From positions 1 to 57,131 of the forward strand of contig CAMZGD010000014.1 in the NCBI GenBank assembly GCA_947306365.1: DNA of 57,131 bases. The letters are read 5' to 3'. The notes beneath the pieces were generated by a model. The model did not search any database, had not been told where the DNA came from, and saw only the letters and a list, made by a program, of their open reading frames with translations. A program made the position numbers and the translations under genes. This document shows, in pieces, positions 1 to 57,131 of the stretch; position 1 is the first letter of the stretch; the number at the start of each line of letters is the position of its first letter. Origin of the DNA: an uncultured Bacteroidales bacterium. GTDB lineage: Bacteria; Bacteroidota; Bacteroidia; Bacteroidales; UBA932.

Positions 1-2
1 AG

Positions 3-245
3 AGCCGCAACGTCATCATCACGGCCCTCATCCTCGTGCTGGCCATCGGCATCAAGTACGGTGCGAACGACGCCATCTCCATCGGCTTCACCTCGCTCAG
101 CGGCCTGGCCGTCGCCGCCCTGGTCGGCATCATCCTGAACGCCGTCCTGCCGGGCAACACCTATGAGTTCCACCATAACAACGACCGGGGTGACATGGCT
201 GTCAACTTTGGGGGTACGCATAAACCTGAAAAAGAAAACAAATAA
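3..245 (+). CDS. uraA: Uracil permease (NCS2 family), C-terminal end
   Basis: This is the 3' end of a gene that starts before the window. The frame is open from base 3 and gives about 80 residues: two hydrophobic segments with the 'ILNAVLP' ending common in UraA/PyrP uracil permeases, then a hydrophilic tail rich in Lys, Glu and His. NCS2 uracil permeases are inner-membrane proteins that import uracil with protons. Neighbours support the call: a DUF5020 outer-membrane protein follows 28 bp later, then a purine permease, and pyrimidine synthesis genes lie nearby. Only the last fifth of the protein is visible, so the exact substrate is inferred. Confidence 0.8.
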   Translation, partial: SRNVIITALILVLAIGIKYGANDAISIGFTSLSGLAVAALVGIILNAVLPGNTYEFHHNNDRGDMAVNFGGTHKPEKENK

Positions 246-273
246 CCTGAAAACTAAAACCTTAGATAAACAA

Positions 274-963
274 ATGAAAAAACTTTTCCTCACCGCAGCT
301 GTGCTGCTCTGTGCGCTGACCGCTTTCGGCCAGACCAACTTCCAGACGTTCTACGACTTCGGCCGCAAGCACTTTACTACGACCCTCGAGGGTTTCCACA
401 CCGACAACTGGGGCAATACCTTCTTCTTCATCGACTACGATTACAATTACAAGGAAGGCAATACCGTGGTCTCGCCGAGCAACACCTATTTCGAGATTGC
501 CCGCTGCCTGAATTTCTGGCAGAATTCCACCCTTGCTCCGCTGAGCCTCCAGTTGGAGTATAACGGCGGCTTCGGTACGTTCGGCAATATGGCCGGCGCC
601 TTCCCCGTCAACAGCGCTTTCCTGACGGGTGTCGACTGGTTCCTGCACAGTGGCGACTTCAAGAATACGCTGAACTTCAAGTTCCTGTACAAGTACTTTG
701 TACATATGGACAGCAAGATTCCCCTTCAGTTCACCACGGTCTGGGGTTGCCAGGATTTGTTCGGAGCCAACGGCCTCCGTTTCTCGGGCTTCCTGGATGT
801 CTGGTGCGAAGGTGAAAAGGCCGTCGTCCTCTCCGAGCCGCAGCTCTGGTTCCAGGTATTCGATCATTTCAACGTCGGCGGCGAGGTCGAGCTCAGCTAC
901 AATTTCGCCGGCATGGAGGGCTTCCATTGCCTGCCGTGCCTGGGCTTCAAGTGGGTATTCTGA
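274..963 (+). CDS. DUF5020 family outer-membrane protein (Tsx-like)
   Basis: 229 residues. The start at 274 is chosen because it gives a clear signal peptide (MKKLFLTAAVLLCALTAFGQ); the frame is open further upstream, but that would bury the signal. The mature part is rich in aromatic residues alternating with polar ones, as in an outer-membrane beta-barrel, and ends in Phe ('GFKWVF'), a typical barrel C-terminus. I recognise it as DUF5020, a Bacteroidota family that I believe resembles Tsx nucleoside channels. It lies 28 bp after the uracil permease and 30 bp before a purine permease, so an outer-membrane route for nucleosides or bases is a reasonable inference, not a demonstrated function. 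Confidence 0.72.
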   Translation: MKKLFLTAAVLLCALTAFGQTNFQTFYDFGRKHFTTTLEGFHTDNWGNTFFFIDYDYNYKEGNTVVSPSNTYFEIARCLNFWQNSTLAPLSLQLEYNGGFGTFGNMAGAFPVNSAFLTGVDWFLHSGDFKNTLNFKFLYKYFVHMDSKIPLQFTTVWGCQDLFGANGLRFSGFLDVWCEGEKAVVLSEPQLWFQVFDHFNVGGEVELSYNFAGMEGFHCLPCLGFKWVF

Positions 964-993
964 TTCCCCGGATCATCCTAAACCATCCATACC

Positions 994-2316
994 ATGAGTA
1001 ATTTCCTTACGAAAGCCTTCGGTTTCGACTCGTCGAAGAACACCGTCCGCACCGAGCTCGTGGCAGGTCTGACGACCTTCCTGACGATGGCCTACATCCT
1101 GGCCGTCAACCCGAACATCTTCAGCGCACTGCCGGGCATGCCGGCTGGAAGCGTTTTCACGGCGACCGCCCTGGCTGCCATCGTCGCCACGCTGGTGATG
1201 GCCTTCTGGGCCAAGAAGCCCTTCGCGCTGGCGCCGGGCATGGGCCTCAACGCCTTCTTCGTGTTCACGGTCTGTCTGACGATGGGCCATACGTGGCAGT
1301 TCGCCCTCACGGCCGTCCTGATAGAAGGTATCATCTTCGTCATCCTGACCCTGACGAAGGTACGTACCTGGATCCTCAACGCGATTCCGCTTTCCCTGAA
1401 ACATGCGATCGGTGCCGGTATCGGCCTGTTCATCGCCTTCATCGGCCTGCAGAACGCCGGCCTGATCGTGAACAACGACGCCACGCTGGTCGGTCTCGGC
1501 GACGTGTGCCACGGCACCGGTCTGCTGGCTGTCATCGGCTTGGTGATTTCCTGCACGCTGGTGATGTTGCACGTCCGCGGCGGTATCCTGATCGGTATCC
1601 TCATCACGGCTATCATCGGCCTGTTTATCAAGGACCCTGCAACGGGTGAAGCCATCACGCACTTCACGGGTGTCGTGTCGCTGCCTGACAGCGTCGCCCC
1701 GATTGCCTTCCAGTTCCAGTGGGGTGAAATCTTCACCTGGGATATGCTGGCTGTCGTGTTCACTTTCCTGTTCATCGATATGTTCGATACGATGGGCACG
1801 GTGATCGGCGTTTCGCAGAAAGCCGGTTTCGTGGATGAGAAGGGCAATATCCAGGATGCCGAGAAGGTGTTCCTGGCCGACTCCATCGGTACGATCGCCG
1901 GTGCCTGCCTGGGTACTTCCACCACCACGACCTATGTCGAGAGTTCCGCCGGTGTCGGCGCGGGCGGCCGCACAGGTCTGACGGCCTTTGCCGTAGCCGT
2001 CCTGTTCGCCGTGGCGCTCTTCTTCTCGCCGGTCTTCCTGGGCATTCCCGGTGCGGCCACCGCTCCGGCCCTGATCATCGTCGGTATGATGATGATGAAC
2101 CCGGTCCGCGAAATCGACTGGTCGAACTACCGCGAAGCCATCCCCGCCTTCCTGACGCTGATCCTCATGCCGCTGGCCTACAGCATCTCCGACGGTATCC
2201 TCATCGGTGTGATCTCCTACGTGGTCCTCTATGCCCTCACCGGCAAGGCCAAACAGATCACCCCGACGATGTGGGTCCTGGCGGTGCTCTTCATCCTGCG
2301 TTATATTTTCATATAA
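994..2316 (+). CDS. Purine permease, NCS2 family, AzgA/GhxP-like
   Basis: 440 residues with about twelve hydrophobic segments. It has hallmarks of the AzgA-like branch of NCS2 (hypoxanthine/guanine/adenine importers): 'GMGLNAFF' near residue 82, 'DMFDTMGT' near 263 and the 'SSAGVGAGGRTGLTAF' block near 317. These proteins import purine bases with protons across the inner membrane. It is the last gene of the apparent uraA-DUF5020-permease run and ends at a strong terminator. Full length for the family. Which purine it carries cannot be told from sequence alone. Confidence 0.9.
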   Translation: MSNFLTKAFGFDSSKNTVRTELVAGLTTFLTMAYILAVNPNIFSALPGMPAGSVFTATALAAIVATLVMAFWAKKPFALAPGMGLNAFFVFTVCLTMGHTWQFALTAVLIEGIIFVILTLTKVRTWILNAIPLSLKHAIGAGIGLFIAFIGLQNAGLIVNNDATLVGLGDVCHGTGLLAVIGLVISCTLVMLHVRGGILIGILITAIIGLFIKDPATGEAITHFTGVVSLPDSVAPIAFQFQWGEIFTWDMLAVVFTFLFIDMFDTMGTVIGVSQKAGFVDEKGNIQDAEKVFLADSIGTIAGACLGTSTTTTYVESSAGVGAGGRTGLTAFAVAVLFAVALFFSPVFLGIPGAATAPALIIVGMMMMNPVREIDWSNYREAIPAFLTLILMPLAYSISDGILIGVISYVVLYALTGKAKQITPTMWVLAVLFILRYIFI

Positions 2317-2331
2317 CCGGATCCGGTGCAT

Positions 2332-2364
2332 AAAAAAAGGACGGCCGTTCGGCCGTCCTTTTTT
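2332..2364. terminator. Bidirectional intrinsic terminator
   Basis: A near-perfect stem (AAGGACGGCC / GGCCGTCCTT, loop GTTC, 2337-2360) is flanked by a run of A before and a run of T after, so it can end transcripts from both sides. It separates the purine permease from the convergent membrane-protein gene, whose stop codon lies within it. Confidence 0.85.
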
Positions 2365-2980
2365 ATTCGACATTGAACGCTTGCAATTCTTTCAAGCCTT
2401 GCTCAATGTCCTGCAGCTGCTGCGCGTGGCGTCTGCGCTGCCAGCGGGTCAGGACGAAGGCCAGTGCGATGGTCAGCACGATAAGCCCGATCATCACCGG
2501 GAGCCAGCCGTCCGTCATCACATAGCCGGCCGACTTTTTGAATCCCAGTTCATAGATGTAGCCGGCGATCAGCGCGAGGCTTACCACGATGATTTCGATG
2601 ACCGACTGGTTGTGGTAAACCTTCTCATAACGGAGCAGGAGTCCCCGCAGTTCGCTGCAACTCTTCCTTCCAAGGTCGAACTTCGAGAGCAGGAAGAGCT
2701 TCCAGATTTGCGGAATCAGCCCCGCCACCAGCAAGGCTTCGACAATTACGATCGTGACAACGCTGAGATGCGTAGTCAGCGCACAGATGACGGGGAAAAC
2801 CACGCAGGCCATGACGGCCGTCTGAATGAGGCTGTTGAGATTGGTCTGGCAGACCTGGTCATAAGCCGTCCTTGTATTTCCTTCTACGACTTGCCTTACC
2901 AGGCGCTGGTTCACGATTTCCGTTTCTGACAGACGCTGGTCGAGCGTATTCCAACTGTTTTTCAATGCATCGAGTTCCAT
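2363..2980 (-). CDS. Membrane protein paired with ECF sigma factor
   Basis: 205 residues. A charged N-terminal helix (about 1-50) is followed by four hydrophobic segments (roughly 55-75, 78-98, 125-145 and 155-178) and a basic, coiled C-terminus. I recognise no named domain. It starts 14 bp after the stop of the ECF sigma factor on the same strand, so they form a two-gene operon. In Bacteroidota such membrane partners often follow a sigma factor, and an anti-sigma or signal-input role is a positional inference. No zinc-binding anti-sigma HXXXCXXC motif is visible. Confidence 0.6.
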   Translation of the reverse strand: MELDALKNSWNTLDQRLSETEIVNQRLVRQVVEGNTRTAYDQVCQTNLNSLIQTAVMACVVFPVICALTTHLSVVTIVIVEALLVAGLIPQIWKLFLLSKFDLGRKSCSELRGLLLRYEKVYHNQSVIEIIVVSLALIAGYIYELGFKKSAGYVMTDGWLPVMIGLIVLTIALAFVLTRWQRRRHAQQLQDIEQGLKELQAFNVE

Positions 2981-2994
2981 GACAGTTTGTGTTT

Positions 2995-3486
2995 TTAACT
3001 GTTAGACATCTTTTTGAGTTTTTCTTTGATACGAGTGAGTTTTACGGCGACGTTGCCCTTGGAGATACCGAGGATATCGGCCATTTCCTGATAGCTGCGC
3101 TCTTCAAGCCAAAGGAGGATCAGCGCGCGTTCCAATTCGCCCAGGCCGTTGATGAGCCGGTAGAGTTCCTGCAGCTGGCCTGTCTTTCCTTCCTCGGCGG
3201 CGGCCTGCCAGGCCAGCTCCGTCGTCAGGGCGACGGTCCGGGGCCGTGCATTCGCCTGCCGGAGAAAAGAGATACAGGTGTTCAGGGCGATGCGGTAGAT
3301 CCAGGTACTCTGTTTACTTTCTCCCCGATAGTTCGGGAAACCTTTCCACAGGTTCAGGATGACTTCTTGATAAAGGTCATTCAGGTCGTCCTGCCCCTTG
3401 GCATACACATAGCACACTTTGTAGATAATCCGCTTATGTGCCGTAACCATCTCCAGGAATTCTTTCTCTGATTGCGTCGTTTCCAT
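2995..3486 (-). CDS. RNA polymerase ECF-type sigma-70 factor
   Basis: 163 residues, normal for the family. Region 2 (about 10-80) holds 'DLYQEVILNLWKGF' and the core-binding/-10 recognition helices. Region 4 (about 105-160) holds the helix-turn-helix 'MADILGISKGNVAVKLTRIK'. It redirects RNA polymerase to an unknown regulon. The partner membrane protein lies directly downstream. The pyr operon on the same strand ends upstream of it, with a strong hairpin (3570-3602) between them, so it probably has its own promoter in 3487-3569, although I see no clean TAnnTTTG box there. Confidence 0.9.
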   Translation of the reverse strand: METTQSEKEFLEMVTAHKRIIYKVCYVYAKGQDDLNDLYQEVILNLWKGFPNYRGESKQSTWIYRIALNTCISFLRQANARPRTVALTTELAWQAAAEEGKTGQLQELYRLINGLGELERALILLWLEERSYQEMADILGISKGNVAVKLTRIKEKLKKMSNS

Positions 3487-3569
3487 CAGGTTTTCTCAAT
3501 CGTTTGCCCCATTAGTCGCAGAAGGCGGTGGAAAATTACAGGATACGCGGAAAAAAGTTGCATCTAAAC

Positions 3570-3602
3570 GACGCAATCGGCCGTCTTGGGGCCGATTGCG
3601 TC
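3570..3602 (-). terminator. Hairpin after pyrB, probable pyr operon terminator
   Basis: A perfect 13-bp stem (GACGCAATCGGCC / GGCCGATTGCGTC) with a 7-nt loop begins 28 nt after the pyrB stop. The first T run in the minus-strand transcript lies about 12 nt beyond the stem, so this is either a weak intrinsic terminator or a 3'-end stabilising structure. Confidence 0.6.
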
Positions 3603-3629
3603 TCAAAAACCGTGAAGGACGTCCTGCTG

Positions 3630-4706
3630 TCAGATCTTCGACTCGCAGTAGGCGCAGCGGATGACGCCTTCGTCGGTGCGTTTGAAGTACGGGGTGACGG
3701 CTTCGTGGTTGCACATGCATTTGGGGTTGGTGCAGTGCAGCGCGGGATCCTGGAAGATGTCTTTCTTCTCCGGCATCGGGTGCTTCGGGTCGTCTTTCCA
3801 GTCGATGAGCGACTTGATGAGCGCCATGCGGACGTACTTGCCGCAGGCCACCTGGCGGAAGTAGGCGGCGCGCGGATCCGCGTCGACTTCGGTGAGGATC
3901 TCGTTCACGCGCGGCAGCGGATGCAGCACGGCCATGTTTTTCTTGGCGAGTTTCATCTTCTCGGCGTTGAGGATGAAGTTGTCCTTGAGCCGGTCGAATT
4001 CGTCCTGGTCGAGGAAGCGCTCCTTCTGGACGCGCGTCATATAGAGGATGTCGAGGTGCGGCATCGCTTCTTCAATCGAATCGACCTCTTCGTACGGAAT
4101 GCCCTTGCGGTCGCAGACGTCGTGGCGGATGTATTCCGGAAGTTTGAGCGCGTCGGGGGCGATGAGGTAGACCTTGATGCCTTCATAGGCCGAGAGGGCC
4201 TTGATGAGGGAGTGGACGGTACGGCCGAAGCGCAGGTCGCCGCAGAAACCGATGGTCAGGTTGTCGATGTGGCCGAGTTCGCGGTGGATGGTCAGCAGGT
4301 CCGTGAGCGTCTGCGTCGGATGGCTGTGGCTGCCGTCGCCGGCGTTGATGATGGGCACCGGGGACACTTCGGAGGCGGCCAGCGGCGCACCCTCGATGGG
4401 ATGGCGCATCGCGATGATGTCGGCGAAGCAGGCAAGGACGCGGACGGTGTCCTGGACGGTCTCGCCCTTGGAGACGGACGAGCGGGCGGCGTCGGAGAAG
4501 CCGAGGACCTGGCCGCCGAGTTCCTTCATGGCGGCGGTAAAGCTCAGGCGGGTGCGGGTGCTGGGCTCGTAGAAGAGGGTGGCGAGTTTCTTGTGGGCCA
4601 TGGCCTCATAGTACTCCTCGGGATGCTCGATGATCTGGTCGGCCAGGGCGATGATTTCGCTGATTTCGGCGCGGGTCAGGTCGGTGGGTTCGATCAGGTG
4701 TTTCAT
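3630..4706 (-). CDS. pyrB: Aspartate carbamoyltransferase with PyrI-like zinc domain
   Basis: 358 residues, about 50 more than a usual catalytic chain. It condenses carbamoyl phosphate and aspartate, the committed step of pyrimidine synthesis. The catalytic part (1-305) has the carbamoyl-phosphate loop 'STRTR' near residue 50, '[10 protein letters not shown]' near 123 and 'HPLPRV' near 260. The added C-terminus carries C325-x4-C330 and C351-x2-C354, the same spacing as the zinc site of the separate regulatory chain PyrI, with similar surrounding residues ('NHEAV', 'RCAYCE'). The nucleotide-binding domain of PyrI is absent. It is the last gene of the pyr operon, 13 bp after pyrE. Confidence 0.93.
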
Positions 4707-4719
4707 GGTGTGTATTTGA

Positions 4720-5370
4720 TTAATTGTTTGTTTTCATCCAGGAGGCGTCGGCGGGGTTGTCGCGGAACTTCAGGATCCGCTGCCGCCAATCCGGCGCGAT
4801 GCGGCCTTCTTCGACGGCGACTTCGAGGAGGGCGTCGAGGTTGCTCAGGGAGTGGTTCGTGGTCCCGGCGGCAGCGAGGCGCTCCAGGCCGCGCTGCATC
4901 CCATACGTGAAGATGCTGACGATGCCGAGAACGTCGGCGCCTGCTTCGCGCAGGGCTTCGACGGTCTCCACGGCGCTGCCGGCGGTCGAAATCAGGTCTT
5001 CCACCACCACGGTCTTCGCGCCCGGTTCCAGCTTGCCCTCGATGCGGTTGGTCCGGCCGTGGCTCTTGTTCTCGCCGCGGACATAGCCCATCGGGAGACC
5101 GAGTATCTGGGCGGTGAGGGCTGCGTGGGCGATACCGGCCGTGGAAGTCCCCATCAGCAGGCGACAGGAAGGATAATGGGTGCGGACGAGTTCGGCGAGG
5201 CCGTCTTCGACGCGGTCGCGTACCGCAGGGGCGGTCAGGATGAGCCGGTTGTCGCAGTAGATGGGGCTCTGGATGCCGCTGGCCCAGGTGAAGGGCTGCT
5301 CGGGGCGCAGGAACACGGCGCCGATGGAAAGCAGGTCGCGGGCAATGTTTTTTTCGGTGCTGTCAACCAT
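4720..5370 (-). CDS. pyrE: Orotate phosphoribosyltransferase
   Basis: 216 residues. It joins orotate and PRPP to form OMP. The PRPP-binding motif '[13 protein letters not shown]' is at 121-133, and the orotate/PRPP contact stretch 'RGENKSHGR' is near 98-106. It sits between pyrF and pyrB in the minus-strand operon, with gaps of 5 and 13 bp, so it is surely co-transcribed. Length and motifs are normal for a type I phosphoribosyltransferase. Cytoplasmic. Confidence 0.95.
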
Positions 5371-5375
5371 GGGTA

Positions 5376-6098
5376 TTATCGGGTTTGGAGGGTTTCAGGA
5401 CAAAAATCGGAGAGGCAGCGCCGCCAGGCGGCACAGGGATCGGCAGCGGCCGTAATGGGCCGTCCGACGACGATGAAGTCGGAACCGATTTCCCGCGCCC
5501 GGGCGGGCGTGGTCACGCGTACCTGGTCATCCGCCGCCGCATCGGCGAAACGGATACCGGGCGTGACGGCCAGGAATTCCGGTCCGCAGGCCGCTTTGAC
5601 CAGCGAGGCTTCCAGCGGGGAGCAGACCACGCCGTCGAGTCCGGCCTCGCGTGCGTTGCGGGCGTAGTGGGCGATGCATTCGTCGATACTGGCATCGACC
5701 AGCAGTTCCCGTTGCATGCGTTCTTCGCTCGTGGACGTAAGCTGGGTTACGGCAATCAGCAGCGGCCGGGTGCCGTCGGGGCGCGTGAGCCCTTCCCGGG
5801 CGGCGCGCATCATTTCGATGGTGCCGGCGGCGTGGACGTTGCACAGGTCGATGTCGAGTGCGGAAAGCACGCGCATCGTTTTCCGGACGGTGTTGGGGAT
5901 GTCGTGGAGCTTGAGGTCGAGGAAGATGCGGTGGCCGCGCCGTTTCAACTGGCGGACCATCTCCGGCCCTTCGGCGTAATAGAGTTCCATACCGATCTTC
6001 AGGAACGGCTTCCGGGCTTCCTGCGCGAAGCAATCCAGGAAGTTGAAGGTCTCTGCGGCGCTGCCGAAATCACAGGCGATGATGACGTCTTTGTTCAT
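5376..6098 (-). CDS. pyrF: Orotidine 5'-phosphate decarboxylase
   Basis: 240 residues from the start at 6098. It decarboxylates OMP to UMP. The catalytic DxKxxD signature is visible as D61-K63-D66 in 'LDLKLHDIPNTV'; 'VTPGIR' and 'VVGRPI' are the phosphate-binding loops of the barrel. The frame is open to 6125, which would add nine residues, but that start lies inside the inverted-repeat element at 6117-6235, and alignment to family N-termini favours 'MNKDVIIACDFG'. It is the fourth gene of the pyr operon, and the only one preceded by a gap of more than 100 bp. Confidence 0.93.
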   Translation of the reverse strand: MNKDVIIACDFGSAAETFNFLDCFAQEARKPFLKIGMELYYAEGPEMVRQLKRRGHRIFLDLKLHDIPNTVRKTMRVLSALDIDLCNVHAAGTIEMMRAAREGLTRPDGTRPLLIAVTQLTSTSEERMQRELLVDASIDECIAHYARNAREAGLDGVVCSPLEASLVKAACGPEFLAVTPGIRFADAAADDQVRVTTPARAREIGSDFIVVGRPITAAADPCAAWRRCLSDFCPETLQTR

Positions 6099-6116
6099 GG
6101 AAATATCAATTGCCGT

Positions 6117-6235
6117 GATCTTCATTCTATTTCAAGACTACGGACCCTTCGGGTCCTATCCCTCCCAAGCAGAGCTTGGGCCCCTCCCACTCACGGCTGC
6201 GTGGGCGCAGACGGTCTTGAAATAGAATGAAGATC
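6117..6235. repeat. Palindromic element between pyrD and pyrF
   Basis: Arms of 22 bp (6117-6138 and 6214-6235) are perfect reverse complements and enclose 75 bp. Inside are further hairpins: GGACCCTTCGGGTCC at 6142-6156, which has a cUUCGg tetraloop, CCCAAG...CTTGGG around 6164-6180, and CCCAC...GTGGG around 6186-6204. The whole unit sits within a polycistronic operon. It looks like a non-coding mobile or repeated palindrome, or an RNA processing or stability structure. I cannot see other copies of the arms in this window. Confidence 0.75.
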
Positions 6236-6245
6236 ATGTTCATAA

Positions 6246-7157
6246 TTATATGATGCCGATTATATCTTCGAGTTTGTCAATGTTCAGTTCTTCCATGACG
6301 CTGGGGAGGCTGTCGATGATGGCGGGACAGGCGAGGGGATCGTGCAGGTTGGCGGAGCCGACCTGCACGGCGGTGGCACCGGCCATCATCATCTCGATCA
6401 CATCTTCCGCAGAAGTCACGCCGCCGCATCCGATCAGGGGAATGCGGCAGGCCGCGGCGACCTGGCTGACGAAGCGGAGGGCGACGGGGAAGAGGGCCGG
6501 GCCGGAAAAGCCGCCGGTCCGGTTTGCCAGCACGGGTTTCCGGCGGCGGATGTCGATGCGCATCCCGAGCAGGGTGTTGATGAGCGTCAGGCCGTCGGCG
6601 CCCTCGTCCTCGCAGGCGCGGGCGATCGGCACGATGTCGGTGACGTTGGGGCTGAGCTTGATGAAGAGCGGCTTGCGTGTGGCTTTCCGGGCCCTTCGGG
6701 TGACGGCGGCCGCGGAGGCAGGATCGGTGCCGAAGGCCATGCCGCCCTGATGGACGTTGGGACAGGAAATGTTGATTTCGACGAGGTCGATGCTGTCGCA
6801 GTTGTCGGCTTTTTCGCAGCAGACGCCGAATTCATCGACGGAGAAGCCGCTGATATTGGCGATCAGGGGGGTGCTGCAGATGCGCCGGACCTGCGGCGCC
6901 ACTTCGTTGACCAGCGCATCGATGCCGGGGTTCTGGAGCCCGACGGCGTTGAGCAGGCCGCCCGCGCATTCGGCGATGCGGGGCGTCGGATTTCCGAAAC
7001 GGGGCTCCAGGGTGGTTCCCTTGAGCGCGATGGCGCCGAGCCGGTCGAGGTCGAGCCATCCGGCCGCCTCGAATCCGAAGCCGAACGTGCCGCTGGCCGG
7101 GATGACCGGGTTCTTGAGGCGGATGCCGCCGAGGGTGACGGAAGTATCTCTTACCAT
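6246..7157 (-). CDS. pyrD: Dihydroorotate dehydrogenase B, catalytic subunit
   Basis: 303 residues from 7157. The frame is open to 7241, but the family N-terminus is 'MVRDTSVTLGGIRLKNPVIP'. This FMN-containing class 1B enzyme oxidises dihydroorotate to orotate. The active-site cysteine is C132 in 'EINISCPNVHQGG', and class 1B enzymes use Cys where class 2 uses Ser. Its electron-transfer partner PyrK is encoded just upstream and overlaps it by 7 bp, which supports the class 1B assignment and an NAD-linked heterotetramer. Confidence 0.95.
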   Translation of the reverse strand: MVRDTSVTLGGIRLKNPVIPASGTFGFGFEAAGWLDLDRLGAIALKGTTLEPRFGNPTPRIAECAGGLLNAVGLQNPGIDALVNEVAPQVRRICSTPLIANISGFSVDEFGVCCEKADNCDSIDLVEINISCPNVHQGGMAFGTDPASAAAVTRRARKATRKPLFIKLSPNVTDIVPIARACEDEGADGLTLINTLLGMRIDIRRRKPVLANRTGGFSGPALFPVALRFVSQVAAACRIPLIGCGGVTSAEDVIEMMMAGATAVQVGSANLHDPLACPAIIDSLPSVMEELNIDKLEDIIGII

Positions 7158-7888
7158 GGCAGTACTTTCTTTGTGAAAACGGGCCCTTCGTGGCAGATGC
7201 GGCGCGGGCCTTCCGTCGTCTGGACGGTGCAGCCGAAGCACAGGCCGGTTCCGCAGCCCATCCGTGCTTCCAGCGAGAATTCGCCGTCGGCCTGCAGCAG
7301 CGGGAAGAGGGCGCGCATCATCGGCATCGGGCCGCAGACGTAATAATAGTCAAAGGCAGGCTGCACCTGCCGCAGAGCGTCGGTCACCAGGCCGCGGATG
7401 CCGGCTGAACCGTCCAGGGTGGCGACGTACACCGTGGCGCCGAGCGTTTCCAGTTCTTCGCAGAGAATGCGCTCCGAAGCGGTGTTGAAACCGAGCAGCA
7501 CCGTCACCTGCCGTCCGGCGGCGCGAAGGTCGCGACAGAGCTGGTGCAGCGGGGCGGCGCCGATGCCGCCGCCGACCAGGAGCGCCCGTTCGCGGCAGGC
7601 CTCCGTGTCGAAGCCGTTGCCCAGGCCGGTCAGCAGGCTGAGGGACGTGCCGGGCTGCGCCTGGGCAAGCCAGGCCGTGCCTTCACCGACCACCTTGTAC
7701 AGCAGCGTCAGTCTCCCGGATTCCGACAGGGAGACGGAGAGCGGCCGCCGCAGGAACTTCCCGGGCACTTCTACTTCGACGAAAGATCCCGCCCGAAGCG
7801 GCGGGGCTTCTCCGGTCGCGAGTTCCATCCGGTACACCTTCGGGGCGACCGTCCGGTTGGACAAGATCGTAGGGTTGTACTTATTCAT
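7151..7888 (-). CDS. pyrK: Dihydroorotate dehydrogenase B, electron-transfer subunit
   Basis: 245 residues from the start at 7888. It carries FAD and a [2Fe-2S] cluster and passes electrons from PyrD to NAD+. An N-terminal ferredoxin-reductase-like FAD domain ('RRPLSVSL' near residues 54-61) and an NAD domain ('LVGGGIGAAPLHQL') precede the cluster cysteines C212, C217, C220 and C232 (C-x4-C-x2-C-x11-C). Its ATG overlaps the pyrC stop region, and its end overlaps pyrD, so translation of the three genes is probably coupled. Confidence 0.95.
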   Translation of the reverse strand: MNKYNPTILSNRTVAPKVYRMELATGEAPPLRAGSFVEVEVPGKFLRRPLSVSLSESGRLTLLYKVVGEGTAWLAQAQPGTSLSLLTGLGNGFDTEACRERALLVGGGIGAAPLHQLCRDLRAAGRQVTVLLGFNTASERILCEELETLGATVYVATLDGSAGIRGLVTDALRQVQPAFDYYYVCGPMPMMRALFPLLQADGEFSLEARMGCGTGLCFGCTVQTTEGPRRICHEGPVFTKKVLPW

Positions 7889-9188
7889 GGCAGTGACATT
7901 GGCACGTACATTCACAGTCGGGGTCTTTCCATACCAGCCGGCCGTCCTTCCAGGTCATGCGGACCGCGCCGTTGACGTGCATTCCGTCAAACGGCGTGGC
8001 GTGTCCTTTCGAAAGGAATGTCCGGCTGTCGATCGTATGGATGGCCTGCAGGTCGATGGCGGTCAAGTCGGCGCGCTCGCCTTCCCGCAGGGCGCCGCCG
8101 AGCCGGAAAATCCGGCGCGGGGTGGCGCAGAGGGCGTCGAGCAGCCGCTCCAGCGAGAGTTTCCCGGTCTTGACCAATGCCGTATATACTACGGGAAAGG
8201 CGGTCTCGAGCCCCACGATTCCCATCGCGCTGCCCGCGAGTCCGCGGGCTTTCTCTTCCGCCGTATGGGGCGCATGGTCGGTGGCGATGGCGTCGATGGC
8301 GCCGTCTTTCAGTCCCTCGACGAGTGCGTCGCGGTCTTCCGCGGTGCGGAGCGGGGGATTCATCTTGAAGCGGCCGTCTTCCTGGAGGTCGTCTTCGCAC
8401 AGTGTGAGATAGTGGGGTGCGGTCTCGCAGGTGACGCGGACGCCGCTTCGTTTCGCCTGGCGGATGAATTCCACGCTTTCTTTCGTGGAGACGTGGCAGA
8501 CGTGGTAGCGGCAGCCGGTACGGGCGGCCAGTTCCAGGTCACGTGCGATCGGCCCCCATTCGCTTTCGGCGCAAATCCCCTTGTGGCCATGCGCTTTGCA
8601 CCAGCGGCCGTCGTGGATGTAGCCGCCGCGGAGCAGCGTGTCGTCTTCGCAATGGGCGGCCAGGATGCAGTCCAGTTCCGCGGCCCGCCGCATCGCTTCC
8701 AGCATCACTTCCTCACGCTGGACGCCGCTTCCGTCATCGGAAAAAGCGACGCAGCGGCCCTTCAGCGCCTCGAAATCCACGGGCTCCAGTCCCTTCCGCC
8801 CCCGGGTGATGGTGGCGTAGGGGAGCACCTCGATGCAGGCGTCCCGGTCGATCAGCGCCTGTTCGACGGCCAGCGTTTCCGGACTGTCCGGCGCCGGATT
8901 CAGGTTGGGCATCGCACAGACGGTGGTGTAGCCGCCCCGCGCCGCGGCCAGCGAGCCGGTCCGGATGGTTTCCTTCTGCGGCGCTCCGGGCTCCCGGAAA
9001 TGCACGTGCAGGTCGGCGAAGCCATAGGAGAGCAGCATGCCTGCCAGATTCACTACTTCCATTTCTGGCGATGCCGGGATGAACTCCCTGATTTCCTTGA
9101 TGATGCCGTCAGCAATGAGCACGTCGCGCGGGGTCAGCAGTTCCGGACCCGTCATCATCAATCCGTTTTTCAGCAGCAACTCTTTCAT
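7881..9188 (-). CDS. pyrC: Dihydroorotase with Cys/His-rich tail
   Basis: 435 residues from 9188. It is an amidohydrolase-fold enzyme that closes carbamoyl-aspartate to dihydroorotate. The metal ligands H61 and H63 lie in 'HVHFREPG', and 'ATDHAPH' carries the catalytic Asp, so this is a class I type dihydroorotase. The extreme C-terminus is odd: it ends DCECTCQCHCHE, with five cysteines alternating with other residues (C425, 427, 429, 431, 433) and two histidines. It is the first gene of the pyr operon and starts 6 nt after a terminator-like hairpin and T run in its leader. Confidence 0.93.
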   Translation of the reverse strand: MKELLLKNGLMMTGPELLTPRDVLIADGIIKEIREFIPASPEMEVVNLAGMLLSYGFADLHVHFREPGAPQKETIRTGSLAAARGGYTTVCAMPNLNPAPDSPETLAVEQALIDRDACIEVLPYATITRGRKGLEPVDFEALKGRCVAFSDDGSGVQREEVMLEAMRRAAELDCILAAHCEDDTLLRGGYIHDGRWCKAHGHKGICAESEWGPIARDLELAARTGCRYHVCHVSTKESVEFIRQAKRSGVRVTCETAPHYLTLCEDDLQEDGRFKMNPPLRTAEDRDALVEGLKDGAIDAIATDHAPHTAEEKARGLAGSAMGIVGLETAFPVVYTALVKTGKLSLERLLDALCATPRRIFRLGGALREGERADLTAIDLQAIHTIDSRTFLSKGHATPFDGMHVNGAVRMTWKDGRLVWKDPDCECTCQCHCHE

Positions 9189-9194
9189 CGGGAC

Positions 9195-9221
9195 AAAAAA
9201 AAGACAACTCAACGAGTTGTC
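9195..9221 (-). terminator. Leader terminator (candidate attenuator) of the pyr operon
   Basis: On the minus strand an 8-bp perfect stem (GACAACTC / GAGTTGTC, loop of 3) is followed at once by eight U residues, then six bases, then the pyrC ATG. This is a textbook intrinsic terminator placed in the 5' leader, not at an operon end. The plus-strand gene purE starts beyond the promoters and does not need it. Confidence 0.7.
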
Positions 9222-9231
9222 TCGATTATCA

Positions 9232-9264
9232 TTATAGCGTGATTTCGGATGCTTTCCGTTTCAT
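9232..9264 (-). CDS. Candidate leader peptide upstream of pyr attenuator
   Basis: A 10-codon ORF (MKRKASEITL) lies between the minus-strand promoter box and the leader terminator, ending 10 nt before the stem. Its position resembles the leader peptides of attenuated operons such as enterobacterial pyrBI. There is no independent evidence that it is translated, and a 10-codon ORF can arise by chance. Confidence 0.3.
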   Translation of the reverse strand: MKRKASEITL

Positions 9265-9278
9265 AAATGCAGTTTCCG

Positions 9279-9286
9279 CAAAGGTA
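9279..9286 (-). promoter_or_regulatory. -7 box of pyr operon promoter
   Basis: TACCTTTG on the minus strand matches the Bacteroidota -7 consensus TAnnTTTG. It would start a leader of about 85 nt ahead of pyrC. No good TTTG -33 box is seen at the usual spacing. Confidence 0.55.
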
Positions 9287-9361
9287 CGCCCTTTTGCCAA
9301 ATAAGCAATAAGCTGCTGCCGGTTTTTATCAACAATCGGCCGGTAAACGTGATGATAACTT

Positions 9362-9396
9362 TTTGGCGGAGATGCGGCGGAAGATTCGTATTTTTG
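9362..9396 (+). promoter_or_regulatory. Promoter of the pur operon
   Basis: TTTG (9362-9365) and TATTTTTG (9389-9396) fit the Bacteroidota -33/-7 pattern, with a spacer of 23 bp, longer than ideal. The -7 box ends 22 bp before the purE ATG, giving a very short leader. Confidence 0.6.
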
Positions 9397-9418
9397 TGGA
9401 TTGAAACCAATTCCGAAT

Positions 9419-9886
9419 ATGAAAGTCAGCATCATTATGGGGTCGGGGAGCGATTGGGAGGTAATGAAAGCCGCCTGCGAAACCCTCGACGCATTCGGCG
9501 TGCCTTATGAGAAGAAGGTGATCAGCGCCCATCGTACGCCGCAGTATTTCAGTGAATATATGGCCGGCCTGCCGGAGCGGGGCTTCGGCATCGTGATTGC
9601 CGGAGCGGGCGGTGCGGCGCATCTTCCGGGTATGGCCGCCGCCCTGACCACCCTGCCGGTGATCGGCATCCCGATCCGCAGCAAGGCGCTGAACGGGATG
9701 GACTCGCTGCTCTCGATCGTCCAGATGCCGAGCGGCATCCCCGTGGCGACGATGGCCATCGACGGGGCCAAGAACGCCGCGCTCTATGCCGTGGCGGTGC
9801 TGGCGCTGCACGATCCGGCATTGGCGGTGAAACTGAAGGATTTCCGTGCCGCCCAGGCCGAGAAAGTGCTCAAAACCGAGATTTAA
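9419..9886 (+). CDS. purE: N5-carboxyaminoimidazole ribonucleotide mutase
   Basis: 155 residues from the ATG at 9419; an upstream TTG would only add six residues. It converts N5-CAIR to CAIR in purine synthesis. 'GSGSDW' (8-13) and 'SAHRTP' (36-41, with the catalytic His) mark a class I PurE. Class I normally needs PurK, which is not in the window. It is the first gene of the plus-strand purine operon, 12 bp before purL. Confidence 0.95.
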
Positions 9887-9898
9887 CCGCCTCAGCTG

Positions 9899-12800
9899 AT
9901 GAATAGCCGCCGTATCTTTGTCGAGAAGAAACCCGCTTTCCGGGTGGAGGCCGAAAGCCTCCGGAAAGAATTCAATGAAAACCTTCCGGTGAACATCCGC
10001 AGCCTCCGGCTGGTCAATCTCTACGACCTGACGGGATTCAGCGATGACTTGCTGGAGCGCTGCCGCTACACGGTCTTCGGCGAACGTGTCTCCGATACGG
10101 TGACCGATACCCTCGACCTGCAGGGCCGCCGTTACCTGGCCGTGGAATACATTCCCGGCCAGTTCGACCAGCGGGCCTCCTCGGCCCTCGACTGCGTCCA
10201 CCTGCTCGACCCTGCGGCCGAGGTGGACATCCGCAGCGGCCGCCTGCTGATCTTCGACGACGACTTTTCCAGTGAAGGGCTCGATGTCGTCCGCCGCTAC
10301 TTCATCAACGCCGTCGAGAGCCGGGAGAAAGACCTGTCGGTCATCGCCGGCCTGGAAGCGGCCGCGGTCCGTCCGCTGGCGCAGCTGGATGGCTTCACCG
10401 GGATGGAGGAAAAGGATTTCGCCGCCTTCTGCCGGGACTGGGGCCTGGCCATGAATACCGACGACCTGCGCGAAGTGGTGCTCCACTTCCGCAAGGAAGG
10501 CCGCAATCCCACTGAGACGGAACTCCGTATCCTGGATACCTATTGGAGCGACCATTGCCGGCATACCACCTTTACGAGCGAACTGACCTCGATCAGCGTG
10601 GAGGATTCCTTCATCAAGCCGGCCCTGGAGGAAGACCTCCGGAAGCTGGATGCCATCCGCCGCGAACTGGGTCGGGAAAACAAGCCGCTCTGCCTCATGG
10701 AACTGGCTACCATCGGCGCCCGCTACCTGAAGCACAAAGGCGTGCTCGACAACCAGGAGCAGAGCGAGGAGAACAATGCCTGCAGCATCGTCATCGACGT
10801 GGACGTCGACGGCAAGACCGAGAAGTGGCTGCTGCAGTTCAAGAACGAGACGCATAACCATCCTACGGAGATCGAGCCTTTCGGCGGTGCGGCGACCTGT
10901 CTGGGCGGTGCCATCCGCGACCCGCTGTCCGGCCGGGCGTACGTGTACCAGGCCATGCGCGTGACGGGTGCCGGCGACATCTGGAAGCCGGTCGCCGAAA
11001 CGATGCACGGCAAGCTGCCGCAGCGGATGATCTCGCGCAAGGCGGCGGCGGGCTACTCGAGCTACGGCAATCAGATCGGCCTGGCAACCACGCATGTGCG
11101 CGAAATCTTCCATCCGGGCTATACGGCCAAGCGCATGGAGGTCGGGGCGGTCGTGGGCGCGGTACCCGCGGCGCAGGTCGTGCGCGAACGGCCGCAGCCG
11201 GGCGACGTCATCCTGCTGCTCGGCGGCCGGACCGGCCGCGACGGCATCGGCGGTGCGACCGGCTCGTCGAAGGGACATACCGATGCGTCGCTGACCACGT
11301 GCGGCAGCGAGGTGCAGAAGGGCAATGCCCCTGAGGAACGCAAGCTCCAGCGTCTTTTCCGCCGGGCGGACGTGTCGCATATGATCAAGAAGTCGAACGA
11401 CTTCGGTGCCGGCGGCGTGAGTGTGGCCATCGGCGAACTGGCCGACGGCCTGGAAATCCATCTGGACCGCGTCCCGACCAAATACAGCGGTCTCAATTCC
11501 ATGGAACTCTCCATCAGCGAGTCGCAGGAACGCATGGCCGTGGTCATCGCCGCGGCCGACCGGGCCCGTTTCGAAGGCTGCTGTGCCGAAGAGAACATCG
11601 AGGTGACCTATGTGGCGGATGTCACGGATTCCGGTCGCATGCGGATATTCAACGGCTCGGAATGTGTAGCCGACCTTCCGCGCAGTTTCATCGACAGCGC
11701 GGGTGCGCGCCACTATGCCGAGGCGGCCATCCTGCCGGTGGAGGCGTGCGATCCGTTCGGACGCACCTACGCCGGCGCTTCCCTGCAGGAACGCATGGAA
11801 GGGCTGCTGTCTTCCTGGAATGTGACTTCCCAGAAAGGCCTCATCGAAATGTTCGACTCCACGATCGGCCGCAGTACGGTGCTGATGCCCTTCGGCGGAC
11901 GCTGGCAGGACACCGAATCGCAGGTCTCCGTCCAGAAGCTGCCCGTCGTGGGTGAGACCGATACGGCCAGCATGATGGCTTTCGGCTACAACCCCGACCT
12001 GGCTGTCTGGAGTCCCTACCACGGCGCCGCCTATGCCGTGGTCGAGGCCTGCACGAAGGTGGTGGCCGCAGGCGGAGACTGGTCGAGGATGCGTTTCTCC
12101 TATCAGGAATACTTCGAGCGTATGACGCGCGACCCCCATACCTGGGGCAAGCCGCTGTCGGCGCTGCTGGGCGCGCTGCGGATGCAGCTCGCCCTCGGCC
12201 TGCCGTCCATCGGCGGCAAAGACTCCATGAGCGGTACCTTCGAGGACATCCACGTCCCGCCGACGCTGATTGCCTTCGGCATCACGCCGGTCCGGGCCTC
12301 GCAGGTCATCTCGCCCGAATTCAAGCAGGCCGGCCACAGGCTCTATCTGCTGCGGCATGACCCGCTTTCCGACGGGATGCCCGATACATCGTTGCTGAAA
12401 GAGATATGGGATTACGCCCACGGGCAGATTGTCGCCGGCAACATCGTCTCGGCCTGGTCACCCGCCTTCGGCGGTCTGGGTGAAGGCCTTGCCAAGATGA
12501 GCTTCGGCAACCGTCTGGGTTACGACGTACAGTATCGTGAGGACGGTCTGTACCGGCTTTGCTACGGTTCCCTCCTGGTCGAGGCGGCTGACGCACTGGA
12601 TGCGCCGTTCGCCCAGTATCTGGGGACGGTTACGGACGGCCCGGTCCGCATCAACGGCCAGCTTATGGATGCTGCTTCGCTCAAGCGGGCCTGCGACGGC
12701 CGCTTTGAGGAAATCTATCCGTCCCGGACACGGCTCGAGGGAGATCCGACGCCTGAATTCGCCGGGTGTTTCTGTGATGCGCCGGCGCCTGTTTATCCCG

Positions 12801-13615
12801 GCACGGCCGTCAAGCAGCCGCTCGTGCTGCTGCCGGTTTTCCCCGGCACCAACTGCGACTACGACACCGCCGCCGCTTTCCGCGCCGCCGGTGCCCGTGT
12901 CCGTTTTTCGGTGTTCCGCAACCTGACCGAGGCCGATGTCTTCGCCTCGATCGACGAGCTATGCCGCAACCTGGCCGAGTGCCATATCCTGGCGCTTTCG
13001 GGCGGTTTCTCTTCGGGCGACGAGCCCGATGGCAGCGGCAAGTTCATCGCCAACGTGCTGGGCAATCCGAAAGTATCGGCGCAGATTGCGGCGCTGCTGG
13101 CCCGCAAGGGGCTGATCATGGGCATCTGCAACGGTTTCCAGGCGCTGATCAAGAGCGGTCTGCTGCCCGACGGGAAACTGGGTGTGTCAGAAGATGCCCC
13201 GACCCTGTTCCGCAACGACATCAACCGGCATATCTCGCAGATGGTCACGACGGTCGTCTCCTCGACGCACTCGCCCTGGCTGTCCGGCTTCAGGACCGGT
13301 GAACTGCACACCGTGGCGGTCAGCCACGGCGAAGGCAAGTTCGTGGTCAGCCGTGACCAGGCGGAGCGCCTCTTCGCGAACGGACAGGTCGCGTTCCGCT
13401 ATGCCGACCCTGCGACAGGAAAGCCCACGCTTGAATCGCCTTACAATCCGAACGGATCCTCCTTCGCCATCGAAGGCATCATCAGTCCCGACGGCCTGAT
13501 TCTCGGCAAGATGGGGCACTCCGAACGTGCCGGCAAGGACCTCTACCGCAACATCCCGTCTCCGGTGGGGCAGTCAATCTTCCAAAATGCAGTCAACTAT
13601 TTCAGAAAGAGTTAA
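9899..13615 (+). CDS. purL: Phosphoribosylformylglycinamidine synthase, large form
   Basis: 1238 residues, a single-chain PurL as in Proteobacteria and Bacteroidota, not the PurS/PurL/PurQ complex. It amidates FGAR to FGAM with ATP and glutamine. An N-terminal PurS-like domain and a linker come first, then two AIR-synthase-type halves ('[13 protein letters not shown]' near 208-220; the second half from about 640), then a class I glutamine amidotransferase domain with nucleophile C1077 in 'IMGICNGFQ'. It lies between purE and purM in the operon. Confidence 0.96.
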
Positions 13616-13629
13616 GAAACAAGTACTAT

Positions 13630-14661
13630 ATGGCAATCAATTACGAAAAGGCAGGCGTGAGCCTCGAGGCAGGTTACGAGGTGGTCCGGCGCATCAAGCA
13701 GCACGTGGCTTCGACGAAGCGCCCCGGCTGGATGGGCGGCATCGGCTCGTTCGGCGGGATGTTCGATCTCGCATCGCTCGGCTACAGGGAGCCCGTGCTG
13801 GTGAGCGGCACGGACGGTGTCGGCACCAAGCTGAAGATCGCTTTCGCGATGGACCGGCACGATACCATCGGCATCGACGCGGTGGCGATGTGCGTCAACG
13901 ACGTGCTGGCGCAGGGTGCCGAACCGCTCTTCTTCCTCGACTATGTGGCGCTCGGCCACAACATTCCCGAGAAGGTGGAAGCCATCGTGCGCGGTGTGGC
14001 GGAAGGCTGCCGCCAGGCGGGCTGTGCCCTGATCGGCGGCGAGACGGCCGAGATGCCGGGCATGTACGGTGACGGCGAGTACGACATCGCGGGTTTCACC
14101 ACCGGCGTCGTGGAGAAAAGCAGGCTGATCGACGGCACGAAGGTCAAGGTGGGCGACGTCCTCGTGGGCATCGCTTCCAGCGGCGTCCATTCCAACGGGT
14201 TCAGTCTGGTGCGGAAGATCGTGGCGGATGCCGGCCTGTTGCTGACCGACCGTCGTCCGGAACTGGGCGGCGCCGTGCTGGGAGACGTGCTGCTGACGCC
14301 GACGAACATCTATGTCAAGGAGGTGCTGGAGGTGATCCGCCGTTGCGACGTCCACGGCGTGGCCCACATCACGGGCGGCGGCTTCGACGAGAACATCCCG
14401 CGCATCCTGCGGCCCGGCCAGGGCATCGAGGTCCGGGAGGGTTCCTGGGAGATCCTGCCCATTTTCAAGGCGTTGGAACAGTGGGGCGGCATTCCGCACC
14501 GCGAGATGTTCAACATCTTCAATATGGGTGTCGGCATGGTGCTGGCCCTCGACGCCGCCGAGGCGGACGAGGCCCTCGCCATCCTGTCGAAGGCCGGCCG
14601 CAAGGTTTCGGTCATCGGCCGCGTCACGGACCGGGAAGGCGTCAACATCATCCTGCAATGA
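13630..14661 (+). CDS. purM: Phosphoribosylformylglycinamidine cyclo-ligase
   Basis: 343 residues. It closes FGAM to AIR with ATP. The family signature '[16 protein letters not shown]' near residues 56-71 and '[11 protein letters not shown]' near 136 are present. It starts 14 bp after purL, and its stop overlaps the purN start in an ATGA arrangement, so translation is probably coupled. Length is normal. Confidence 0.96.
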
Positions 14662-15218
14662 AACGGCTGGCAGTCTTCGCAAGCGGGTCGGGCACCAATT
14701 TCGAGGCCATCGCGCAAGCCTGCGTGGACGGACGGCTCAACGCACGTATCGCGCTGCTGGTGTGTGATGTCCCCGACGCGCCCGTGCTGGCGCGGGGCGC
14801 GCGATTCGGCGTGGAGACGTTCTGCTTCCGGCCGAAGGCCTATGCCGCCAAGGCCGATTTCGAGCGGGAGATCGCCGACCGGATGGACGCGCTCGGCATC
14901 GACCTGGTCTGCCTGGCCGGTTATATGCGTCTCATCGGCCCCGTGCTGCTCGAGCGCTATGGCGGCCGTATCATCAACATCCATCCTTCGCTGCTGCCCG
15001 CTTTCAAGGGTGCGCACGCGGTGGAAGACGCCGTGGCCTATGGCGTCAAAGTCTATGGCATTACGATTCACTGGGTGGACGCCACGCTCGATGGCGGGCG
15101 CATCATCGCGCAGGAAGCCTTCCCGTATGAAGGGAACGACCCGGACGAGGTCCATCGCATCGGCCAGAAAATCGAACATCGTCTCTATGTGGAGACCATC
15201 AATAAGTTACTGCAATGA
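14658..15218 (+). CDS. purN: Phosphoribosylglycinamide formyltransferase
   Basis: 186 residues from the ATG that overlaps the purM stop. It transfers a formyl group from 10-formyl-tetrahydrofolate to GAR. '[12 protein letters not shown]' (6-17) binds phosphate, and the active site is visible in '[16 protein letters not shown]' (N, H) with the later 'DGGRIIAQE'. The longer frame upstream, starting inside purM, is not used. Its stop overlaps the purH start in ATGA. FolD at the end of the operon supplies the cofactor. Confidence 0.95.
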
Positions 15219-16747
15219 GAGCATTGATCAGCGTAAGCGACAAGACGGGCGTCGCGGCGTTCGCGGCGGCCCTTTCCCGGCTCGGCTGGGAGATCATCGC
15301 CACCGGCGGCACCCAGCGCCTGCTGGAGCAGGAGGGCGTCAGGACAATCGGTATCAGCGAGGTGACGGGCTTTCCCGAAATCTGCGACGGACGTGTGAAG
15401 ACCCTGCATCCCAAGGTGCACGGCGGCCTGCTGGCCCGCCGCGACCTGCCGTCCCATCTGGCGGCGCTCCGGGAGAACGGCATTGAATTCATCGACCTGG
15501 TCTGCGTCAACCTCTATCCCTTCGCCGCCACGATTGCGAAGCCCGGCGTCACGATGGAAGATGCTGTCGAGAACATCGACATCGGCGGACCGTCGATGCT
15601 GCGCAGCGCCGCCAAGAACTGGCGCGACGTCACGGTGGTCTGCGATCCGGGCGACTATGGCCGCGTGATCGACCAGATCAGCCGTACCGGCAACACGACA
15701 CCGGAGACGCGGCTCGAACTTTCCGCCAAGGCCTATACCCATACGGCGCAGTACGATACGATGATTGCCCGGTATATGCGCGAACAGGCCGGTCTGCCGG
15801 AAAAACTGTTCCTGGAATACGATCTCAAGCAATCGCTGCGCTATGGCGAGAATCCGCACCAGGATGCCCGCTTCTATGCTGCAAAGACGCCGGAGCCGTA
15901 TTCGCTGGCCTTTGCCAGACAGCTGCAAGGCAAGGAGATGTCGTACAACAACATCCAGGATGCCAACGCGGCGCTGAATATCGTGCGCGACTTTGCCGAC
16001 CAGCCGTTCTGCGTGGCCCTCAAGCATATGAATCCCTGCGGCGCTGCGGTGGGGGAGACCATCGAGGCGGCCTGGCAGGCGGCCTATGAAGCCGACAAGG
16101 TGAGCATCTACGGCGGCATCGTTGCGGTGAACCGTGAACTCACGGCGGAAGTGGCGCGCGGGATGAAGCCCATTTTCCTGGAAATCGTCATCGCGCCGTC
16201 GTTCTCGGCGGAAGCGCTGGAGATCCTGGCCGCGAAGAAGAATCTGCGGGTGCTGCAGGTGGAGATGGCGCCGGTCGCGCAGGCGCCGATGCAGTATGTC
16301 TCGGTCAACGGCGGCATGCTGGTGCAGCAGCTCGACACGGCGGTCGAAAAAATCGACGCGTCGATGTGCGTGACGAAGGTCCGGCCGACGGCGGCGCAGC
16401 TGCGTGACCTGGATTTCGGCTGGCGGATCGTCAAGCACGTGAAGTCGAACGCCATCGCCGTGGTGTGCGACGGTCACACGCTGGGCGTGGGCGCCGGGCA
16501 GATGAACCGGGTGGGTTCGGCGGAGATCGCCTTGAAGGAGGCCCTGGCCGCCGGCTTCACGTCCGGCCTGGTGCTGGCGTCCGACGGTTTCCTGCCGTTC
16601 GGCGACACGGTCGCCCTGGCGGCGCAGTACGGCGTGACGGCCATCGTCCAGCCGGGCGGCTCGATCCGCGACGAGGAATCGATCGCAAAGGCCGACGAGC
16701 TGGGGATCACGATGCTCTTCACGGGCGTAAGGCATTTTAAGCACTAG
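15215..16747 (+). CDS. purH: Bifunctional AICAR transformylase / IMP cyclohydrolase
   Basis: 510 residues. The N-terminal MGS-like IMP cyclohydrolase domain (about 1-190) contains 'SVSDKTGV' and 'KTLHPKVHGG'. The C-terminal AICAR transformylase domain contains 'KHMNPCGAAVG' and 'FLPFGD'. It catalyses the last two steps to IMP and uses 10-formyl-tetrahydrofolate. It overlaps purN by 4 bp and precedes purD by 4 bp. Confidence 0.96.
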   Translation: MRALISVSDKTGVAAFAAALSRLGWEIIATGGTQRLLEQEGVRTIGISEVTGFPEICDGRVKTLHPKVHGGLLARRDLPSHLAALRENGIEFIDLVCVNLYPFAATIAKPGVTMEDAVENIDIGGPSMLRSAAKNWRDVTVVCDPGDYGRVIDQISRTGNTTPETRLELSAKAYTHTAQYDTMIARYMREQAGLPEKLFLEYDLKQSLRYGENPHQDARFYAAKTPEPYSLAFARQLQGKEMSYNNIQDANAALNIVRDFADQPFCVALKHMNPCGAAVGETIEAAWQAAYEADKVSIYGGIVAVNRELTAEVARGMKPIFLEIVIAPSFSAEALEILAAKKNLRVLQVEMAPVAQAPMQYVSVNGGMLVQQLDTAVEKIDASMCVTKVRPTAAQLRDLDFGWRIVKHVKSNAIAVVCDGHTLGVGAGQMNRVGSAEIALKEALAAGFTSGLVLASDGFLPFGDTVALAAQYGVTAIVQPGGSIRDEESIAKADELGITMLFTGVRHFKH

Positions 16748-16751
16748 GGGT

Positions 16752-18029
16752 ATGAAGAAGAAAGTATTGGTTGTCGGCGGCGGCGGGCGTGAGCACGCCA
16801 TCGTGGATGCGCTGAGCCGTTCGGCGCAGGTCGGCAGGATCTATTGTGCTCCCGGCAATGCCGGAATCGGTGAACAGGCGGTGTGTGTCCCGTTGAAAGA
16901 TACCGATGTGGAAGGGCTGCTGCAGTTTGCACAGGCGAACGGGGTGGACCTGACGGTGGTCGGACCGGAGGCGGCGCTGGCGGCGGGTATCGTCGACCGG
17001 TTCCGCGCTGCTGGGCTGAAGATATTCGGTCACACGCAGGCGGCGACGGCCATCGAGTCGAGCAAGGACTTTGCGAAGCGGCTGATGGTCGCTGCAGGCG
17101 TGCCGACGGCTTCCTACCAGACGTTTACGGATTTCGACCAGGCGTGGGCGTATGTCCAGGCCGGTCCGGTGCCGACGGTCATCAAATACGACGGCCTGGC
17201 GGCAGGCAAGGGCGTGGTCGTAGCGCAGACGCTGGAAGAGGCCGAGGCCGCTTTGCGCGACATGCTGCTCGACGGCCGCTATGGGGAAGGGAAGGTGGTG
17301 ATCGAGGAGTTCCTTACCGGCCCCGAGTTTTCGTTGATGGCCTTCGTTTCCGGGCGTCAGGTCCGGCCGATGGTGGCTGCGCAGGACCACAAGCGTGCCT
17401 TCGACGGCGATGCCGGCCCGAACACCGGCGGCATGGGCGCCTACACCGAATCTTTTGCCACAGGCAGGAGCGGCCTGTCATTCATTACGGACGAAGAGTA
17501 TGACTTTGCCGTTTCGAAGATCCTCCAGCCGGTGGCCGATGCGATGGCCGATGCCGGAACGCCCCTGTCCGGCGTCCTCTACGGCGGTCTGATGAAGACG
17601 CCGACGGGCATCAAGGTCATCGAGTTCAATGCCCGTTTCGGCGATCCGGAGACGGAGGTGGTGCTGCCACGCCTCGAGAGCGACATCTACGATGTGTTCG
17701 AGGCGGCCGCCACAGGCGGAACGGTCCCGATGCTCCGCTGGCGCGACGAAGCCGTGCTGGGCGTCGTGATGGCCTCGAAAGGCTATCCCGGCAGTTATGC
17801 CAAGGGGGTGCCGATTACGGTGGTGCCGGAGTTCGCCGAGCGTATCTGCCATATGGGCACGAAGCGCACCGACGACGGCTCGCTGGTCACAGCCGGCGGT
17901 CGCGTCCTGATGGTCATTGCTGCCGCACCGACCACTGCTGCCGCCTCCCGCCGCGTCTATGCTGCCGTCGCCCAGGTCCGGTGTGACAATCTGTTTTATC
18001 GAAAAGATATCGCGAAATACGTTTTGTAA
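16752..18029 (+). CDS. purD: Phosphoribosylamine-glycine ligase
   Basis: 425 residues. It is an ATP-grasp enzyme that joins phosphoribosylamine and glycine to make GAR. 'VVGGGGREHAI' at the N-terminus, 'KYDGLAAGKGV' (ATP-grasp) and 'NARFGDPET' (metal/ATP ligands, near 289) are diagnostic. Its stop shares one base with the folD start (TAATG). Length is normal. Confidence 0.96.
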   Translation: MKKKVLVVGGGGREHAIVDALSRSAQVGRIYCAPGNAGIGEQAVCVPLKDTDVEGLLQFAQANGVDLTVVGPEAALAAGIVDRFRAAGLKIFGHTQAATAIESSKDFAKRLMVAAGVPTASYQTFTDFDQAWAYVQAGPVPTVIKYDGLAAGKGVVVAQTLEEAEAALRDMLLDGRYGEGKVVIEEFLTGPEFSLMAFVSGRQVRPMVAAQDHKRAFDGDAGPNTGGMGAYTESFATGRSGLSFITDEEYDFAVSKILQPVADAMADAGTPLSGVLYGGLMKTPTGIKVIEFNARFGDPETEVVLPRLESDIYDVFEAAATGGTVPMLRWRDEAVLGVVMASKGYPGSYAKGVPITVVPEFAERICHMGTKRTDDGSLVTAGGRVLMVIAAAPTTAAASRRVYAAVAQVRCDNLFYRKDIAKYVL

Positions 18030-18880
18030 TGGGAAAGATCATCGATGGAAAAGCCATTGCAGCAGGGCTGTATGATAAGATGCTGCAGGAAGTCGATCAA
18101 ATGGAACAGCAGTACGGACGCCGTCCGGGCCTGACCGTGATCATCGTAGGGGAGGACCCGGCCAGCCAGGTCTATGTCCGCAACAAGGAGAAAGCCGCAA
18201 AAAAGATCGGGCTGGTATCCCAGGTTGTCCGTCTCCCCGAGGAAACCACGCAGGACAAATTGCTCACGGTCATCAAGCAGCTCAACGCCGATCCAACCGT
18301 GGACGGTATCCTGGTGCAGCTGCCCGTACCGAAACACATCGACAAGGATGCGGTCATTGCCGCCGTGTCGCCCGAAAAAGATGTGGACGGCTTCTTTGGG
18401 ATGAAGTCGGGCTTCACGATGAAACAGGGCTATGTCGCGCCCTGCACGCCGCGTGCCTGCATCTACCTGATCAAGGCGATCGGCGAGACCATCGAAGGCA
18501 GGCACGCCCTGGTGGTCGGCCGCGGCGAACTGGTCGGAAAGCCGGTCGCGACGCTGCTGCTCAATGAGAACGCCACCGTCACCATCGCCCATTCCCGTAC
18601 CCGCAACCTGGGTGAGATCGCCCGCACGGCCGACATCCTCATCGCCGCCGTCGGCAAGCCGAGAATGATTGCCGCCGATATGGTCAAGCCCGGCGCCGTC
18701 GTCCTCGACGTGGGCGTCAGCCGGGACGCCGAAGGAAAGATTTGTGGAGACGTCGATTTCGAGGCCGCCAAAGATGTCGCCGGCTGGATCACCCCCGTGC
18801 CCGGCGGCGTCGGCCCGATGACCATCGCGATGCTCATCCGCAACACGCTGGACTGCTACCTGAAGCACGTGAACGGCTAG
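18029..18880 (+). CDS. folD: Methylenetetrahydrofolate dehydrogenase/cyclohydrolase
   Basis: 283 residues. It converts methylene- to 10-formyl-tetrahydrofolate, the donor for PurN and PurH. 'YVRNKEKAAKKIG' carries the catalytic Lys, 'DGILVQLPVPKH' and 'GRGELVGKP' (Rossmann) follow, and the C-terminal 'TPVPGGVGPMTIAML' is diagnostic. Placed last in the purine operon, it links one-carbon supply to purine synthesis. Confidence 0.95.
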   Translation: MGKIIDGKAIAAGLYDKMLQEVDQMEQQYGRRPGLTVIIVGEDPASQVYVRNKEKAAKKIGLVSQVVRLPEETTQDKLLTVIKQLNADPTVDGILVQLPVPKHIDKDAVIAAVSPEKDVDGFFGMKSGFTMKQGYVAPCTPRACIYLIKAIGETIEGRHALVVGRGELVGKPVATLLLNENATVTIAHSRTRNLGEIARTADILIAAVGKPRMIAADMVKPGAVVLDVGVSRDAEGKICGDVDFEAAKDVAGWITPVPGGVGPMTIAMLIRNTLDCYLKHVNG

Positions 18881-18892
18881 CTGTCGTACGCC

Positions 18893-19252
18893 ATGACAGT
18901 CAACGTCTACGAACAGTATTTCGCCGCCGAAGGCGTTTTCGGCGGCGTGGAACGTCGCGGCGCGCTGGTCGCGCTGATCTCCGACTCCGAAGCCGGCACC
19001 ATCAGCTACCGCGTGGCCGTGACCTTCTTTCCGCATCGGGACGAGGAGGATTATGCCGTCTCTTACGATGCCTGTTTCGAAAAGGAAATCTATCGTGCGC
19101 CCGGGCGTCGCTCGAAAAAGCGCGAAGCCGCACTCATGCAGCCGTTCCGGGCTGAGATCGACGCCCTCGTCGCCGCTGCGCCCGTCACGGCCGGCACCCC
19201 TGCGGCCCGCGTCTGCTGGAACCGCCCTCTGCGCGAACCCCGCCGGGGATAA
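18893..19252 (+). CDS. Hypothetical protein after folD
   Basis: 119 residues, soluble, with no signal peptide or membrane segment. I do not recognise the family. The first 90 residues look like an alpha/beta domain ('ALVALISDSEAGTISYRVAVTF'), followed by a basic patch 'RRSKKREAA' and an Ala/Pro/Arg-rich tail. It starts 12 bp after folD on the same strand, so it could be the last gene of the purine operon. Codon use is like the neighbouring genes, which supports its being real. Confidence 0.6.
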   Translation: MTVNVYEQYFAAEGVFGGVERRGALVALISDSEAGTISYRVAVTFFPHRDEEDYAVSYDACFEKEIYRAPGRRSKKREAALMQPFRAEIDALVAAAPVTAGTPAARVCWNRPLREPRRG

Positions 19253-19264
19253 GGCAAGCCTGTT

Positions 19265-19296
19265 ATTGGTTTTTCAGTTTTCTTTTCCTAACTTTG
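19265..19296 (+). promoter_or_regulatory. Promoter of the peptide transporter
   Basis: TTGG (19265-19268), 20 bp, then TAACTTTG (19289-19296), which matches the -7 consensus TAnnTTTG. The gene starts 41 bp downstream. Confidence 0.6.
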
Positions 19297-19337
19297 TAAG
19301 ACATTTCAACCGGAAAAACAATCAATAATCCAATTCT

Positions 19338-21047
19338 ATGCACTTTCTTTCCTTTCTGACAAATCTGTGGGAGAACAACATGACGCTGTTGTTGCTGATC
19401 CTGATCCTGATCATTGTCATTCCGTTCCTGATCTTTTACCTGGCCAAGGCAAAGGAACATCCGAAAGGGCTTGTGGCCGCCGCCCTCAGCAACATGGGCG
19501 AGCGCTTCGGCTATTACATCATGAACGCCGTGCTGCTGCTCTTCCTCGTCTCGAAGTTCGGCATCTCCGACGGAACAGCCGGCCTGATCTACGCCATCTT
19601 CTACTTTGGCATCTACATCCTGTCGCTGGTGGGCGGTTTCATCGCCGACCGGACCCAGAATTACAACCGTACGATCCAGATCGGCCTCTTCATCATGGCG
19701 GCCGGTTATGTGGCGCTCTCCATTCCGCTCTTCAGCAAGACGGCCGACGGCCTGATCGCCAACGGCAACGGCGGCTGGTGGGGCATCCTGATCTTCACCT
19801 GCCTGGCCCTGCTCTGCATCGCCTTCGGCAACGGCCTGTTCAAGGGCAACCTGCAGGCCCTGGTCGGCAAGATGTACGACGAGTTCGAGGCGGAAGAGGC
19901 GAAGAAAGGCCCCGAGGCCCTCAAGATCGCCAAGGACAAGCGCGACGCCGGTTTCCAGATTTTCTACGTGTTCATCAACATCGGCGGCGTGATCGCTCCG
20001 TTCGTGGCCCCGATGCTCCGCAAGTGGTGGCTGGGTGTCCATAACTTTGTCTACAACGCCGACATGTCGGCCCTCTGCCACCAGTTTATCAACGGCAATA
20101 CGGACATCGCCACTTCCGAGAAATTCATCGAGACGGCAGCCAATTCCGTGCTGGATCCGGCCGTCCTGGGCAATACCACCCAGTTCTGCTCGGACTACGT
20201 CAACGTGTTCAACACGGGTGTCCATTTCTCGTTCATCGTGTCGGCGGTGGCGATGATCGCCTCGCTCTGCATCTTCCTGGCCAACAAGTACCGCTTCCCG
20301 CAGCCTGCGAAGAAAGTCGCCGCCAAGTCCGTGGAATACACGGAGGAGGAGAAGCTGGCGATGGCCAAGGAGATCAAGCAGCGCATGGCCGCCCTCTTCG
20401 CCGTGCTCGGCATCGCGGTCTTCTTCTGGCTGAGTTTCCACCAGAACGGCCAGTCGCTGTCGGTCTTTGCCCGCGACTTCGTCGAGACCAAGGCGCTTCC
20501 CGCCGAGATCTGGCAGGCCATGAACCCGCTCTTCGTGATCATCCTGACCCCGATCATCATGGTCCTGTTCGCCTCCCTGGCGCGCAAGGGCCGGCCGGTT
20601 TCCACCCCGCGCAAGATCGCGCTCGGCATGGGCATCGCCGCGATGGCCTATCTCTTCCTGATGATCTTCTCGATCGCCAACAACTATCCTTCCGGCGATA
20701 CGTTCCGTGAACTCACGAGCGCCCAGATGATCCAGATGGGACTGGCCAAGGCCGCACCGTGGGTGATGATCGTCACGTACTTCTTCCTGACCGTCGCGGA
20801 GCTCTTCATCTCGCCGCTGGGCTTGAGCTTCGTCTCGAAGGTGGCCCCGAAACACATGGTCGGACTCTGCCAGGGTCTCTGGCTGGGCGCAACGGCCATC
20901 GGCAACCTCTTCATCTTCGTCGGCCCGATCATGCTCAATGCCTGGCCGATCTGGAAGTGCTGGGGTGTGTTCCTCGCCATCTGCCTCGTCTCGATGGCGG
21001 TGATGCTCGGCATGGTGAAGTGGCTCGAGAAAGTCACGAAGGACTAA
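19338..21047 (+). CDS. Proton-coupled oligopeptide transporter (POT/PTR2 family)
   Basis: 569 residues with about 12-14 hydrophobic segments. 'NMGERFGYYIMNAVLLLFL' near residue 52 is the family ExxERF-type motif on helix 1, and 'GGFIADRTQNYNRTI' follows. The central part carries a long soluble loop (about 180-300), as in some Bacteroidota members. These MFS-type inner-membrane proteins import di- and tripeptides with protons. A start at an internal Met near residue 15 is possible, since the N-terminus is extended. Confidence 0.88.
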   Translation: MHFLSFLTNLWENNMTLLLLILILIIVIPFLIFYLAKAKEHPKGLVAAALSNMGERFGYYIMNAVLLLFLVSKFGISDGTAGLIYAIFYFGIYILSLVGGFIADRTQNYNRTIQIGLFIMAAGYVALSIPLFSKTADGLIANGNGGWWGILIFTCLALLCIAFGNGLFKGNLQALVGKMYDEFEAEEAKKGPEALKIAKDKRDAGFQIFYVFINIGGVIAPFVAPMLRKWWLGVHNFVYNADMSALCHQFINGNTDIATSEKFIETAANSVLDPAVLGNTTQFCSDYVNVFNTGVHFSFIVSAVAMIASLCIFLANKYRFPQPAKKVAAKSVEYTEEEKLAMAKEIKQRMAALFAVLGIAVFFWLSFHQNGQSLSVFARDFVETKALPAEIWQAMNPLFVIILTPIIMVLFASLARKGRPVSTPRKIALGMGIAAMAYLFLMIFSIANNYPSGDTFRELTSAQMIQMGLAKAAPWVMIVTYFFLTVAELFISPLGLSFVSKVAPKHMVGLCQGLWLGATAIGNLFIFVGPIMLNAWPIWKCWGVFLAICLVSMAVMLGMVKWLEKVTKD

Positions 21048-21062
21048 CCGTTTGATTCAGCC

Positions 21063-22007
21063 ATGCTGAAGATCGTCTTTCTGGATGCGCAGACGCTGGG
21101 GAGTGACATCTCCCTGGCGCCTGTCGCGTCGTTGGGCGAATATGTTTCGTATCCCGCCACGAAGCCGGAAGAGGTCTTCGACCGCATCCGCGGCTTCGAC
21201 GTGGTGGTCACCAACAAGGTGTGGATGGGGAAGGAACAGATGGATTCCAGCCCCGCGCTCAAGCTGATCTGCGTCGCGGCCACCGGCACGAACAACGTGG
21301 ACACGGCGTATGCCGCCGCGAAGGGAATCCCGGTGCGCAATGCGGTGGACTATTCCACGGAAAGCGTGACGCAGGTCACGTGGATGCACATCCTGAATCT
21401 CGTGGGCAAGGCGCGCTATTTCGACACGTACGTCAAAGACGGGTCGTACAGCGCCAGCGGCTGTTTCACCAATGCGGCCGTGCCGTTCTGCGAGTTGCAC
21501 GGCAAGACGTTCGGCACCGTGGGCCTGGGCAACATCGGTTCCCGCGTGGCAGGCGTCGCCGAAGCCTTCGGCATGAAGGTGCTGTATTTCCCGACGTCGG
21601 GCAAGCCCCATTCCGACCGCTACGAGGCCGATACGGACCTCCGAAGTTTCCTGTCGCGCTGCGACGTGGTGTCGGTTCACTGTCCGCTCAACGCACGGAC
21701 CGACGGTCTGATCGGCTATGCGGAGCTTGCGGCGATGAAGCCTTCGGCCGTCATCGTCAACATGGGCCGCGGCGGCATCGTGGTCGAGGCCGACCTGGTC
21801 CGGGCGCTCGACGAGGGCCTGATCGCCGGGGCGGCGGCCGACGTGTTCACCAAGGAACCGTTGCCGGAGGACCATCCGTACGGCAGGGTCCGGCATCCCG
21901 AACGGCTGCTGCTGACGCCGCATATCGGCTGGGCGAGCCGGGAGGCCCGTGAATGCCTGGTGGCGAAGATCGCGGAAAACATCGTCAAGACATTTGAATT
22001 ATCATAA
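21063..22007 (+). CDS. D-2-hydroxyacid dehydrogenase
   Basis: 314 residues. It is an NAD(P)-dependent enzyme of the glycerate/hydroxypyruvate/phosphoglycerate dehydrogenase type. The Rossmann motif 'GTVGLGNIGSRVA' is near 150-162, the substrate Arg side lies in 'VNMGRGGIV', and the catalytic Glu/His pair is in 'FTKEPLP' and 'LTPHIGWAS'. It starts 15 bp after the transporter, so it may be co-transcribed. Hydroxypyruvate or glyoxylate reduction is the usual activity of close relatives, but the true substrate is open. Confidence 0.85.
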   Translation: MLKIVFLDAQTLGSDISLAPVASLGEYVSYPATKPEEVFDRIRGFDVVVTNKVWMGKEQMDSSPALKLICVAATGTNNVDTAYAAAKGIPVRNAVDYSTESVTQVTWMHILNLVGKARYFDTYVKDGSYSASGCFTNAAVPFCELHGKTFGTVGLGNIGSRVAGVAEAFGMKVLYFPTSGKPHSDRYEADTDLRSFLSRCDVVSVHCPLNARTDGLIGYAELAAMKPSAVIVNMGRGGIVVEADLVRALDEGLIAGAAADVFTKEPLPEDHPYGRVRHPERLLLTPHIGWASREARECLVAKIAENIVKTFELS

Positions 22008-22018
22008 AACCTATCGTT

Positions 22019-22567
22019 ATGACCGCTATTATTGTAATTGCCATTATCGTCATCCTTGTGCTCTGGGTGATTTCCGTCCAGCGGAAACTCGTCAAGCAGG
22101 AGGAGATCTGCAAGAACGGCCTGAGCCAGATCGGTGTCCAGCAGACCAACCGCTGGGACGCCCTCAAGGCCCTCGTCGAGCTGACCAAGAGCTACTCGGA
22201 CTACGAGTACAAGACCATGACCGACGTCATCGCCCAGCGCCGTCCCATCACGGGCGGCAGCAGCAGTGCCGACGCCAACGCCCAGGAGAATCTCTTCACC
22301 CAGGCGATGTCGCACCTGAATGTCGTGGTTGAGAAGTATCCCGACCTGAAGGCCAACGAGAATTTCAGCAAGACCATGGACAGCGTAAACACCTACACCA
22401 ACCAGGTCCGGATGAGCCAGATGGTCTACAACGACTCGGTGACCAAGTTCAACCAGCTTATCCGTCAGTTCCCCGATTCGATCGTGGCTTCGCTGTTCCA
22501 TTTCGTGCCGCGCGAATACCTGCAGGTAAACGAGCAGAAGACCGAAATGCCTTCGATGGCGATCTAA
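22019..22567 (+). CDS. LemA family protein
   Basis: 182 residues. An N-terminal membrane helix (about 2-20) is followed by a helical domain with the LemA hallmarks 'QTNRWDALKALVELTKSY' and 'YNDSVTKFNQLIRQFPDSI'. The role of LemA proteins is poorly known; they are often encoded with envelope or phosphatase-type membrane proteins. Here the next gene, 11 bp on, is a DUF2207 membrane protein, a common partnership that suggests one envelope complex. Confidence 0.9.
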   Translation: MTAIIVIAIIVILVLWVISVQRKLVKQEEICKNGLSQIGVQQTNRWDALKALVELTKSYSDYEYKTMTDVIAQRRPITGGSSSADANAQENLFTQAMSHLNVVVEKYPDLKANENFSKTMDSVNTYTNQVRMSQMVYNDSVTKFNQLIRQFPDSIVASLFHFVPREYLQVNEQKTEMPSMAI

Positions 22568-22578
22568 ATCCCGCTTTT

Positions 22579-24261
22579 ATGAGAATCCGTTCCCTGATCC
22601 TTCCGGCCCTGTTCGCCCTGGCATTCTGCTGCCAGCCGGCCATGGCACAGAACAAGGCCAACGACGTGGACATCACCGTTACCCTGGCCACGGACGGCAG
22701 CGCGCAGATCCGGGAGGTCTGGGACATGACCCTCAGCCGCGGGACCGAGGTGTATCTGCTTTTCGAGAACCTGGGTGACATCCGGATCCTTGACCTGACC
22801 GTATCCGACGAACTGGGAGAAACCTACACGACCGACAGGCACTGGGATACCGAACGCTCCTTTGAGCGCAAGAAGAACCACTGCGGCCTGAACACCACTT
22901 CGCGCGGCTACGAGATCTGCTGGGGTATCGGCGAGTACGGGCATCGTACGTACACCCTCAATTATACCCTGACCAACCTGGTCAAGAGTCTCCAGGACTA
23001 CGATATGATCCATTTCCAGTTCTACACGCCCAAGGATTTCCGTACGGAACGGGTTCGTGTGACACTCCGGAAACCCGGTTTCGAAATGGACACGCTCACG
23101 CGGATCTGGGCCTTCGGTTTCGACGGCTACATCTGGCGCGAGGACGGCAAAGTGATCGCCGAGAGCGAGAATCCGCTCGAGCCCGGCCATTCCGTCATCA
23201 TCCTGACGCGTTTCGACAAGGGGACTTTCGAATCGGAGAGCCGGCAGAACCGTTCTTTCCAGACCGTGCTCGACAAGGCGCTGGAAGGGGCCGACGAACC
23301 GGATTCGGAAGAGGACAGAAAGGAGGCCTTTATCGAGAAATTGATGGGCATCCTGTTCACCCTCTGCATGATCCTGCTTCCGTTCCTGCCGCTGGTCATC
23401 CGGTGTGTACAGCGGCGGAACGCGAAGAAGAACGCCTTCGGCACGACCCGGCTGGCCGACATTCCCTGGTCGCGCGAGCTCCCGTACGACGGTGACATCC
23501 TGAAGAACTACTATGTGATTTCCACGACGCCGGACCTGAATGCGAAGAAGAATTCCGTGGCTTCGGCGATGATCCTGCGGATGCTGCAGCACGACTGCCT
23601 GCTGGCCACCCGCGATGGGGACGGAAAGGTGCTGATCTCTTTCAACGACAAGGCGGATTTCACGAAACTCGACCCTACGGAAGAGAAACTCTGGTCGATG
23701 ATGTACGAGGCCAGCGGCGCCAACCACATCCTGGAGGAGAAGGAGTTCTCCTCGTGGGCGAAGAATCATTCGTCCCAGCTGATCAAATGGACGACGGAGG
23801 TCAAGAACAGCGGCCTGAAAGGTCTTCTCAGGGGCCAGTTCTACCGTGGCGGCAAGTATACGGAAACCGGCCGTCAGGAGAACCTGAAACTGATCGGTTT
23901 CAAGAAATTCCTGGAAGACGCGACCCTCATCAAGGAGCGCACCACCCCTGAGGTGACGCTCTGGCGCGAGTATCTGGTCTTCGCTTCGCTGATCGGCATC
24001 GCCGACAAGGTGGCCAAGGAACTCAAGGACATCAATCCCGTGCTGTTCGAACAGGCCTGTACGATGGCCTACACCGATATGACCCGGTTCATCCGTCTCT
24101 CGGACTCCTACACGAACGTGCTTACCCGTTATTCGACGCCGGCTTCCACCTATACCGGCGGCGGCAGCCTGGGCGGCTTCAGCCGCAGCGGCGGAGGCGG
24201 CCACACGTCGTTCGGCGGCGGTGGCGGCTTCTCCGGCGGCGGCCACGGCGGAATCAGGTAA
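22579..24261 (+). CDS. DUF2207 membrane protein with Gly-rich tail
   Basis: 560 residues. A signal peptide (about 1-24, ending 'PAMAQ') is followed by the extracytoplasmic DUF2207 domain (about 28-240), one membrane helix (about 255-276), and a cytoplasmic-type region in which 'IPWSRELPYDGDILKNYYV' is seen. The protein ends in a Gly-rich stretch with isolated His/Phe residues, as many DUF2207 proteins do. Function unknown. It is paired with LemA, and transcription probably ends before the tRNA-Leu promoter. Confidence 0.85.
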   Translation: MRIRSLILPALFALAFCCQPAMAQNKANDVDITVTLATDGSAQIREVWDMTLSRGTEVYLLFENLGDIRILDLTVSDELGETYTTDRHWDTERSFERKKNHCGLNTTSRGYEICWGIGEYGHRTYTLNYTLTNLVKSLQDYDMIHFQFYTPKDFRTERVRVTLRKPGFEMDTLTRIWAFGFDGYIWREDGKVIAESENPLEPGHSVIILTRFDKGTFESESRQNRSFQTVLDKALEGADEPDSEEDRKEAFIEKLMGILFTLCMILLPFLPLVIRCVQRRNAKKNAFGTTRLADIPWSRELPYDGDILKNYYVISTTPDLNAKKNSVASAMILRMLQHDCLLATRDGDGKVLISFNDKADFTKLDPTEEKLWSMMYEASGANHILEEKEFSSWAKNHSSQLIKWTTEVKNSGLKGLLRGQFYRGGKYTETGRQENLKLIGFKKFLEDATLIKERTTPEVTLWREYLVFASLIGIADKVAKELKDINPVLFEQACTMAYTDMTRFIRLSDSYTNVLTRYSTPASTYTGGGSLGGFSRSGGGGHTSFGGGGGFSGGGHGGIR

Positions 24262-24282
24262 GCCAAAAAAGAACAAAAAATA

Positions 24283-24313
24283 TTTGCATAGTTCAAAATT
24301 AGCTGTACCTTTG
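24283..24313 (+). promoter_or_regulatory. Promoter of tRNA-Leu
   Basis: TTTG (24283-24286), exactly 19 bp, then TACCTTTG (24306-24313). It is the cleanest Bacteroidota-type promoter in the window. The tRNA starts 15 bp downstream. Confidence 0.8.
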
Positions 24314-24327
24314 CAATCCCAATCGCC

Positions 24328-24413
24328 GCCCAGGTGGTGAAATTGGTAGACACGCCAGCTTGAGGGGCTGGTGCCCGCTTTAGGGCGTGCAAGTTCGAGT
24401 CTTGTCCTGGGCA
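24328..24413 (+). tRNA. tRNA-Leu (GAG)
   Basis: 86 nt. The 7-bp acceptor stem GCCCAGG/CCTGGGC, an anticodon stem CCAGC/GCTGG with loop TTGAGGG (anticodon GAG), a class II long variable arm, and the T arm around GTTCGAGTC are all visible. CCA is not encoded. It has its own promoter and terminator. Confidence 0.95.
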
Positions 24414-24420
24414 CTAAAAA

Positions 24421-24446
24421 CCTGCTGTTTCACAGCGGGTTTTTTT
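24421..24446 (+). terminator. Terminator after tRNA-Leu
   Basis: The stem CCTGCTG/CAGCGGG (one G-U pair, loop of 5) is followed by seven T. It starts 7 bp after the tRNA end. Confidence 0.85.
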
Positions 24447-24471
24447 ATGTGACCACGGGCACCTTCTTTAC

Positions 24472-24509
24472 GGGGGCACATCCCCTGAGCCCCCTCGGCC
24501 TTCGGCCGA
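24472..24509. other. Intergenic hairpin pair
   Basis: GGGGGC (24472-24477) pairs with GCCCCC (24489-24494). TCGGCC-TTC-GGCCGA (24495-24509) follows at once and has a cUUCGg tetraloop like the one in the pyrD-pyrF element. No gene is visible here. Confidence 0.55.
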
Positions 24510-24528
24510 CCGGCATGCAGCAGGTTTG

Positions 24529-24605
24529 TCCATAAGAGAATGCGTTTTTATGGATAAATCTGCGAATTGAGCGCGTTCATCCATGAAATCGGCGATTTTT
24601 ATGGA
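24529..24605. repeat. Two copies of a TCCAT-N15-TATGGA inverted motif
   Basis: TCCATA (24529-24534)/TATGGA (24549-24554) and TCCATG (24580-24585)/TATGGA (24600-24605) have identical 14-bp internal spacing and are 51 bp apart. The right half also shares TTTTTATGGA exactly. They lie directly upstream of the menG promoter box, so an operator is possible. Confidence 0.5.
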
Positions 24606-24626
24606 CGGAAAGATGGTCGATTTTCA

Positions 24627-24634
24627 TATCTTTG
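24627..24634 (+). promoter_or_regulatory. -7 box of menG promoter
   Basis: TATCTTTG matches TAnnTTTG and ends 6 bp before the menG ATG, implying a nearly leaderless mRNA. No clear TTTG -33 box is present. Confidence 0.5.
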
Positions 24635-24640
24635 TAGTCT

Positions 24641-25345
24641 ATGGAATCAGATCGATTGGATAAGAATGCGGAGGTGATCTCCGGGATGTTCGATTCGATC
24701 GCGGAAAAGTATGATCGGATGAATCATGGCCTGTCGCTGGGAATCGACCGGTTATGGCGTCGGCGGTTCGTGCGGCGGCTGGCCAGGCCGCTCGCACCCG
24801 GCGCGGCGGTGCTCGACCTGGCCTGCGGGACGGGCGACCTGACGAAGGCTTTGTCCGACAAAGGCTATCGTGTGACCGGGCTTGACATTTCGGCCGAGAT
24901 GATGGCGATCGGGCGGGAAAAATGCCGCTATCTGTCGCCGAAGCCGAATTTCGTCCACGGCTCGGCCGAGCAGATTCCCTTTCCCGACGCCTCGTTCGAC
25001 GCCGTCACCATCGCGTTCGGCCTGCGCAATTTCGACCACCGCGCGCAGTGTCTGGCGGAAATCCGCCGGGTACTCAAGCCGGGCGGCCGGCTGGCCGTGC
25101 TGGAGTTCGCCGTACCGCGCAACCGCCACTGGCAGAAGGTCTATCTGTTCTATTTCAGGCATATCCTCCCGCAGATCGGCCGCCTTGCCGGCAGCGCCGG
25201 CGCCTACGGTTATCTGGTCGATTCCGTGCTGGCTTTTCCGCGCTATGAGGCGCTTTGCGGCGAATTCGAAGCAGCCGGCTTCCGCAACGTCGGCTATAAG
25301 CCCTACACCGGCGGCATTGCCGTCGGCTATTCCGGCGACAAGTAG
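24641..25345 (+). CDS. menG: Demethylmenaquinone methyltransferase
   Basis: 234 residues. It methylates demethylmenaquinone with SAM in the last step of menaquinone synthesis (UbiE/MenG family). 'VISGMFDSIAEKYDRMNHGLS' at the N-terminus (split here by family pattern), SAM motif I 'VLDLACGTGDLT' near 48-59 and 'DAVTIAFGLRNF' near 118-129 are diagnostic. It converges on guaA with a gap of only 6 bp. Confidence 0.93.
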   Translation: MESDRLDKNAEVISGMFDSIAEKYDRMNHGLSLGIDRLWRRRFVRRLARPLAPGAAVLDLACGTGDLTKALSDKGYRVTGLDISAEMMAIGREKCRYLSPKPNFVHGSAEQIPFPDASFDAVTIAFGLRNFDHRAQCLAEIRRVLKPGGRLAVLEFAVPRNRHWQKVYLFYFRHILPQIGRLAGSAGAYGYLVDSVLAFPRYEALCGEFEAAGFRNVGYKPYTGGIAVGYSGDK

Positions 25346-25351
25346 CCGCCA

Positions 25352-26878
25352 CTATTCCCACTCAATCGTTGCCGGGGGTTTGGAGGAGATGTCGTAGACG
25401 ACGCGGTTGATGCCGCGGACGTGGCGGATGATGTCGTTCGAAACCTTGGCCATGAAATCGTAGGGCAGGGGATACCAGTCGGCGGTCATGCCGTCGGTCG
25501 AGGTGACCGCCCGGAGCGCGGCGGTATACTCGTACGTGCGCTCGTCGCCCATCACGCCCACGCTCTTGACCGGGAGCAGGATCGTGCCGGCCTGCCAGAT
25601 CTTGTCGTACAGGCCGTCGGCCCGCAGCGCGTCGATGAATATCTTGTCGGCGTCGCGCAGGATTTCCAGTTTCTCGAAGGTCACCTCGCCCAATACGCGG
25701 ATGGCCAGCGACGGGCCCGGGAACGGATGGCGGCCGATGAGCGTGGCGGGAATGCCCAGCGCCCGGCCCACGCGGCGCACTTCGTCCTTGAAGAGCATCC
25801 GGAGCGGTTCCACGATCTTCAGGTTCATCTTTTCGGGCAGTCCGCCCACATTGTGGTGGCTCTTGATCTTGGCTGCGGAGCCGCCGATGGCGGCCGACTC
25901 GATGACGTCGGGATAGATGGTGCCCTGCGCCAGCCAGCGGGCGCCGTCCACGCGGCGTGCCTCCGCTTCGAAGACATCGATGAACGTCTTGCCGATGGCC
26001 TTGCGCTTGGCTTCCGGATCCGTGAGCCCCGCCAGCGCCTCGAGGAACCGTTGCCCGGCATCCACGCCGGTGACGTTGAGGCCCATCCCGCGATAGGATT
26101 CCATCACCTCGCTGAACTCATTGCGCCGCAGCAGGCCGTTGTCCACGAAGATGCAGTGGAGCCGGTCGCCGATGGCCTTGTTGAGCAGCACGGCCGCCAC
26201 GGTCGAGTCGACGCCGCCGCTCAGGCCGAGGATCACGGTGTCGTTTCCGATTTTCCGGTGCAGTTCGTCGACCGTCGTGTCGATGAACGAGGCGGGCGTC
26301 CAGTCGCCGCTGCAGCCGCAGATTGTCTTGACGAAATTCGCCAGGATGCGGGAACCGTATTCGGTGTGATAGACTTCCGGATGGAACTGCACGGCGTAGG
26401 TCTGCTCGCCGAGGATGCGGTAGGCGGCGTTGATGACGCTGGCGGTCGAGGCGAGGACCTGTGCGTTTTCCGGCAGGGCCGTGATGGTGTCGCCGTGCGA
26501 CATCCAGACCTGGCTGCGCGGCGGTACCCCGTCGAAGAGGGGATCGCGCTGCTTGACTTCCAGTTCCGCCCGTCCGTACTCGCGGGAGCCGGCACTTTCG
26601 ACCGATCCGCCGTAGTGGTGCGCGAGGTACTGGGCGCCGTAGCAGATGCCCAGGAGCGGCAGCTTCCCCTTGATGGCGCGCAAGTCCGGCTGCGGCGCAT
26701 CGGGCGCCGTGACGGAGCAGGGACTGCCGGAGAGGATTACGCCCTTGACGGTGTCGTCGAGCGCCGGTATCTTGTTGAACGGATGGATTTCGCAATAGAC
26801 ATTGAGTTCACGGAGGCGGCGTCCGATGAGCTGGGTCACCTGGGAGCCGAAGTCGAGGATGAGGATCTTTTCAGCCAT
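25352..26878 (-). CDS. guaA: GMP synthase (glutamine-hydrolysing)
   Basis: 508 residues from 26878; the frame upstream of this Met runs into promoter sequence. It aminates XMP to GMP. The class I amidotransferase domain has nucleophile C79 in 'LGICYGAQ' plus H166 and E168 in 'FHPE'. The ATP pyrophosphatase P-loop is 'SGGVDS' (220-225), and the C-terminal dimerisation domain ends '[11 protein letters not shown]'. It complements the purine operon upstream. guaB is not in the window. Confidence 0.96.
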
Positions 26879-26882
26879 AGCA

Positions 26883-26890
26883 CAAAAATA
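26883..26890 (-). promoter_or_regulatory. Candidate -7 box of guaA promoter
   Basis: TATTTTTG on the minus strand, 4 bp from the guaA start, matches TAnnTTTG. It is very close to the ATG, and no -33 box is seen, so confidence is low. Confidence 0.35.
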
Positions 26891-26913
26891 TACAAAAATT
26901 GCGAGATTATTTC

Positions 26914-26921
26914 TACTTTTG
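26914..26921 (+). promoter_or_regulatory. -7 box of typA promoter
   Basis: TACTTTTG matches TAnnTTTG and ends 25 bp before the typA ATG. No good -33 box is seen. Confidence 0.5.
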
Positions 26922-26946
26922 CGGCTCAAGTGCGAAAGATTACAGT

Positions 26947-28746
26947 ATGCAAGCAATCAGAAACGTAGCGATCATCGCCCACGTGGACCACGGCAAGACC
27001 ACCCTCGTGGACCGGATGATCTATCAGGCGAGACTGACCCGCAAGGCGGAGGATCTGGGCGAGTTGATCCTCGACAGCAACGACCTGGAGCGGGAACGCG
27101 GCATCACCATCCTGGCCAAGAATGTTTCGGTCCCCTACAAGGACGTGAAGATCAATATCATCGATACGCCCGGCCATGCCGATTTCGGCGGCGAGGTGGA
27201 GCGGGTGCTCAATATGGCCGACGGCGTGCTGCTGCTGGTCGACGCTTTCGAGGGTACGATGCCGCAGACGCGCTTCGTGCTCCAGAAAGCCCTTGAAATG
27301 GGCAAGAAGCCGATCGTGGTCATCAACAAGGTGGACAAGCAGGGCTGCCGCCCCGACGAGGTGAACGAAGAAGTGTTCGACCTGATGTTCTCGCTCAACG
27401 CAACGGAAGACCAGCTGGATTTCAAGACCATATTCGGCAGTGCGAAGCAGGGCTGGATGTCGCGTGACTGGCGTACGCCGGCAGGGGACATCACGGCGCT
27501 GCTCGACACGATCATCGAGGAGATTCCGGCCCCGCAGGTACAGGAAGGCACGCCCCAGATGCTCATCTCTTCCCTGGAGTATTCGCCCTATGTTGGCCGG
27601 ATCGCGGTGGGACGCATCACGCGCGGCACCCTTCGCGCCGGGATGCCGGTTTCGCTGTGCAAGCGCTACGACATTGTCGAGAAACAGAAAATCAAGGAAC
27701 TGATGGTGTTCGAGGGGCTGGAGAAGAAGAAAGTGGAGCAGGTCGGGTGCGGCGACATCTGCGCCGTGGTGGGCATCGACGGTTTCGAGATCGGCGATAC
27801 CATCGCCGACCTGGAAAATCCCGAGGCGCTCCCGCCCATCGCCGTGGACGAGCCTACGATGAGCATGGTCTTCACCATCAACGATTCGCCGTTCTTCGGC
27901 CGCGAAGGCAAGTATGTCACGTCGCGCCACATCAAGGAACGGCTGGAACGGGAGCTGGAAAAGAACCTGGCCCTGCGCGTCAAGCCCGGCGTGAACGCCG
28001 ATTCCTTCGTGGTTTACGGCCGGGGCGTGCTGCACCTGTCGATCCTCATCGAGACGATGCGCCGCGAGGGCTTCGAACTGCAGGTCGGCCAGCCGCGCGT
28101 CCTCGACAAGACCATCGGCGGCAAGCGCTGCGAGCCGATCGAATACCTGACCATCGACGTACCCGAGGAATTCGTGGGCCGTGCCATCGAGATGACGACC
28201 CGCCGCAAGGGTGCGCTCATCCATATGGAAACCCGCGGCGACCGTACGCATCTCGACTTCGAGATTCCGGCCCGCGGCCTGATGGGCCTGCGCAGCAACC
28301 TGCTGACCGCCACGCAGGGCGAGGCGGTCGTGGCGCACCGGTTCAAGGATTATGAGCCTTACAAGGGAGAGATCGAGAAACGCACCAACGGGTCGCTGGT
28401 CGCACACGAGACGGGCCTGTCCGTGGCCTACGCGATGGACAAGCTGCAGGATCGCGGCCGTTTCTTCATCGAACCCGGCGAGGAGGTCTATGCCGGGCAG
28501 GTGGTGGGCGAGCACACCCGCGACTTCGACCTGGTGATCAACATCTGCAAGACGAAGAAACTGACCAACGTGCGTGCCGCGGGAACCGATGAGAAGGTGA
28601 TGCTGCCGCCACCCGTGCGTTTCAGCCTCGAGGAGGCGCTCGAATACATCCAGGAAGACGAACTGGTGGAGGTTACGCCGAAGTCGATGCGGATGCGGAA
28701 GATCATTCTCGACGAAACCGCGCGAAAAAGAGCGGAAAGGAATTGA
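26947..28746 (+). CDS. typA: Translational GTPase TypA/BipA
   Basis: 599 residues from 26947. It is a ribosome-binding GTPase of the EF-G-like family with roles in ribosome assembly and stress. G1 'AHVDHGKTT' (11-19), switch I 'RERGITI', G3 'DTPGHADFG' and G4 'NKVDK' are all present, followed by domains II, III, V and the TypA-specific C-terminal domain. Length is normal. It is transcribed away from guaA, and DUF177-rpmF follows with its own promoter. Confidence 0.96.
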
Positions 28747-28763
28747 TTTATAAAATTATTTGC

Positions 28764-28771
28764 TATATTTG
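28764..28771 (+). promoter_or_regulatory. -7 box of DUF177-rpmF promoter
   Basis: TATATTTG matches TAnnTTTG and lies 20 bp before the DUF177 ATG. An ATTG at 28742-28745, 18 bp upstream, may serve as the -33 box. Confidence 0.55.
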
Positions 28772-28790
28772 CAGCCCCAATTTTTCCGCC

Positions 28791-29333
28791 ATGGACAGAT
28801 TGTTTCAAGACATCGTGATTCCGATCAAGGGTTTGCCTTTCGGGGAGAGTACCTTCCGGTTTGAAATTGGGGAACCGTTCTTTCAAGCGTTCGAAAACAG
28901 GCAGATCAAAGACGCCGACTGCAGCGTGCGGGTCAGCGTGATCCGGCATCAGACGCTGCTCGACATCGTCTGCACGGTCACGGGGTTCGTGGTGGTCGAG
29001 TGCGACCGTTGCCTGGACGACCTCACCCTCAAGGTGGACATCGATCCCCGGCTCACCGTCGGCTTCGGCAATGTCGAAGTGGACGGCGATGCGGCGGACG
29101 ACGAGGACGTCCTGGTGGTCGACCACGCCCAGCGCGAGTTGAACCTCAACCAGTTCGTCTACGACTATGTCTGTCTGTGCCTGCCGCTCGTGAAGGTGCA
29201 TCCCGACGGGAAATGCAACCTCGAGATGCTCCGTTACCTGACGGATTCCGCCGGGAACGAAACGACGCCCGAGACGGAGACGGTACGGCCGTTCGAAGGC
29301 TTGAAAGATTTATTGGAAAGTAAAGACAATTAA
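28791..29333 (+). CDS. DUF177 (YceD-like) protein, 23S rRNA accumulation
   Basis: 180 residues from 28791. The ORF extends upstream, but that part overlaps the promoter. The YceD/DUF177 signature is the 'VVVECDRCLDDL' stretch near 66-77, in a soluble mixed alpha/beta protein; the second conserved half is 'QFVYDYVCLCLPLVKVHP'. YceD is needed for 23S rRNA accumulation in E. coli. Its coupling to rpmF, 14 bp downstream, is conserved across bacteria and makes the assignment firm. Confidence 0.9.
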   Translation: MDRLFQDIVIPIKGLPFGESTFRFEIGEPFFQAFENRQIKDADCSVRVSVIRHQTLLDIVCTVTGFVVVECDRCLDDLTLKVDIDPRLTVGFGNVEVDGDAADDEDVLVVDHAQRELNLNQFVYDYVCLCLPLVKVHPDGKCNLEMLRYLTDSAGNETTPETETVRPFEGLKDLLESKDN

Positions 29334-29347
29334 AATAGAAGGAAACA

Positions 29348-29530
29348 ATGGCACATCCGAAACACAAGATCTCCAAGCAGCGCCGGGATAAGAGAAGGAC
29401 CCACGACAAAGCCGTCGTCCCTCAGCTCACCACCTGCTCGAACTGCGGTGCTACCGTCATGTATCACCACGTTTGCCCTGAGTGCGGTTACTACCGCGGA
29501 CGTCAGATCATCAACAAAACGGTTGCGTAA
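29348..29530 (+). CDS. rpmF: 50S ribosomal protein L32
   Basis: 60 residues. 'MAHPKHKISKQRRDKRRTHD' is the typical L32 N-terminus, and a zinc ribbon is intact (C30, C33, C43, C46). An AAGGAA lies just before the ATG. It is the last gene of the DUF177-rpmF operon and ends at an intrinsic terminator. The fatty-acid genes plsX/fabH, which often follow rpmF in other bacteria, are absent here. Confidence 0.97.
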   Translation: MAHPKHKISKQRRDKRRTHDKAVVPQLTTCSNCGATVMYHHVCPECGYYRGRQIINKTVA

Positions 29531-29552
29531 TCTGACAGAAGCGTGATGAAAT

Positions 29553-29577
29553 GCCGGGCAAGGGCTCGGCTTTTTTT
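29553..29577 (+). terminator. Terminator after rpmF
   Basis: The stem GCCGGGC/GCTCGGC (one G-U pair, loop AAGG) is followed by seven T, 22 bp after the rpmF stop. Confidence 0.85.
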
Positions 29578-29581
29578 ATCA

Positions 29582-29663
29582 AGCGCCATCAGGCGCTAGC
29601 GGAGGCCGTCGCGAGAGCCCGTGCAATTGCAGGCCGTAGCGGCGGGGTTTGGGGCAGCGCCCC
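29582..29663. other. Intergenic hairpins between rpmF and tRNA-Arg
   Basis: AGCGCC-ATCA-GGCGCT (29582-29597) and GGGGC-AGC-GCCCC (29651-29663) flank a GC-rich stretch with no ORF. I see no promoter box of the TAnnTTTG type for the tRNA in it. Confidence 0.45.
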
Positions 29664-29672
29664 AGTGTAACA

Positions 29673-29744
29673 GGCCCTGTAGTTCAACGGATAGAATGGA
29701 GGTTTCCTAAACCTTAGATGGCGGTTCGATTCCGCCCGGGGCTA
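29673..29744 (+). tRNA. tRNA-Arg (CCT)
   Basis: 72 nt. The anticodon stem GAGGT/ACCTT encloses the loop TTCCTAA with anticodon CCT. The T arm is GGCGG-TTCGATT-CCGCC, and the D arm is short. Pair 1-72 is G-U. CCA is not encoded. A phage integrase gene starts 152 bp downstream, which marks this tRNA as the integration site. Confidence 0.9.
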
Positions 29745-29750
29745 CGAAAA
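29718..29750 (+). other. Probable attL at the 3' end of tRNA-Arg
   Basis: Tyrosine integrases of temperate phages commonly recombine within the T arm and 3' end of tRNA genes, restoring the tRNA. The integrase directly downstream reads away from this tRNA. The matching attR would lie beyond the right edge, so the core cannot be delimited. Confidence 0.5.
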
Positions 29751-29787
29751 ATTTACATTACTGAATATCAGTGTTTTAAGCGGTATT

Positions 29788-29823
29788 ACACCCCTGAAAA
29801 CAATGTGTTTTCGGGGGTGTTTG
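29788..29823. terminator. Strong hairpin after tRNA-Arg
   Basis: A 15-bp stem (ACACCCCTGAAAACA / TGTTTTCGGGGGTGT, one T-G pair, loop of 3) is followed by TT only. It may end tRNA transcription, or be part of the attachment region. Confidence 0.6.
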
Positions 29824-29858
29824 TGCGTCAAAAAACACACTTTTCAGCACTTTTTTTA

Positions 29859-29866
29859 TAAATTTG
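29859..29866 (+). promoter_or_regulatory. -7 box of integrase promoter
   Basis: TAAATTTG matches TAnnTTTG and lies 29 bp before the integrase ATG. An upstream TTTT at 29841 is too close to be an ideal -33 box. Confidence 0.5.
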
Positions 29867-29895
29867 CGGTGGAATGTTGAACAATAGTTGAACAA

Positions 29896-31161
29896 ATGGC
29901 TACTTTCAAACTGGCGGTTTCCAATCACTTGAGGGCCGATGGAACACGGAACGTCCGGATCCGCGTCATCCATAACCGCGAGGCGAAATATATTTCCACA
30001 AACCACTACGTTGAGGACACCGCCATCACGAAGACCGGCAAGATTAAGGACCAGGATATAGTCGACGCCGTGGACGATACCATCCGCGAAATGCGGAGGG
30101 CGGTCGGCAAGCTGGGCTATTCGTCAAAGTCCCTTTCCTGCGCCGAGCTCTGCAGCCATATAGAGAGGGAACTGCTGCGAAAGGATTTCCACCTGCCGTT
30201 CATCGCGTATGGCAGAAAGAAGATCGCGTCGAAGAAGGCGTCCACCGCTGCGACCTACGAAACCACCTTCGCGGCCATCCTCCGATACACGGGAGGCCGC
30301 GACCCTGACATAACGGAGATAACAGCCAAGTGGCTGACCGGCTTCGTGGAGTTTCTGGAGGTTGAGGCCGGGAAAAAGGGCGGCAGGGCAACGACGCACT
30401 ATCCGGCGGACATCAGGCACATCTTCAATTTGGCCAGGGCAGACTACAACGATGAGGACATCGGATCCATCCTCATATCGCACAACCCGTTTGCAAAGTT
30501 CCGCGTCGGCAAGCCTCGCGCCTCAGAGCACAGGAACGTGAGCCGCGAGATCATACAGGCGCTTATCGACCTTCCGTCGCACAGCGACCCGATCGCCCGG
30601 GGCAGGGGGGACCATGACGTCAGGAACCTTGCAAGGGACTGCTTCCTGATCTCGTTCGCCCTGATGGGCATCAACGCCGCGGATCTGTGGGAGCTGCAGC
30701 GCCCGGTGGACGGCGTTCTCACATACGAGCGAAAAAAGACACGCGACAGGAGGGAGGACCGGGCCGTGATGCGCATCCTTATTCCAAGCGAAATAGAGCC
30801 GATTCTGGCGGCGCATCTCGCGAAAGGTAAAACTACCCGTCTTTTCAATTTCCGAGAACGATACAGGACGTATGGCGGCTTCCAAACGGCGCTGAACGTC
30901 GGCCTCCGGAGAATATGCGAGGATCAGGGGTGGCCGAAGTTCACGTTCTACTCGGCCAGGCATTCATGGGCGACGCTGGCGGCGAACGAGGCCGGCATAG
31001 ACAAATGGACGGTTCATACCGCCCTCAACCACGTGGACCGCTCGACAGCTGTCACGGACATCTACATCGCAAAAGATTTCCGTCCGCTCTGGGATGCGAA
31101 CAAGAAGGTGCTGGATCTGTTCGACTGGACGTCGGTCACTCCTTCTGCGCCCGGTCGTTGA
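29896..31161 (+). CDS. int: Phage tyrosine integrase
   Basis: 421 residues. An N-terminal arm-binding region and a SAM-like core-binding domain (about 95-190) are followed by the catalytic domain. The C-terminal box 'FYSARHSWATLAANEAG' holds the conserved RHxxW-type catalytic residues (near 350-357), and the nucleophile is the Tyr in 'TDIYIAKDF' near 390. It performs site-specific integration and excision, here apparently at tRNA-Arg(CCT). Its end overlaps a convergent small gene by 26 bp. Confidence 0.95.
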   Translation: MATFKLAVSNHLRADGTRNVRIRVIHNREAKYISTNHYVEDTAITKTGKIKDQDIVDAVDDTIREMRRAVGKLGYSSKSLSCAELCSHIERELLRKDFHLPFIAYGRKKIASKKASTAATYETTFAAILRYTGGRDPDITEITAKWLTGFVEFLEVEAGKKGGRATTHYPADIRHIFNLARADYNDEDIGSILISHNPFAKFRVGKPRASEHRNVSREIIQALIDLPSHSDPIARGRGDHDVRNLARDCFLISFALMGINAADLWELQRPVDGVLTYERKKTRDRREDRAVMRILIPSEIEPILAAHLAKGKTTRLFNFRERYRTYGGFQTALNVGLRRICEDQGWPKFTFYSARHSWATLAANEAGIDKWTVHTALNHVDRSTAVTDIYIAKDFRPLWDANKKVLDLFDWTSVTPSAPGR

Positions 31162-31384
31162 GGCGGTGTTCCGCATCATATACCAGCAACGAGAGGCCGT
31201 TGAGGCACCGGCTTGCAGGGAGAAGGAGGATGCCGGCTGCGAAGAGGATGATGCCGGCAGTATAGTCCATGCCTCCCATTATGGCGAAAATGATGAGCGC
31301 GACACCTGTCAGCGCCAACAGGATCCCGAGCACGCAAAGAATGTTTCCCCAGCGGTCGATACGTTTGCTGCAACTGTAGTCCAT
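31136..31384 (-). CDS. Small two-helix membrane protein
   Basis: 82 residues with two strong hydrophobic segments (about 13-36 and 41-58) and a charged C-terminus. I recognise no family. It lies 3 bp downstream of the repressor on the minus strand, so it is expressed in the lysogen if the repressor is. Superinfection exclusion is a common job for such lysogenic membrane proteins, but that is positional inference only. Confidence 0.6.
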   Translation of the reverse strand: MDYSCSKRIDRWGNILCVLGILLALTGVALIIFAIMGGMDYTAGIILFAAGILLLPASRCLNGLSLLVYDAEHRLNDRAQKE

Positions 31385-31387
31385 ATT

Positions 31388-31711
31388 CTATTTCTTTTGT
31401 AGGTTCTCAATAATCCCGATCAGCCGGGAATTCTGCTTCAGCGATTCGTTGAGGGCGTCAAGCATCTTATTGAATTCGGGGCAGGTGTTTACATGATGGA
31501 CGTCACGTCCAGCGTTTATCCCGTTTCCTTCAACCGACTGGGTGAGGGTTGAGGCGATCCTTTCGATTTCTACGGCCTTCGACTTGGGTATGCCGGTCTG
31601 CCCGCTTTCCCAGTTATGGATGGTCCGCGGAGTCACCTTCAGCAAGTTCGCAAATTTGTCTTGTGACAACCCGAGACTCTCCCGGATTTGCCTTAATTCG
31701 TCTTGTTTCAT
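31388..31711 (-). CDS. XRE-family phage repressor
   Basis: 107 residues from 31711; the longer frame crosses the control region. The helix-turn-helix is 'GLSQDKFANLLKVTPRTIHN' (about 13-32) with 'WESGQTGIP' after it. The C-terminal half has a 'GNGINAGRDV' turn and a coiled coil that could dimerise. No peptidase domain is present, so RecA-driven self-cleavage is not expected. It is transcribed away from the early genes across a region full of palindromes, as a CI-type repressor would be. Confidence 0.85.
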   Translation of the reverse strand: MKQDELRQIRESLGLSQDKFANLLKVTPRTIHNWESGQTGIPKSKAVEIERIASTLTQSVEGNGINAGRDVHHVNTCPEFNKMLDALNESLKQNSRLIGIIENLQKK

Positions 31712-31734
31712 AACAAAAAATGTTTGTTTCGTAA

Positions 31735-31816
31735 ATTTTCTTGAAATTTTCTTGAAAATTCCAGAAATAATATGCACCTTTGTGCAGTGATTAACAAAAC
31801 TTGTTACAAAGGTAAC
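31735..31816. promoter_or_regulatory. Lysogeny switch control region
   Basis: An 11-bp tandem repeat (ATTTTCTTGAA at 31735-31745 and 31746-31756) and three palindromes are visible: TGCAC-N4-GTGCA (31773-31786 region), TAACAA-N3-TTGTTA (31792-31806) and GTTAC-N4-GTAAC (31803-31816). A minus-strand -7 box, TACCTTTG (31807-31814), serves the repressor, and a CACCTTTG at about 31775-31782 may serve the early genes. Overlapping operators and promoters fit mutual repression. Confidence 0.6.
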
Positions 31817-31820
31817 GAAA

Positions 31821-32042
31821 ATGTGTGAAACAAATTGGGGTTTTGACCGTGGATTCAAGCAGCTCAGGCTTTGTGATGTCGAGGCCGTAAGGTCGGAAAT
31901 CATGTCGGCGCTGAAGATCGCGACAAATATGAGCTTTCTGCGCCGAAAATCCGGAGTCATCGAGCCGAAGATCAGCGAAGCGAAAGCCATAGAAGCGATT
32001 TTCGCGAAGCGGGGTATCACCGATATATGGGGGGCTGCATGA
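31821..32042 (+). CDS. Small early protein, possible Cro-like regulator
   Basis: 73 residues. It is the first gene to the right of the switch. It looks helical with a basic stretch 'MSFLRRKSGVIEPK'. 'DVEAVRSEIMSALKIA' followed by 'KISEAKAIEAIFAKRGI' could form a helix-turn-helix, but I see no clear signature. Position argues for a Cro- or CII-type control protein. Its stop overlaps the next start in ATGA. Confidence 0.55.
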   Translation: MCETNWGFDRGFKQLRLCDVEAVRSEIMSALKIATNMSFLRRKSGVIEPKISEAKAIEAIFAKRGITDIWGAA

Positions 32043-32362
32043 TGGGACTCCAGGAACCGATAACACTTGACCACCGCGTCATCATGGAGTTCGCCTCCCT
32101 GGTCGCCGACATGGTCCTCGCCAAGCAGGAGCCGGTGCAGGATTCCATCAGCCAGCGAAAGGCGGAGGAGCTCTATGGACGCACCTGGCTCAAGTATCAC
32201 CTTGAGAGGGGGGATATCCGTGCGCGGAGGCAAGGACAGGCGAAGAATTCCCCGATAACCTACTCCCGGAGCGAACTGCGGGCCATATACGTTGCCGAAT
32301 GCCAGCTCACCTGCCGGATCAAGACGAGATTCGAGAATGAGAAAAATGAGAAAAAGAAGTGA
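32039..32362 (+). CDS. Small early protein, possible DNA-binding
   Basis: 107 residues starting at the ATG that overlaps the previous stop. It is helical, with a very basic C-terminus (ends EKKK). 'QRKAEELYGRTWLKYHLERG' resembles the winged-helix start of excisionase-like proteins, followed by the wing-like 'DIRARRQG'. I recognise no named family. Confidence 0.5.
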   Translation: MMGLQEPITLDHRVIMEFASLVADMVLAKQEPVQDSISQRKAEELYGRTWLKYHLERGDIRARRQGQAKNSPITYSRSELRAIYVAECQLTCRIKTRFENEKNEKKK

Positions 32363-32415
32363 GAAACTTAACTTATAAGTGAAATATGTAAAAACCGACT
32401 TAAAAATGCTCGTGA

Positions 32416-32739
32416 ATGGAACACAAAATCTACAATTTGCAGGCTGGACTCCTGGTGGGGTTCACTTGCCTCCTGGCGGTCGCACTTTGCGCGAATGCCG
32501 TCCAGGCAATGGCCGGAACGGCCACGTTCGCCTATTGGCACTGGATCACCCTTCTGCTGCTGGTCAGACTGACCAGGTCGGCAGTGTCGTGGGTGACGGT
32601 TGCCAGGTGGACAATCATGTTGAAAACCACTTTGAGAAAGGCTGTAAACCCGCGCCGGCGGGCATTCACGAGCATCAACAGGGCGGTTCGCAGCCTGACC
32701 GCCCTGTTTTCATCCCATCATATACAAACTGATCCATGA
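32416..32739 (+). CDS. Small membrane protein
   Basis: 107 residues. A hydrophobic segment near 11-30 and a second near 38-55 are followed by a basic tail. An alternative frame starting at 32379 overlaps it but gives a Gly/Pro/Arg-rich product with no folding pattern, so this frame is preferred. Its stop overlaps the next start in ATGA, which supports real translation. Family unknown. Confidence 0.45.
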   Translation: MEHKIYNLQAGLLVGFTCLLAVALCANAVQAMAGTATFAYWHWITLLLLVRLTRSAVSWVTVARWTIMLKTTLRKAVNPRRRAFTSINRAVRSLTALFSSHHIQTDP

Positions 32740-32981
32740 CGGAATGCCATAAGATCTCGGAAATGCTGGACCGCCTCGATGTGCTTGAGCAGAGAATAGA
32801 GGTGATAGAGGAGGAGCGCAGCCGTGTTTTCAATCAAACCGAGGCGGCGAAATATCTCGGTATATCCCGCCCGACGTTGAGGGCGCACACCAAATACGGA
32901 TTGATAGCACCGCTGCCAGGAACTACGAAGTTCCTGAAGAAAGAACTTGACAGATATAAGAATATACACTCAAAATTATAA
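32736..32981 (+). CDS. Excisionase-like helix-turn-helix protein
   Basis: 81 residues. After an N-terminal coiled coil ('RLDVLEQRIEVIEEERS') comes a MerR/excisionase-type winged helix: 'FNQTEAAKYLGISRPTLRAH' and 'LPGTTKFLKKELDRY'. Such proteins act as excisionases or transcription factors. The start overlaps the preceding stop. Confidence 0.7.
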   Translation: MTECHKISEMLDRLDVLEQRIEVIEEERSRVFNQTEAAKYLGISRPTLRAHTKYGLIAPLPGTTKFLKKELDRYKNIHSKL

Positions 32982-32984
32982 CCA

Positions 32985-33275
32985 ATGGAGAAAAGCATTA
33001 TCAGAACTTATTCAGCTGGCGTATTCTACGGAGAAGTAGAAAAGATAGAACATGAAGTATCCGGCGTCGGCGTAACAATCCGGAACTGCCGCAGGATCTG
33101 GCGATGGGAAGGCGCCGCATCGTTATCACAGCTTGCGAAGGAAGGCCCAGGCCGGCCTGGTAGTAAAATCACCGTTGCTATCGACCAAATGCAGGTCTTC
33201 GGCGTCATTGAGATCATTCCTTGCTCGGAAAAGGCAGTCATGTCCATAGAATCGACGAAAGCATGGCGTGTTTAG
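32985..33275 (+). CDS. DUF6948-like phage protein
   Basis: 96 residues. The order 'IIRTYSAGVFYG', 'NCRRIWRWEGAASLSQLA', 'EIIPCSEKAVMSIE' is one I recognise from a small family (DUF6948) widespread in phages. Function unknown. It starts 3 bp after the excisionase-like gene, and its end overlaps the repeat-bearing gene by 13 bp. Confidence 0.6.
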   Translation: MEKSIIRTYSAGVFYGEVEKIEHEVSGVGVTIRNCRRIWRWEGAASLSQLAKEGPGRPGSKITVAIDQMQVFGVIEIIPCSEKAVMSIESTKAWRV

Positions 33276-34024
33276 TTGATTTGGACGATAAAGTCAAAGC
33301 TTTTCTAAAAATTAGCTCTGGCTCTGGCGATGGCTCTGGCGATGGCTCTGGCGATGGCTATGGCTCTGGCTCTGGCGATGGCTATGGCTCTGGCGATGGC
33401 TATGGCGATGGCTATGGCTCTGGCTCTGGCTATGGCTCTGGCTCTGGCGATGGCTCTGGCGATGGCTATGGCTCTGGCTATGGCTCTGGCTCTGGCTATG
33501 GCTATGGCTATGGCTCTGGCTCTGGCTATGGCTCTGGCTATGGCTATGGCTATTTAAGGAAATTCTGCGGTCAGCGTGTAATCTACATCGACGGCTTACC
33601 AACGATAATCGACTGTATCCATGAGGAGCGATTTGCAACCGCCAGGGTGGTCAACAATGATTTAACTACGTCAGAGTGCTTCATCGCTCGTGTTGGAAAT
33701 TCCTTTGCGCACGGGGCCACATTAAAAGATGCCTATAACGATGCCCGTTCAAAGCATTTTCAAAATATGCCGGTTGAGGATCGAATCGCCGCCTTCGTTG
33801 CGGCTCACCCGGATATTGACGGCTTATACGGGGATCTGTTCAAGTGGCACAACATCCTCACCGGAAGTTGCGAATTCGGTCGCAGGGAGTGGTGCAGGAT
33901 GCACGGCTTGAAGCCCGATGATACCATTACGATCCGCCGGTTCCTGGAAGAGACACGAAACGAATACGGCGGTCAGATTATCGAAAAGCTAATCGATACA
34001 TATAGGCGCATGAGGCTGTTGTGA
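33263..34024 (+). CDS. Phage protein with 40 Gly-Ser/Asp/Tyr dipeptides
   Basis: 253 residues from 33263, a start that overlaps the previous gene; an upstream GTG is less likely. The N-terminal 17 residues are followed by 80 residues made only of G-S, G-D and G-Y pairs (18-97), then by a globular domain of about 155 residues ('GQRVIYIDGLPTIIDCIHEE', later 'HGLKPDDTITIRRFLEETR'). The globular part resembles a phage family I know as DUF7666, often seen with such low-complexity stretches. Function unknown. A flexible, low-complexity linker is the plain reading. Confidence 0.7.
   Translation: MACLVDLDDKVKAFLKISSGSGDGSGDGSGDGYGSGSGDGYGSGDGYGDGYGSGSGYGSGSGDGSGDGYGSGYGSGSGYGYGYGSGSGYGSGYGYGYLRKFCGQRVIYIDGLPTIIDCIHEERFATARVVNNDLTTSECFIARVGNSFAHGATLKDAYNDARSKHFQNMPVEDRIAAFVAAHPDIDGLYGDLFKWHNILTGSCEFGRREWCRMHGLKPDDTITIRRFLEETRNEYGGQIIEKLIDTYRRMRLL
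33314..33553 (+). repeat. Forty 6-bp tandem units, GGC(TCT/GAT/TAT)
   Basis: The stretch is 240 bp of in-frame hexamers with no spacer, each GGC followed by TCT, GAT or TAT (the first unit is AGCTCT). The wobble base is fixed as T in the second codon and C in Gly, so the repetition is at the DNA level, not only the protein level. All units are 6 bp, so slippage keeps the reading frame. Confidence 0.95.
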
Positions 34025-34032
34025 CAACGCTT

Positions 34033-34112
34033 TGGCAGGTGGCCCATGCTGGGGGCCGGATGGGTAATTAGTGCGACAAATCATCCTCCGGGTTCGATTC
34101 CCGGCCTGCCGC
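34033..34112 (+). ncRNA. tRNA-like element with 19-nt anticodon loop
   Basis: Acceptor pairing TGGCAGG/CCTGCCG (34033-34039 with 34105-34111, one T-G), U8, a D-type stem GCCC/GGGC, an anticodon-type stem GGATG/CATCC and a canonical T arm CCGGG-TTCGATT-CCCGG are all present. The anticodon loop, however, has 19 nt (34063-34081) where 7 are normal, and the variable loop is 1 nt. It cannot be an ordinary tRNA. It may be a decayed tRNA with an insertion, or a tRNA mimic. It lies 28 bp before the replication gene. Confidence 0.6.
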
Positions 34113-34122
34113 GAAGAAATAT

Positions 34123-34133
34123 GCACTAATTAC
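34123..34133 (+). promoter_or_regulatory. Segment complementary to the tRNA-like loop
   Basis: GCACTAATTAC is the exact reverse complement of 34064-34074 in the loop of the upstream tRNA-like element. It ends 7 nt before the replication-gene ATG, where a ribosome would bind. No Shine-Dalgarno sequence is visible in the gap. Confidence 0.5.
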
Positions 34134-34140
34134 TGAGACT

Positions 34141-35073
34141 ATGGCACGACCACTTAAAAGAGGGCTGGCGTTCTGGCGGAAGGATGTAGACTTCTACTCA
34201 GACCCGAAGGTACGTAAGCTCATGCGCCGGGAGGGCGCTGCAGCCGCGACGATCCTCGACTGCATTTTTTGCAAGATCTATCATGAGGGCTGGTTCCTCA
34301 AGATCGACGAGGATATCATCGAAGATATCTCGACCGAAACGTTCACGTCATCGGACCTGGTGTTGAGGGTTATCGAGCTCTCCGTCCAGATCGGATTTTT
34401 CCATGAGGGATTCTACAGGAACAATTCGGTCCTGACCGGGTTAACGTTGCAATCAAAGTACGTTTCTGCAACATTAAGACGACAGAAACCCGATTCAGAT
34501 TTACAATATTGGCTGCTGAACGGGATTATTGCAGACAATAACCCAGTTAATGACTGCAATAATGGGGATATTGTAAACAATAATTCGGAAAATAATATAA
34601 TACAAGATAATAGTATACTATATTCTTCTTCTTGTAGTAGTATAGTAGATAAAGAAAAAGAAGAAATTTTTTTGATTTTTTATTTGAAAAACGTCAAGGA
34701 CTTTCGTGGAGAATTCCATCGGTTCGTGGCTTACTATGCAAGCCGGAACTGGAAGACCGGGGAAGGGGAGCAGATCCGGAACATCCTGGACGTCGCCCAG
34801 GCTTGGGATCCACAACACGCGGACCGGCGGTTATCTGACACCGGCCTTGCGCTGATGGCGCAGATTGCCTCAAAGCTCAGGCTGCACAACGTGCCGATCA
34901 GCGAAAGAAAATTCCTGCTGGACGTTGAGGCGCTATACTTCGAACCTTCGAAGATTACGATTCAATGCTCGGAAAACTCCAGAGAATTTCTTGAAAGCCA
35001 TATCGATATCATCGCGCCTGTCGTGAGGCAGTATGCGCCTGGTATAACCTACATGGTCCGGACACAAAGCTGA
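34141..35073 (+). CDS. Phage replication protein with DUF4373-like N-terminus
   Basis: 310 residues. The N-terminal 'FWRKDVDFYSDPKVRKLMRR' and 'CIFCKIYHEGWFLKIDED' match the DUF4373 / Lin1244-type winged-helix domain found in phage and plasmid replication initiators (about 8-120). A low-complexity Asn/Ser/Asp-rich linker (about 128-175) follows, then a C-terminal helical region (about 180-310). Likely role: origin binding and primosome recruitment, as for lambda O. The linker coding sequence contains candidate iterons and an AT-rich stretch. Confidence 0.7.
   Translation: MARPLKRGLAFWRKDVDFYSDPKVRKLMRREGAAAATILDCIFCKIYHEGWFLKIDEDIIEDISTETFTSSDLVLRVIELSVQIGFFHEGFYRNNSVLTGLTLQSKYVSATLRRQKPDSDLQYWLLNGIIADNNPVNDCNNGDIVNNNSENNIIQDNSILYSSSCSSIVDKEKEEIFLIFYLKNVKDFRGEFHRFVAYYASRNWKTGEGEQIRNILDVAQAWDPQHADRRLSDTGLALMAQIASKLRLHNVPISERKFLLDVEALYFEPSKITIQCSENSREFLESHIDIIAPVVRQYAPGITYMVRTQS
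34529..34690. other. Candidate replication origin inside the initiator gene
   Basis: Three 21-bp units start at 34529, 34550 and 34571, each fitting nTG-N4-CAATAA (CAATAA at 34536, 34557 and 34578). A very AT-rich stretch follows (34584-34690) with the palindrome TAGTATACTA (34611-34620). The flanks are GC-balanced. The layout resembles lambda ori within gene O. Confidence 0.5.
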
Positions 35074-35082
35074 TGATGGATT

Positions 35083-35244
35083 ATGCGTAAGGTCGGTGAT
35101 ATTATATCCTGGGACGCCAAAGACGGGAAAAAGTGCGGTGAAATCATTTCCGTGAGGGTGAGGTACGAGTATGTCGTAGCAATAGAGCCTGAACGGGAAA
35201 AACATATATTAATGACGGAGGTTGAGGAACATGAAGCTCGATAG
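35083..35244 (+). CDS. Small hypothetical phage protein
   Basis: 53 residues (starts MRKVGDIISWDAKDGKKCGE), 9 bp after the replication gene and overlapping the next gene by 14 bp. Alternating strands suggest a small beta fold. No family recognised. Overlaps at both sides fit the packed early operon, which is the main support. Confidence 0.5.
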   Translation: MRKVGDIISWDAKDGKKCGEIISVRVRYEYVVAIEPEREKHILMTEVEEHEAR

Positions 35245-35869
35245 AAATTTCAACTTAAAGAATGGAGATATCGTCTGGATTACGGATCTGGACAAGCCGG
35301 GGATGATCATGTCGTGTTATGAGATATTTGAGGCTTGCCCTGCATTCCTGATAAGGATGGTCGAACCGGATCCATCGAATGGAGGTATGTATATCTCATA
35401 TTGCAAAAGGACTCTCGATAAGCTCGAAATGCTGCCGGAGGAAAAGATGGAGGAGGCTTCGGTCAGCCTTTTCGTAAGCCCGATGGAAGAGATCTACAGT
35501 CACTGCTCAATGGAAATGAATTTTTTGGAGGGAAAATATAGGTCGATTTCGGATGCGGTCACAGTCCGCGATTTAGCGCAGCGCGATGCCGGCGCCTATT
35601 CGTGCCTCTGGCGGATCAAGGATAGAATCGAGAAGATTATGACCAAACTGCGCGGGAGCAGTTGTGCCTTGAACTGCTATGTGGCCAGAGACTCAGACGG
35701 TAAACTGTCGCTCTTCTCGGAAAAGCCATCCCTGCAGAATATCATTCCGAATCATGCGATCTGGTATCGGAAAGAGGGTTCATTCCGAACAACACTTCCG
35801 AAGGAGTATCTTTCTGACCTCGACGTTGAGAAATCACGTCCGGTCCGTGTAATAATAGAAATGATATGA
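35231..35869 (+). CDS. Hypothetical phage protein
   Basis: 212 residues from the ATG at 35231, preceded by GGAGG at a 9-nt spacing, which decides the start. Soluble, with no signal or membrane segment. The N-terminal third is beta-rich ('KNGDIVWITDLDKPGMIMSC'), and the middle is helical ('CLWRIKDRIEKIMTKLR'). I do not recognise it. The stop overlaps the next gene. Confidence 0.6.
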   Translation: MKLDRNFNLKNGDIVWITDLDKPGMIMSCYEIFEACPAFLIRMVEPDPSNGGMYISYCKRTLDKLEMLPEEKMEEASVSLFVSPMEEIYSHCSMEMNFLEGKYRSISDAVTVRDLAQRDAGAYSCLWRIKDRIEKIMTKLRGSSCALNCYVARDSDGKLSLFSEKPSLQNIIPNHAIWYRKEGSFRTTLPKEYLSDLDVEKSRPVRVIIEMI

Positions 35870-36033
35870 TGGACGCGCCTGAATCTGAATTTGTGAAACT
35901 GGTGGCCAAGATGCGCCACCTGCAGAAGGAATACTACCGGACCAAGCGCGGTGATGTGCTTGTCCAGGCCTGCACCCTCGAGAATGAGGTGGATAAGTTC
36001 ATAGACGAATTTCAACAGTTAAAACTATTCTAA
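35866..36033 (+). CDS. Small helical phage protein
   Basis: 55 residues (MMDAPESEFVKLVAKMRHLQ...), entirely helical in pattern, overlapping the previous stop in ATATGATG. The start could be either of two adjacent ATG codons. Small coiled proteins like this are frequent in Bacteroidota phage early regions, but I know no function. Confidence 0.55.
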   Translation: MMDAPESEFVKLVAKMRHLQKEYYRTKRGDVLVQACTLENEVDKFIDEFQQLKLF

Positions 36034-36035
36034 TC

Positions 36036-36467
36036 ATGAAGAGATTTCTCGCACTACATTTCAACATGATCGATGACCTGCGCCGCGCATCCGATAATCT
36101 GGAGAAGGCCGGCTATGGAGTCTCGTCTGGCAATATGTTGTGGTATGCCGATGAGCTCGAAAGGTACAAGCCGGAGCGCAGGTATCTGTGTGACGTGAGC
36201 AAGCACAGCTGGTCGATGCTGAAAGCATGGCAGAAGAAGGTGATCGATGCCGCTGGGCAGTACAATCAATGTGTGTTCAACCGTAAGGAGATAGAGAATT
36301 TCGCTGAGCGCCTGAATAAGTATGCCCACGAACAAAGGTATTGTACGGAAGACGTGACCGGGCCGAACTTCGAGGATGAAGAGAAGTATGGGATCCGTCC
36401 GACAATCCGTGTCGGTACGAACTGCTCGATTGGATTCACGCCTATCAAGGGAGATTATGAGTGTTAG
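36036..36467 (+). CDS. Hypothetical phage protein
   Basis: 143 residues, starting 2 bp after the previous stop. Helical N-terminal 100 residues with several Trp/Tyr ('MLWYADELERYKPERRYLC', 'WSMLKAWQKKVIDAAGQY'), then a beta-like tail. No family recognised. Expected in the early operon. Confidence 0.55.
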   Translation: MKRFLALHFNMIDDLRRASDNLEKAGYGVSSGNMLWYADELERYKPERRYLCDVSKHSWSMLKAWQKKVIDAAGQYNQCVFNRKEIENFAERLNKYAHEQRYCTEDVTGPNFEDEEKYGIRPTIRVGTNCSIGFTPIKGDYEC

Positions 36468-36481
36468 TTTTTGAGTTTATT

Positions 36482-36709
36482 ATGGGAGGAATACAGATAC
36501 CACGGATACCACCGCCGGTTGACAGATCAGCCGAAAGGGAAAGAGATGCGATATGGGAGGCGGCTATTCCGATAGCAGCAGCGCTTGTCAGTATTGGCGA
36601 AGTCTGTCATAACGGGAATTTCGTCCACGAATATAACCCTAAGAAAGTAGCTGCATATGCAGTGCTTTGCGCAAAAGAATTGTATAAGGAGGTTTACTTC
36701 AATGGATAA
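36482..36709 (+). CDS. Small hypothetical phage protein
   Basis: 75 residues from the ATG at 36482; an upstream TTG would add seven residues. It begins Pro-rich ('IPRIPPPVDRS') and then looks helical. It ends inside the HNH gene start, an 8-bp overlap. Family unknown. Confidence 0.5.
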   Translation: MGGIQIPRIPPPVDRSAERERDAIWEAAIPIAAALVSIGEVCHNGNFVHEYNPKKVAAYAVLCAKELYKEVYFNG

Positions 36710-37037
36710 GCCGAAGAGACTGCAGCGCCCGTGGCTGAACAGGATGCAGCCGCGTGAAGAGACCAGACAAAGGTCCGATGATCTATACCACACTGCGCGA
36801 TGGACGCGCCTGAGCGCAGCGTTGAGGTCAACACCCGCCTTCGCCTATTGCGCGGAATGCGCGAAGCACGGAATCTACCGTCAGGCCACTGTCGTGGATC
36901 ACATCATACCCTGGCCTGTCTGCGAAGATTTCTTTGACACCGCGAACCTTCAGCCGCTCTGTGACAAGTGTAACCACGACAAAGGCCAGCGTGATAAAAA
37001 ATTGATTCAAACCTATAAAAAAGAACACGGACGATGA
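36702..37037 (+). CDS. HNH endonuclease
   Basis: 111 residues from 36702, preceded by AAGGAGG with a 9-nt spacer. The zinc/HNH core is clear: C-x2-C ('CAEC'), 'VVDHIIPW' (HNH His), 'NLQPLCDKCNHDKG' (second C-x2-C and Asn/His). Small HNH proteins next to terminase genes help genome packaging in HK97-like phages. The small terminase follows about 220 bp later, with a probable packaging site between. Confidence 0.9.
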   Translation: MDKPKRLQRPWLNRMQPREETRQRSDDLYHTARWTRLSAALRSTPAFAYCAECAKHGIYRQATVVDHIIPWPVCEDFFDTANLQPLCDKCNHDKGQRDKKLIQTYKKEHGR

Positions 37038-37257
37038 CCAGTGGGAGGGGCGGTCAAAATCTCTCGAGCGGTTTTCTCCAAGACCACGCCCCCAGAAAAA
37101 TTCGTGCGTGTGCAAAATTGGCGGATATTGAGATACGGGGAAAGATGCAACGATTTTAGGACTACTAATAGGGGCGATAACTAATATGATCCGAGATGAT
37201 TAAACAGTCACGAGTAGCCGCCAGATAACGCCCCCTGGCGGCGAAAGTGTCAACATT
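37038..37257 (+). other. Candidate cos/packaging region
   Basis: 220 bp without a gene between HNH and the small terminase. GGGGCGGTC near 37045 and GACCACGCCCC near 37081 are an imperfect inverted repeat around GGTCAAAATCTCTC, a layout often seen near cos sites of HNH-encoding phages. A perfect 8-bp hairpin, GCCGCCAG/CTGGCGGC (37217-37224 / 37235-37242), lies 16 bp before the terminase start. Confidence 0.4.
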
Positions 37258-37749
37258 ATGAAAGGAAGACCGAAGACCACCAATGCAGCCAAGCGCCTGA
37301 AAGGTACGAACCAGCGGGTCCGTATGGATAAGGATGCGCCTGCTGCTGAACCGATGTCGGTCGAGCAGATTACCTCAGAAGGCATCGAGGGGCTTCCGAC
37401 GGAGCGATCCAGGAAGATCTATGAGATGCGCTGCCGGTCCCTTGCCGCGATGGGAATCATGGAGGAGGCCTATCAGGAGCAGATGATACTCTACTCCCGT
37501 TGGCTCGATCTGGCCTTTATCGCATCATCAGAGATTGAAACAAGTGGGTTGGTTACGGAGGTCTTGAATGATAAAACCGGCAAAAGAGAAGTAATTCGGA
37601 ATCCATATCTTGGCATCCTGGACATGGCTACCAAGAACGTGAATGAGATCGGTCGTCAGTTTGGATTCACAGCCATCACAAGAAACAACATCAAGCAGAA
37701 GGAAAAGGAAATCGATCCTGTCGCTGAACTTCAAAAATTGATAGAATAG
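37258..37749 (+). CDS. terS: Phage terminase small subunit, P27 family
   Basis: 163 residues. 'MKGRPKTTNAAKRLKGTNQ' at the N-terminus is typical of P27-type small terminases, and the helical body ends 'NEIGRQFGFTA', another family mark. It recognises the packaging site and feeds DNA to TerL. The large subunit is not next to it: a methyltransferase and three small genes (about 1.35 kb) come between. Confidence 0.88.
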   Translation: MKGRPKTTNAAKRLKGTNQRVRMDKDAPAAEPMSVEQITSEGIEGLPTERSRKIYEMRCRSLAAMGIMEEAYQEQMILYSRWLDLAFIASSEIETSGLVTEVLNDKTGKREVIRNPYLGILDMATKNVNEIGRQFGFTAITRNNIKQKEKEIDPVAELQKLIE

Positions 37750-37842
37750 ATAAATCAAAGGGAGATAAAAAGGCTATCCGCAATTTAAGGTTGAAAAACC
37801 CGATGGAAACAAGATTTTTGATTGCAAGGTATGGTTGAAAAT

Positions 37843-38367
37843 ATGATTCAGAAACCAATCCTCGACGCCGCTTGCGGCGGAAAGATGTTCTACTTTGACA
37901 AGAACGACCCGCGTGTTCTATTTCAGGACATTCGCTCGTTTAAGGACAAGGATATTTACAATGGTCGGACTTTTTCAGTAGAGCCAGACGTTGTCGCGGA
38001 TTTTACATCAATGCCATATCCAGATGATTCTTTCAATATGGTGGTCTTTGACCCGCCGCATCTCAAGTACACTTCCAAAAAAGAGACAAAAGGCTGGCAG
38101 GTGGAAAAATACGGTTGGCTTCCGAGAGGTTGTTGGCGTGAGATTATAGAGAAAGGCTTTTCCGAATGTTTCAGAGTGTTGCGCCCTGGCGGCTTCCTCA
38201 TCTTCAAGTGGAACGAGACTGAAATCAAGGTCTCAGAAATACTGAAGCTCACATCTGAGAAGCCCATCTTTGGGCACATCTCCGGCAAACGCGCCAACAC
38301 ACATTGGATTTGTTTTATGAAAAATCCAACCACACCACCTCTTTCACCGGAAAATGAAAATGACTAA
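37843..38367 (+). CDS. Class I SAM-dependent DNA methyltransferase-like protein
   Basis: 174 residues from 37843; a Met at 37831 is an equally possible start. 'ILDAACGGKMFYFDK' is a SAM motif I variant, and 'VVFDPPHLKY' is a DPPY-like catalytic motif IV. 'FRVLRPGGFLIFKW' is the usual strand 5 region. The DPPH motif points to amino-methylation of DNA (N6-A or N4-C). The protein is short and lacks a clear target-recognition domain. It sits with three small genes in an AT-richer insert between the terminase genes, as accessory cargo. Confidence 0.75.
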   Translation: MIQKPILDAACGGKMFYFDKNDPRVLFQDIRSFKDKDIYNGRTFSVEPDVVADFTSMPYPDDSFNMVVFDPPHLKYTSKKETKGWQVEKYGWLPRGCWREIIEKGFSECFRVLRPGGFLIFKWNETEIKVSEILKLTSEKPIFGHISGKRANTHWICFMKNPTTPPLSPENEND

Positions 38368-38403
38368 AAATTCAACCACAAATTGCAGTTACCCGATAAA
38401 AAC

Positions 38404-38601
38404 ATGATTAACAAAGAGGCTATCAAAGATGCGCTTATTTGTGTGGTATGTGCTTTCGTGACGATTCTCGGCACACTTGCCATTGTCCTTGCCATAAACG
38501 CGATATTCAAGTCAACGCTCTGGCGTGTCGTTGTCGCCATAGCCGTAATAAGCGTAGTTGTATTCATTCACGCTTACTATCAATTTAAGGGGAGGTATTA
38601 A
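38404..38601 (+). CDS. Small two-helix membrane protein
   Basis: 65 residues from 38404. Two hydrophobic segments (about 8-30 and 37-57) with a short polar end. No family recognised. AT-richer than the phage structural genes, like its neighbours in this insert. Confidence 0.5.
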   Translation: MINKEAIKDALICVVCAFVTILGTLAIVLAINAIFKSTLWRVVVAIAVISVVVFIHAYYQFKGRY

Positions 38602-38602
38602 A

Positions 38603-38878
38603 ATGAAGCTCGACGAAGCAACCGTCATCCTCATCGCATTGAAGATAGACAGCAGGAATGATGGCCGAATCATAGAACTCCCAGATAGTATTGACCCGAA
38701 GGACTTCTGGGAAGCGATAGATATAATGATACACGCAAGGGTAGTTCTGCTGAAAAAGATGGAAGCGGTTCTTTGTAGGGCCGAGAATATGCCTGCGCCT
38801 AATCTCGAAATGGTAGCAGCAAAATCAGCAGTCATAACTACTATCAGGAATGTTATCAATGTTATTAATGAACTATGA
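38603..38878 (+). CDS. Small helical hypothetical protein
   Basis: 91 residues from 38603. The start is fixed by an excellent Shine-Dalgarno sequence (AAGGGGAGG, 7-nt spacer). Soluble and mostly helical. No family recognised. Its stop overlaps the next start in ATGA. Confidence 0.6.
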   Translation: MKLDEATVILIALKIDSRNDGRIIELPDSIDPKDFWEAIDIMIHARVVLLKKMEAVLCRAENMPAPNLEMVAAKSAVITTIRNVINVINEL

Positions 38879-39093
38879 CCGATTTGACGAAATTTGAGAA
38901 GGCCCTTGCTGAAATCATCCACCACTGGGGAACGCCGTATGAATCGCCATATAATGCCCCAGAGGCTCTGCGTGAAGATGCAATCAGGCTCATTAAACTA
39001 GCCGAAGAACAAGTCTTGGAAGAGGGCTATGATATTGTCCTGAGAGAAGAACATCTCAGGTTGATTAGAAAGGATATATTCGGTCATGACTAA
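38875..39093 (+). CDS. Small acidic helical protein
   Basis: 72 residues, acidic, helical ('TKFEKALAEIIHHWG', 'AIRLIKLAEEQVLEEGYDIV'). It overlaps the previous gene by 4 bp and ends 6 bp before the large terminase. No family recognised. Confidence 0.55.
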   Translation: MTDLTKFEKALAEIIHHWGTPYESPYNAPEALREDAIRLIKLAEEQVLEEGYDIVLREEHLRLIRKDIFGHD

Positions 39094-39099
39094 ACTTGA

Positions 39100-40782
39100 A
39101 TGATTGACTACAGGTCACGGTTCCGAAACTATATCAAGGCCGTATCGTCTGGGAAGAGAACTTGCTGTGAGTTCGAGCGCCTGGCGGTGCAGCGCCACCT
39201 CCGTGACCTGAAGAACCCGAAGTTCTATTTTGACGAAGCCGCCGGGCTTCGTTTCTGCAATTTCTTCAAGCTGCTGAATCACTTCAAGGGTGAGCTGGCC
39301 GGCACAGAGATCGTGCTTGACCACTGGGAGATATTTGTTACGATGTGCGTCTTCGGATGGAAGGTCCGTAAGACGGGATACCGTCGCTTCAGGTATGCCG
39401 ATGTGATCATCCCACGAAAGAACGGAAAGTCCACCTTCGCCGCCGGCCTCGCCCTGGCCTGCATGATGATTGACCACGAGATGGGCGCGGAGATCTACTC
39501 TGCCGGCACGGACCGCGACCAGGCATCAGTGGTATGGGGGACTGCGAAGGAGATAGCGGAAAAGTCTCCTGCGATCAAACAATTCCTATGGCTGGGGAAG
39601 AAGGCCATCGTGATGGAGTCCACCGTGTCATCCTTCAAGCCTTTGTCCCGTGAGCTGAAGAACAAGGACGGATCCAACCCGCATATGGCCGTCTGTGATG
39701 AGCGTCATGCATGGACGTCAAACGAGATGTTCGAGGTCCTGAAGTCCGGTCTCGGTGCTCGTAGGCAGGCGCTGATCTTTACGATTACAACTGCAGGACG
39801 TGACGTTACCGTGCCATATTTCGCCCAGATGGAATACCTTGCAGACATCCTGCGCGGGAAGGTTGAGCAGGATAACCAGTTCGTCATGATCTTTGCCCCC
39901 GACGAGGAGGATGACTGGCGTGACCCGGAGACCTGGCGCAAGGTGAACCCCGGCATCGGAACTGCGCTGTCGCTGGACTACCTTCGTGACGAATGCGCAG
40001 AGGCGGTCAAGAAGGGAGGGACCATTGAGGCCAACTTCAAGACGAAGAACCTCAATATGTGGGTCAATGCACCGGACATCTGGATCAGCGACGATAAGGT
40101 GAAGGCCTGCAGCTATGGGACGGACCCTGCATCGCTCATCGGCCAGCGGTGTTATGCCGGCCTCGACATCGCGTCCCACGTCGACATCAACGCCCTGGCC
40201 CTCTTCTTTCCGGCGCTGCCGCATCGCCCGGTGCTGATGCACTACTGGCTTCCGGAGGCAAAGATTGACGATCCGGACCGGAAGGATGTCGTGGACTATC
40301 GTCGATGGGCCGACATGGGGCTGATCCATTCTATGCCAGGCGCCGTGCTGGACACCGACCAGATGTCCGCCGACATCGTGGATATCCTTCGTCAGTACGA
40401 TATCCAGAACCTGGCCTTCGACCCGTTCAAGGCTTACCACGGCATAATCCAGAACCTGCAGAAGGCCGGGCTGGGAGATATCCTCGATGAATTCTCCCAG
40501 GGCATCAAAACAATGTCGGAACCGACGAAGAAAGTCGAGAGCCTGGTGGTAGGGGCGGAGGTGGATCTGATGGGAGACCCTGTCATTCGCTGGATGTTTG
40601 GAAACGTCGTGCTCTACCAGGATCCGAACGACAACATCAAGGTCCACAAGGGTAAGTCCAGGAACAAGATTGACGGTGTGGTGGCCCTGATCAACGCCGT
40701 GGGAGGATGGATGTCGAAGGAGGCCGACGATATCGGGCGCATCATATATGCAAACCACGAGCTGCGGACACTTAAGATGTAA
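39100..40782 (+). CDS. terL: Phage terminase large subunit
   Basis: 560 residues. It is the ATP-driven DNA packaging motor and nuclease of the HK97-like class. Walker A is 'PRKNGKST' near 105-112, and Walker B with the catalytic acid is 'MAVCDERHAW' near 197. The nuclease domain begins with 'AGLDIASHVDINAL' (first acidic residue), and more acidic residues follow. Full length. It is followed by a 255-bp gap that holds a promoter and a terminator. Confidence 0.95.
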   Translation: MIDYRSRFRNYIKAVSSGKRTCCEFERLAVQRHLRDLKNPKFYFDEAAGLRFCNFFKLLNHFKGELAGTEIVLDHWEIFVTMCVFGWKVRKTGYRRFRYADVIIPRKNGKSTFAAGLALACMMIDHEMGAEIYSAGTDRDQASVVWGTAKEIAEKSPAIKQFLWLGKKAIVMESTVSSFKPLSRELKNKDGSNPHMAVCDERHAWTSNEMFEVLKSGLGARRQALIFTITTAGRDVTVPYFAQMEYLADILRGKVEQDNQFVMIFAPDEEDDWRDPETWRKVNPGIGTALSLDYLRDECAEAVKKGGTIEANFKTKNLNMWVNAPDIWISDDKVKACSYGTDPASLIGQRCYAGLDIASHVDINALALFFPALPHRPVLMHYWLPEAKIDDPDRKDVVDYRRWADMGLIHSMPGAVLDTDQMSADIVDILRQYDIQNLAFDPFKAYHGIIQNLQKAGLGDILDEFSQGIKTMSEPTKKVESLVVGAEVDLMGDPVIRWMFGNVVLYQDPNDNIKVHKGKSRNKIDGVVALINAVGGWMSKEADDIGRIIYANHELRTLKM

Positions 40783-40811
40783 CTTTTTACGCTATTGAGG
40801 CAGTTATTCAC

Positions 40812-40819
40812 TACCTTTG
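40812..40819 (+). promoter_or_regulatory. -7 box between terL and portal
   Basis: TACCTTTG matches the host TAnnTTTG consensus. A T-rich block about 23 bp upstream (40785-40788) may act as -33. A transcript from here would meet a terminator after about 65 nt. Confidence 0.55.
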
Positions 40820-40853
40820 TTCCGTATTCAATCATATTCTAAATCGGATTTGG

Positions 40854-40889
40854 GCGGGATGGCCGTTGCAGCGACCATCCCGCTTTTTT
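40854..40889 (+). terminator. Intrinsic terminator upstream of portal gene
   Basis: A perfect 9-bp stem (GCGGGATGG/CCATCCCGC, loop of 12) is followed by six T. It lies 35 bp after the promoter box, so it ends either terL transcription or a very short RNA. Confidence 0.8.
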
Positions 40890-40947
40890 ATTCCGAAATC
40901 CTTTTCCACCAATTCCCCAAAATTGATAAAAATATAAAAGTCGTTTT

Positions 40948-40978
40948 CCACGATTTTACGGCTTGTGTAAAATCGTGG
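40948..40978. other. 12-bp hairpin upstream of portal gene
   Basis: CCACGATTTTAC (40948-40959) and GTAAAATCGTGG (40967-40978) are perfect reverse complements with a 7-nt loop. No T run follows. It could be a processing site, an operator, or an antitermination structure 60 bp before the portal start. Confidence 0.65.
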
Positions 40979-41037
40979 ATTTGCCGTATTGCGTTGAAAA
41001 ACAAGATTTTGCACTTTTACCATAAAAGTAGGTCAAA

Positions 41038-42240
41038 GTGGCGAAACGCAAAGGCATATTCGGAAGAATTCGGAGCATCTTCGTAGGTCGCGCAGATGAC
41101 TACAGCGCATTCATCTCCCCGAACGATCTGGACTTCGGCGTCACGGTGAGCACCGACGCCGCCCTCCGCTTCACGGCTGTATTCGCGGCAATCAAGATCC
41201 TGTCCGAAAACATCGCGGCGCTGCCGCGCACCGTGAAGGTGATGACGGACAGGGGCGCCGTGCCGGCAGTGGACAACCCTGTTTACAAGTTGCTGCGGAA
41301 GGAACCGAACGACTATACGGACGTGTTCACGTTCTGGTTCGGCATCATATCGAATCTGCTCGGCTACGGCAACGCCTTCGCCATCATCGAATATGACGAT
41401 GACGCGAATCCCGTGGCGCTGCATCAGGTACACCCGTCCAACATGGCGGTGACGTTCAAGGACGGCAAAAAGGCATTCGTGGTCCGGAACGCGGACCCGA
41501 ACCGCAAATGGCTCAACGGCACGTACCTGAACTGGCAGGTGCTGCATTTCATGTATTTCTCCCTGGACGGCATATACGGCATAGATCCAATCACCTATAA
41601 CGCCGTGGCCATCGGGCGCGGCATCGCCGCCCAGAAGTTCTCCGCCGAATTCTACAAGAAGGGCGGAAACATAAAGGGCGTGCTGGAGACCGACGGCGAG
41701 CTGGGCGACGCGAAGTATGCGGCCTTCATGAAGCACTACCAGGAGGCGGCGCGGAACTTCGAGACGCCGCTGCTGGAATACGGAATCAAGTACAAGACCA
41801 TCGGGATATCGCCCGTCGCGGCGCAGCTTATCAACAGCGAGATGCTGTCCATCCAGGACATCGCCCGCATCTTCTCCGTGCCGCCGCACCTGCTGGCGGA
41901 CCTCTCGCACGCCACGTTCTCCAACATCGAACAGCAAAATATCTTCTTCTCCTCATACTCACTGCGCCCGCTCTGCAAGCGCATCGAGCAGCAGATCGAA
42001 AACAAGCTCCTGTCCTCCGGCGATCAGGAATACTCCGTGAAGTTCGACCTGCGCGGCATGATGCGCGGCGATGACGCGGCCCGGTCCACCTTCTACGAGA
42101 AGGCGATCAACGCCGGATGGATGACGCCCAATGAGGCGCGTGAGCAGGAGGAGATGGAGCTGCTTCCGGGACTTGACAAACCGCGCCGGCCACTCAATAC
42201 GGTGGATGTCGGCGAAGAATATAACGAAGATGAAGGGTAA
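41038..42240 (+). CDS. HK97-type portal protein
   Basis: 400 residues, starting with GTG. It forms the dodecameric ring at the capsid vertex through which DNA passes. 'LLRKEPNDYTDVFTFWFGII', 'GYGNAFAIIEYD' and 'RIFSVPPHLLADLSHATFSN' are typical of the HK97 portal family. Length is normal. It opens the head module directly after the promoter/terminator gap and overlaps the next gene by 11 bp. Confidence 0.93.
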   Translation: MAKRKGIFGRIRSIFVGRADDYSAFISPNDLDFGVTVSTDAALRFTAVFAAIKILSENIAALPRTVKVMTDRGAVPAVDNPVYKLLRKEPNDYTDVFTFWFGIISNLLGYGNAFAIIEYDDDANPVALHQVHPSNMAVTFKDGKKAFVVRNADPNRKWLNGTYLNWQVLHFMYFSLDGIYGIDPITYNAVAIGRGIAAQKFSAEFYKKGGNIKGVLETDGELGDAKYAAFMKHYQEAARNFETPLLEYGIKYKTIGISPVAAQLINSEMLSIQDIARIFSVPPHLLADLSHATFSNIEQQNIFFSSYSLRPLCKRIEQQIENKLLSSGDQEYSVKFDLRGMMRGDDAARSTFYEKAINAGWMTPNEAREQEEMELLPGLDKPRRPLNTVDVGEEYNEDEG

Positions 42241-42547
42241 ATATTTCAAATCCAACAACATCGTCTTCTCCGCTCCTGTGGGGACGGTGATCGGCGGCAC
42301 CAAGATCGAGGTCACCGGAACCATCACGTGGACGAAGGCGTATTCCGCAGCAGGTGCGGCATACCGGCTGAGCGGCGCGAGCTCCTGGACCCACAAGGCC
42401 GGCAGCGGCCTGACGATCGACGTGACCACGCCGGACCTGACGGCAGGCGAGACCTACGAGGTCGCCCTGTATCTCAAGCGCGCAAGCGTGTATGACTATT
42501 CCACCATCGTCGAGGTGACGATCCCGGCGGCAGACGCAAACACCTAA
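42230..42547 (+). CDS. Small beta-rich (Ig-like) virion protein
   Basis: 105 residues from 42230, overlapping the portal end. The sequence alternates in beta strands ('GGTKIEVTGTITWTKAY', 'GETYEVALYLKRASVYDYST') and looks like one Ig- or fibronectin-type domain. No signal peptide is present. Placed between portal and protease, it could be a capsid decoration or a scaffold-associated protein. The family is not recognised. Confidence 0.5.
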   Translation: MKGKYFKSNNIVFSAPVGTVIGGTKIEVTGTITWTKAYSAAGAAYRLSGASSWTHKAGSGLTIDVTTPDLTAGETYEVALYLKRASVYDYSTIVEVTIPAADANT

Positions 42548-42550
42548 GCC

Positions 42551-43207
42551 ATGTCTGAAAAGAAACTTTCCATCAATTATCGGCAGATCCTCAATCCGGA
42601 AATCCGCAAGATTGACGTTGAGGGCCGTACCGTCGAGTTCGTGGCGTCGGACTCCAGCATCGACTTCTATGGGACGGTGCTGCCGGCTGACAAGTGGAAT
42701 CTCAAGCGCTACGAGAAGAACGGCGTAGTAGGATATATGCACGACGTCTACGGTGACTCCTGGGTGAAGGCTGCGGATCCGGATGACGTGATCGGCTATG
42801 CCAAAGCCTGGGTCGAGGATGACAAGCTCGTCGCCGCCATCACCTTCGAACCGGCGGAACTGAACAAAAAGGCCGACAAGATCTTCAGGAAGATCCAGTT
42901 CGGAAGCCTGAATGCCGTGTCCGTAGGTTTCGCGCCGACCGCTGCCGGCCATTGGGGGAGCGAGAACGACGAGGAGGATCCGGACGTGTACTACTACAAC
43001 GGCCAGGAGCTGCTGGAGATATCGGTCGTGAACATCCCGGCCAACGCGAACGCGGTGCGCCGGTCCATCGATGCGGAGCTTGAGCAGCATCCGAAGCCGT
43101 CAACCCGCGAGATGCGGAAGGACGAGGCGCCGGACGTCGAGGCGCTGAAGAAAAAGGAACTAACAGTCGCCAGCGCGCGTTTGTGCCTGGTGCAAAACAA
43201 ACATTAA
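42551..43207 (+). CDS. HK97-type prohead protease
   Basis: 218 residues. It cleaves the scaffold or delta domain during capsid maturation. 'VEFVASDSSIDFYGTVLP', 'VGYMHDVYGD' (His) and 'FGSLNAVSVGFAPTA' (Ser) are the family blocks, and 'LEISVVNIPANANAV' is the usual end of the fold. It precedes the major capsid gene by 6 bp, the standard arrangement. Confidence 0.92.
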   Translation: MSEKKLSINYRQILNPEIRKIDVEGRTVEFVASDSSIDFYGTVLPADKWNLKRYEKNGVVGYMHDVYGDSWVKAADPDDVIGYAKAWVEDDKLVAAITFEPAELNKKADKIFRKIQFGSLNAVSVGFAPTAAGHWGSENDEEDPDVYYYNGQELLEISVVNIPANANAVRRSIDAELEQHPKPSTREMRKDEAPDVEALKKKELTVASARLCLVQNKH

Positions 43208-43213
43208 ATAACT

Positions 43214-44455
43214 ATGCGAAAATCAATCGAAATTTTGGCGGAAATTCGCGCCAAGCAGGCGGCTGTGAAGGCTTTGACCGACGCCGCCGAGATCGATGCC
43301 GCCACGCAGGAGCTGCAGGCTCTGGAGCGTGAACTGGCATTGTCCCTGAATTCGGAAGCGGTGGAGCGCCTTGTCGCCCAGCGCTCCGTCATCGTCCCGA
43401 GCGCCGGTGAGCAGAAAGAGCTCAAGCGCTTCTCCATCTCGAAGTACATCCGTGAGGCTTCCGCACAGAAGCTGACCGGCTTCGAAGCAGAAATGAACCA
43501 GGAGGGTCTCAATGAGTTTGCCGGCAGCGGCCTGCTCTCCCAGCGCGGCTTCGTCCTCCCGTCGATGCTGCTCCGCTCCTTCGACGTGAACAACGTGACC
43601 ACCGCCACCGAAGGCGCCGAGTTCGCCCACGTCACGAAGATGAGCTACCTCGAGGGTCTGCGCAACGCCCTCGTCTGCGCCGCCCTCGGCGCCGTATACA
43701 TCGACGGCCTCCAGGGCAACGTCTCCATCGTCAAGGGCGGTTCGGCCACCGCTGCATGGTATGCCGAAGGCGAAGCGGCTTCCGACACCAAGCTGGCCTT
43801 CTCCACCGCGACGATGACGCCGAAGCGCCTGCAGATCATCGCCGGCTACACCCACGACCTGCTCCATCAGTCCTCTCTCGCCGTGGACCAGATCATCATG
43901 AACGAGCTGACCCGCGCCCATGCCTCCGCACTGGATGCCGCCGCCTTCAACGGCACCGGATCCAACGGCCAGCCTTACGGCATTCTGAACGCCAGCGGCG
44001 TCAACTCCGTCGTCATGGGAACCAACGGCGGCGTCCTGACACGCGACAAGCTCATCGACCTGGAGAGCGAAGTCGCCATCGACAACGCCCTCTTCGGCGC
44101 TCTCGCCTATGTCACCAACGCAAAGGTGGCCGGCAAGATGAAGAAGACCGAGACGGTCCAGGGATATCCTGACTGGCTCCTCGAGAACGGCATGGCCAAC
44201 GGCTACAAGGTGGCCGTCACCAACTCCATCCCTGCGAACCTCACGAAGGGCTCTTCGTCCGGCGTCTGCTCCGCGATGGTCTTCGGCAACTTCAACGAGC
44301 TGCTGATCGGCCAGTGGGGCGGTCTCGACATGATCATCGACCCGTTCACGAGCAAGGGCAAGGCCATCATCGAGGTGTCCGCCGCGGCATATCACGATAT
44401 CCTCGTGCGCCGTCCGGAAGCCTTCGCCATCGTGAAGGATCTGACCACGGCCTAA
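43214..44455 (+). CDS. Major capsid protein, HK97 fold
   Basis: 413 residues. The N-terminal 100 residues are a charged coiled coil (delta domain, probably removed by the protease). The body shows 'TEGAEFAHV', 'RLQIIAGYTHDLLHQS' and 'GTGSNGQPYGILN', common in HK97-type capsids, and it ends 'YHDILVRRPEAFAIV'. It forms the icosahedral shell. Codon use is strongly biased to C-ending codons, as for a highly expressed gene. Confidence 0.93.
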   Translation: MRKSIEILAEIRAKQAAVKALTDAAEIDAATQELQALERELALSLNSEAVERLVAQRSVIVPSAGEQKELKRFSISKYIREASAQKLTGFEAEMNQEGLNEFAGSGLLSQRGFVLPSMLLRSFDVNNVTTATEGAEFAHVTKMSYLEGLRNALVCAALGAVYIDGLQGNVSIVKGGSATAAWYAEGEAASDTKLAFSTATMTPKRLQIIAGYTHDLLHQSSLAVDQIIMNELTRAHASALDAAAFNGTGSNGQPYGILNASGVNSVVMGTNGGVLTRDKLIDLESEVAIDNALFGALAYVTNAKVAGKMKKTETVQGYPDWLLENGMANGYKVAVTNSIPANLTKGSSSGVCSAMVFGNFNELLIGQWGGLDMIIDPFTSKGKAIIEVSAAAYHDILVRRPEAFAIVKDLTTA

Positions 44456-44496
44456 CATACGCTTTCTTCATAGGTTAAGTTTTTGGTAATCGGGAA

Positions 44497-44976
44497 ATGG
44501 AAACGAGATTGCAGCCCCGCGCACTGGTTGAGCTCCAGGATCTGAAGCAGAACCTGCGCATCGACCCGAACATCGAAGTGTTCGACGCCGACCTCATGAT
44601 GAAACTCAGAGCTGCCATAGCGTTCGCAGAGAGTTTCATCAACAGGGACCTGTGCCGTGTGCCTGTGATCTTGTATCCATACGCCCGTGAGACCGGACTG
44701 AATCTCGACCCCGCCCTCCACATCGTCAAAGTGGCGATAGGTGGGCAGGACCTTCCGCTGTCCGGCTGGAGCTATGCAGGGGGGACGCTCTCCCTGTATG
44801 GTGACAGCTATGCCGCGGATGCCGTCGTTGAGGTCGAGACTGAATGGCGTTATGACATCGCCGTCGCCGTCCTGATGCACGCCTCGTCGCTCTGGCTGAA
44901 CCCTGCCGACAGCGTGGAAACCCTGCCGAAGGCTTCGCGGAACCTGCTATCACAGTACAGGACCTATGCCGGTTGA
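44497..44976 (+). CDS. Head-tail connector (gp6-like)
   Basis: 159 residues. 'LVELQDLKQNLRID' and 'AAIAFAESFINRDL' at the N-terminus match the gp6/YqbG-type adaptor that docks on the portal. A beta-rich middle and a helical C-terminus ('AVAVLMHASSLWLNPAD') complete it. It overlaps the next gene by 11 bp. Confidence 0.82.
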   Translation: METRLQPRALVELQDLKQNLRIDPNIEVFDADLMMKLRAAIAFAESFINRDLCRVPVILYPYARETGLNLDPALHIVKVAIGGQDLPLSGWSYAGGTLSLYGDSYAADAVVEVETEWRYDIAVAVLMHASSLWLNPADSVETLPKASRNLLSQYRTYAG

Positions 44977-45292
44977 GGTAAACATAGGGACCTTCGACGA
45001 AGTGGTCTACCTGTATACCTGCGAGACTTCAAAGGACGAACGCGGCGCGAAGGTAGAAAACTACAAGTGTGCCGGCCATCGCCTGGCGCGCGTCGACCTT
45101 TCGTCAAGCGAAACGGATGCTGATTACAACGTCTTCTCCGAGCGGTCCATCACCGTGACGATGTATAAGGTGTGCGGAATCAGCACCCGCTGGCGGCTGG
45201 GGTGGCGCGGACACTACTACAACATCCAGTCCGTCCAGCCGGTGGACAGGATGTCTCCGTTTACCGTTGTAACAGCCCAGGAGGTACTATGA
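44966..45292 (+). CDS. Head closure / head-tail adaptor protein
   Basis: 108 residues, beta-rich. 'SERSITVTMYKV' and 'WRGHYYNIQSVQPVD' match the SPP1 gp16-type head-tail joining family. Its position between the gp6-like and gp10-like proteins supports the call. It shares ATGA with the next gene. Confidence 0.8.
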   Translation: MPVEVNIGTFDEVVYLYTCETSKDERGAKVENYKCAGHRLARVDLSSSETDADYNVFSERSITVTMYKVCGISTRWRLGWRGHYYNIQSVQPVDRMSPFTVVTAQEVL

Positions 45293-45738
45293 AAGCCGTT
45301 GAGGGAGTGGACCGCATCACCAGGATGTTCGAGCAGTTTCCGGCTGAGATGAACAAGGAGACCAAGCGTCTGATGCGCTCGGCCTCCAGGCCGTGGCTGG
45401 CGCGGATGCGCTCCGCGACCCCGTTCCCGGAGTGGAAACGACTGTCGAACATCAACATCAAGTCGAAGAAGGGCGTGACATCGCTCCTGGTCGGTTTTTT
45501 CGGCCCGAAGGACGTCCACTTCGACTGGATGAAGGGCTATTGGTACAACTACGGTACGCTCACGCGGCGCGACCCGAACCATTCCTTCGACAACCCCGTC
45601 AAGAGGTCCGTCAAGAACAGGAGGAATGAGCTGGGCCAGCCGCCGCGGCAATTCTTTGAAGAGGCCTCTGCCGGCGCGGAAGAAGACATCGCCGACAAGG
45701 TTGTAACCGGACTCGAAAACTACATCGGACAGCTATGA
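45289..45738 (+). CDS. HK97 gp10-like tail completion protein
   Basis: 149 residues from 45289, where AGGAGGT precedes the ATG and the frame overlaps the previous stop. A helical, basic N-terminus ('RLMRSASRPWLARMRSATP') and 'FFGPKDVHFDWMKGYWYNYG' fit the gp10 family of neck/tail completion proteins. It is followed, with a 4-bp overlap, by the tail terminator. Confidence 0.75.
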   Translation: MKAVEGVDRITRMFEQFPAEMNKETKRLMRSASRPWLARMRSATPFPEWKRLSNINIKSKKGVTSLLVGFFGPKDVHFDWMKGYWYNYGTLTRRDPNHSFDNPVKRSVKNRRNELGQPPRQFFEEASAGAEEDIADKVVTGLENYIGQL

Positions 45739-46118
45739 CGGAGACCATATCAACGGCACTGATAGCGGCCCTGGAAGGCACGATAGCGATAGCGCAGGAC
45801 CAGGACGGAACGGAGGATATGCCCTACGCCGTATACACGCTCGACGTATCGCCATCCTATGTGAAGGGGAAGGTGTATAAGATTTCCGGCGTGCTGACCG
45901 TCAGGATCTATGCCGCCTCCGCATCGCAGGCCCTGACGCTGAGCGACGCTGTCGAAGCGGCCATCGAGCTGTCGATGCAGAATGCGGAATACCGGACGCG
46001 GGTGACCTCGGCCACGTCATACGATGACAACGGCAAATACCAGCGGATCCTGGAATACAGCGTCGCCCAGGTGCTGACGGCGCAACAAACACAATCACAA
46101 ACACAATCAGATTCATAG
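45735..46118 (+). CDS. Tail terminator-like protein (DUF3168 type)
   Basis: 127 residues. 'GTEDMPYAVYTLDVSPSYVK' and 'LTVRIYAASASQALTLSDAV' are the strands and helix expected of the gpU/DUF3168 fold that caps the tail tube. It ends in a Gln/Ser/Thr-rich tail. Located just before the tail tube gene, as usual. Confidence 0.75.
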   Translation: MTETISTALIAALEGTIAIAQDQDGTEDMPYAVYTLDVSPSYVKGKVYKISGVLTVRIYAASASQALTLSDAVEAAIELSMQNAEYRTRVTSATSYDDNGKYQRILEYSVAQVLTAQQTQSQTQSDS

Positions 46119-46122
46119 AACT

Positions 46123-46554
46123 ATGGCAGAGACTTTCCATGTGGGTTACAACACCCTTCTGAAGGCTGCGACCACGGATAACGGGACGAAAAAGACGTTC
46201 GTGGGCGTGACCAGCGACTCATTCCAGCGGCAGGCCAACGTGAAGGAAAGCATCACGAAGGCCGATGCAGGGTCCAAGCGCAGGACGGCGACGTCCGTCG
46301 CGGATACCTGGACGGTGAGCGGCGTCTGCGGCGTGGACGGTTCGCAGATCTCCCGCTTCGAGATCATCCAGCTCGTGGGAACGAAGGTGTACGTCGAGTA
46401 CAAGATCAATGATGCCACGGGCGGCGGGACCATCACCTGCGCGGCGCTCGTGACCAGCTATTCCGAAGAGACGCCGGCGGATCCGGACACCGACCCGACC
46501 TATTCGCTCACCCTCGAGAGGGATGGTGCAGCCACCATCACCCCGGCGCAGTAG
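46123..46554 (+). CDS. Major tail tube protein
   Basis: 143 residues. 'FVGVTSDSFQRQANVKESIT' and the beta-strand pattern 'TWTVSGVCGVDGSQISRFEI' match TP901-1-type tail tube proteins of siphoviruses. It polymerises into the tube. It sits 4 bp after the tail terminator and 1 bp before the chaperone gene. Confidence 0.85.
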   Translation: MAETFHVGYNTLLKAATTDNGTKKTFVGVTSDSFQRQANVKESITKADAGSKRRTATSVADTWTVSGVCGVDGSQISRFEIIQLVGTKVYVEYKINDATGGGTITCAALVTSYSEETPADPDTDPTYSLTLERDGAATITPAQ

Positions 46555-46555
46555 T

Positions 46556-46906
46556 ATGGACAAGCGATACATCACCGTCCGCGGCCAGCGTTATCGCGTT
46601 GAGGTAAACTTCAATACACTGGAGGACTTCGCCGCGATGAAGGACCTTCCGATCACGCGGATAGGTGACCTTCGGCTGGAGAAGGGCGACAACCTAAAGG
46701 TGATGATGACGGCGGCGATCCGCGAGGGCGAGCGCCTCGACGGGCGCGAATGCACCCTAACGCCGATGGAGCTCGGGACGATGATCGACGGAAACGTCAT
46801 CACGGAGTTCTCGCGGATCTTCGAGGCCCATGTCACCTCGCGGGACGATGCTCCAGCTCCAGCTGCTGCAGCGCCCGAGGACGCAAAAAAAAAGAGCCGT
46901 CGGTAG
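46556..46906 (+). CDS. Tail assembly chaperone, short form (gpG-like)
   Basis: 116 residues from 46556. It binds the tape measure protein during tail assembly. It ends in an Ala/Pro-rich stretch and Lys-Lys-Lys-Ser-Arg-Arg. Just before its stop lies a run of nine A that makes the -1 slippery heptamer A-AAA-AAG. The position after the tail tube and before the tape measure is that of lambda gpG. Confidence 0.85.
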   Translation: MDKRYITVRGQRYRVEVNFNTLEDFAAMKDLPITRIGDLRLEKGDNLKVMMTAAIREGERLDGRECTLTPMELGTMIDGNVITEFSRIFEAHVTSRDDAPAPAAAAPEDAKKKSRR

Positions 46907-47241
46907 CGCGGCTCCGGGGCATCGCCGTCGCCCAGATGCACATCTCCCCTTCGGAGTTCGGCATGATGCGGCCAGCGGACTTCGCCGTGGCGCTTCGGGT
47001 CTACAACGAAGGGGAGGATGAACGGGCGAAGTGGCAGGCGGACCTGGTGAGGGGATTGGCCTGGAAGGTGATCGTCCCCTGGCTGAAGACCAAACCGAAG
47101 AGCCTGCATTCCTTCTGGCCGATGCCGTGGGACACTGAGGAGGCGGCTGTACAGATGACTCGGGAAGAGCGGGTCGCATCGATTAATAAATTCCTTAGCG
47201 AAATTCAGTGCGATGTCGAAGAAGAGAAACCTGAAAGTTAA
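46556..47241 (+). CDS. Tail assembly chaperone, frameshift form (gpGT-like)
   Basis: This is the product of a -1 ribosomal frameshift at 46888-46894: 113 residues from the first frame, then 115 from the -1 frame, continuing GAG CCG TCG GTA. About 228 residues in all. The second part (from 'MHISPSEFGMMRPADFAVAL') has no start of its own in a good context and must reach expression through the shift. Lambda uses the same G/GT device, needed in a fixed ratio. It overlaps the tape measure start by 29 bp. Confidence 0.8.
46885..46914 (+). promoter_or_regulatory. Programmed -1 frameshift site
   Basis: Nine A then G (46885-46894) contain A-AAA-AAG in the zero frame, the most slippery -1 heptamer known in bacteria. 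A stem GAGCCG/CGGCTC (46894-46899 with 46909-46914) follows, and further GC-rich pairing is possible. The zero-frame stop TAG lies inside the loop region. Confidence 0.85.
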
Positions 47242-48811
47242 TATCACAGCCGACTCGTCAGGCCTGCAGAAGGAGACCAGGAAGGCTGAGAATGCAATCA
47301 AGAGCTTCGAGAAGAATGCCACCGGCGAGCTCTCCAAGATCGGGAATCTCCTCGGCATGGACACCTCGAAGGTGGGCGCACTGGCAAACGCCTTTCAGGG
47401 AGCTGCGGCAAAGATCTCACAGAGTGCCGGTAAGAGCGCATCCGAGGTACAGAAACTGATGGGCTCGATGAAGCTCGTCGGGGGGGTAATCGGCGGCGTG
47501 GCGGTATCGGCGGCGGCGCTGTGGAAGGCGGCAAGCTCTGAGGCGGAATTCTATGGCACGCGGCTCGAGGGCCTGGCACAGAACGCCGGCCTCAAGGCGT
47601 ATCAGGACACGATGCGGACATTGCGGCATGACCACCGTGACGGTGCCGGAATCGCTGAATTCGTGGCGCGCATCAAGCGCGGATGGTCGGCCATCGGCAA
47701 CTTCATCCAGTCCATCGTAAACCCGAACGCCAACTTCGAAGAGGACAAGCGTCTTGCACAGCAGGCTGACAACCTCGCCAGAATCGGCGTCAATATCTCT
47801 ATCCAGGAACAGAACAACAGGGTCAAGATCGCACAGATCGACGCGGACATCGCGGAGGCCCGGCGCAAGATCAACGATACGTCGCTGACATATCTCGAGC
47901 GTCAGGGCGCGGCATCACAGCTTGCCGGCCTGATCAACCAGAAGTCATACCTTGAGCTCGACATCCTCGAGAAAAAGCTGGCCAATACGCGGGCGATGAA
48001 TGCTCTCGCCTCGGACGGCATGGAGGACCTTGTCGCCGAAAAGGATCTCGAGGTGCAGATCCTGCAGGTCCAGCGGAACAAGGAACAGGAACTGAAGGCC
48101 ATCCAGAAGCAGCAGAAGAGCCTGAACACCGAAATGAAAAACTGGCTCGCCGGCCTCCAGTCGCAGATCGACGCCGAAGCGGCGGAGACCATCGAGGCCG
48201 AACTGAAAGTGTCAGATGAACAGGCGATGGCCGAATTAGAGGCGCTCGGCCCACAGCTCGAGGCGGAGATCGAGGCGCTGAATGCGCAGATGAAGCCGAT
48301 AGAGCTGAAGGTGGACCCCCTTCCTGCCGTCAAGATGATGGATCTGCTGCCGACGCTGGAAGGCGCATTCAAGTCCACGATGGGCAACATCGGCGAATTC
48401 ATCGGAAATGCATTCTCGGGCAACCTTTCGGATGCGGCAAGCAATTTCAAGGCTGGAATCCTCGATACCATCGGAAACATGGCCGTCCAGGTCGGTGAGC
48501 TGGCCATATCGACGGGCGTGGCCCTGTCGGGCATCAAGGCGGCGCTGAAAACGATGAACCCCTACATCGCAATCGCCGCCGGCGCTGCGCTGGTCGCGTT
48601 GGGCCAGGCGGTGAGGACCGCCGCAAGCAACATTGCGGAGGGCGCTTCTGCCGGCACGGCAAGTGCGGAATCATATGCGCGGTATGCATCATCGGGCGAC
48701 TATTCGACCCGCGAAATCAACATCAAGGTGTCGGGCAAACTCACGGCTGAGGCCGGTGCGCTGGTGGCCGTCATCTCAGGGGAGGACAACCGAAAGAACC
48801 ATACGACGTAA
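47213..48811 (+). CDS. Tape measure protein
   Basis: 532 residues, mostly helical. A basic N-terminus ('SKKRNLKVNITADSSGLQKE') and long coiled-coil blocks (about 190-330) are followed by a hydrophobic, Ala/Gly-rich part (about 420-500). It sets tail length. At about 0.15 nm per residue the tail would be near 80 nm, short for a siphovirus (inference). It overlaps the gpGT frame at its start, and its stop shares one base with the next start (TAATG). Confidence 0.8.
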   Translation: MSKKRNLKVNITADSSGLQKETRKAENAIKSFEKNATGELSKIGNLLGMDTSKVGALANAFQGAAAKISQSAGKSASEVQKLMGSMKLVGGVIGGVAVSAAALWKAASSEAEFYGTRLEGLAQNAGLKAYQDTMRTLRHDHRDGAGIAEFVARIKRGWSAIGNFIQSIVNPNANFEEDKRLAQQADNLARIGVNISIQEQNNRVKIAQIDADIAEARRKINDTSLTYLERQGAASQLAGLINQKSYLELDILEKKLANTRAMNALASDGMEDLVAEKDLEVQILQVQRNKEQELKAIQKQQKSLNTEMKNWLAGLQSQIDAEAAETIEAELKVSDEQAMAELEALGPQLEAEIEALNAQMKPIELKVDPLPAVKMMDLLPTLEGAFKSTMGNIGEFIGNAFSGNLSDAASNFKAGILDTIGNMAVQVGELAISTGVALSGIKAALKTMNPYIAIAAGAALVALGQAVRTAASNIAEGASAGTASAESYARYASSGDYSTREINIKVSGKLTAEAGALVAVISGEDNRKNHTT

Positions 48812-51800
48812 TGGCCTACGCAACAAAATACAGGTTTAGCCTCGAATCAGACGCCGGGACCTCCTTCCGAATCGACATCCAGAAGGACGGATACAGCGGC
48901 ACCGTCTTGCAGCGTCCCCTCGGACGCGCACCGCATCTGCGACGTGACAGCGCCGACAATGGAATTTGCGGAACATCCCTGGAGATATGGGCGGAATGCG
49001 CCAATGACGGTGAATTCTCTGAGTTCTATACGACCGACGCACAGGAATACAAGGTTCTCGTCCAGATGTACGTGTCTGGCGCCTGGACGACGATCTGGAC
49101 CGGCTTCATCTCGCCAGAGCTGTATGCGGAGCCGGAAATCGCGCCTCCCTACGACGTGCAGATCACTGCCGTGGACGGGCTGGGTGAGCTGAAATACTAT
49201 GCATTTCCGGCGAATGGGCGTCAAACGCTGCTGGCGCACCTGCAGACGATCCTTGCACACACCGGCCTGGGCACGCTGGCGACGGATATCCTGAGCATAT
49301 CGTCGTTGAGGGCCACCACGCCGACCATCGCGGCGGCTACGATGCTGGCCAATACGAAGGTCAATCTTGACTTCCTCTCAGAGGGCAACTGCTATGATGC
49401 GCTGCAGGCCATCATGCAGAGCCTGCATATGATCATCACGCGCCACAATGACAAGTGGCTGCTGGTCCGCGAGTCCGACGTTGAGGTTTCAAACCTCGCC
49501 CTGACTGCCAAGAATGCAAGCGGCACGTCGGTATCCCTTGCCGCCGCGCAATACGGGTCGATGCAATCTTTTGCCTGGTGGCCCGTCGGCCAGATGAACA
49601 CCGAGATCGTGCCGGCGAAAAAGAAGATATCCGCCGGCTATCCTTACCGATGCGTCGAATCCCTGTTCACGAATCCGGAAACCGCCAATCCGTATTGCGG
49701 CGTCACGCCCGAGCCGATCGGCGTGGATGACTGCCCAGGCTGGTCAAGCATCGGCGTGGTGAAAAGCTACCAGTCCGGCTCCGCCTTCTACGGAAACCAC
49801 GCACGGATCGGTAAGATCCAGCAGACCGTGTCCGTTGAGGCCCAGGGCTCATATTCCTCACCGGACCAGATGACGTTGAGGTTGAGCCTTGCCGGCATCG
49901 GCACCCTGTCCGGCGCATCGTCCGCGAAGATCAAGGTCAAGGTCTTCTACACCAACGGACCCTGGCTCAGGAAAAAGAAACACGCCTCATCCGATACGGA
50001 TGTCGAATGGGCCACGTCGGACTCGTACCTCGAGCTGACCGTCCCGGTCGGATACTATGTCGGTCCGCCGGATCCGTCGTACACGGAATTTGAAATCCCG
50101 ATCCCATATCTGCCGGGAGGCGACCTGACGATTCAGCTGGACGGTTCGGATGCGGGGACTGGCATCACCTTCCTGGTCGGCGGTGTCTATCTCACCAAAC
50201 CGACCATCAACGGGTATCAGGATGTCATCAACATTGACAATTCGGCCAGGGAATCGGAGCGCGACCTTGAAATATCGTTCGGGGACGCGCCCTATACCAC
50301 CAATGCGCTTGCAAGCATCCTGAACGTCCTGTCCGACAGCAGCGGAAACCTGACATCGGCATGGGCAACGGCGAATTTCGCCGGCGAATACCTGTCAGTC
50401 ATAGCGATGGACTATGCCCTTTGCGCGGCACTGCCGAGGTTGAGGGCACGCGGCATCCTGAACGTGCCGAAAGACTCAACTCTCCCGGTGGCCTTCTTGA
50501 ACCCGGACGGGGTGACGATGCTGATTGACACGTATAGTTGGGACCTATTAAACGACGAGCTCGACGTCCAGATGACTTCCGTACCTGCCGCATCGGTTGA
50601 AATCACATCTGAGGCGATTACGCAGCTCACAGATTCACAGGCGCAGGAATATGCATCCGGATACGGCGGAAGCCAAAGCGCAGGAGCCGTCCATTATGGC
50701 GGAACGAGCCAGGCCTTTTTCGAGGCCGTTGAGGCCAACGGGGAAACCGTCGGTGCAAAGGCGCTCTACGATCTGCATATCGTACAAACCGAAGAGGATG
50801 AGCAGCAGGGGACACCGGAGGTCACGAAGAACATTTCCGAGATTCTGCGGCATCTCTCCCTGCAAGTCCTGAACGCGGGCACGGCAAGCGAGGAGACGAT
50901 CATCGTCGCCGACATCACCTTCGCCTCGCAGAAGGGCATCGTGGCGGGCGGCATCGCTGGCGGAGGCGGCGGCACATCGGGCGGAAGCCTCGAAACGCTG
51001 GCGGACGTTACCCTATCCAACAAGGCAAACGGGGACATACTGCGCTATAACGCTTTGACATCGCACTGGGAGAACGGCCCGCTGTCGCTGGCCCTGGCAG
51101 ACCTATCCAACGTCTCCAGCACCGCGCCGACGGACGGGCAGGCCCTCGTCTGGGACAACGCCAACAGCGTTTGGAAACCCGGCACCGTAGGCGGCAGCGT
51201 GACGGTGACGAACAAGGCGGCGACCATCGGGACGAGCCTCACGACCATCGCCACCGTCGGCGGCACGGACATCACGGCGAAGATCACCCATCAGACCGTC
51301 ACCCTCGCATCCGGCACGAACGACGGAACGCTGAAACTCACCACCGCAGCAGGGACGACCGACAACATAGCCGTCAAGGGCATCACCGCGACGAAGATAT
51401 CCCATTGGGAAGATGCGTACAGCAATATGGGGCGTGCTGATAAAGACACCAACGGCAACAACCTCGCAACGCAGACGTGGGTGACGAACAAGGGCTATCT
51501 CACGAGCATCCCGGTAGCGACGGCGGATGCGCTGGGCGGCATCAAGATCGGCTATTCGGAAAGCAATAGCGGCAGCGCATCGAACCGCAACTATGCCGTG
51601 AAACTTTCCAGCAACAAGGCCTACGTCAACGTCCCGTGGGTGGAATACTCACTTCCGCTGGCGGCAAGCGGGACGAGGGGCGGCATCCAGATAGGATATT
51701 CCGAAAGCAACAGCGGAAGTTCGTCGAACAGAAACTACGCCGTTAAACTCTCGTCCGAAAAGGCCTACGTCAACGTCCCGTGGGTGGAATACTCGCATCC

Positions 51801-52740
51801 TACTGGCGGCGCGAATACGACGATAACCGCTGCCAACGGCAAGGTGCTGTCGGCGATCACGGTCAACAACCTCGGCCACGTCACGAGCGTCAGCAGCAAG
51901 ACGCTGGCGGCGGCAGACATTCCCGACCTCTCCGGCAGCTACCTGCCGATCAGCGGCGGCACGCTGACGGGAGACCTCCGCCTCAAAGATGGGAACTACG
52001 GCCAGACGCTCTATTTCGGCAACGGCTCGTACTGCTACCTCAGCGAAGACACGGACGACCACTTGAAGATATATGCCCGTTACGGCATCGACATACTGAC
52101 TTCGTCCACGTCCTACGGCGTGAACGTGGGCAGCAGCAGCGCGGCAACGCCGATGACGGTATTCGGGCACCTCACCGTCGGCTCGGACGCCAGCACAAGC
52201 GCGTGCAAGACGCTGACGCTGTACGGGCGCACCTCAAGCAGTTATCCGGCCCTTTCGATATATGGCGTCGTAAACGCCGATACGAGTTATCGGACGGACA
52301 TCTATCGCGATTCGACTGCGCTGAAAATCACAAGTTCTGTGGCCGTGACGGGCAACATTACGGCATCCGGTGCTATCACGGCGGGCAGCGCATCCGACCG
52401 GCGCCTCAAGAAAGATATCAAATCCATCGATATCAATACTGCCGCCGAGGTGTTGGCGCATCTGCACCCGGTCCGCTTCGCATGGAACGATATCGCCAGA
52501 GAACTTGGTGAGCTGTCCGGCCAGTCCTGCGGCTTCCTTGCGGACGAATACCTGACCGTTATCCCGTCGGCAGGCCGTAAGATATGGGGCGATTATGACG
52601 CCATCGACTACAACCAGTCGATACCTTATCTCGTGGCCGGCTGGCAGCAGCAGAATATGCGCATTCGCATCCTTGAGGGTGAGATCAGTGCGCTCAGGCA
52701 AGAGATATGTCAAATGAGGAGGAAAGCCAATGTCGTATAG
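48811..52740 (+). CDS. Large tail/fibre protein with S74 self-cleaving chaperone
   Basis: 1309 residues. The N-terminal about 600 residues look like a tail-tip or baseplate hub ('VQITAVDGLGELKYYAFP'). A Gly/Ser/Thr-rich fibre part follows, with a 37-residue duplication (residues 911-947 and 959-995). The C-terminus is an intramolecular chaperone of the peptidase S74 type: 'SASDRRLKKDI' carries the S1195/K1200 dyad, with 'VRFAWN', 'CGFLADEY' and a coiled end. Such domains fold the trimeric fibre and then cut themselves off. Confidence 0.85.
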   Translation: MAYATKYRFSLESDAGTSFRIDIQKDGYSGTVLQRPLGRAPHLRRDSADNGICGTSLEIWAECANDGEFSEFYTTDAQEYKVLVQMYVSGAWTTIWTGFISPELYAEPEIAPPYDVQITAVDGLGELKYYAFPANGRQTLLAHLQTILAHTGLGTLATDILSISSLRATTPTIAAATMLANTKVNLDFLSEGNCYDALQAIMQSLHMIITRHNDKWLLVRESDVEVSNLALTAKNASGTSVSLAAAQYGSMQSFAWWPVGQMNTEIVPAKKKISAGYPYRCVESLFTNPETANPYCGVTPEPIGVDDCPGWSSIGVVKSYQSGSAFYGNHARIGKIQQTVSVEAQGSYSSPDQMTLRLSLAGIGTLSGASSAKIKVKVFYTNGPWLRKKKHASSDTDVEWATSDSYLELTVPVGYYVGPPDPSYTEFEIPIPYLPGGDLTIQLDGSDAGTGITFLVGGVYLTKPTINGYQDVINIDNSARESERDLEISFGDAPYTTNALASILNVLSDSSGNLTSAWATANFAGEYLSVIAMDYALCAALPRLRARGILNVPKDSTLPVAFLNPDGVTMLIDTYSWDLLNDELDVQMTSVPAASVEITSEAITQLTDSQAQEYASGYGGSQSAGAVHYGGTSQAFFEAVEANGETVGAKALYDLHIVQTEEDEQQGTPEVTKNISEILRHLSLQVLNAGTASEETIIVADITFASQKGIVAGGIAGGGGGTSGGSLETLADVTLSNKANGDILRYNALTSHWENGPLSLALADLSNVSSTAPTDGQALVWDNANSVWKPGTVGGSVTVTNKAATIGTSLTTIATVGGTDITAKITHQTVTLASGTNDGTLKLTTAAGTTDNIAVKGITATKISHWEDAYSNMGRADKDTNGNNLATQTWVTNKGYLTSIPVATADALGGIKIGYSESNSGSASNRNYAVKLSSNKAYVNVPWVEYSLPLAASGTRGGIQIGYSESNSGSSSNRNYAVKLSSEKAYVNVPWVEYSHPTGGANTTITAANGKVLSAITVNNLGHVTSVSSKTLAAADIPDLSGSYLPISGGTLTGDLRLKDGNYGQTLYFGNGSYCYLSEDTDDHLKIYARYGIDILTSSTSYGVNVGSSSAATPMTVFGHLTVGSDASTSACKTLTLYGRTSSSYPALSIYGVVNADTSYRTDIYRDSTALKITSSVAVTGNITASGAITAGSASDRRLKKDIKSIDINTAAEVLAHLHPVRFAWNDIARELGELSGQSCGFLADEYLTVIPSAGRKIWGDYDAIDYNQSIPYLVAGWQQQNMRIRILEGEISALRQEICQMRRKANVV
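51541..51795 (+). repeat. 111-bp imperfect direct repeat in tail gene
   Basis: Copies at 51541-51651 and 51685-51795, 144 bp apart, encode 37-residue units identical at 34 positions by eye. Most DNA differences are synonymous, so the duplication is old and kept at the protein level. Confidence 0.85.
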
Positions 52741-54214
52741 CAATAATGTCATCAAGGCTCCCGTAAGGACGGATGAATCCGGCGGAGACATCGGGCAGGC
52801 CCTCGGCGTTTCGTCCGGCGACCTCGGCACGCTCTGCGCACACTCCAACAACAACCCGTGGAATGTTTACAAGCCGATCAAGCACCCGAACGACGAATAT
52901 GTGACGCTCCAGGAGCGCATCGAGAAGTTCCACGGCCTGACACCGAAAGACCTTGCTTCGCTTCGCTCGACCTCGGCGTTCTCCACCGTCCCTACGCCGG
53001 AAACGTGGGGCTACGTCCATCCGACGGGAACGCTGGGGACGTCACCGTACCGCAAGCTCGACTACGCGCACATCGAAACCGACTTGTCGCAGATGGCGTC
53101 GGCCAACGGCTACGACAGCGGCGCGGAGGCTCCGCTGATTATGGACGAGGACGTGACGGTAAGCATATCGACAAACACGTCCAGCGGCGGCTGGCTCTGC
53201 CCGAAATTCAAGTACAACGGGCAGTCGGCCAACGGCTACGGCTCGGCGAACATCGTGCTGTACCTGCGCGACCTTATCTTCCGCTATTACGGCAACCGTG
53301 ACAACGTGAGCGCGTGGAAGCTGCCTTCGTCGTATGACGACATCTTCAACGCGGACGGCGATTTGACGGAGGGGGTGTGGCGGTTCGCGGTAGGGCTGGC
53401 CCTCAAGACAGCGGCCAGCGGTTCGTACAAGTGGCTGATCATATCGTCCCCGGAGCCGCTTTCCCTTCCGTTCTCGTCGAGCAACGCTTCGGTGATGCAG
53501 TCGCACGTCATAAGGCCCTCCTACAATCAGGTCGTAGCCAACGCAATCAAATATGTAGTCCGTAACTACGGCCAGACGGAGATAGACTGCATCCCCTTCC
53601 TCGCCTGCAACCTCAAGTATGCGGAAAATAGGGGGTGGTATTTCTCCGGCGGCAACTATGAGCGTGCCATCACCTTCCCGCGTGGCGATACCTTCCGCCT
53701 TACGCCGACTGGGTTTGCGACGGCGATTATCGTTTCGTACGTGAGTTTCCGTGTGGCGTGGACGAACACCAACTCCGTGACGCAGGATATCTCCGGCCTC
53801 ACGTGGTACACCGCATCGTCGCAGGTCGTTAGCGGTGTGCCGACTATTCTCATTACGCTGCCCAGGCCGACGGGCAACTACTGCCTGATGGAACTGACCT
53901 TCAAGATCAACACGCACTTCGGGACAACGAGCAATATGGTGGCGGGGCTGTTCGTGAACAGCAACGCCTCCGGCCAGCTGTATGACAACTCCGGCAACGC
54001 CCTCGACAACATCAGCGGGGAATGGATTAATAGTGACCACACGTACAAGGTGCGGTGTATGGGGCCGAACCTTCGCACGCTGATGGATCAATCGCCCGCC
54101 AGCGCATTTCCGCTAAGCCAGAATAGCGGATTTGATATGTATTTCGACAACGACCAACTCGCCGCTCGCCAGCATAAGATGGAGGCCGCGACGGGTATAG
54201 CATTACAGAGTTAG
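52730..54214 (+). CDS. Tail-associated virion protein, unknown family
   Basis: 494 residues, overlapping the S74 gene by 11 bp. Beta-rich and Ser/Asn/Gly-rich throughout, with many aromatics ('FKYNGQSANGYGSANIVLYL', 'YVSFRVAWTNTNSVTQDISG'), no signal peptide and no enzyme motif. By position it is a tail-tip or receptor-binding component. I do not recognise the family. Confidence 0.65.
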   Translation: MSYSNNVIKAPVRTDESGGDIGQALGVSSGDLGTLCAHSNNNPWNVYKPIKHPNDEYVTLQERIEKFHGLTPKDLASLRSTSAFSTVPTPETWGYVHPTGTLGTSPYRKLDYAHIETDLSQMASANGYDSGAEAPLIMDEDVTVSISTNTSSGGWLCPKFKYNGQSANGYGSANIVLYLRDLIFRYYGNRDNVSAWKLPSSYDDIFNADGDLTEGVWRFAVGLALKTAASGSYKWLIISSPEPLSLPFSSSNASVMQSHVIRPSYNQVVANAIKYVVRNYGQTEIDCIPFLACNLKYAENRGWYFSGGNYERAITFPRGDTFRLTPTGFATAIIVSYVSFRVAWTNTNSVTQDISGLTWYTASSQVVSGVPTILITLPRPTGNYCLMELTFKINTHFGTTSNMVAGLFVNSNASGQLYDNSGNALDNISGEWINSDHTYKVRCMGPNLRTLMDQSPASAFPLSQNSGFDMYFDNDQLAARQHKMEAATGIALQS

Positions 54215-54216
54215 TT

Positions 54217-54306
54217 ATGACGAACAAGGACAGATTCATCAAGGGGCTGCTTGTACTGGCCGCATTTGCGCTGGTATTCATCGCCATATATTTGATTTTT
54301 AACTAA
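54217..54306 (+). CDS. 29-residue membrane peptide
   Basis: The sequence is 29 residues: a charged start (MTNKDRFIKG) and one hydrophobic helix (about 11-28). It lies 2 bp after the tail gene and 12 bp before the next, with codon use like its neighbours. It might be a small lysis-linked or regulatory membrane peptide; nothing more can be said. Confidence 0.4.
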   Translation: MTNKDRFIKGLLVLAAFALVFIAIYLIFN

Positions 54307-54318
54307 TACGGACCAAAT

Positions 54319-54744
54319 ATGAAAAACAGAGACATCATAACCCTCGGAAATGCAGGGTTTCTCGCGGCAACGGGACACAGCCTCCCGGTGGAGCATTTCT
54401 ACAAATTCGTCAAATTCAAGCGTGCGCTCTGGAAGGCCTACGCCAGCGTCAGCGATATGCAGACCGCCTTCGCCAAAGAAGCCGGCCTCGACGTCAAAGA
54501 CCTTGTGCCGGGCGGAAAGCCGGATGCGGAAGCCCTCGCCAAGTACAATGCGCTGAACGCCCAGATGATCGCCGAGGACTGCCCGATGCCTGCCGTCCGC
54601 ATCCCGATGGACTGCTACAAGGGCTTCTACGACGAGAACCGCGCAGTGATGTTAGGCGGCAGGCCGGTAGACCTTTTTGCCAACATCGAGGTTGAGGGGC
54701 TGATTCTCGAAAATCTTTTCTCGGAGGACGAAAACAATGAGTGA
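54319..54744 (+). CDS. Hypothetical phage protein
   Basis: 141 residues, soluble, mainly helical: 'VEHFYKFVKFKRALWKAYAS', 'DMQTAFAKEAGLDVKDL'. It ends with an acidic tail. Seen between tail genes; a chaperone or assembly role is possible. No family recognised. It overlaps the next gene by 8 bp. Confidence 0.6.
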   Translation: MKNRDIITLGNAGFLAATGHSLPVEHFYKFVKFKRALWKAYASVSDMQTAFAKEAGLDVKDLVPGGKPDAEALAKYNALNAQMIAEDCPMPAVRIPMDCYKGFYDENRAVMLGGRPVDLFANIEVEGLILENLFSEDENNE

Positions 54745-57131
54745 CTGCAACTGCAACAGCAACCTTCCGAGCCGTCTGCTCCGGGGGGTGACCAGGACGG
54801 TGAAGATCACCGTCGTAGATAAGAATGAAGACCCGGTAGACCTTTCCGTTGCCCGCGAGGTCGCCGTCCGCGTGTCGATGGACGGGAGGCCCTGGAGCGA
54901 GGTGTATGTGCCGGGCATCAGCATATCAGGCGAAGGTAACAACCTTGTTACGTTCACGTGGTACGCCGATGTGCAGAAATGCGGACGCTACACGATAGAT
55001 GTCAATGCGGACTTCGGCAACCGCAATCAGTCCCGCGTGGACTTCCATAGGGAGTTCGGCGTCGAATTGGTCGAACACTCAAACGAGGTCTCCATCACGC
55101 CCAGCGAGACGCTTGACGTGGACGATGAACTTGATCTGGAAGGGACGCTCGAAGTTACGACGGACGGTATGTCCGCTTTCGACCAATGGCGCACGTCGCC
55201 GGAGAGCGAAGGCTATCCTCCGACGGAAGAAGGGTTCTTCGCGTGGATTCGCCAGCCCGCTACGGATGCCGCTACGGCAGCAGCAACGCAGATGGGACAG
55301 ATTCAAGACCGTGCTGACGAAGATCACCGCACCGCAGCGGCAGACCACACTACGGCGGGGAACGACCATACCACCGCCGCCGCCGACCATACCATCGCGG
55401 GGCAAGACCACACGCAGGCAGGGAACGATCACACGCAGGCCGCTTCCGACCATACCCGCGCCGGGGAAGACCATACGCAAGCCGGGCAGGATCATACGCA
55501 GGCTGGTAACGACCATACGACTGCTGCCGCCGACCATACCATCGCGGGGCAAGACCACACGCAGGCGGGGCAGGATCATACGCAAGCTGGGAACGACCAC
55601 ACCCGTGCCGAGGGCGACCACACGCAGGCTGGTCAAGACCATACACGCGCAGAGCAGGACCACACCCGTGCGGAGCAGGATCACGCCAGCGTCGGCGATG
55701 CGGTCAAGTACACCGCGCAGACGCTCACGGATGAACAAAAGGCGCAGGCGCGGAGCAACATAGGCGCCGGGACTTATAGCAAGCCCGCAAACGGCATACC
55801 CGCATCCGATTTGGCCAGCGGCGTTATCCCCGCAGCAAATCTGTTCATCGTGACCGTCGGCTACGACAGCGGGGAGGACGAATACTCCATCACCAACAAT
55901 GTAACCTTCGCCGACCTTTGCGCCGCTTACGATGCAGGCAAGGCAATCATCCTTATCTATACCGACGAAGATGGCTATGGCCAGGAGTACACTCTGTCCG
56001 ATTATTCCGCCGAAGATGGGTACATAACATTTGCGGCCACTTTCTCGCCGGGTGTCATTAAAGGATTTACTGTCAACGAATATAACGAGGTCAGTTACGA
56101 GGAAAGTAAGGCTACCACGAATGACTTTACCAATAACTCGTTGTTCGTCCGAGGCTACCGTGCCATCTGGAATGGTAACTCCGTGACCTCGGCGGCAACG
56201 GCGGCGAAGACCGCTACTGTGAGTGGCTTCACGGCAACCGACCTCGCCGTAGGCGTGATGGTGGTCGTGACATTTGCCAATACCAACATCGCCGCGCCAA
56301 ACAACCTCACCCTCAATGTTGCCTCTCGCGGGGCGAAGCCAATCAAGCGATGGGTGAACGGCGGCTTGGCGGATATAGACAAGCCAGAAAACCTCACGGG
56401 GACGATGGCTTTCATCTACGATGGGACGAATTGGGTGACTTGGTATGAGTCCTTCGACGATGTGGACGGCGATTGCCTCAATGCGAAATTCGGAAATGTC
56501 ACCCTCAATCAATGGAAGCCCGACTACACGATGACGGATGGCTCCTACGTAAAAGGCGCGGACGGTCTGCTCTACGAATACACCGGATCAAAATATGTGG
56601 AAGTCGAAGTCGGCAATGCGGAGCGGGTGCGCTTCCTCGGTCTGTATCCAAAGTATTCATCGTGGACTAACGGCTGGGCCTTCGGTAAGTATGAAAATGG
56701 CCAATGGGTGACTATCGAATCCGATAAGTTTGAGTACGACACTTCCCAGGACGCGAACATTACTAAGGAGTATGTGAAGGCCGTTCCTTCCGGCGCGACG
56801 CACTTCCGCACATCGAGCGCGTCGTCCTCGATGCTGGCACTTGAACGGGAGTTCTATCTCTACCTCCAGACGGGCAAACCTGCCGTCAGTCAGGAGGAGC
56901 TTGAAGATGCGGTCAACCCGACCATCGGCACGACGCAACCCAACGGAGGATTTTTGCCGAACAAGGTGTACGACCTCGGTACGCTGACGGGGACGGTGAC
57001 ATTTGCGCTGGCCGCACCTACGGACAACACAAGGCCGAATCCGTACCATTGGACATTTGAGACCGGTTCTTCCGCGCCGACGGTCACTTGGCCTTCGGGT
57101 ATCACTTGGGCTGGCGGTGCTGCACCGACGG
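54737..57131 (+). CDS. Tail fibre protein with 18 DHTxAxx heptads, 3' partial
   Basis: The frame opens at 54737 and stays open to the window end (798 codons), so the stop lies outside. The N-terminal about 190 residues form a beta-rich adaptor ('RTVKITVVDKNEDPVDLSVA'). Residues 196-321 are 18 perfect-length heptads of the form DHTxAxx, expected to form a trimeric coiled stalk. Beyond them come 'DEQKAQARSNIGAG', a sequence common at fibre junctions, and several beta domains. Likely a receptor-binding fibre. Other long frames over the repeat are shadows. Confidence 0.8.
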   Translation, partial: MSDCNCNSNLPSRLLRGVTRTVKITVVDKNEDPVDLSVAREVAVRVSMDGRPWSEVYVPGISISGEGNNLVTFTWYADVQKCGRYTIDVNADFGNRNQSRVDFHREFGVELVEHSNEVSITPSETLDVDDELDLEGTLEVTTDGMSAFDQWRTSPESEGYPPTEEGFFAWIRQPATDAATAAATQMGQIQDRADEDHRTAAADHTTAGNDHTTAAADHTIAGQDHTQAGNDHTQAASDHTRAGEDHTQAGQDHTQAGNDHTTAAADHTIAGQDHTQAGQDHTQAGNDHTRAEGDHTQAGQDHTRAEQDHTRAEQDHASVGDAVKYTAQTLTDEQKAQARSNIGAGTYSKPANGIPASDLASGVIPAANLFIVTVGYDSGEDEYSITNNVTFADLCAAYDAGKAIILIYTDEDGYGQEYTLSDYSAEDGYITFAATFSPGVIKGFTVNEYNEVSYEESKATTNDFTNNSLFVRGYRAIWNGNSVTSAATAAKTATVSGFTATDLAVGVMVVVTFANTNIAAPNNLTLNVASRGAKPIKRWVNGGLADIDKPENLTGTMAFIYDGTNWVTWYESFDDVDGDCLNAKFGNVTLNQWKPDYTMTDGSYVKGADGLLYEYTGSKYVEVEVGNAERVRFLGLYPKYSSWTNGWAFGKYENGQWVTIESDKFEYDTSQDANITKEYVKAVPSGATHFRTSSASSSMLALEREFYLYLQTGKPAVSQEELEDAVNPTIGTTQPNGGFLPNKVYDLGTLTGTVTFALAAPTDNTRPNPYHWTFETGSSAPTVTWPSGITWAGGAAPT
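55322..55699 (+). repeat. Eighteen 21-bp heptad-coding repeats
   Basis: Each unit codes for Asp-His-x-x-Ala-x-x in phase. Units vary in DNA by synonymous and nonsynonymous changes. A three-unit block (TTAAA, TIAGQ and TQAxx types) recurs with little change at 55364-55405 and 55511-55552, a sign of internal block duplication. Confidence 0.9.

Follow-up and report, generated by a model that had tools for sequence, protein, structure and literature searches.

The stretch of DNA analysed here (57,131 nt, hereafter the window) constitutes C14, one of the 34 contigs that make up a draft genome of 2.1 Mb. It contains a tRNA-Arg(CCT) gene (29673-29745) followed by an integrase-like gene (29896-31161), which together likely represent the attachment site of a prophage, and genes coding for terminase, portal and capsid proteins are found farther along. 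Only two tRNAs, a tRNA-Leu and a tRNA-Arg, were detected in the window by ARAGORN, and the same two only by Rfam at gathering score. The predicted replication initiator (Table 1) matches the Pfam domain Lin1244_N (PF14297) with an E value of 1e-17 and a PHROG named replication initiation protein with an E value of 7.1e-30; it was originally designated a DUF4373-type replication gene. An AT-rich tract within this gene carries inverted repeats (34525-34563 and 34604-34627) that constitute a candidate replication origin.

A tRNA-like element lies 29 nt ahead of the initiator ATG. Because the stop codon of the upstream gene is only 8 nt away from it, the element probably sits within one operon transcript with that gene. 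Region 32985-34024 of the window consists of a small conserved gene followed by a gene with long Gly-Tyr/Ser/Asp-Gly repeats (12- and 18-bp spacing).

Table 1. Coordinates of the tRNA-like element, its parts and the adjacent genes in the window.
Feature	Coordinates	Strand	Remarks
Upstream gene, Gly-Tyr/Ser/Asp repeats	33221..34024	+	stop codon 8 nt before the element
tRNA-like cloverleaf element, whole (79 nt)	34033..34111	+	MFE fold; scanner score
Acceptor stem, 5' strand	34033..34039	+	pairs with 34105-34111; 7 bp, one U-G
D-like arm GGCCC/GGGCC	34041..34057	+	stem 34041-34045/34053-34057
Anticodon-like arm	34058..34086	+	6-bp stem 34058-34063/34081-34086; 17-nt loop 34064-34080
Loop segment GTAATTAGTGC	34064..34074	+	complementary to rep leader
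T arm CCGGG(TTCGATT)CCCGG, canonical	34088..34104	+	
Acceptor stem, 3' strand	34105..34111	+	without encoded CCA
Rep leader segment GCACTAATTAC	34123..34133	+	loop complement; ends 7 nt before ATG
Replication initiator gene, 310 aa	34141..35073	+	Pfam PF14297 Lin1244_N; PHROG

Architecture of the tRNA-like element

Acceptor, D, anticodon and T stems follow each other in tRNA order at the coordinates first proposed, and the full cloverleaf is the MFE structure of the element folded alone (-35.4 kcal/mol). The anticodon loop was originally given as 19 nt, which holds if its stem is counted as 5 bp; with a 6-bp stem, the loop is 17 nt long. The presence of a tRNA-ordered element with an outsized anticodon loop before the replication gene is confirmed as a real observation. 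A cloverleaf scanner, written with the element already known, gave it a score of 52.6 versus a maximum of 28.6 in 571 kb of shuffled sequence (ten first-order shuffles of the window, one strand), and a relaxed scan gave 54.1 versus a shuffle maximum of 42.6. Its folding energy is unexceptional: 98 of 1000 shuffles do as well as the element (z -1.23), and 43 of 200 do as well as the 108-nt stretch (z -0.92). What lies beyond chance is the cloverleaf layout together with the complement described below, and not stability.

Neither ARAGORN nor Rfam at gathering score calls a tRNA at 34033-34111, and an ordinary tRNA was rejected with nothing near the Rfam threshold. Compared with the tRNA family (RF00005) and phage tRNAs, the element has the 7-bp acceptor, D arm and canonical T arm in the same order, along with U8 and the T loop TTCGATT. 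It differs from them by a 17-nt anticodon loop instead of one of 7 nt, by a 1-nt variable region and by the lack of a tRNA score or ARAGORN call; a spacing of only 1 nt between anticodon and T stems is abnormal for a tRNA. The description of the element as a tRNA mimic without a usable anticodon loop is supported.

Other RNA families were also rejected. tRNA-Sec (RF01852) scored 17.8 bits against a cut-off of 47, and bacterial Y RNA (Deinococcus_Y_RNA) 13.9 bits against a cut-off of 80, with 18 nt of the T arm only. Within 33950-34250, neither C4 antisense RNA (RF01695) nor PK-repBA (RF01089) appeared at E<=10, and the C4 covariance model gave no match at E<=10 across the element's own genome. 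The permissive Rfam search of this interval also returned mascRNA (15.4 bits) and one minus-strand match located outside the element.

Complementarity between the loop and the initiator leader

As originally proposed, eleven bases of the loop are perfectly complementary to the initiator leader just before the ATG (Table 1); the match is exact and each arm occurs only once in the window. The predicted duplex (-16.1 kcal/mol) has a p value of 0.0005 based on 2000 loop shuffles, and 11 bp were reached by 1 of 20,000 leader shuffles. When the surroundings of every ATG on the two strands of the window are compared (1836 contexts, true site included), three reach -16.1 kcal/mol or better. The loop duplex ranks the initiator first among the 39 plus-strand ORF starts in 29601-57131, the next reaching -10.7. 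Across the 57 kb, 11-bp inverted repeats whose arms start 40-90 nt apart fall into two clusters. The element hence displays a loop complementary (11 bp) to sequence beside a gene start, as C4-type RNAs do.

When the element is folded with the leader, the MFE structure contains the leader helix (-39.9 kcal/mol), the forced cloverleaf reaching -36.9 kcal/mol. As nested folds, cloverleaf and leader helix are predicted to be mutually exclusive and close in energy. The loop had been proposed to mask the translation start through a pseudoknot. It can indeed pair with the leader, but a strict pseudoknot of cloverleaf and leader helix appears doubtful, because the nested folds exclude each other and because an 11-nt linker would, by our estimate, have to span an 11-bp helix on the anticodon stem to the far end. 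A switch, or antisense action once the element is processed, would fit better than a strict pseudoknot.

Related elements in other phages and contigs

A search of 61 genomes with the initiator yielded, besides the window, three weak matches only, and a first scan of viral contigs yielded none. Matches at E 1e-8 or better were found in 10 of 393 genomes of the order, the window's own included. Two of these, loci L118 (genome G271) and L119 (G174), carry tRNA-like elements on the strand of the initiator, at distances of 344 and 371 nt upstream of it, and a third such element among the initiator-search matches, in G435, is cut by the contig end. An alignment search of genome contigs with the initiator gave 21 loci. 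Four of these are Bacteroidaceae MAG contigs sampled in the rectum or colon of ruminants (water deer, yak, water buffalo and goat), and all four carry the element (L134 = G271, L135, L136 = G435 and L137 = G174).

L134, L135 and L137 harbor three elements each, types i, ii and iii, with loops of 28-39, 18-19 and 59-74 nt, respectively. Type ii elements precede type iii elements and not directly a conserved gene. ARAGORN calls the type i element of one contig (L118, G271) tRNA-Gly(GCC) and makes no call for the elements of the window, L135 and L137. By eye, short hairpins were noticed just before several tRNA-like elements, in L134 before those at 3196 and about 3399, and similarly in L135 and L137; their stems change and they have in common a loop close to TTCACCTGCGACAGCGCGA.

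The viral alignment search with the initiator gave six loci, including L155, whose initiator is 53% identical to that of the window; a scan with both initiators found only the L155 contig again. A weaker cloverleaf lies directly before the L155 initiator, in a place equal to the window's, with a 6-bp acceptor, 5-bp D and T stems, an irregular anticodon arm and a 3' end GCCA; it is under the scanner threshold and was spotted by eye. The L155 initiator gene also has an AT-rich tract, like the window's. The exact T arm plus acceptor was found in no stretch of the viral contigs, and the element DNA matched, among 40 genomes of the genus, itself and one weak stretch of 27-28 nt. We report here that the window element has relatives and is not a lone case.

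In the fetched loci, 16 of 61 initiator-homolog rows score an element within 700 nt; these include repeat sites (copies of the window, G271 and G174) and one ordinary tRNA-Arg (L123). Four of the 45 rows scored without an element do contain one, namely L155, its duplicate L161 and the truncated L130 and L136. The other 41 rows, some of which may be duplicates and one of which had only 288 nt of upstream DNA, belong to initiators that are farther removed, with identities to the best query of about 42% or less, and show no element. Relatives that keep the replication gene while losing the element, or letting it and the loop complement vary at random, had originally been named as speaking against the proposed gating. 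The outcome is mixed: close relatives keep an element and change both loop and leader, and the distant carriers of the gene are without it.

The small upstream gene (32985-33275) has relatives in 62 viral contigs. Taking these with two MAG contigs, one of 64 loci bears an element at a scanner score of at least 43, L307, located 25 nt before an ORF. No element was detected in the scanned parts of G317 (12 of 16.5 kb) and G217 (8 of 54 kb).

Comparison of the tRNA shell and of the pairing among relatives

Stem pairs compared across ortholog pairs of types i to iii comprise 51 both-sided changes that keep the pairing, 4 one-sided and 4 broken changes. This count covers acceptor, anticodon and T-stem pairs, without D stems and minus two acceptors (type iii in G174, type i in L136); it leans to pairing since stems were taken from scanner output, and the pairwise comparison repeats some events. 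For the element of the window itself, the single comparison available is with L155, which is too diverged for such a count. The compensated stem changes in the related elements argue that the shell is a maintained RNA in these phages. Type ii loops keep AGCATCAC despite rewritten stems (L134:3196-3281, L135:4154-4241 and L137:3492-3577), and its exact complement is absent from the 2500-6200 stretch of these three contigs.

Compensatory changes had been suggested as a check on both the stems and the loop/leader pairing. For the pairing of loop and immediate leader, loop shuffling gave p values of 0.26 for L155, of 0.13 (G271), 0.21 (L135), 0.0055 (L136) and 0.27 (G174) for type i, of 0.43 (G271), 0.65 (G174) and 0.28 (L135) for type iii, and of 0.75 for L307. 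One of these nine other elements falls below 0.05 and eight are at chance level; loop/leader pairing hence does not hold as a general rule. The Fisher combination of the eight p values obtained by excluding the window and L307 is 0.03, from rows that are not independent. In L155, the longest loop/leader complement is 6 and the window repeat is not kept. Based on these comparisons, the pairing looks strong in the window, suggestive in type i of L136 and unproven elsewhere, and does not seem clearly shared among related phages.

The motif CTGCCATAA in type i loops is complementary to the initiator start TATGGCA in all four contigs. ATGGCA is a common gene start. The type i loop TGCCATA was rejected as a start-codon complement: TGCCA fits a tRNA-Gly(GCC) anticodon too, and duplex ranking puts the initiator in third place both in L135 (16 ORF starts) and in L136 (10 ORF starts), and not among the best 6 in G271 and G174. 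A type iii motif, GTGTTTTT, can be set against AAAAAACAC at the start of a resolvase-like gene in two of three contigs, a match of low complexity.

Expanded-loop elements in other phages

A wider pattern, in which a gap of 42-72 nt separates a canonical D arm from a T arm, retrieved at least 120 stretches from viral contigs. The same pattern matched in 5 of 393 genomes of the order, including G174's own type i element, and the reversed-pattern control gave none among the matches shown for these genomes. Many of the viral matches are class II or long-variable-arm tRNAs, or tandem tRNAs. From 120 of the at least 120 viral loci, we obtained 53 expanded-loop candidates (scanner score of at least 46, loops of 16-75 nt), 35 overlapping an ARAGORN tRNA call and 18 without; the respective numbers are 29, 15 and 14 in 80 loci and 24, 20 and 4 in the other 40. 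The ATG of an ORF of at least 50 codons follows within 45 nt in 8 of the 18 elements. For ordinary tRNAs in the same loci the figure is 154 of 743 overall, and 124 of 340 when those with another tRNA within 120 nt are set aside. Since ordinary phage tRNAs are about as often that close to a start codon, the position proves little, and we rejected it as a hallmark of such elements. The wider class is a lead and not a proven family. Five elements without ARAGORN overlap (L260:6987-7092, L264:1483-1596, L267:2332-2437, L233 minus strand 3332-3433 and L235:12571-12679) were each observed 10-34 nt before an ORF.

Lactobacillus phage Sha1 (L368) carries three tRNA-shelled elements, unannotated in its record, on the minus strand at about 31845-33149, between the repressor and integrase genes (lysogeny region). 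Their acceptor, D and T arms are near-identical and their middle segments differ. Rfam scores all three as tRNA (43-47 bits) and ARAGORN gives them tRNA identities. Their differing arms showed no target beyond chance at annotated gene starts, 281, 186 and 300 of 300 shuffles being as good.

Proposed function and alternative explanations

The C4 RNA of phages P1 and P7 is described, in the consulted portions of PMC5320573 and PMC11143913, as an RNA of about 77 nt with three stem-loops that is cut by RNase P from a larger transcript; one of its loops covers ribosome-binding sites, and variable loops set its specificity. In the best reading, the window element would work like the C4 antisense RNA of P1 while standing outside that family. 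Judging from the same portions, the two are alike in size (about 77 versus 79 nt), in having several stem-loops and in a loop complementary near a gene start. Unlike C4, the element has a complete tRNA cloverleaf as its shell, canonical T arm included, its complement lies in the leader of a replication initiator, it has no covariance-model match and its cutting by RNase P is putative.

Plasmid rep control offers a second parallel, RNA structure and antisense pairing governing initiator translation in the I-complex RepZ/RepA systems according to the part of PMC10724649 consulted. These systems and PK-repBA (RF01089) resemble the element by placing RNA structure at the translation of a replication initiator; they differ in that no PK-repBA match lies near the element, that the element has no known counter-transcript and that the same part of that article describes no tRNA shell for rep systems. 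Structured sites in phage or polycistronic mRNAs, such as the T4 gene 32 mRNA, are RNase P substrates as reported in the portion consulted of PMC11143913, which describes no full cloverleaves with a regulatory loop.

We tentatively favor the view that the element is a candidate non-decoding regulator, a processed tRNA shell that would gate the initiator through its loop. It would be transcribed as part of the operon, and the cloverleaf would form first as the RNA emerges, the leader helix competing later. RNase P recognises the acceptor/T-arm module, which the element carries, and RNase Z handles tRNAs without encoded CCA; these host enzymes could cut the ends of the element and free the rep leader. 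Should the element not be cut in time, the loop would capture the leader beside the start codon and less initiator would be synthesized. Excision could also let the element act in trans, by pairing with the leader that a second copy of the phage provides, as P1 C4 RNA does with its target. The loop would then be the variable, specificity-giving part and the tRNA shell the constant one. If the pairing in the window is real, initiator synthesis would depend on the speed at which host enzymes mature a tRNA mimic.

A maintained tRNA-like RNA could instead serve transcript processing alone, as RNase P/RNase Z punctuation to which the loop complement is irrelevant. This would account for a shell and stems that are kept while loops vary in sequence and length (17-74 nt), for leader pairing that is not general among related elements and for the short distances to the neighbouring genes (8 nt from the one upstream, 29 nt to the one downstream). 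It leaves unexplained the 11-bp complement of the window and the kept loop motifs CTGCCATAA (type i) and AGCATCAC (type ii), and closeness to a start codon is not clearly unlike that of ordinary phage tRNAs; we judge this explanation rather unlikely.

We also find it unlikely, to a somewhat greater degree, that the element is a free-standing small RNA shell with targets or partners elsewhere (a decoy, an antisense RNA against other phages or a bait for tRNA-binding proteins), the replication gene being a mere neighbour. Three related contigs that hold three elements apiece, with type iii coming after type ii, point in this direction, as do the three near-identical shells with different arms in the lysogeny region of Sha1, but no target of the Sha1 arms was found at annotated gene starts.

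A decayed tRNA gene with an insertion in the anticodon loop is improbable. Acceptor, D and T arms in tRNA order, the canonical T loop and the tRNA-Gly(GCC) call for the type i element of one contig are what a pseudo-tRNA would present, but the related elements compensate in their stems and recur at the same places, and their acceptors differ among types, hence they are not one decaying tRNA. Least probable is a DNA-level feature, the 11-bp inverted repeat being part of an operator or origin and the cloverleaf a by-product: the exact repeat does adjoin the initiator gene, but related elements pair as RNA with compensation, the repeat is not kept in L155 and the inverted repeats within the initiator gene are other origin candidates.

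Implications for phage tRNA-like elements

The tRNAs of phages are commonly interpreted as helping translation or as evading defences that cut tRNAs. Recurring tRNA shapes that lie between phage genes and are hardly fit to decode suggest that the tRNA fold and the tRNA-maturation enzymes of the host are put to regulatory use. Extending the processed-regulator reading of the window element, phages whose hosts are not related (Bacteroidales, Lactobacillus and others in IMG/VR) might share a standard tRNA-shell chassis that host enzymes cut and stabilise, with a freely evolving anticodon domain programmable for antisense or switch control of genes like the initiator, a generalization that we consider doubtful. 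Expanded-loop elements go unnoticed because ARAGORN misses several of them or assigns them tRNA identities (L118, Sha1). In the titles and abstract openings covered by our literature search, tRNA-like elements that have an expanded anticodon loop and precede a phage replication gene are not reported, and no mention of insertions or expanded loops was found in the text consulted of an eLife paper on anticodon-loop mutations (PMC10264068).

Further tRNA shells with near-identical acceptor, D and T arms and differing anticodon segments were observed at L252:8251-8341, 8581-8667 and 9465-9555 and at L229:3137, 4510, 6921, 7251 and 7512. Shortly after the small conserved gene, ARAGORN reports a tRNA-??? 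with a 6-nt anticodon loop at L360:1507-1578 and L361:6247-6318. In viral loci including L180, L187, L198, L240 and L246, phage tRNAs combine an anticodon loop of the CTTATAC (UAU) kind with a variable arm of unusual length.
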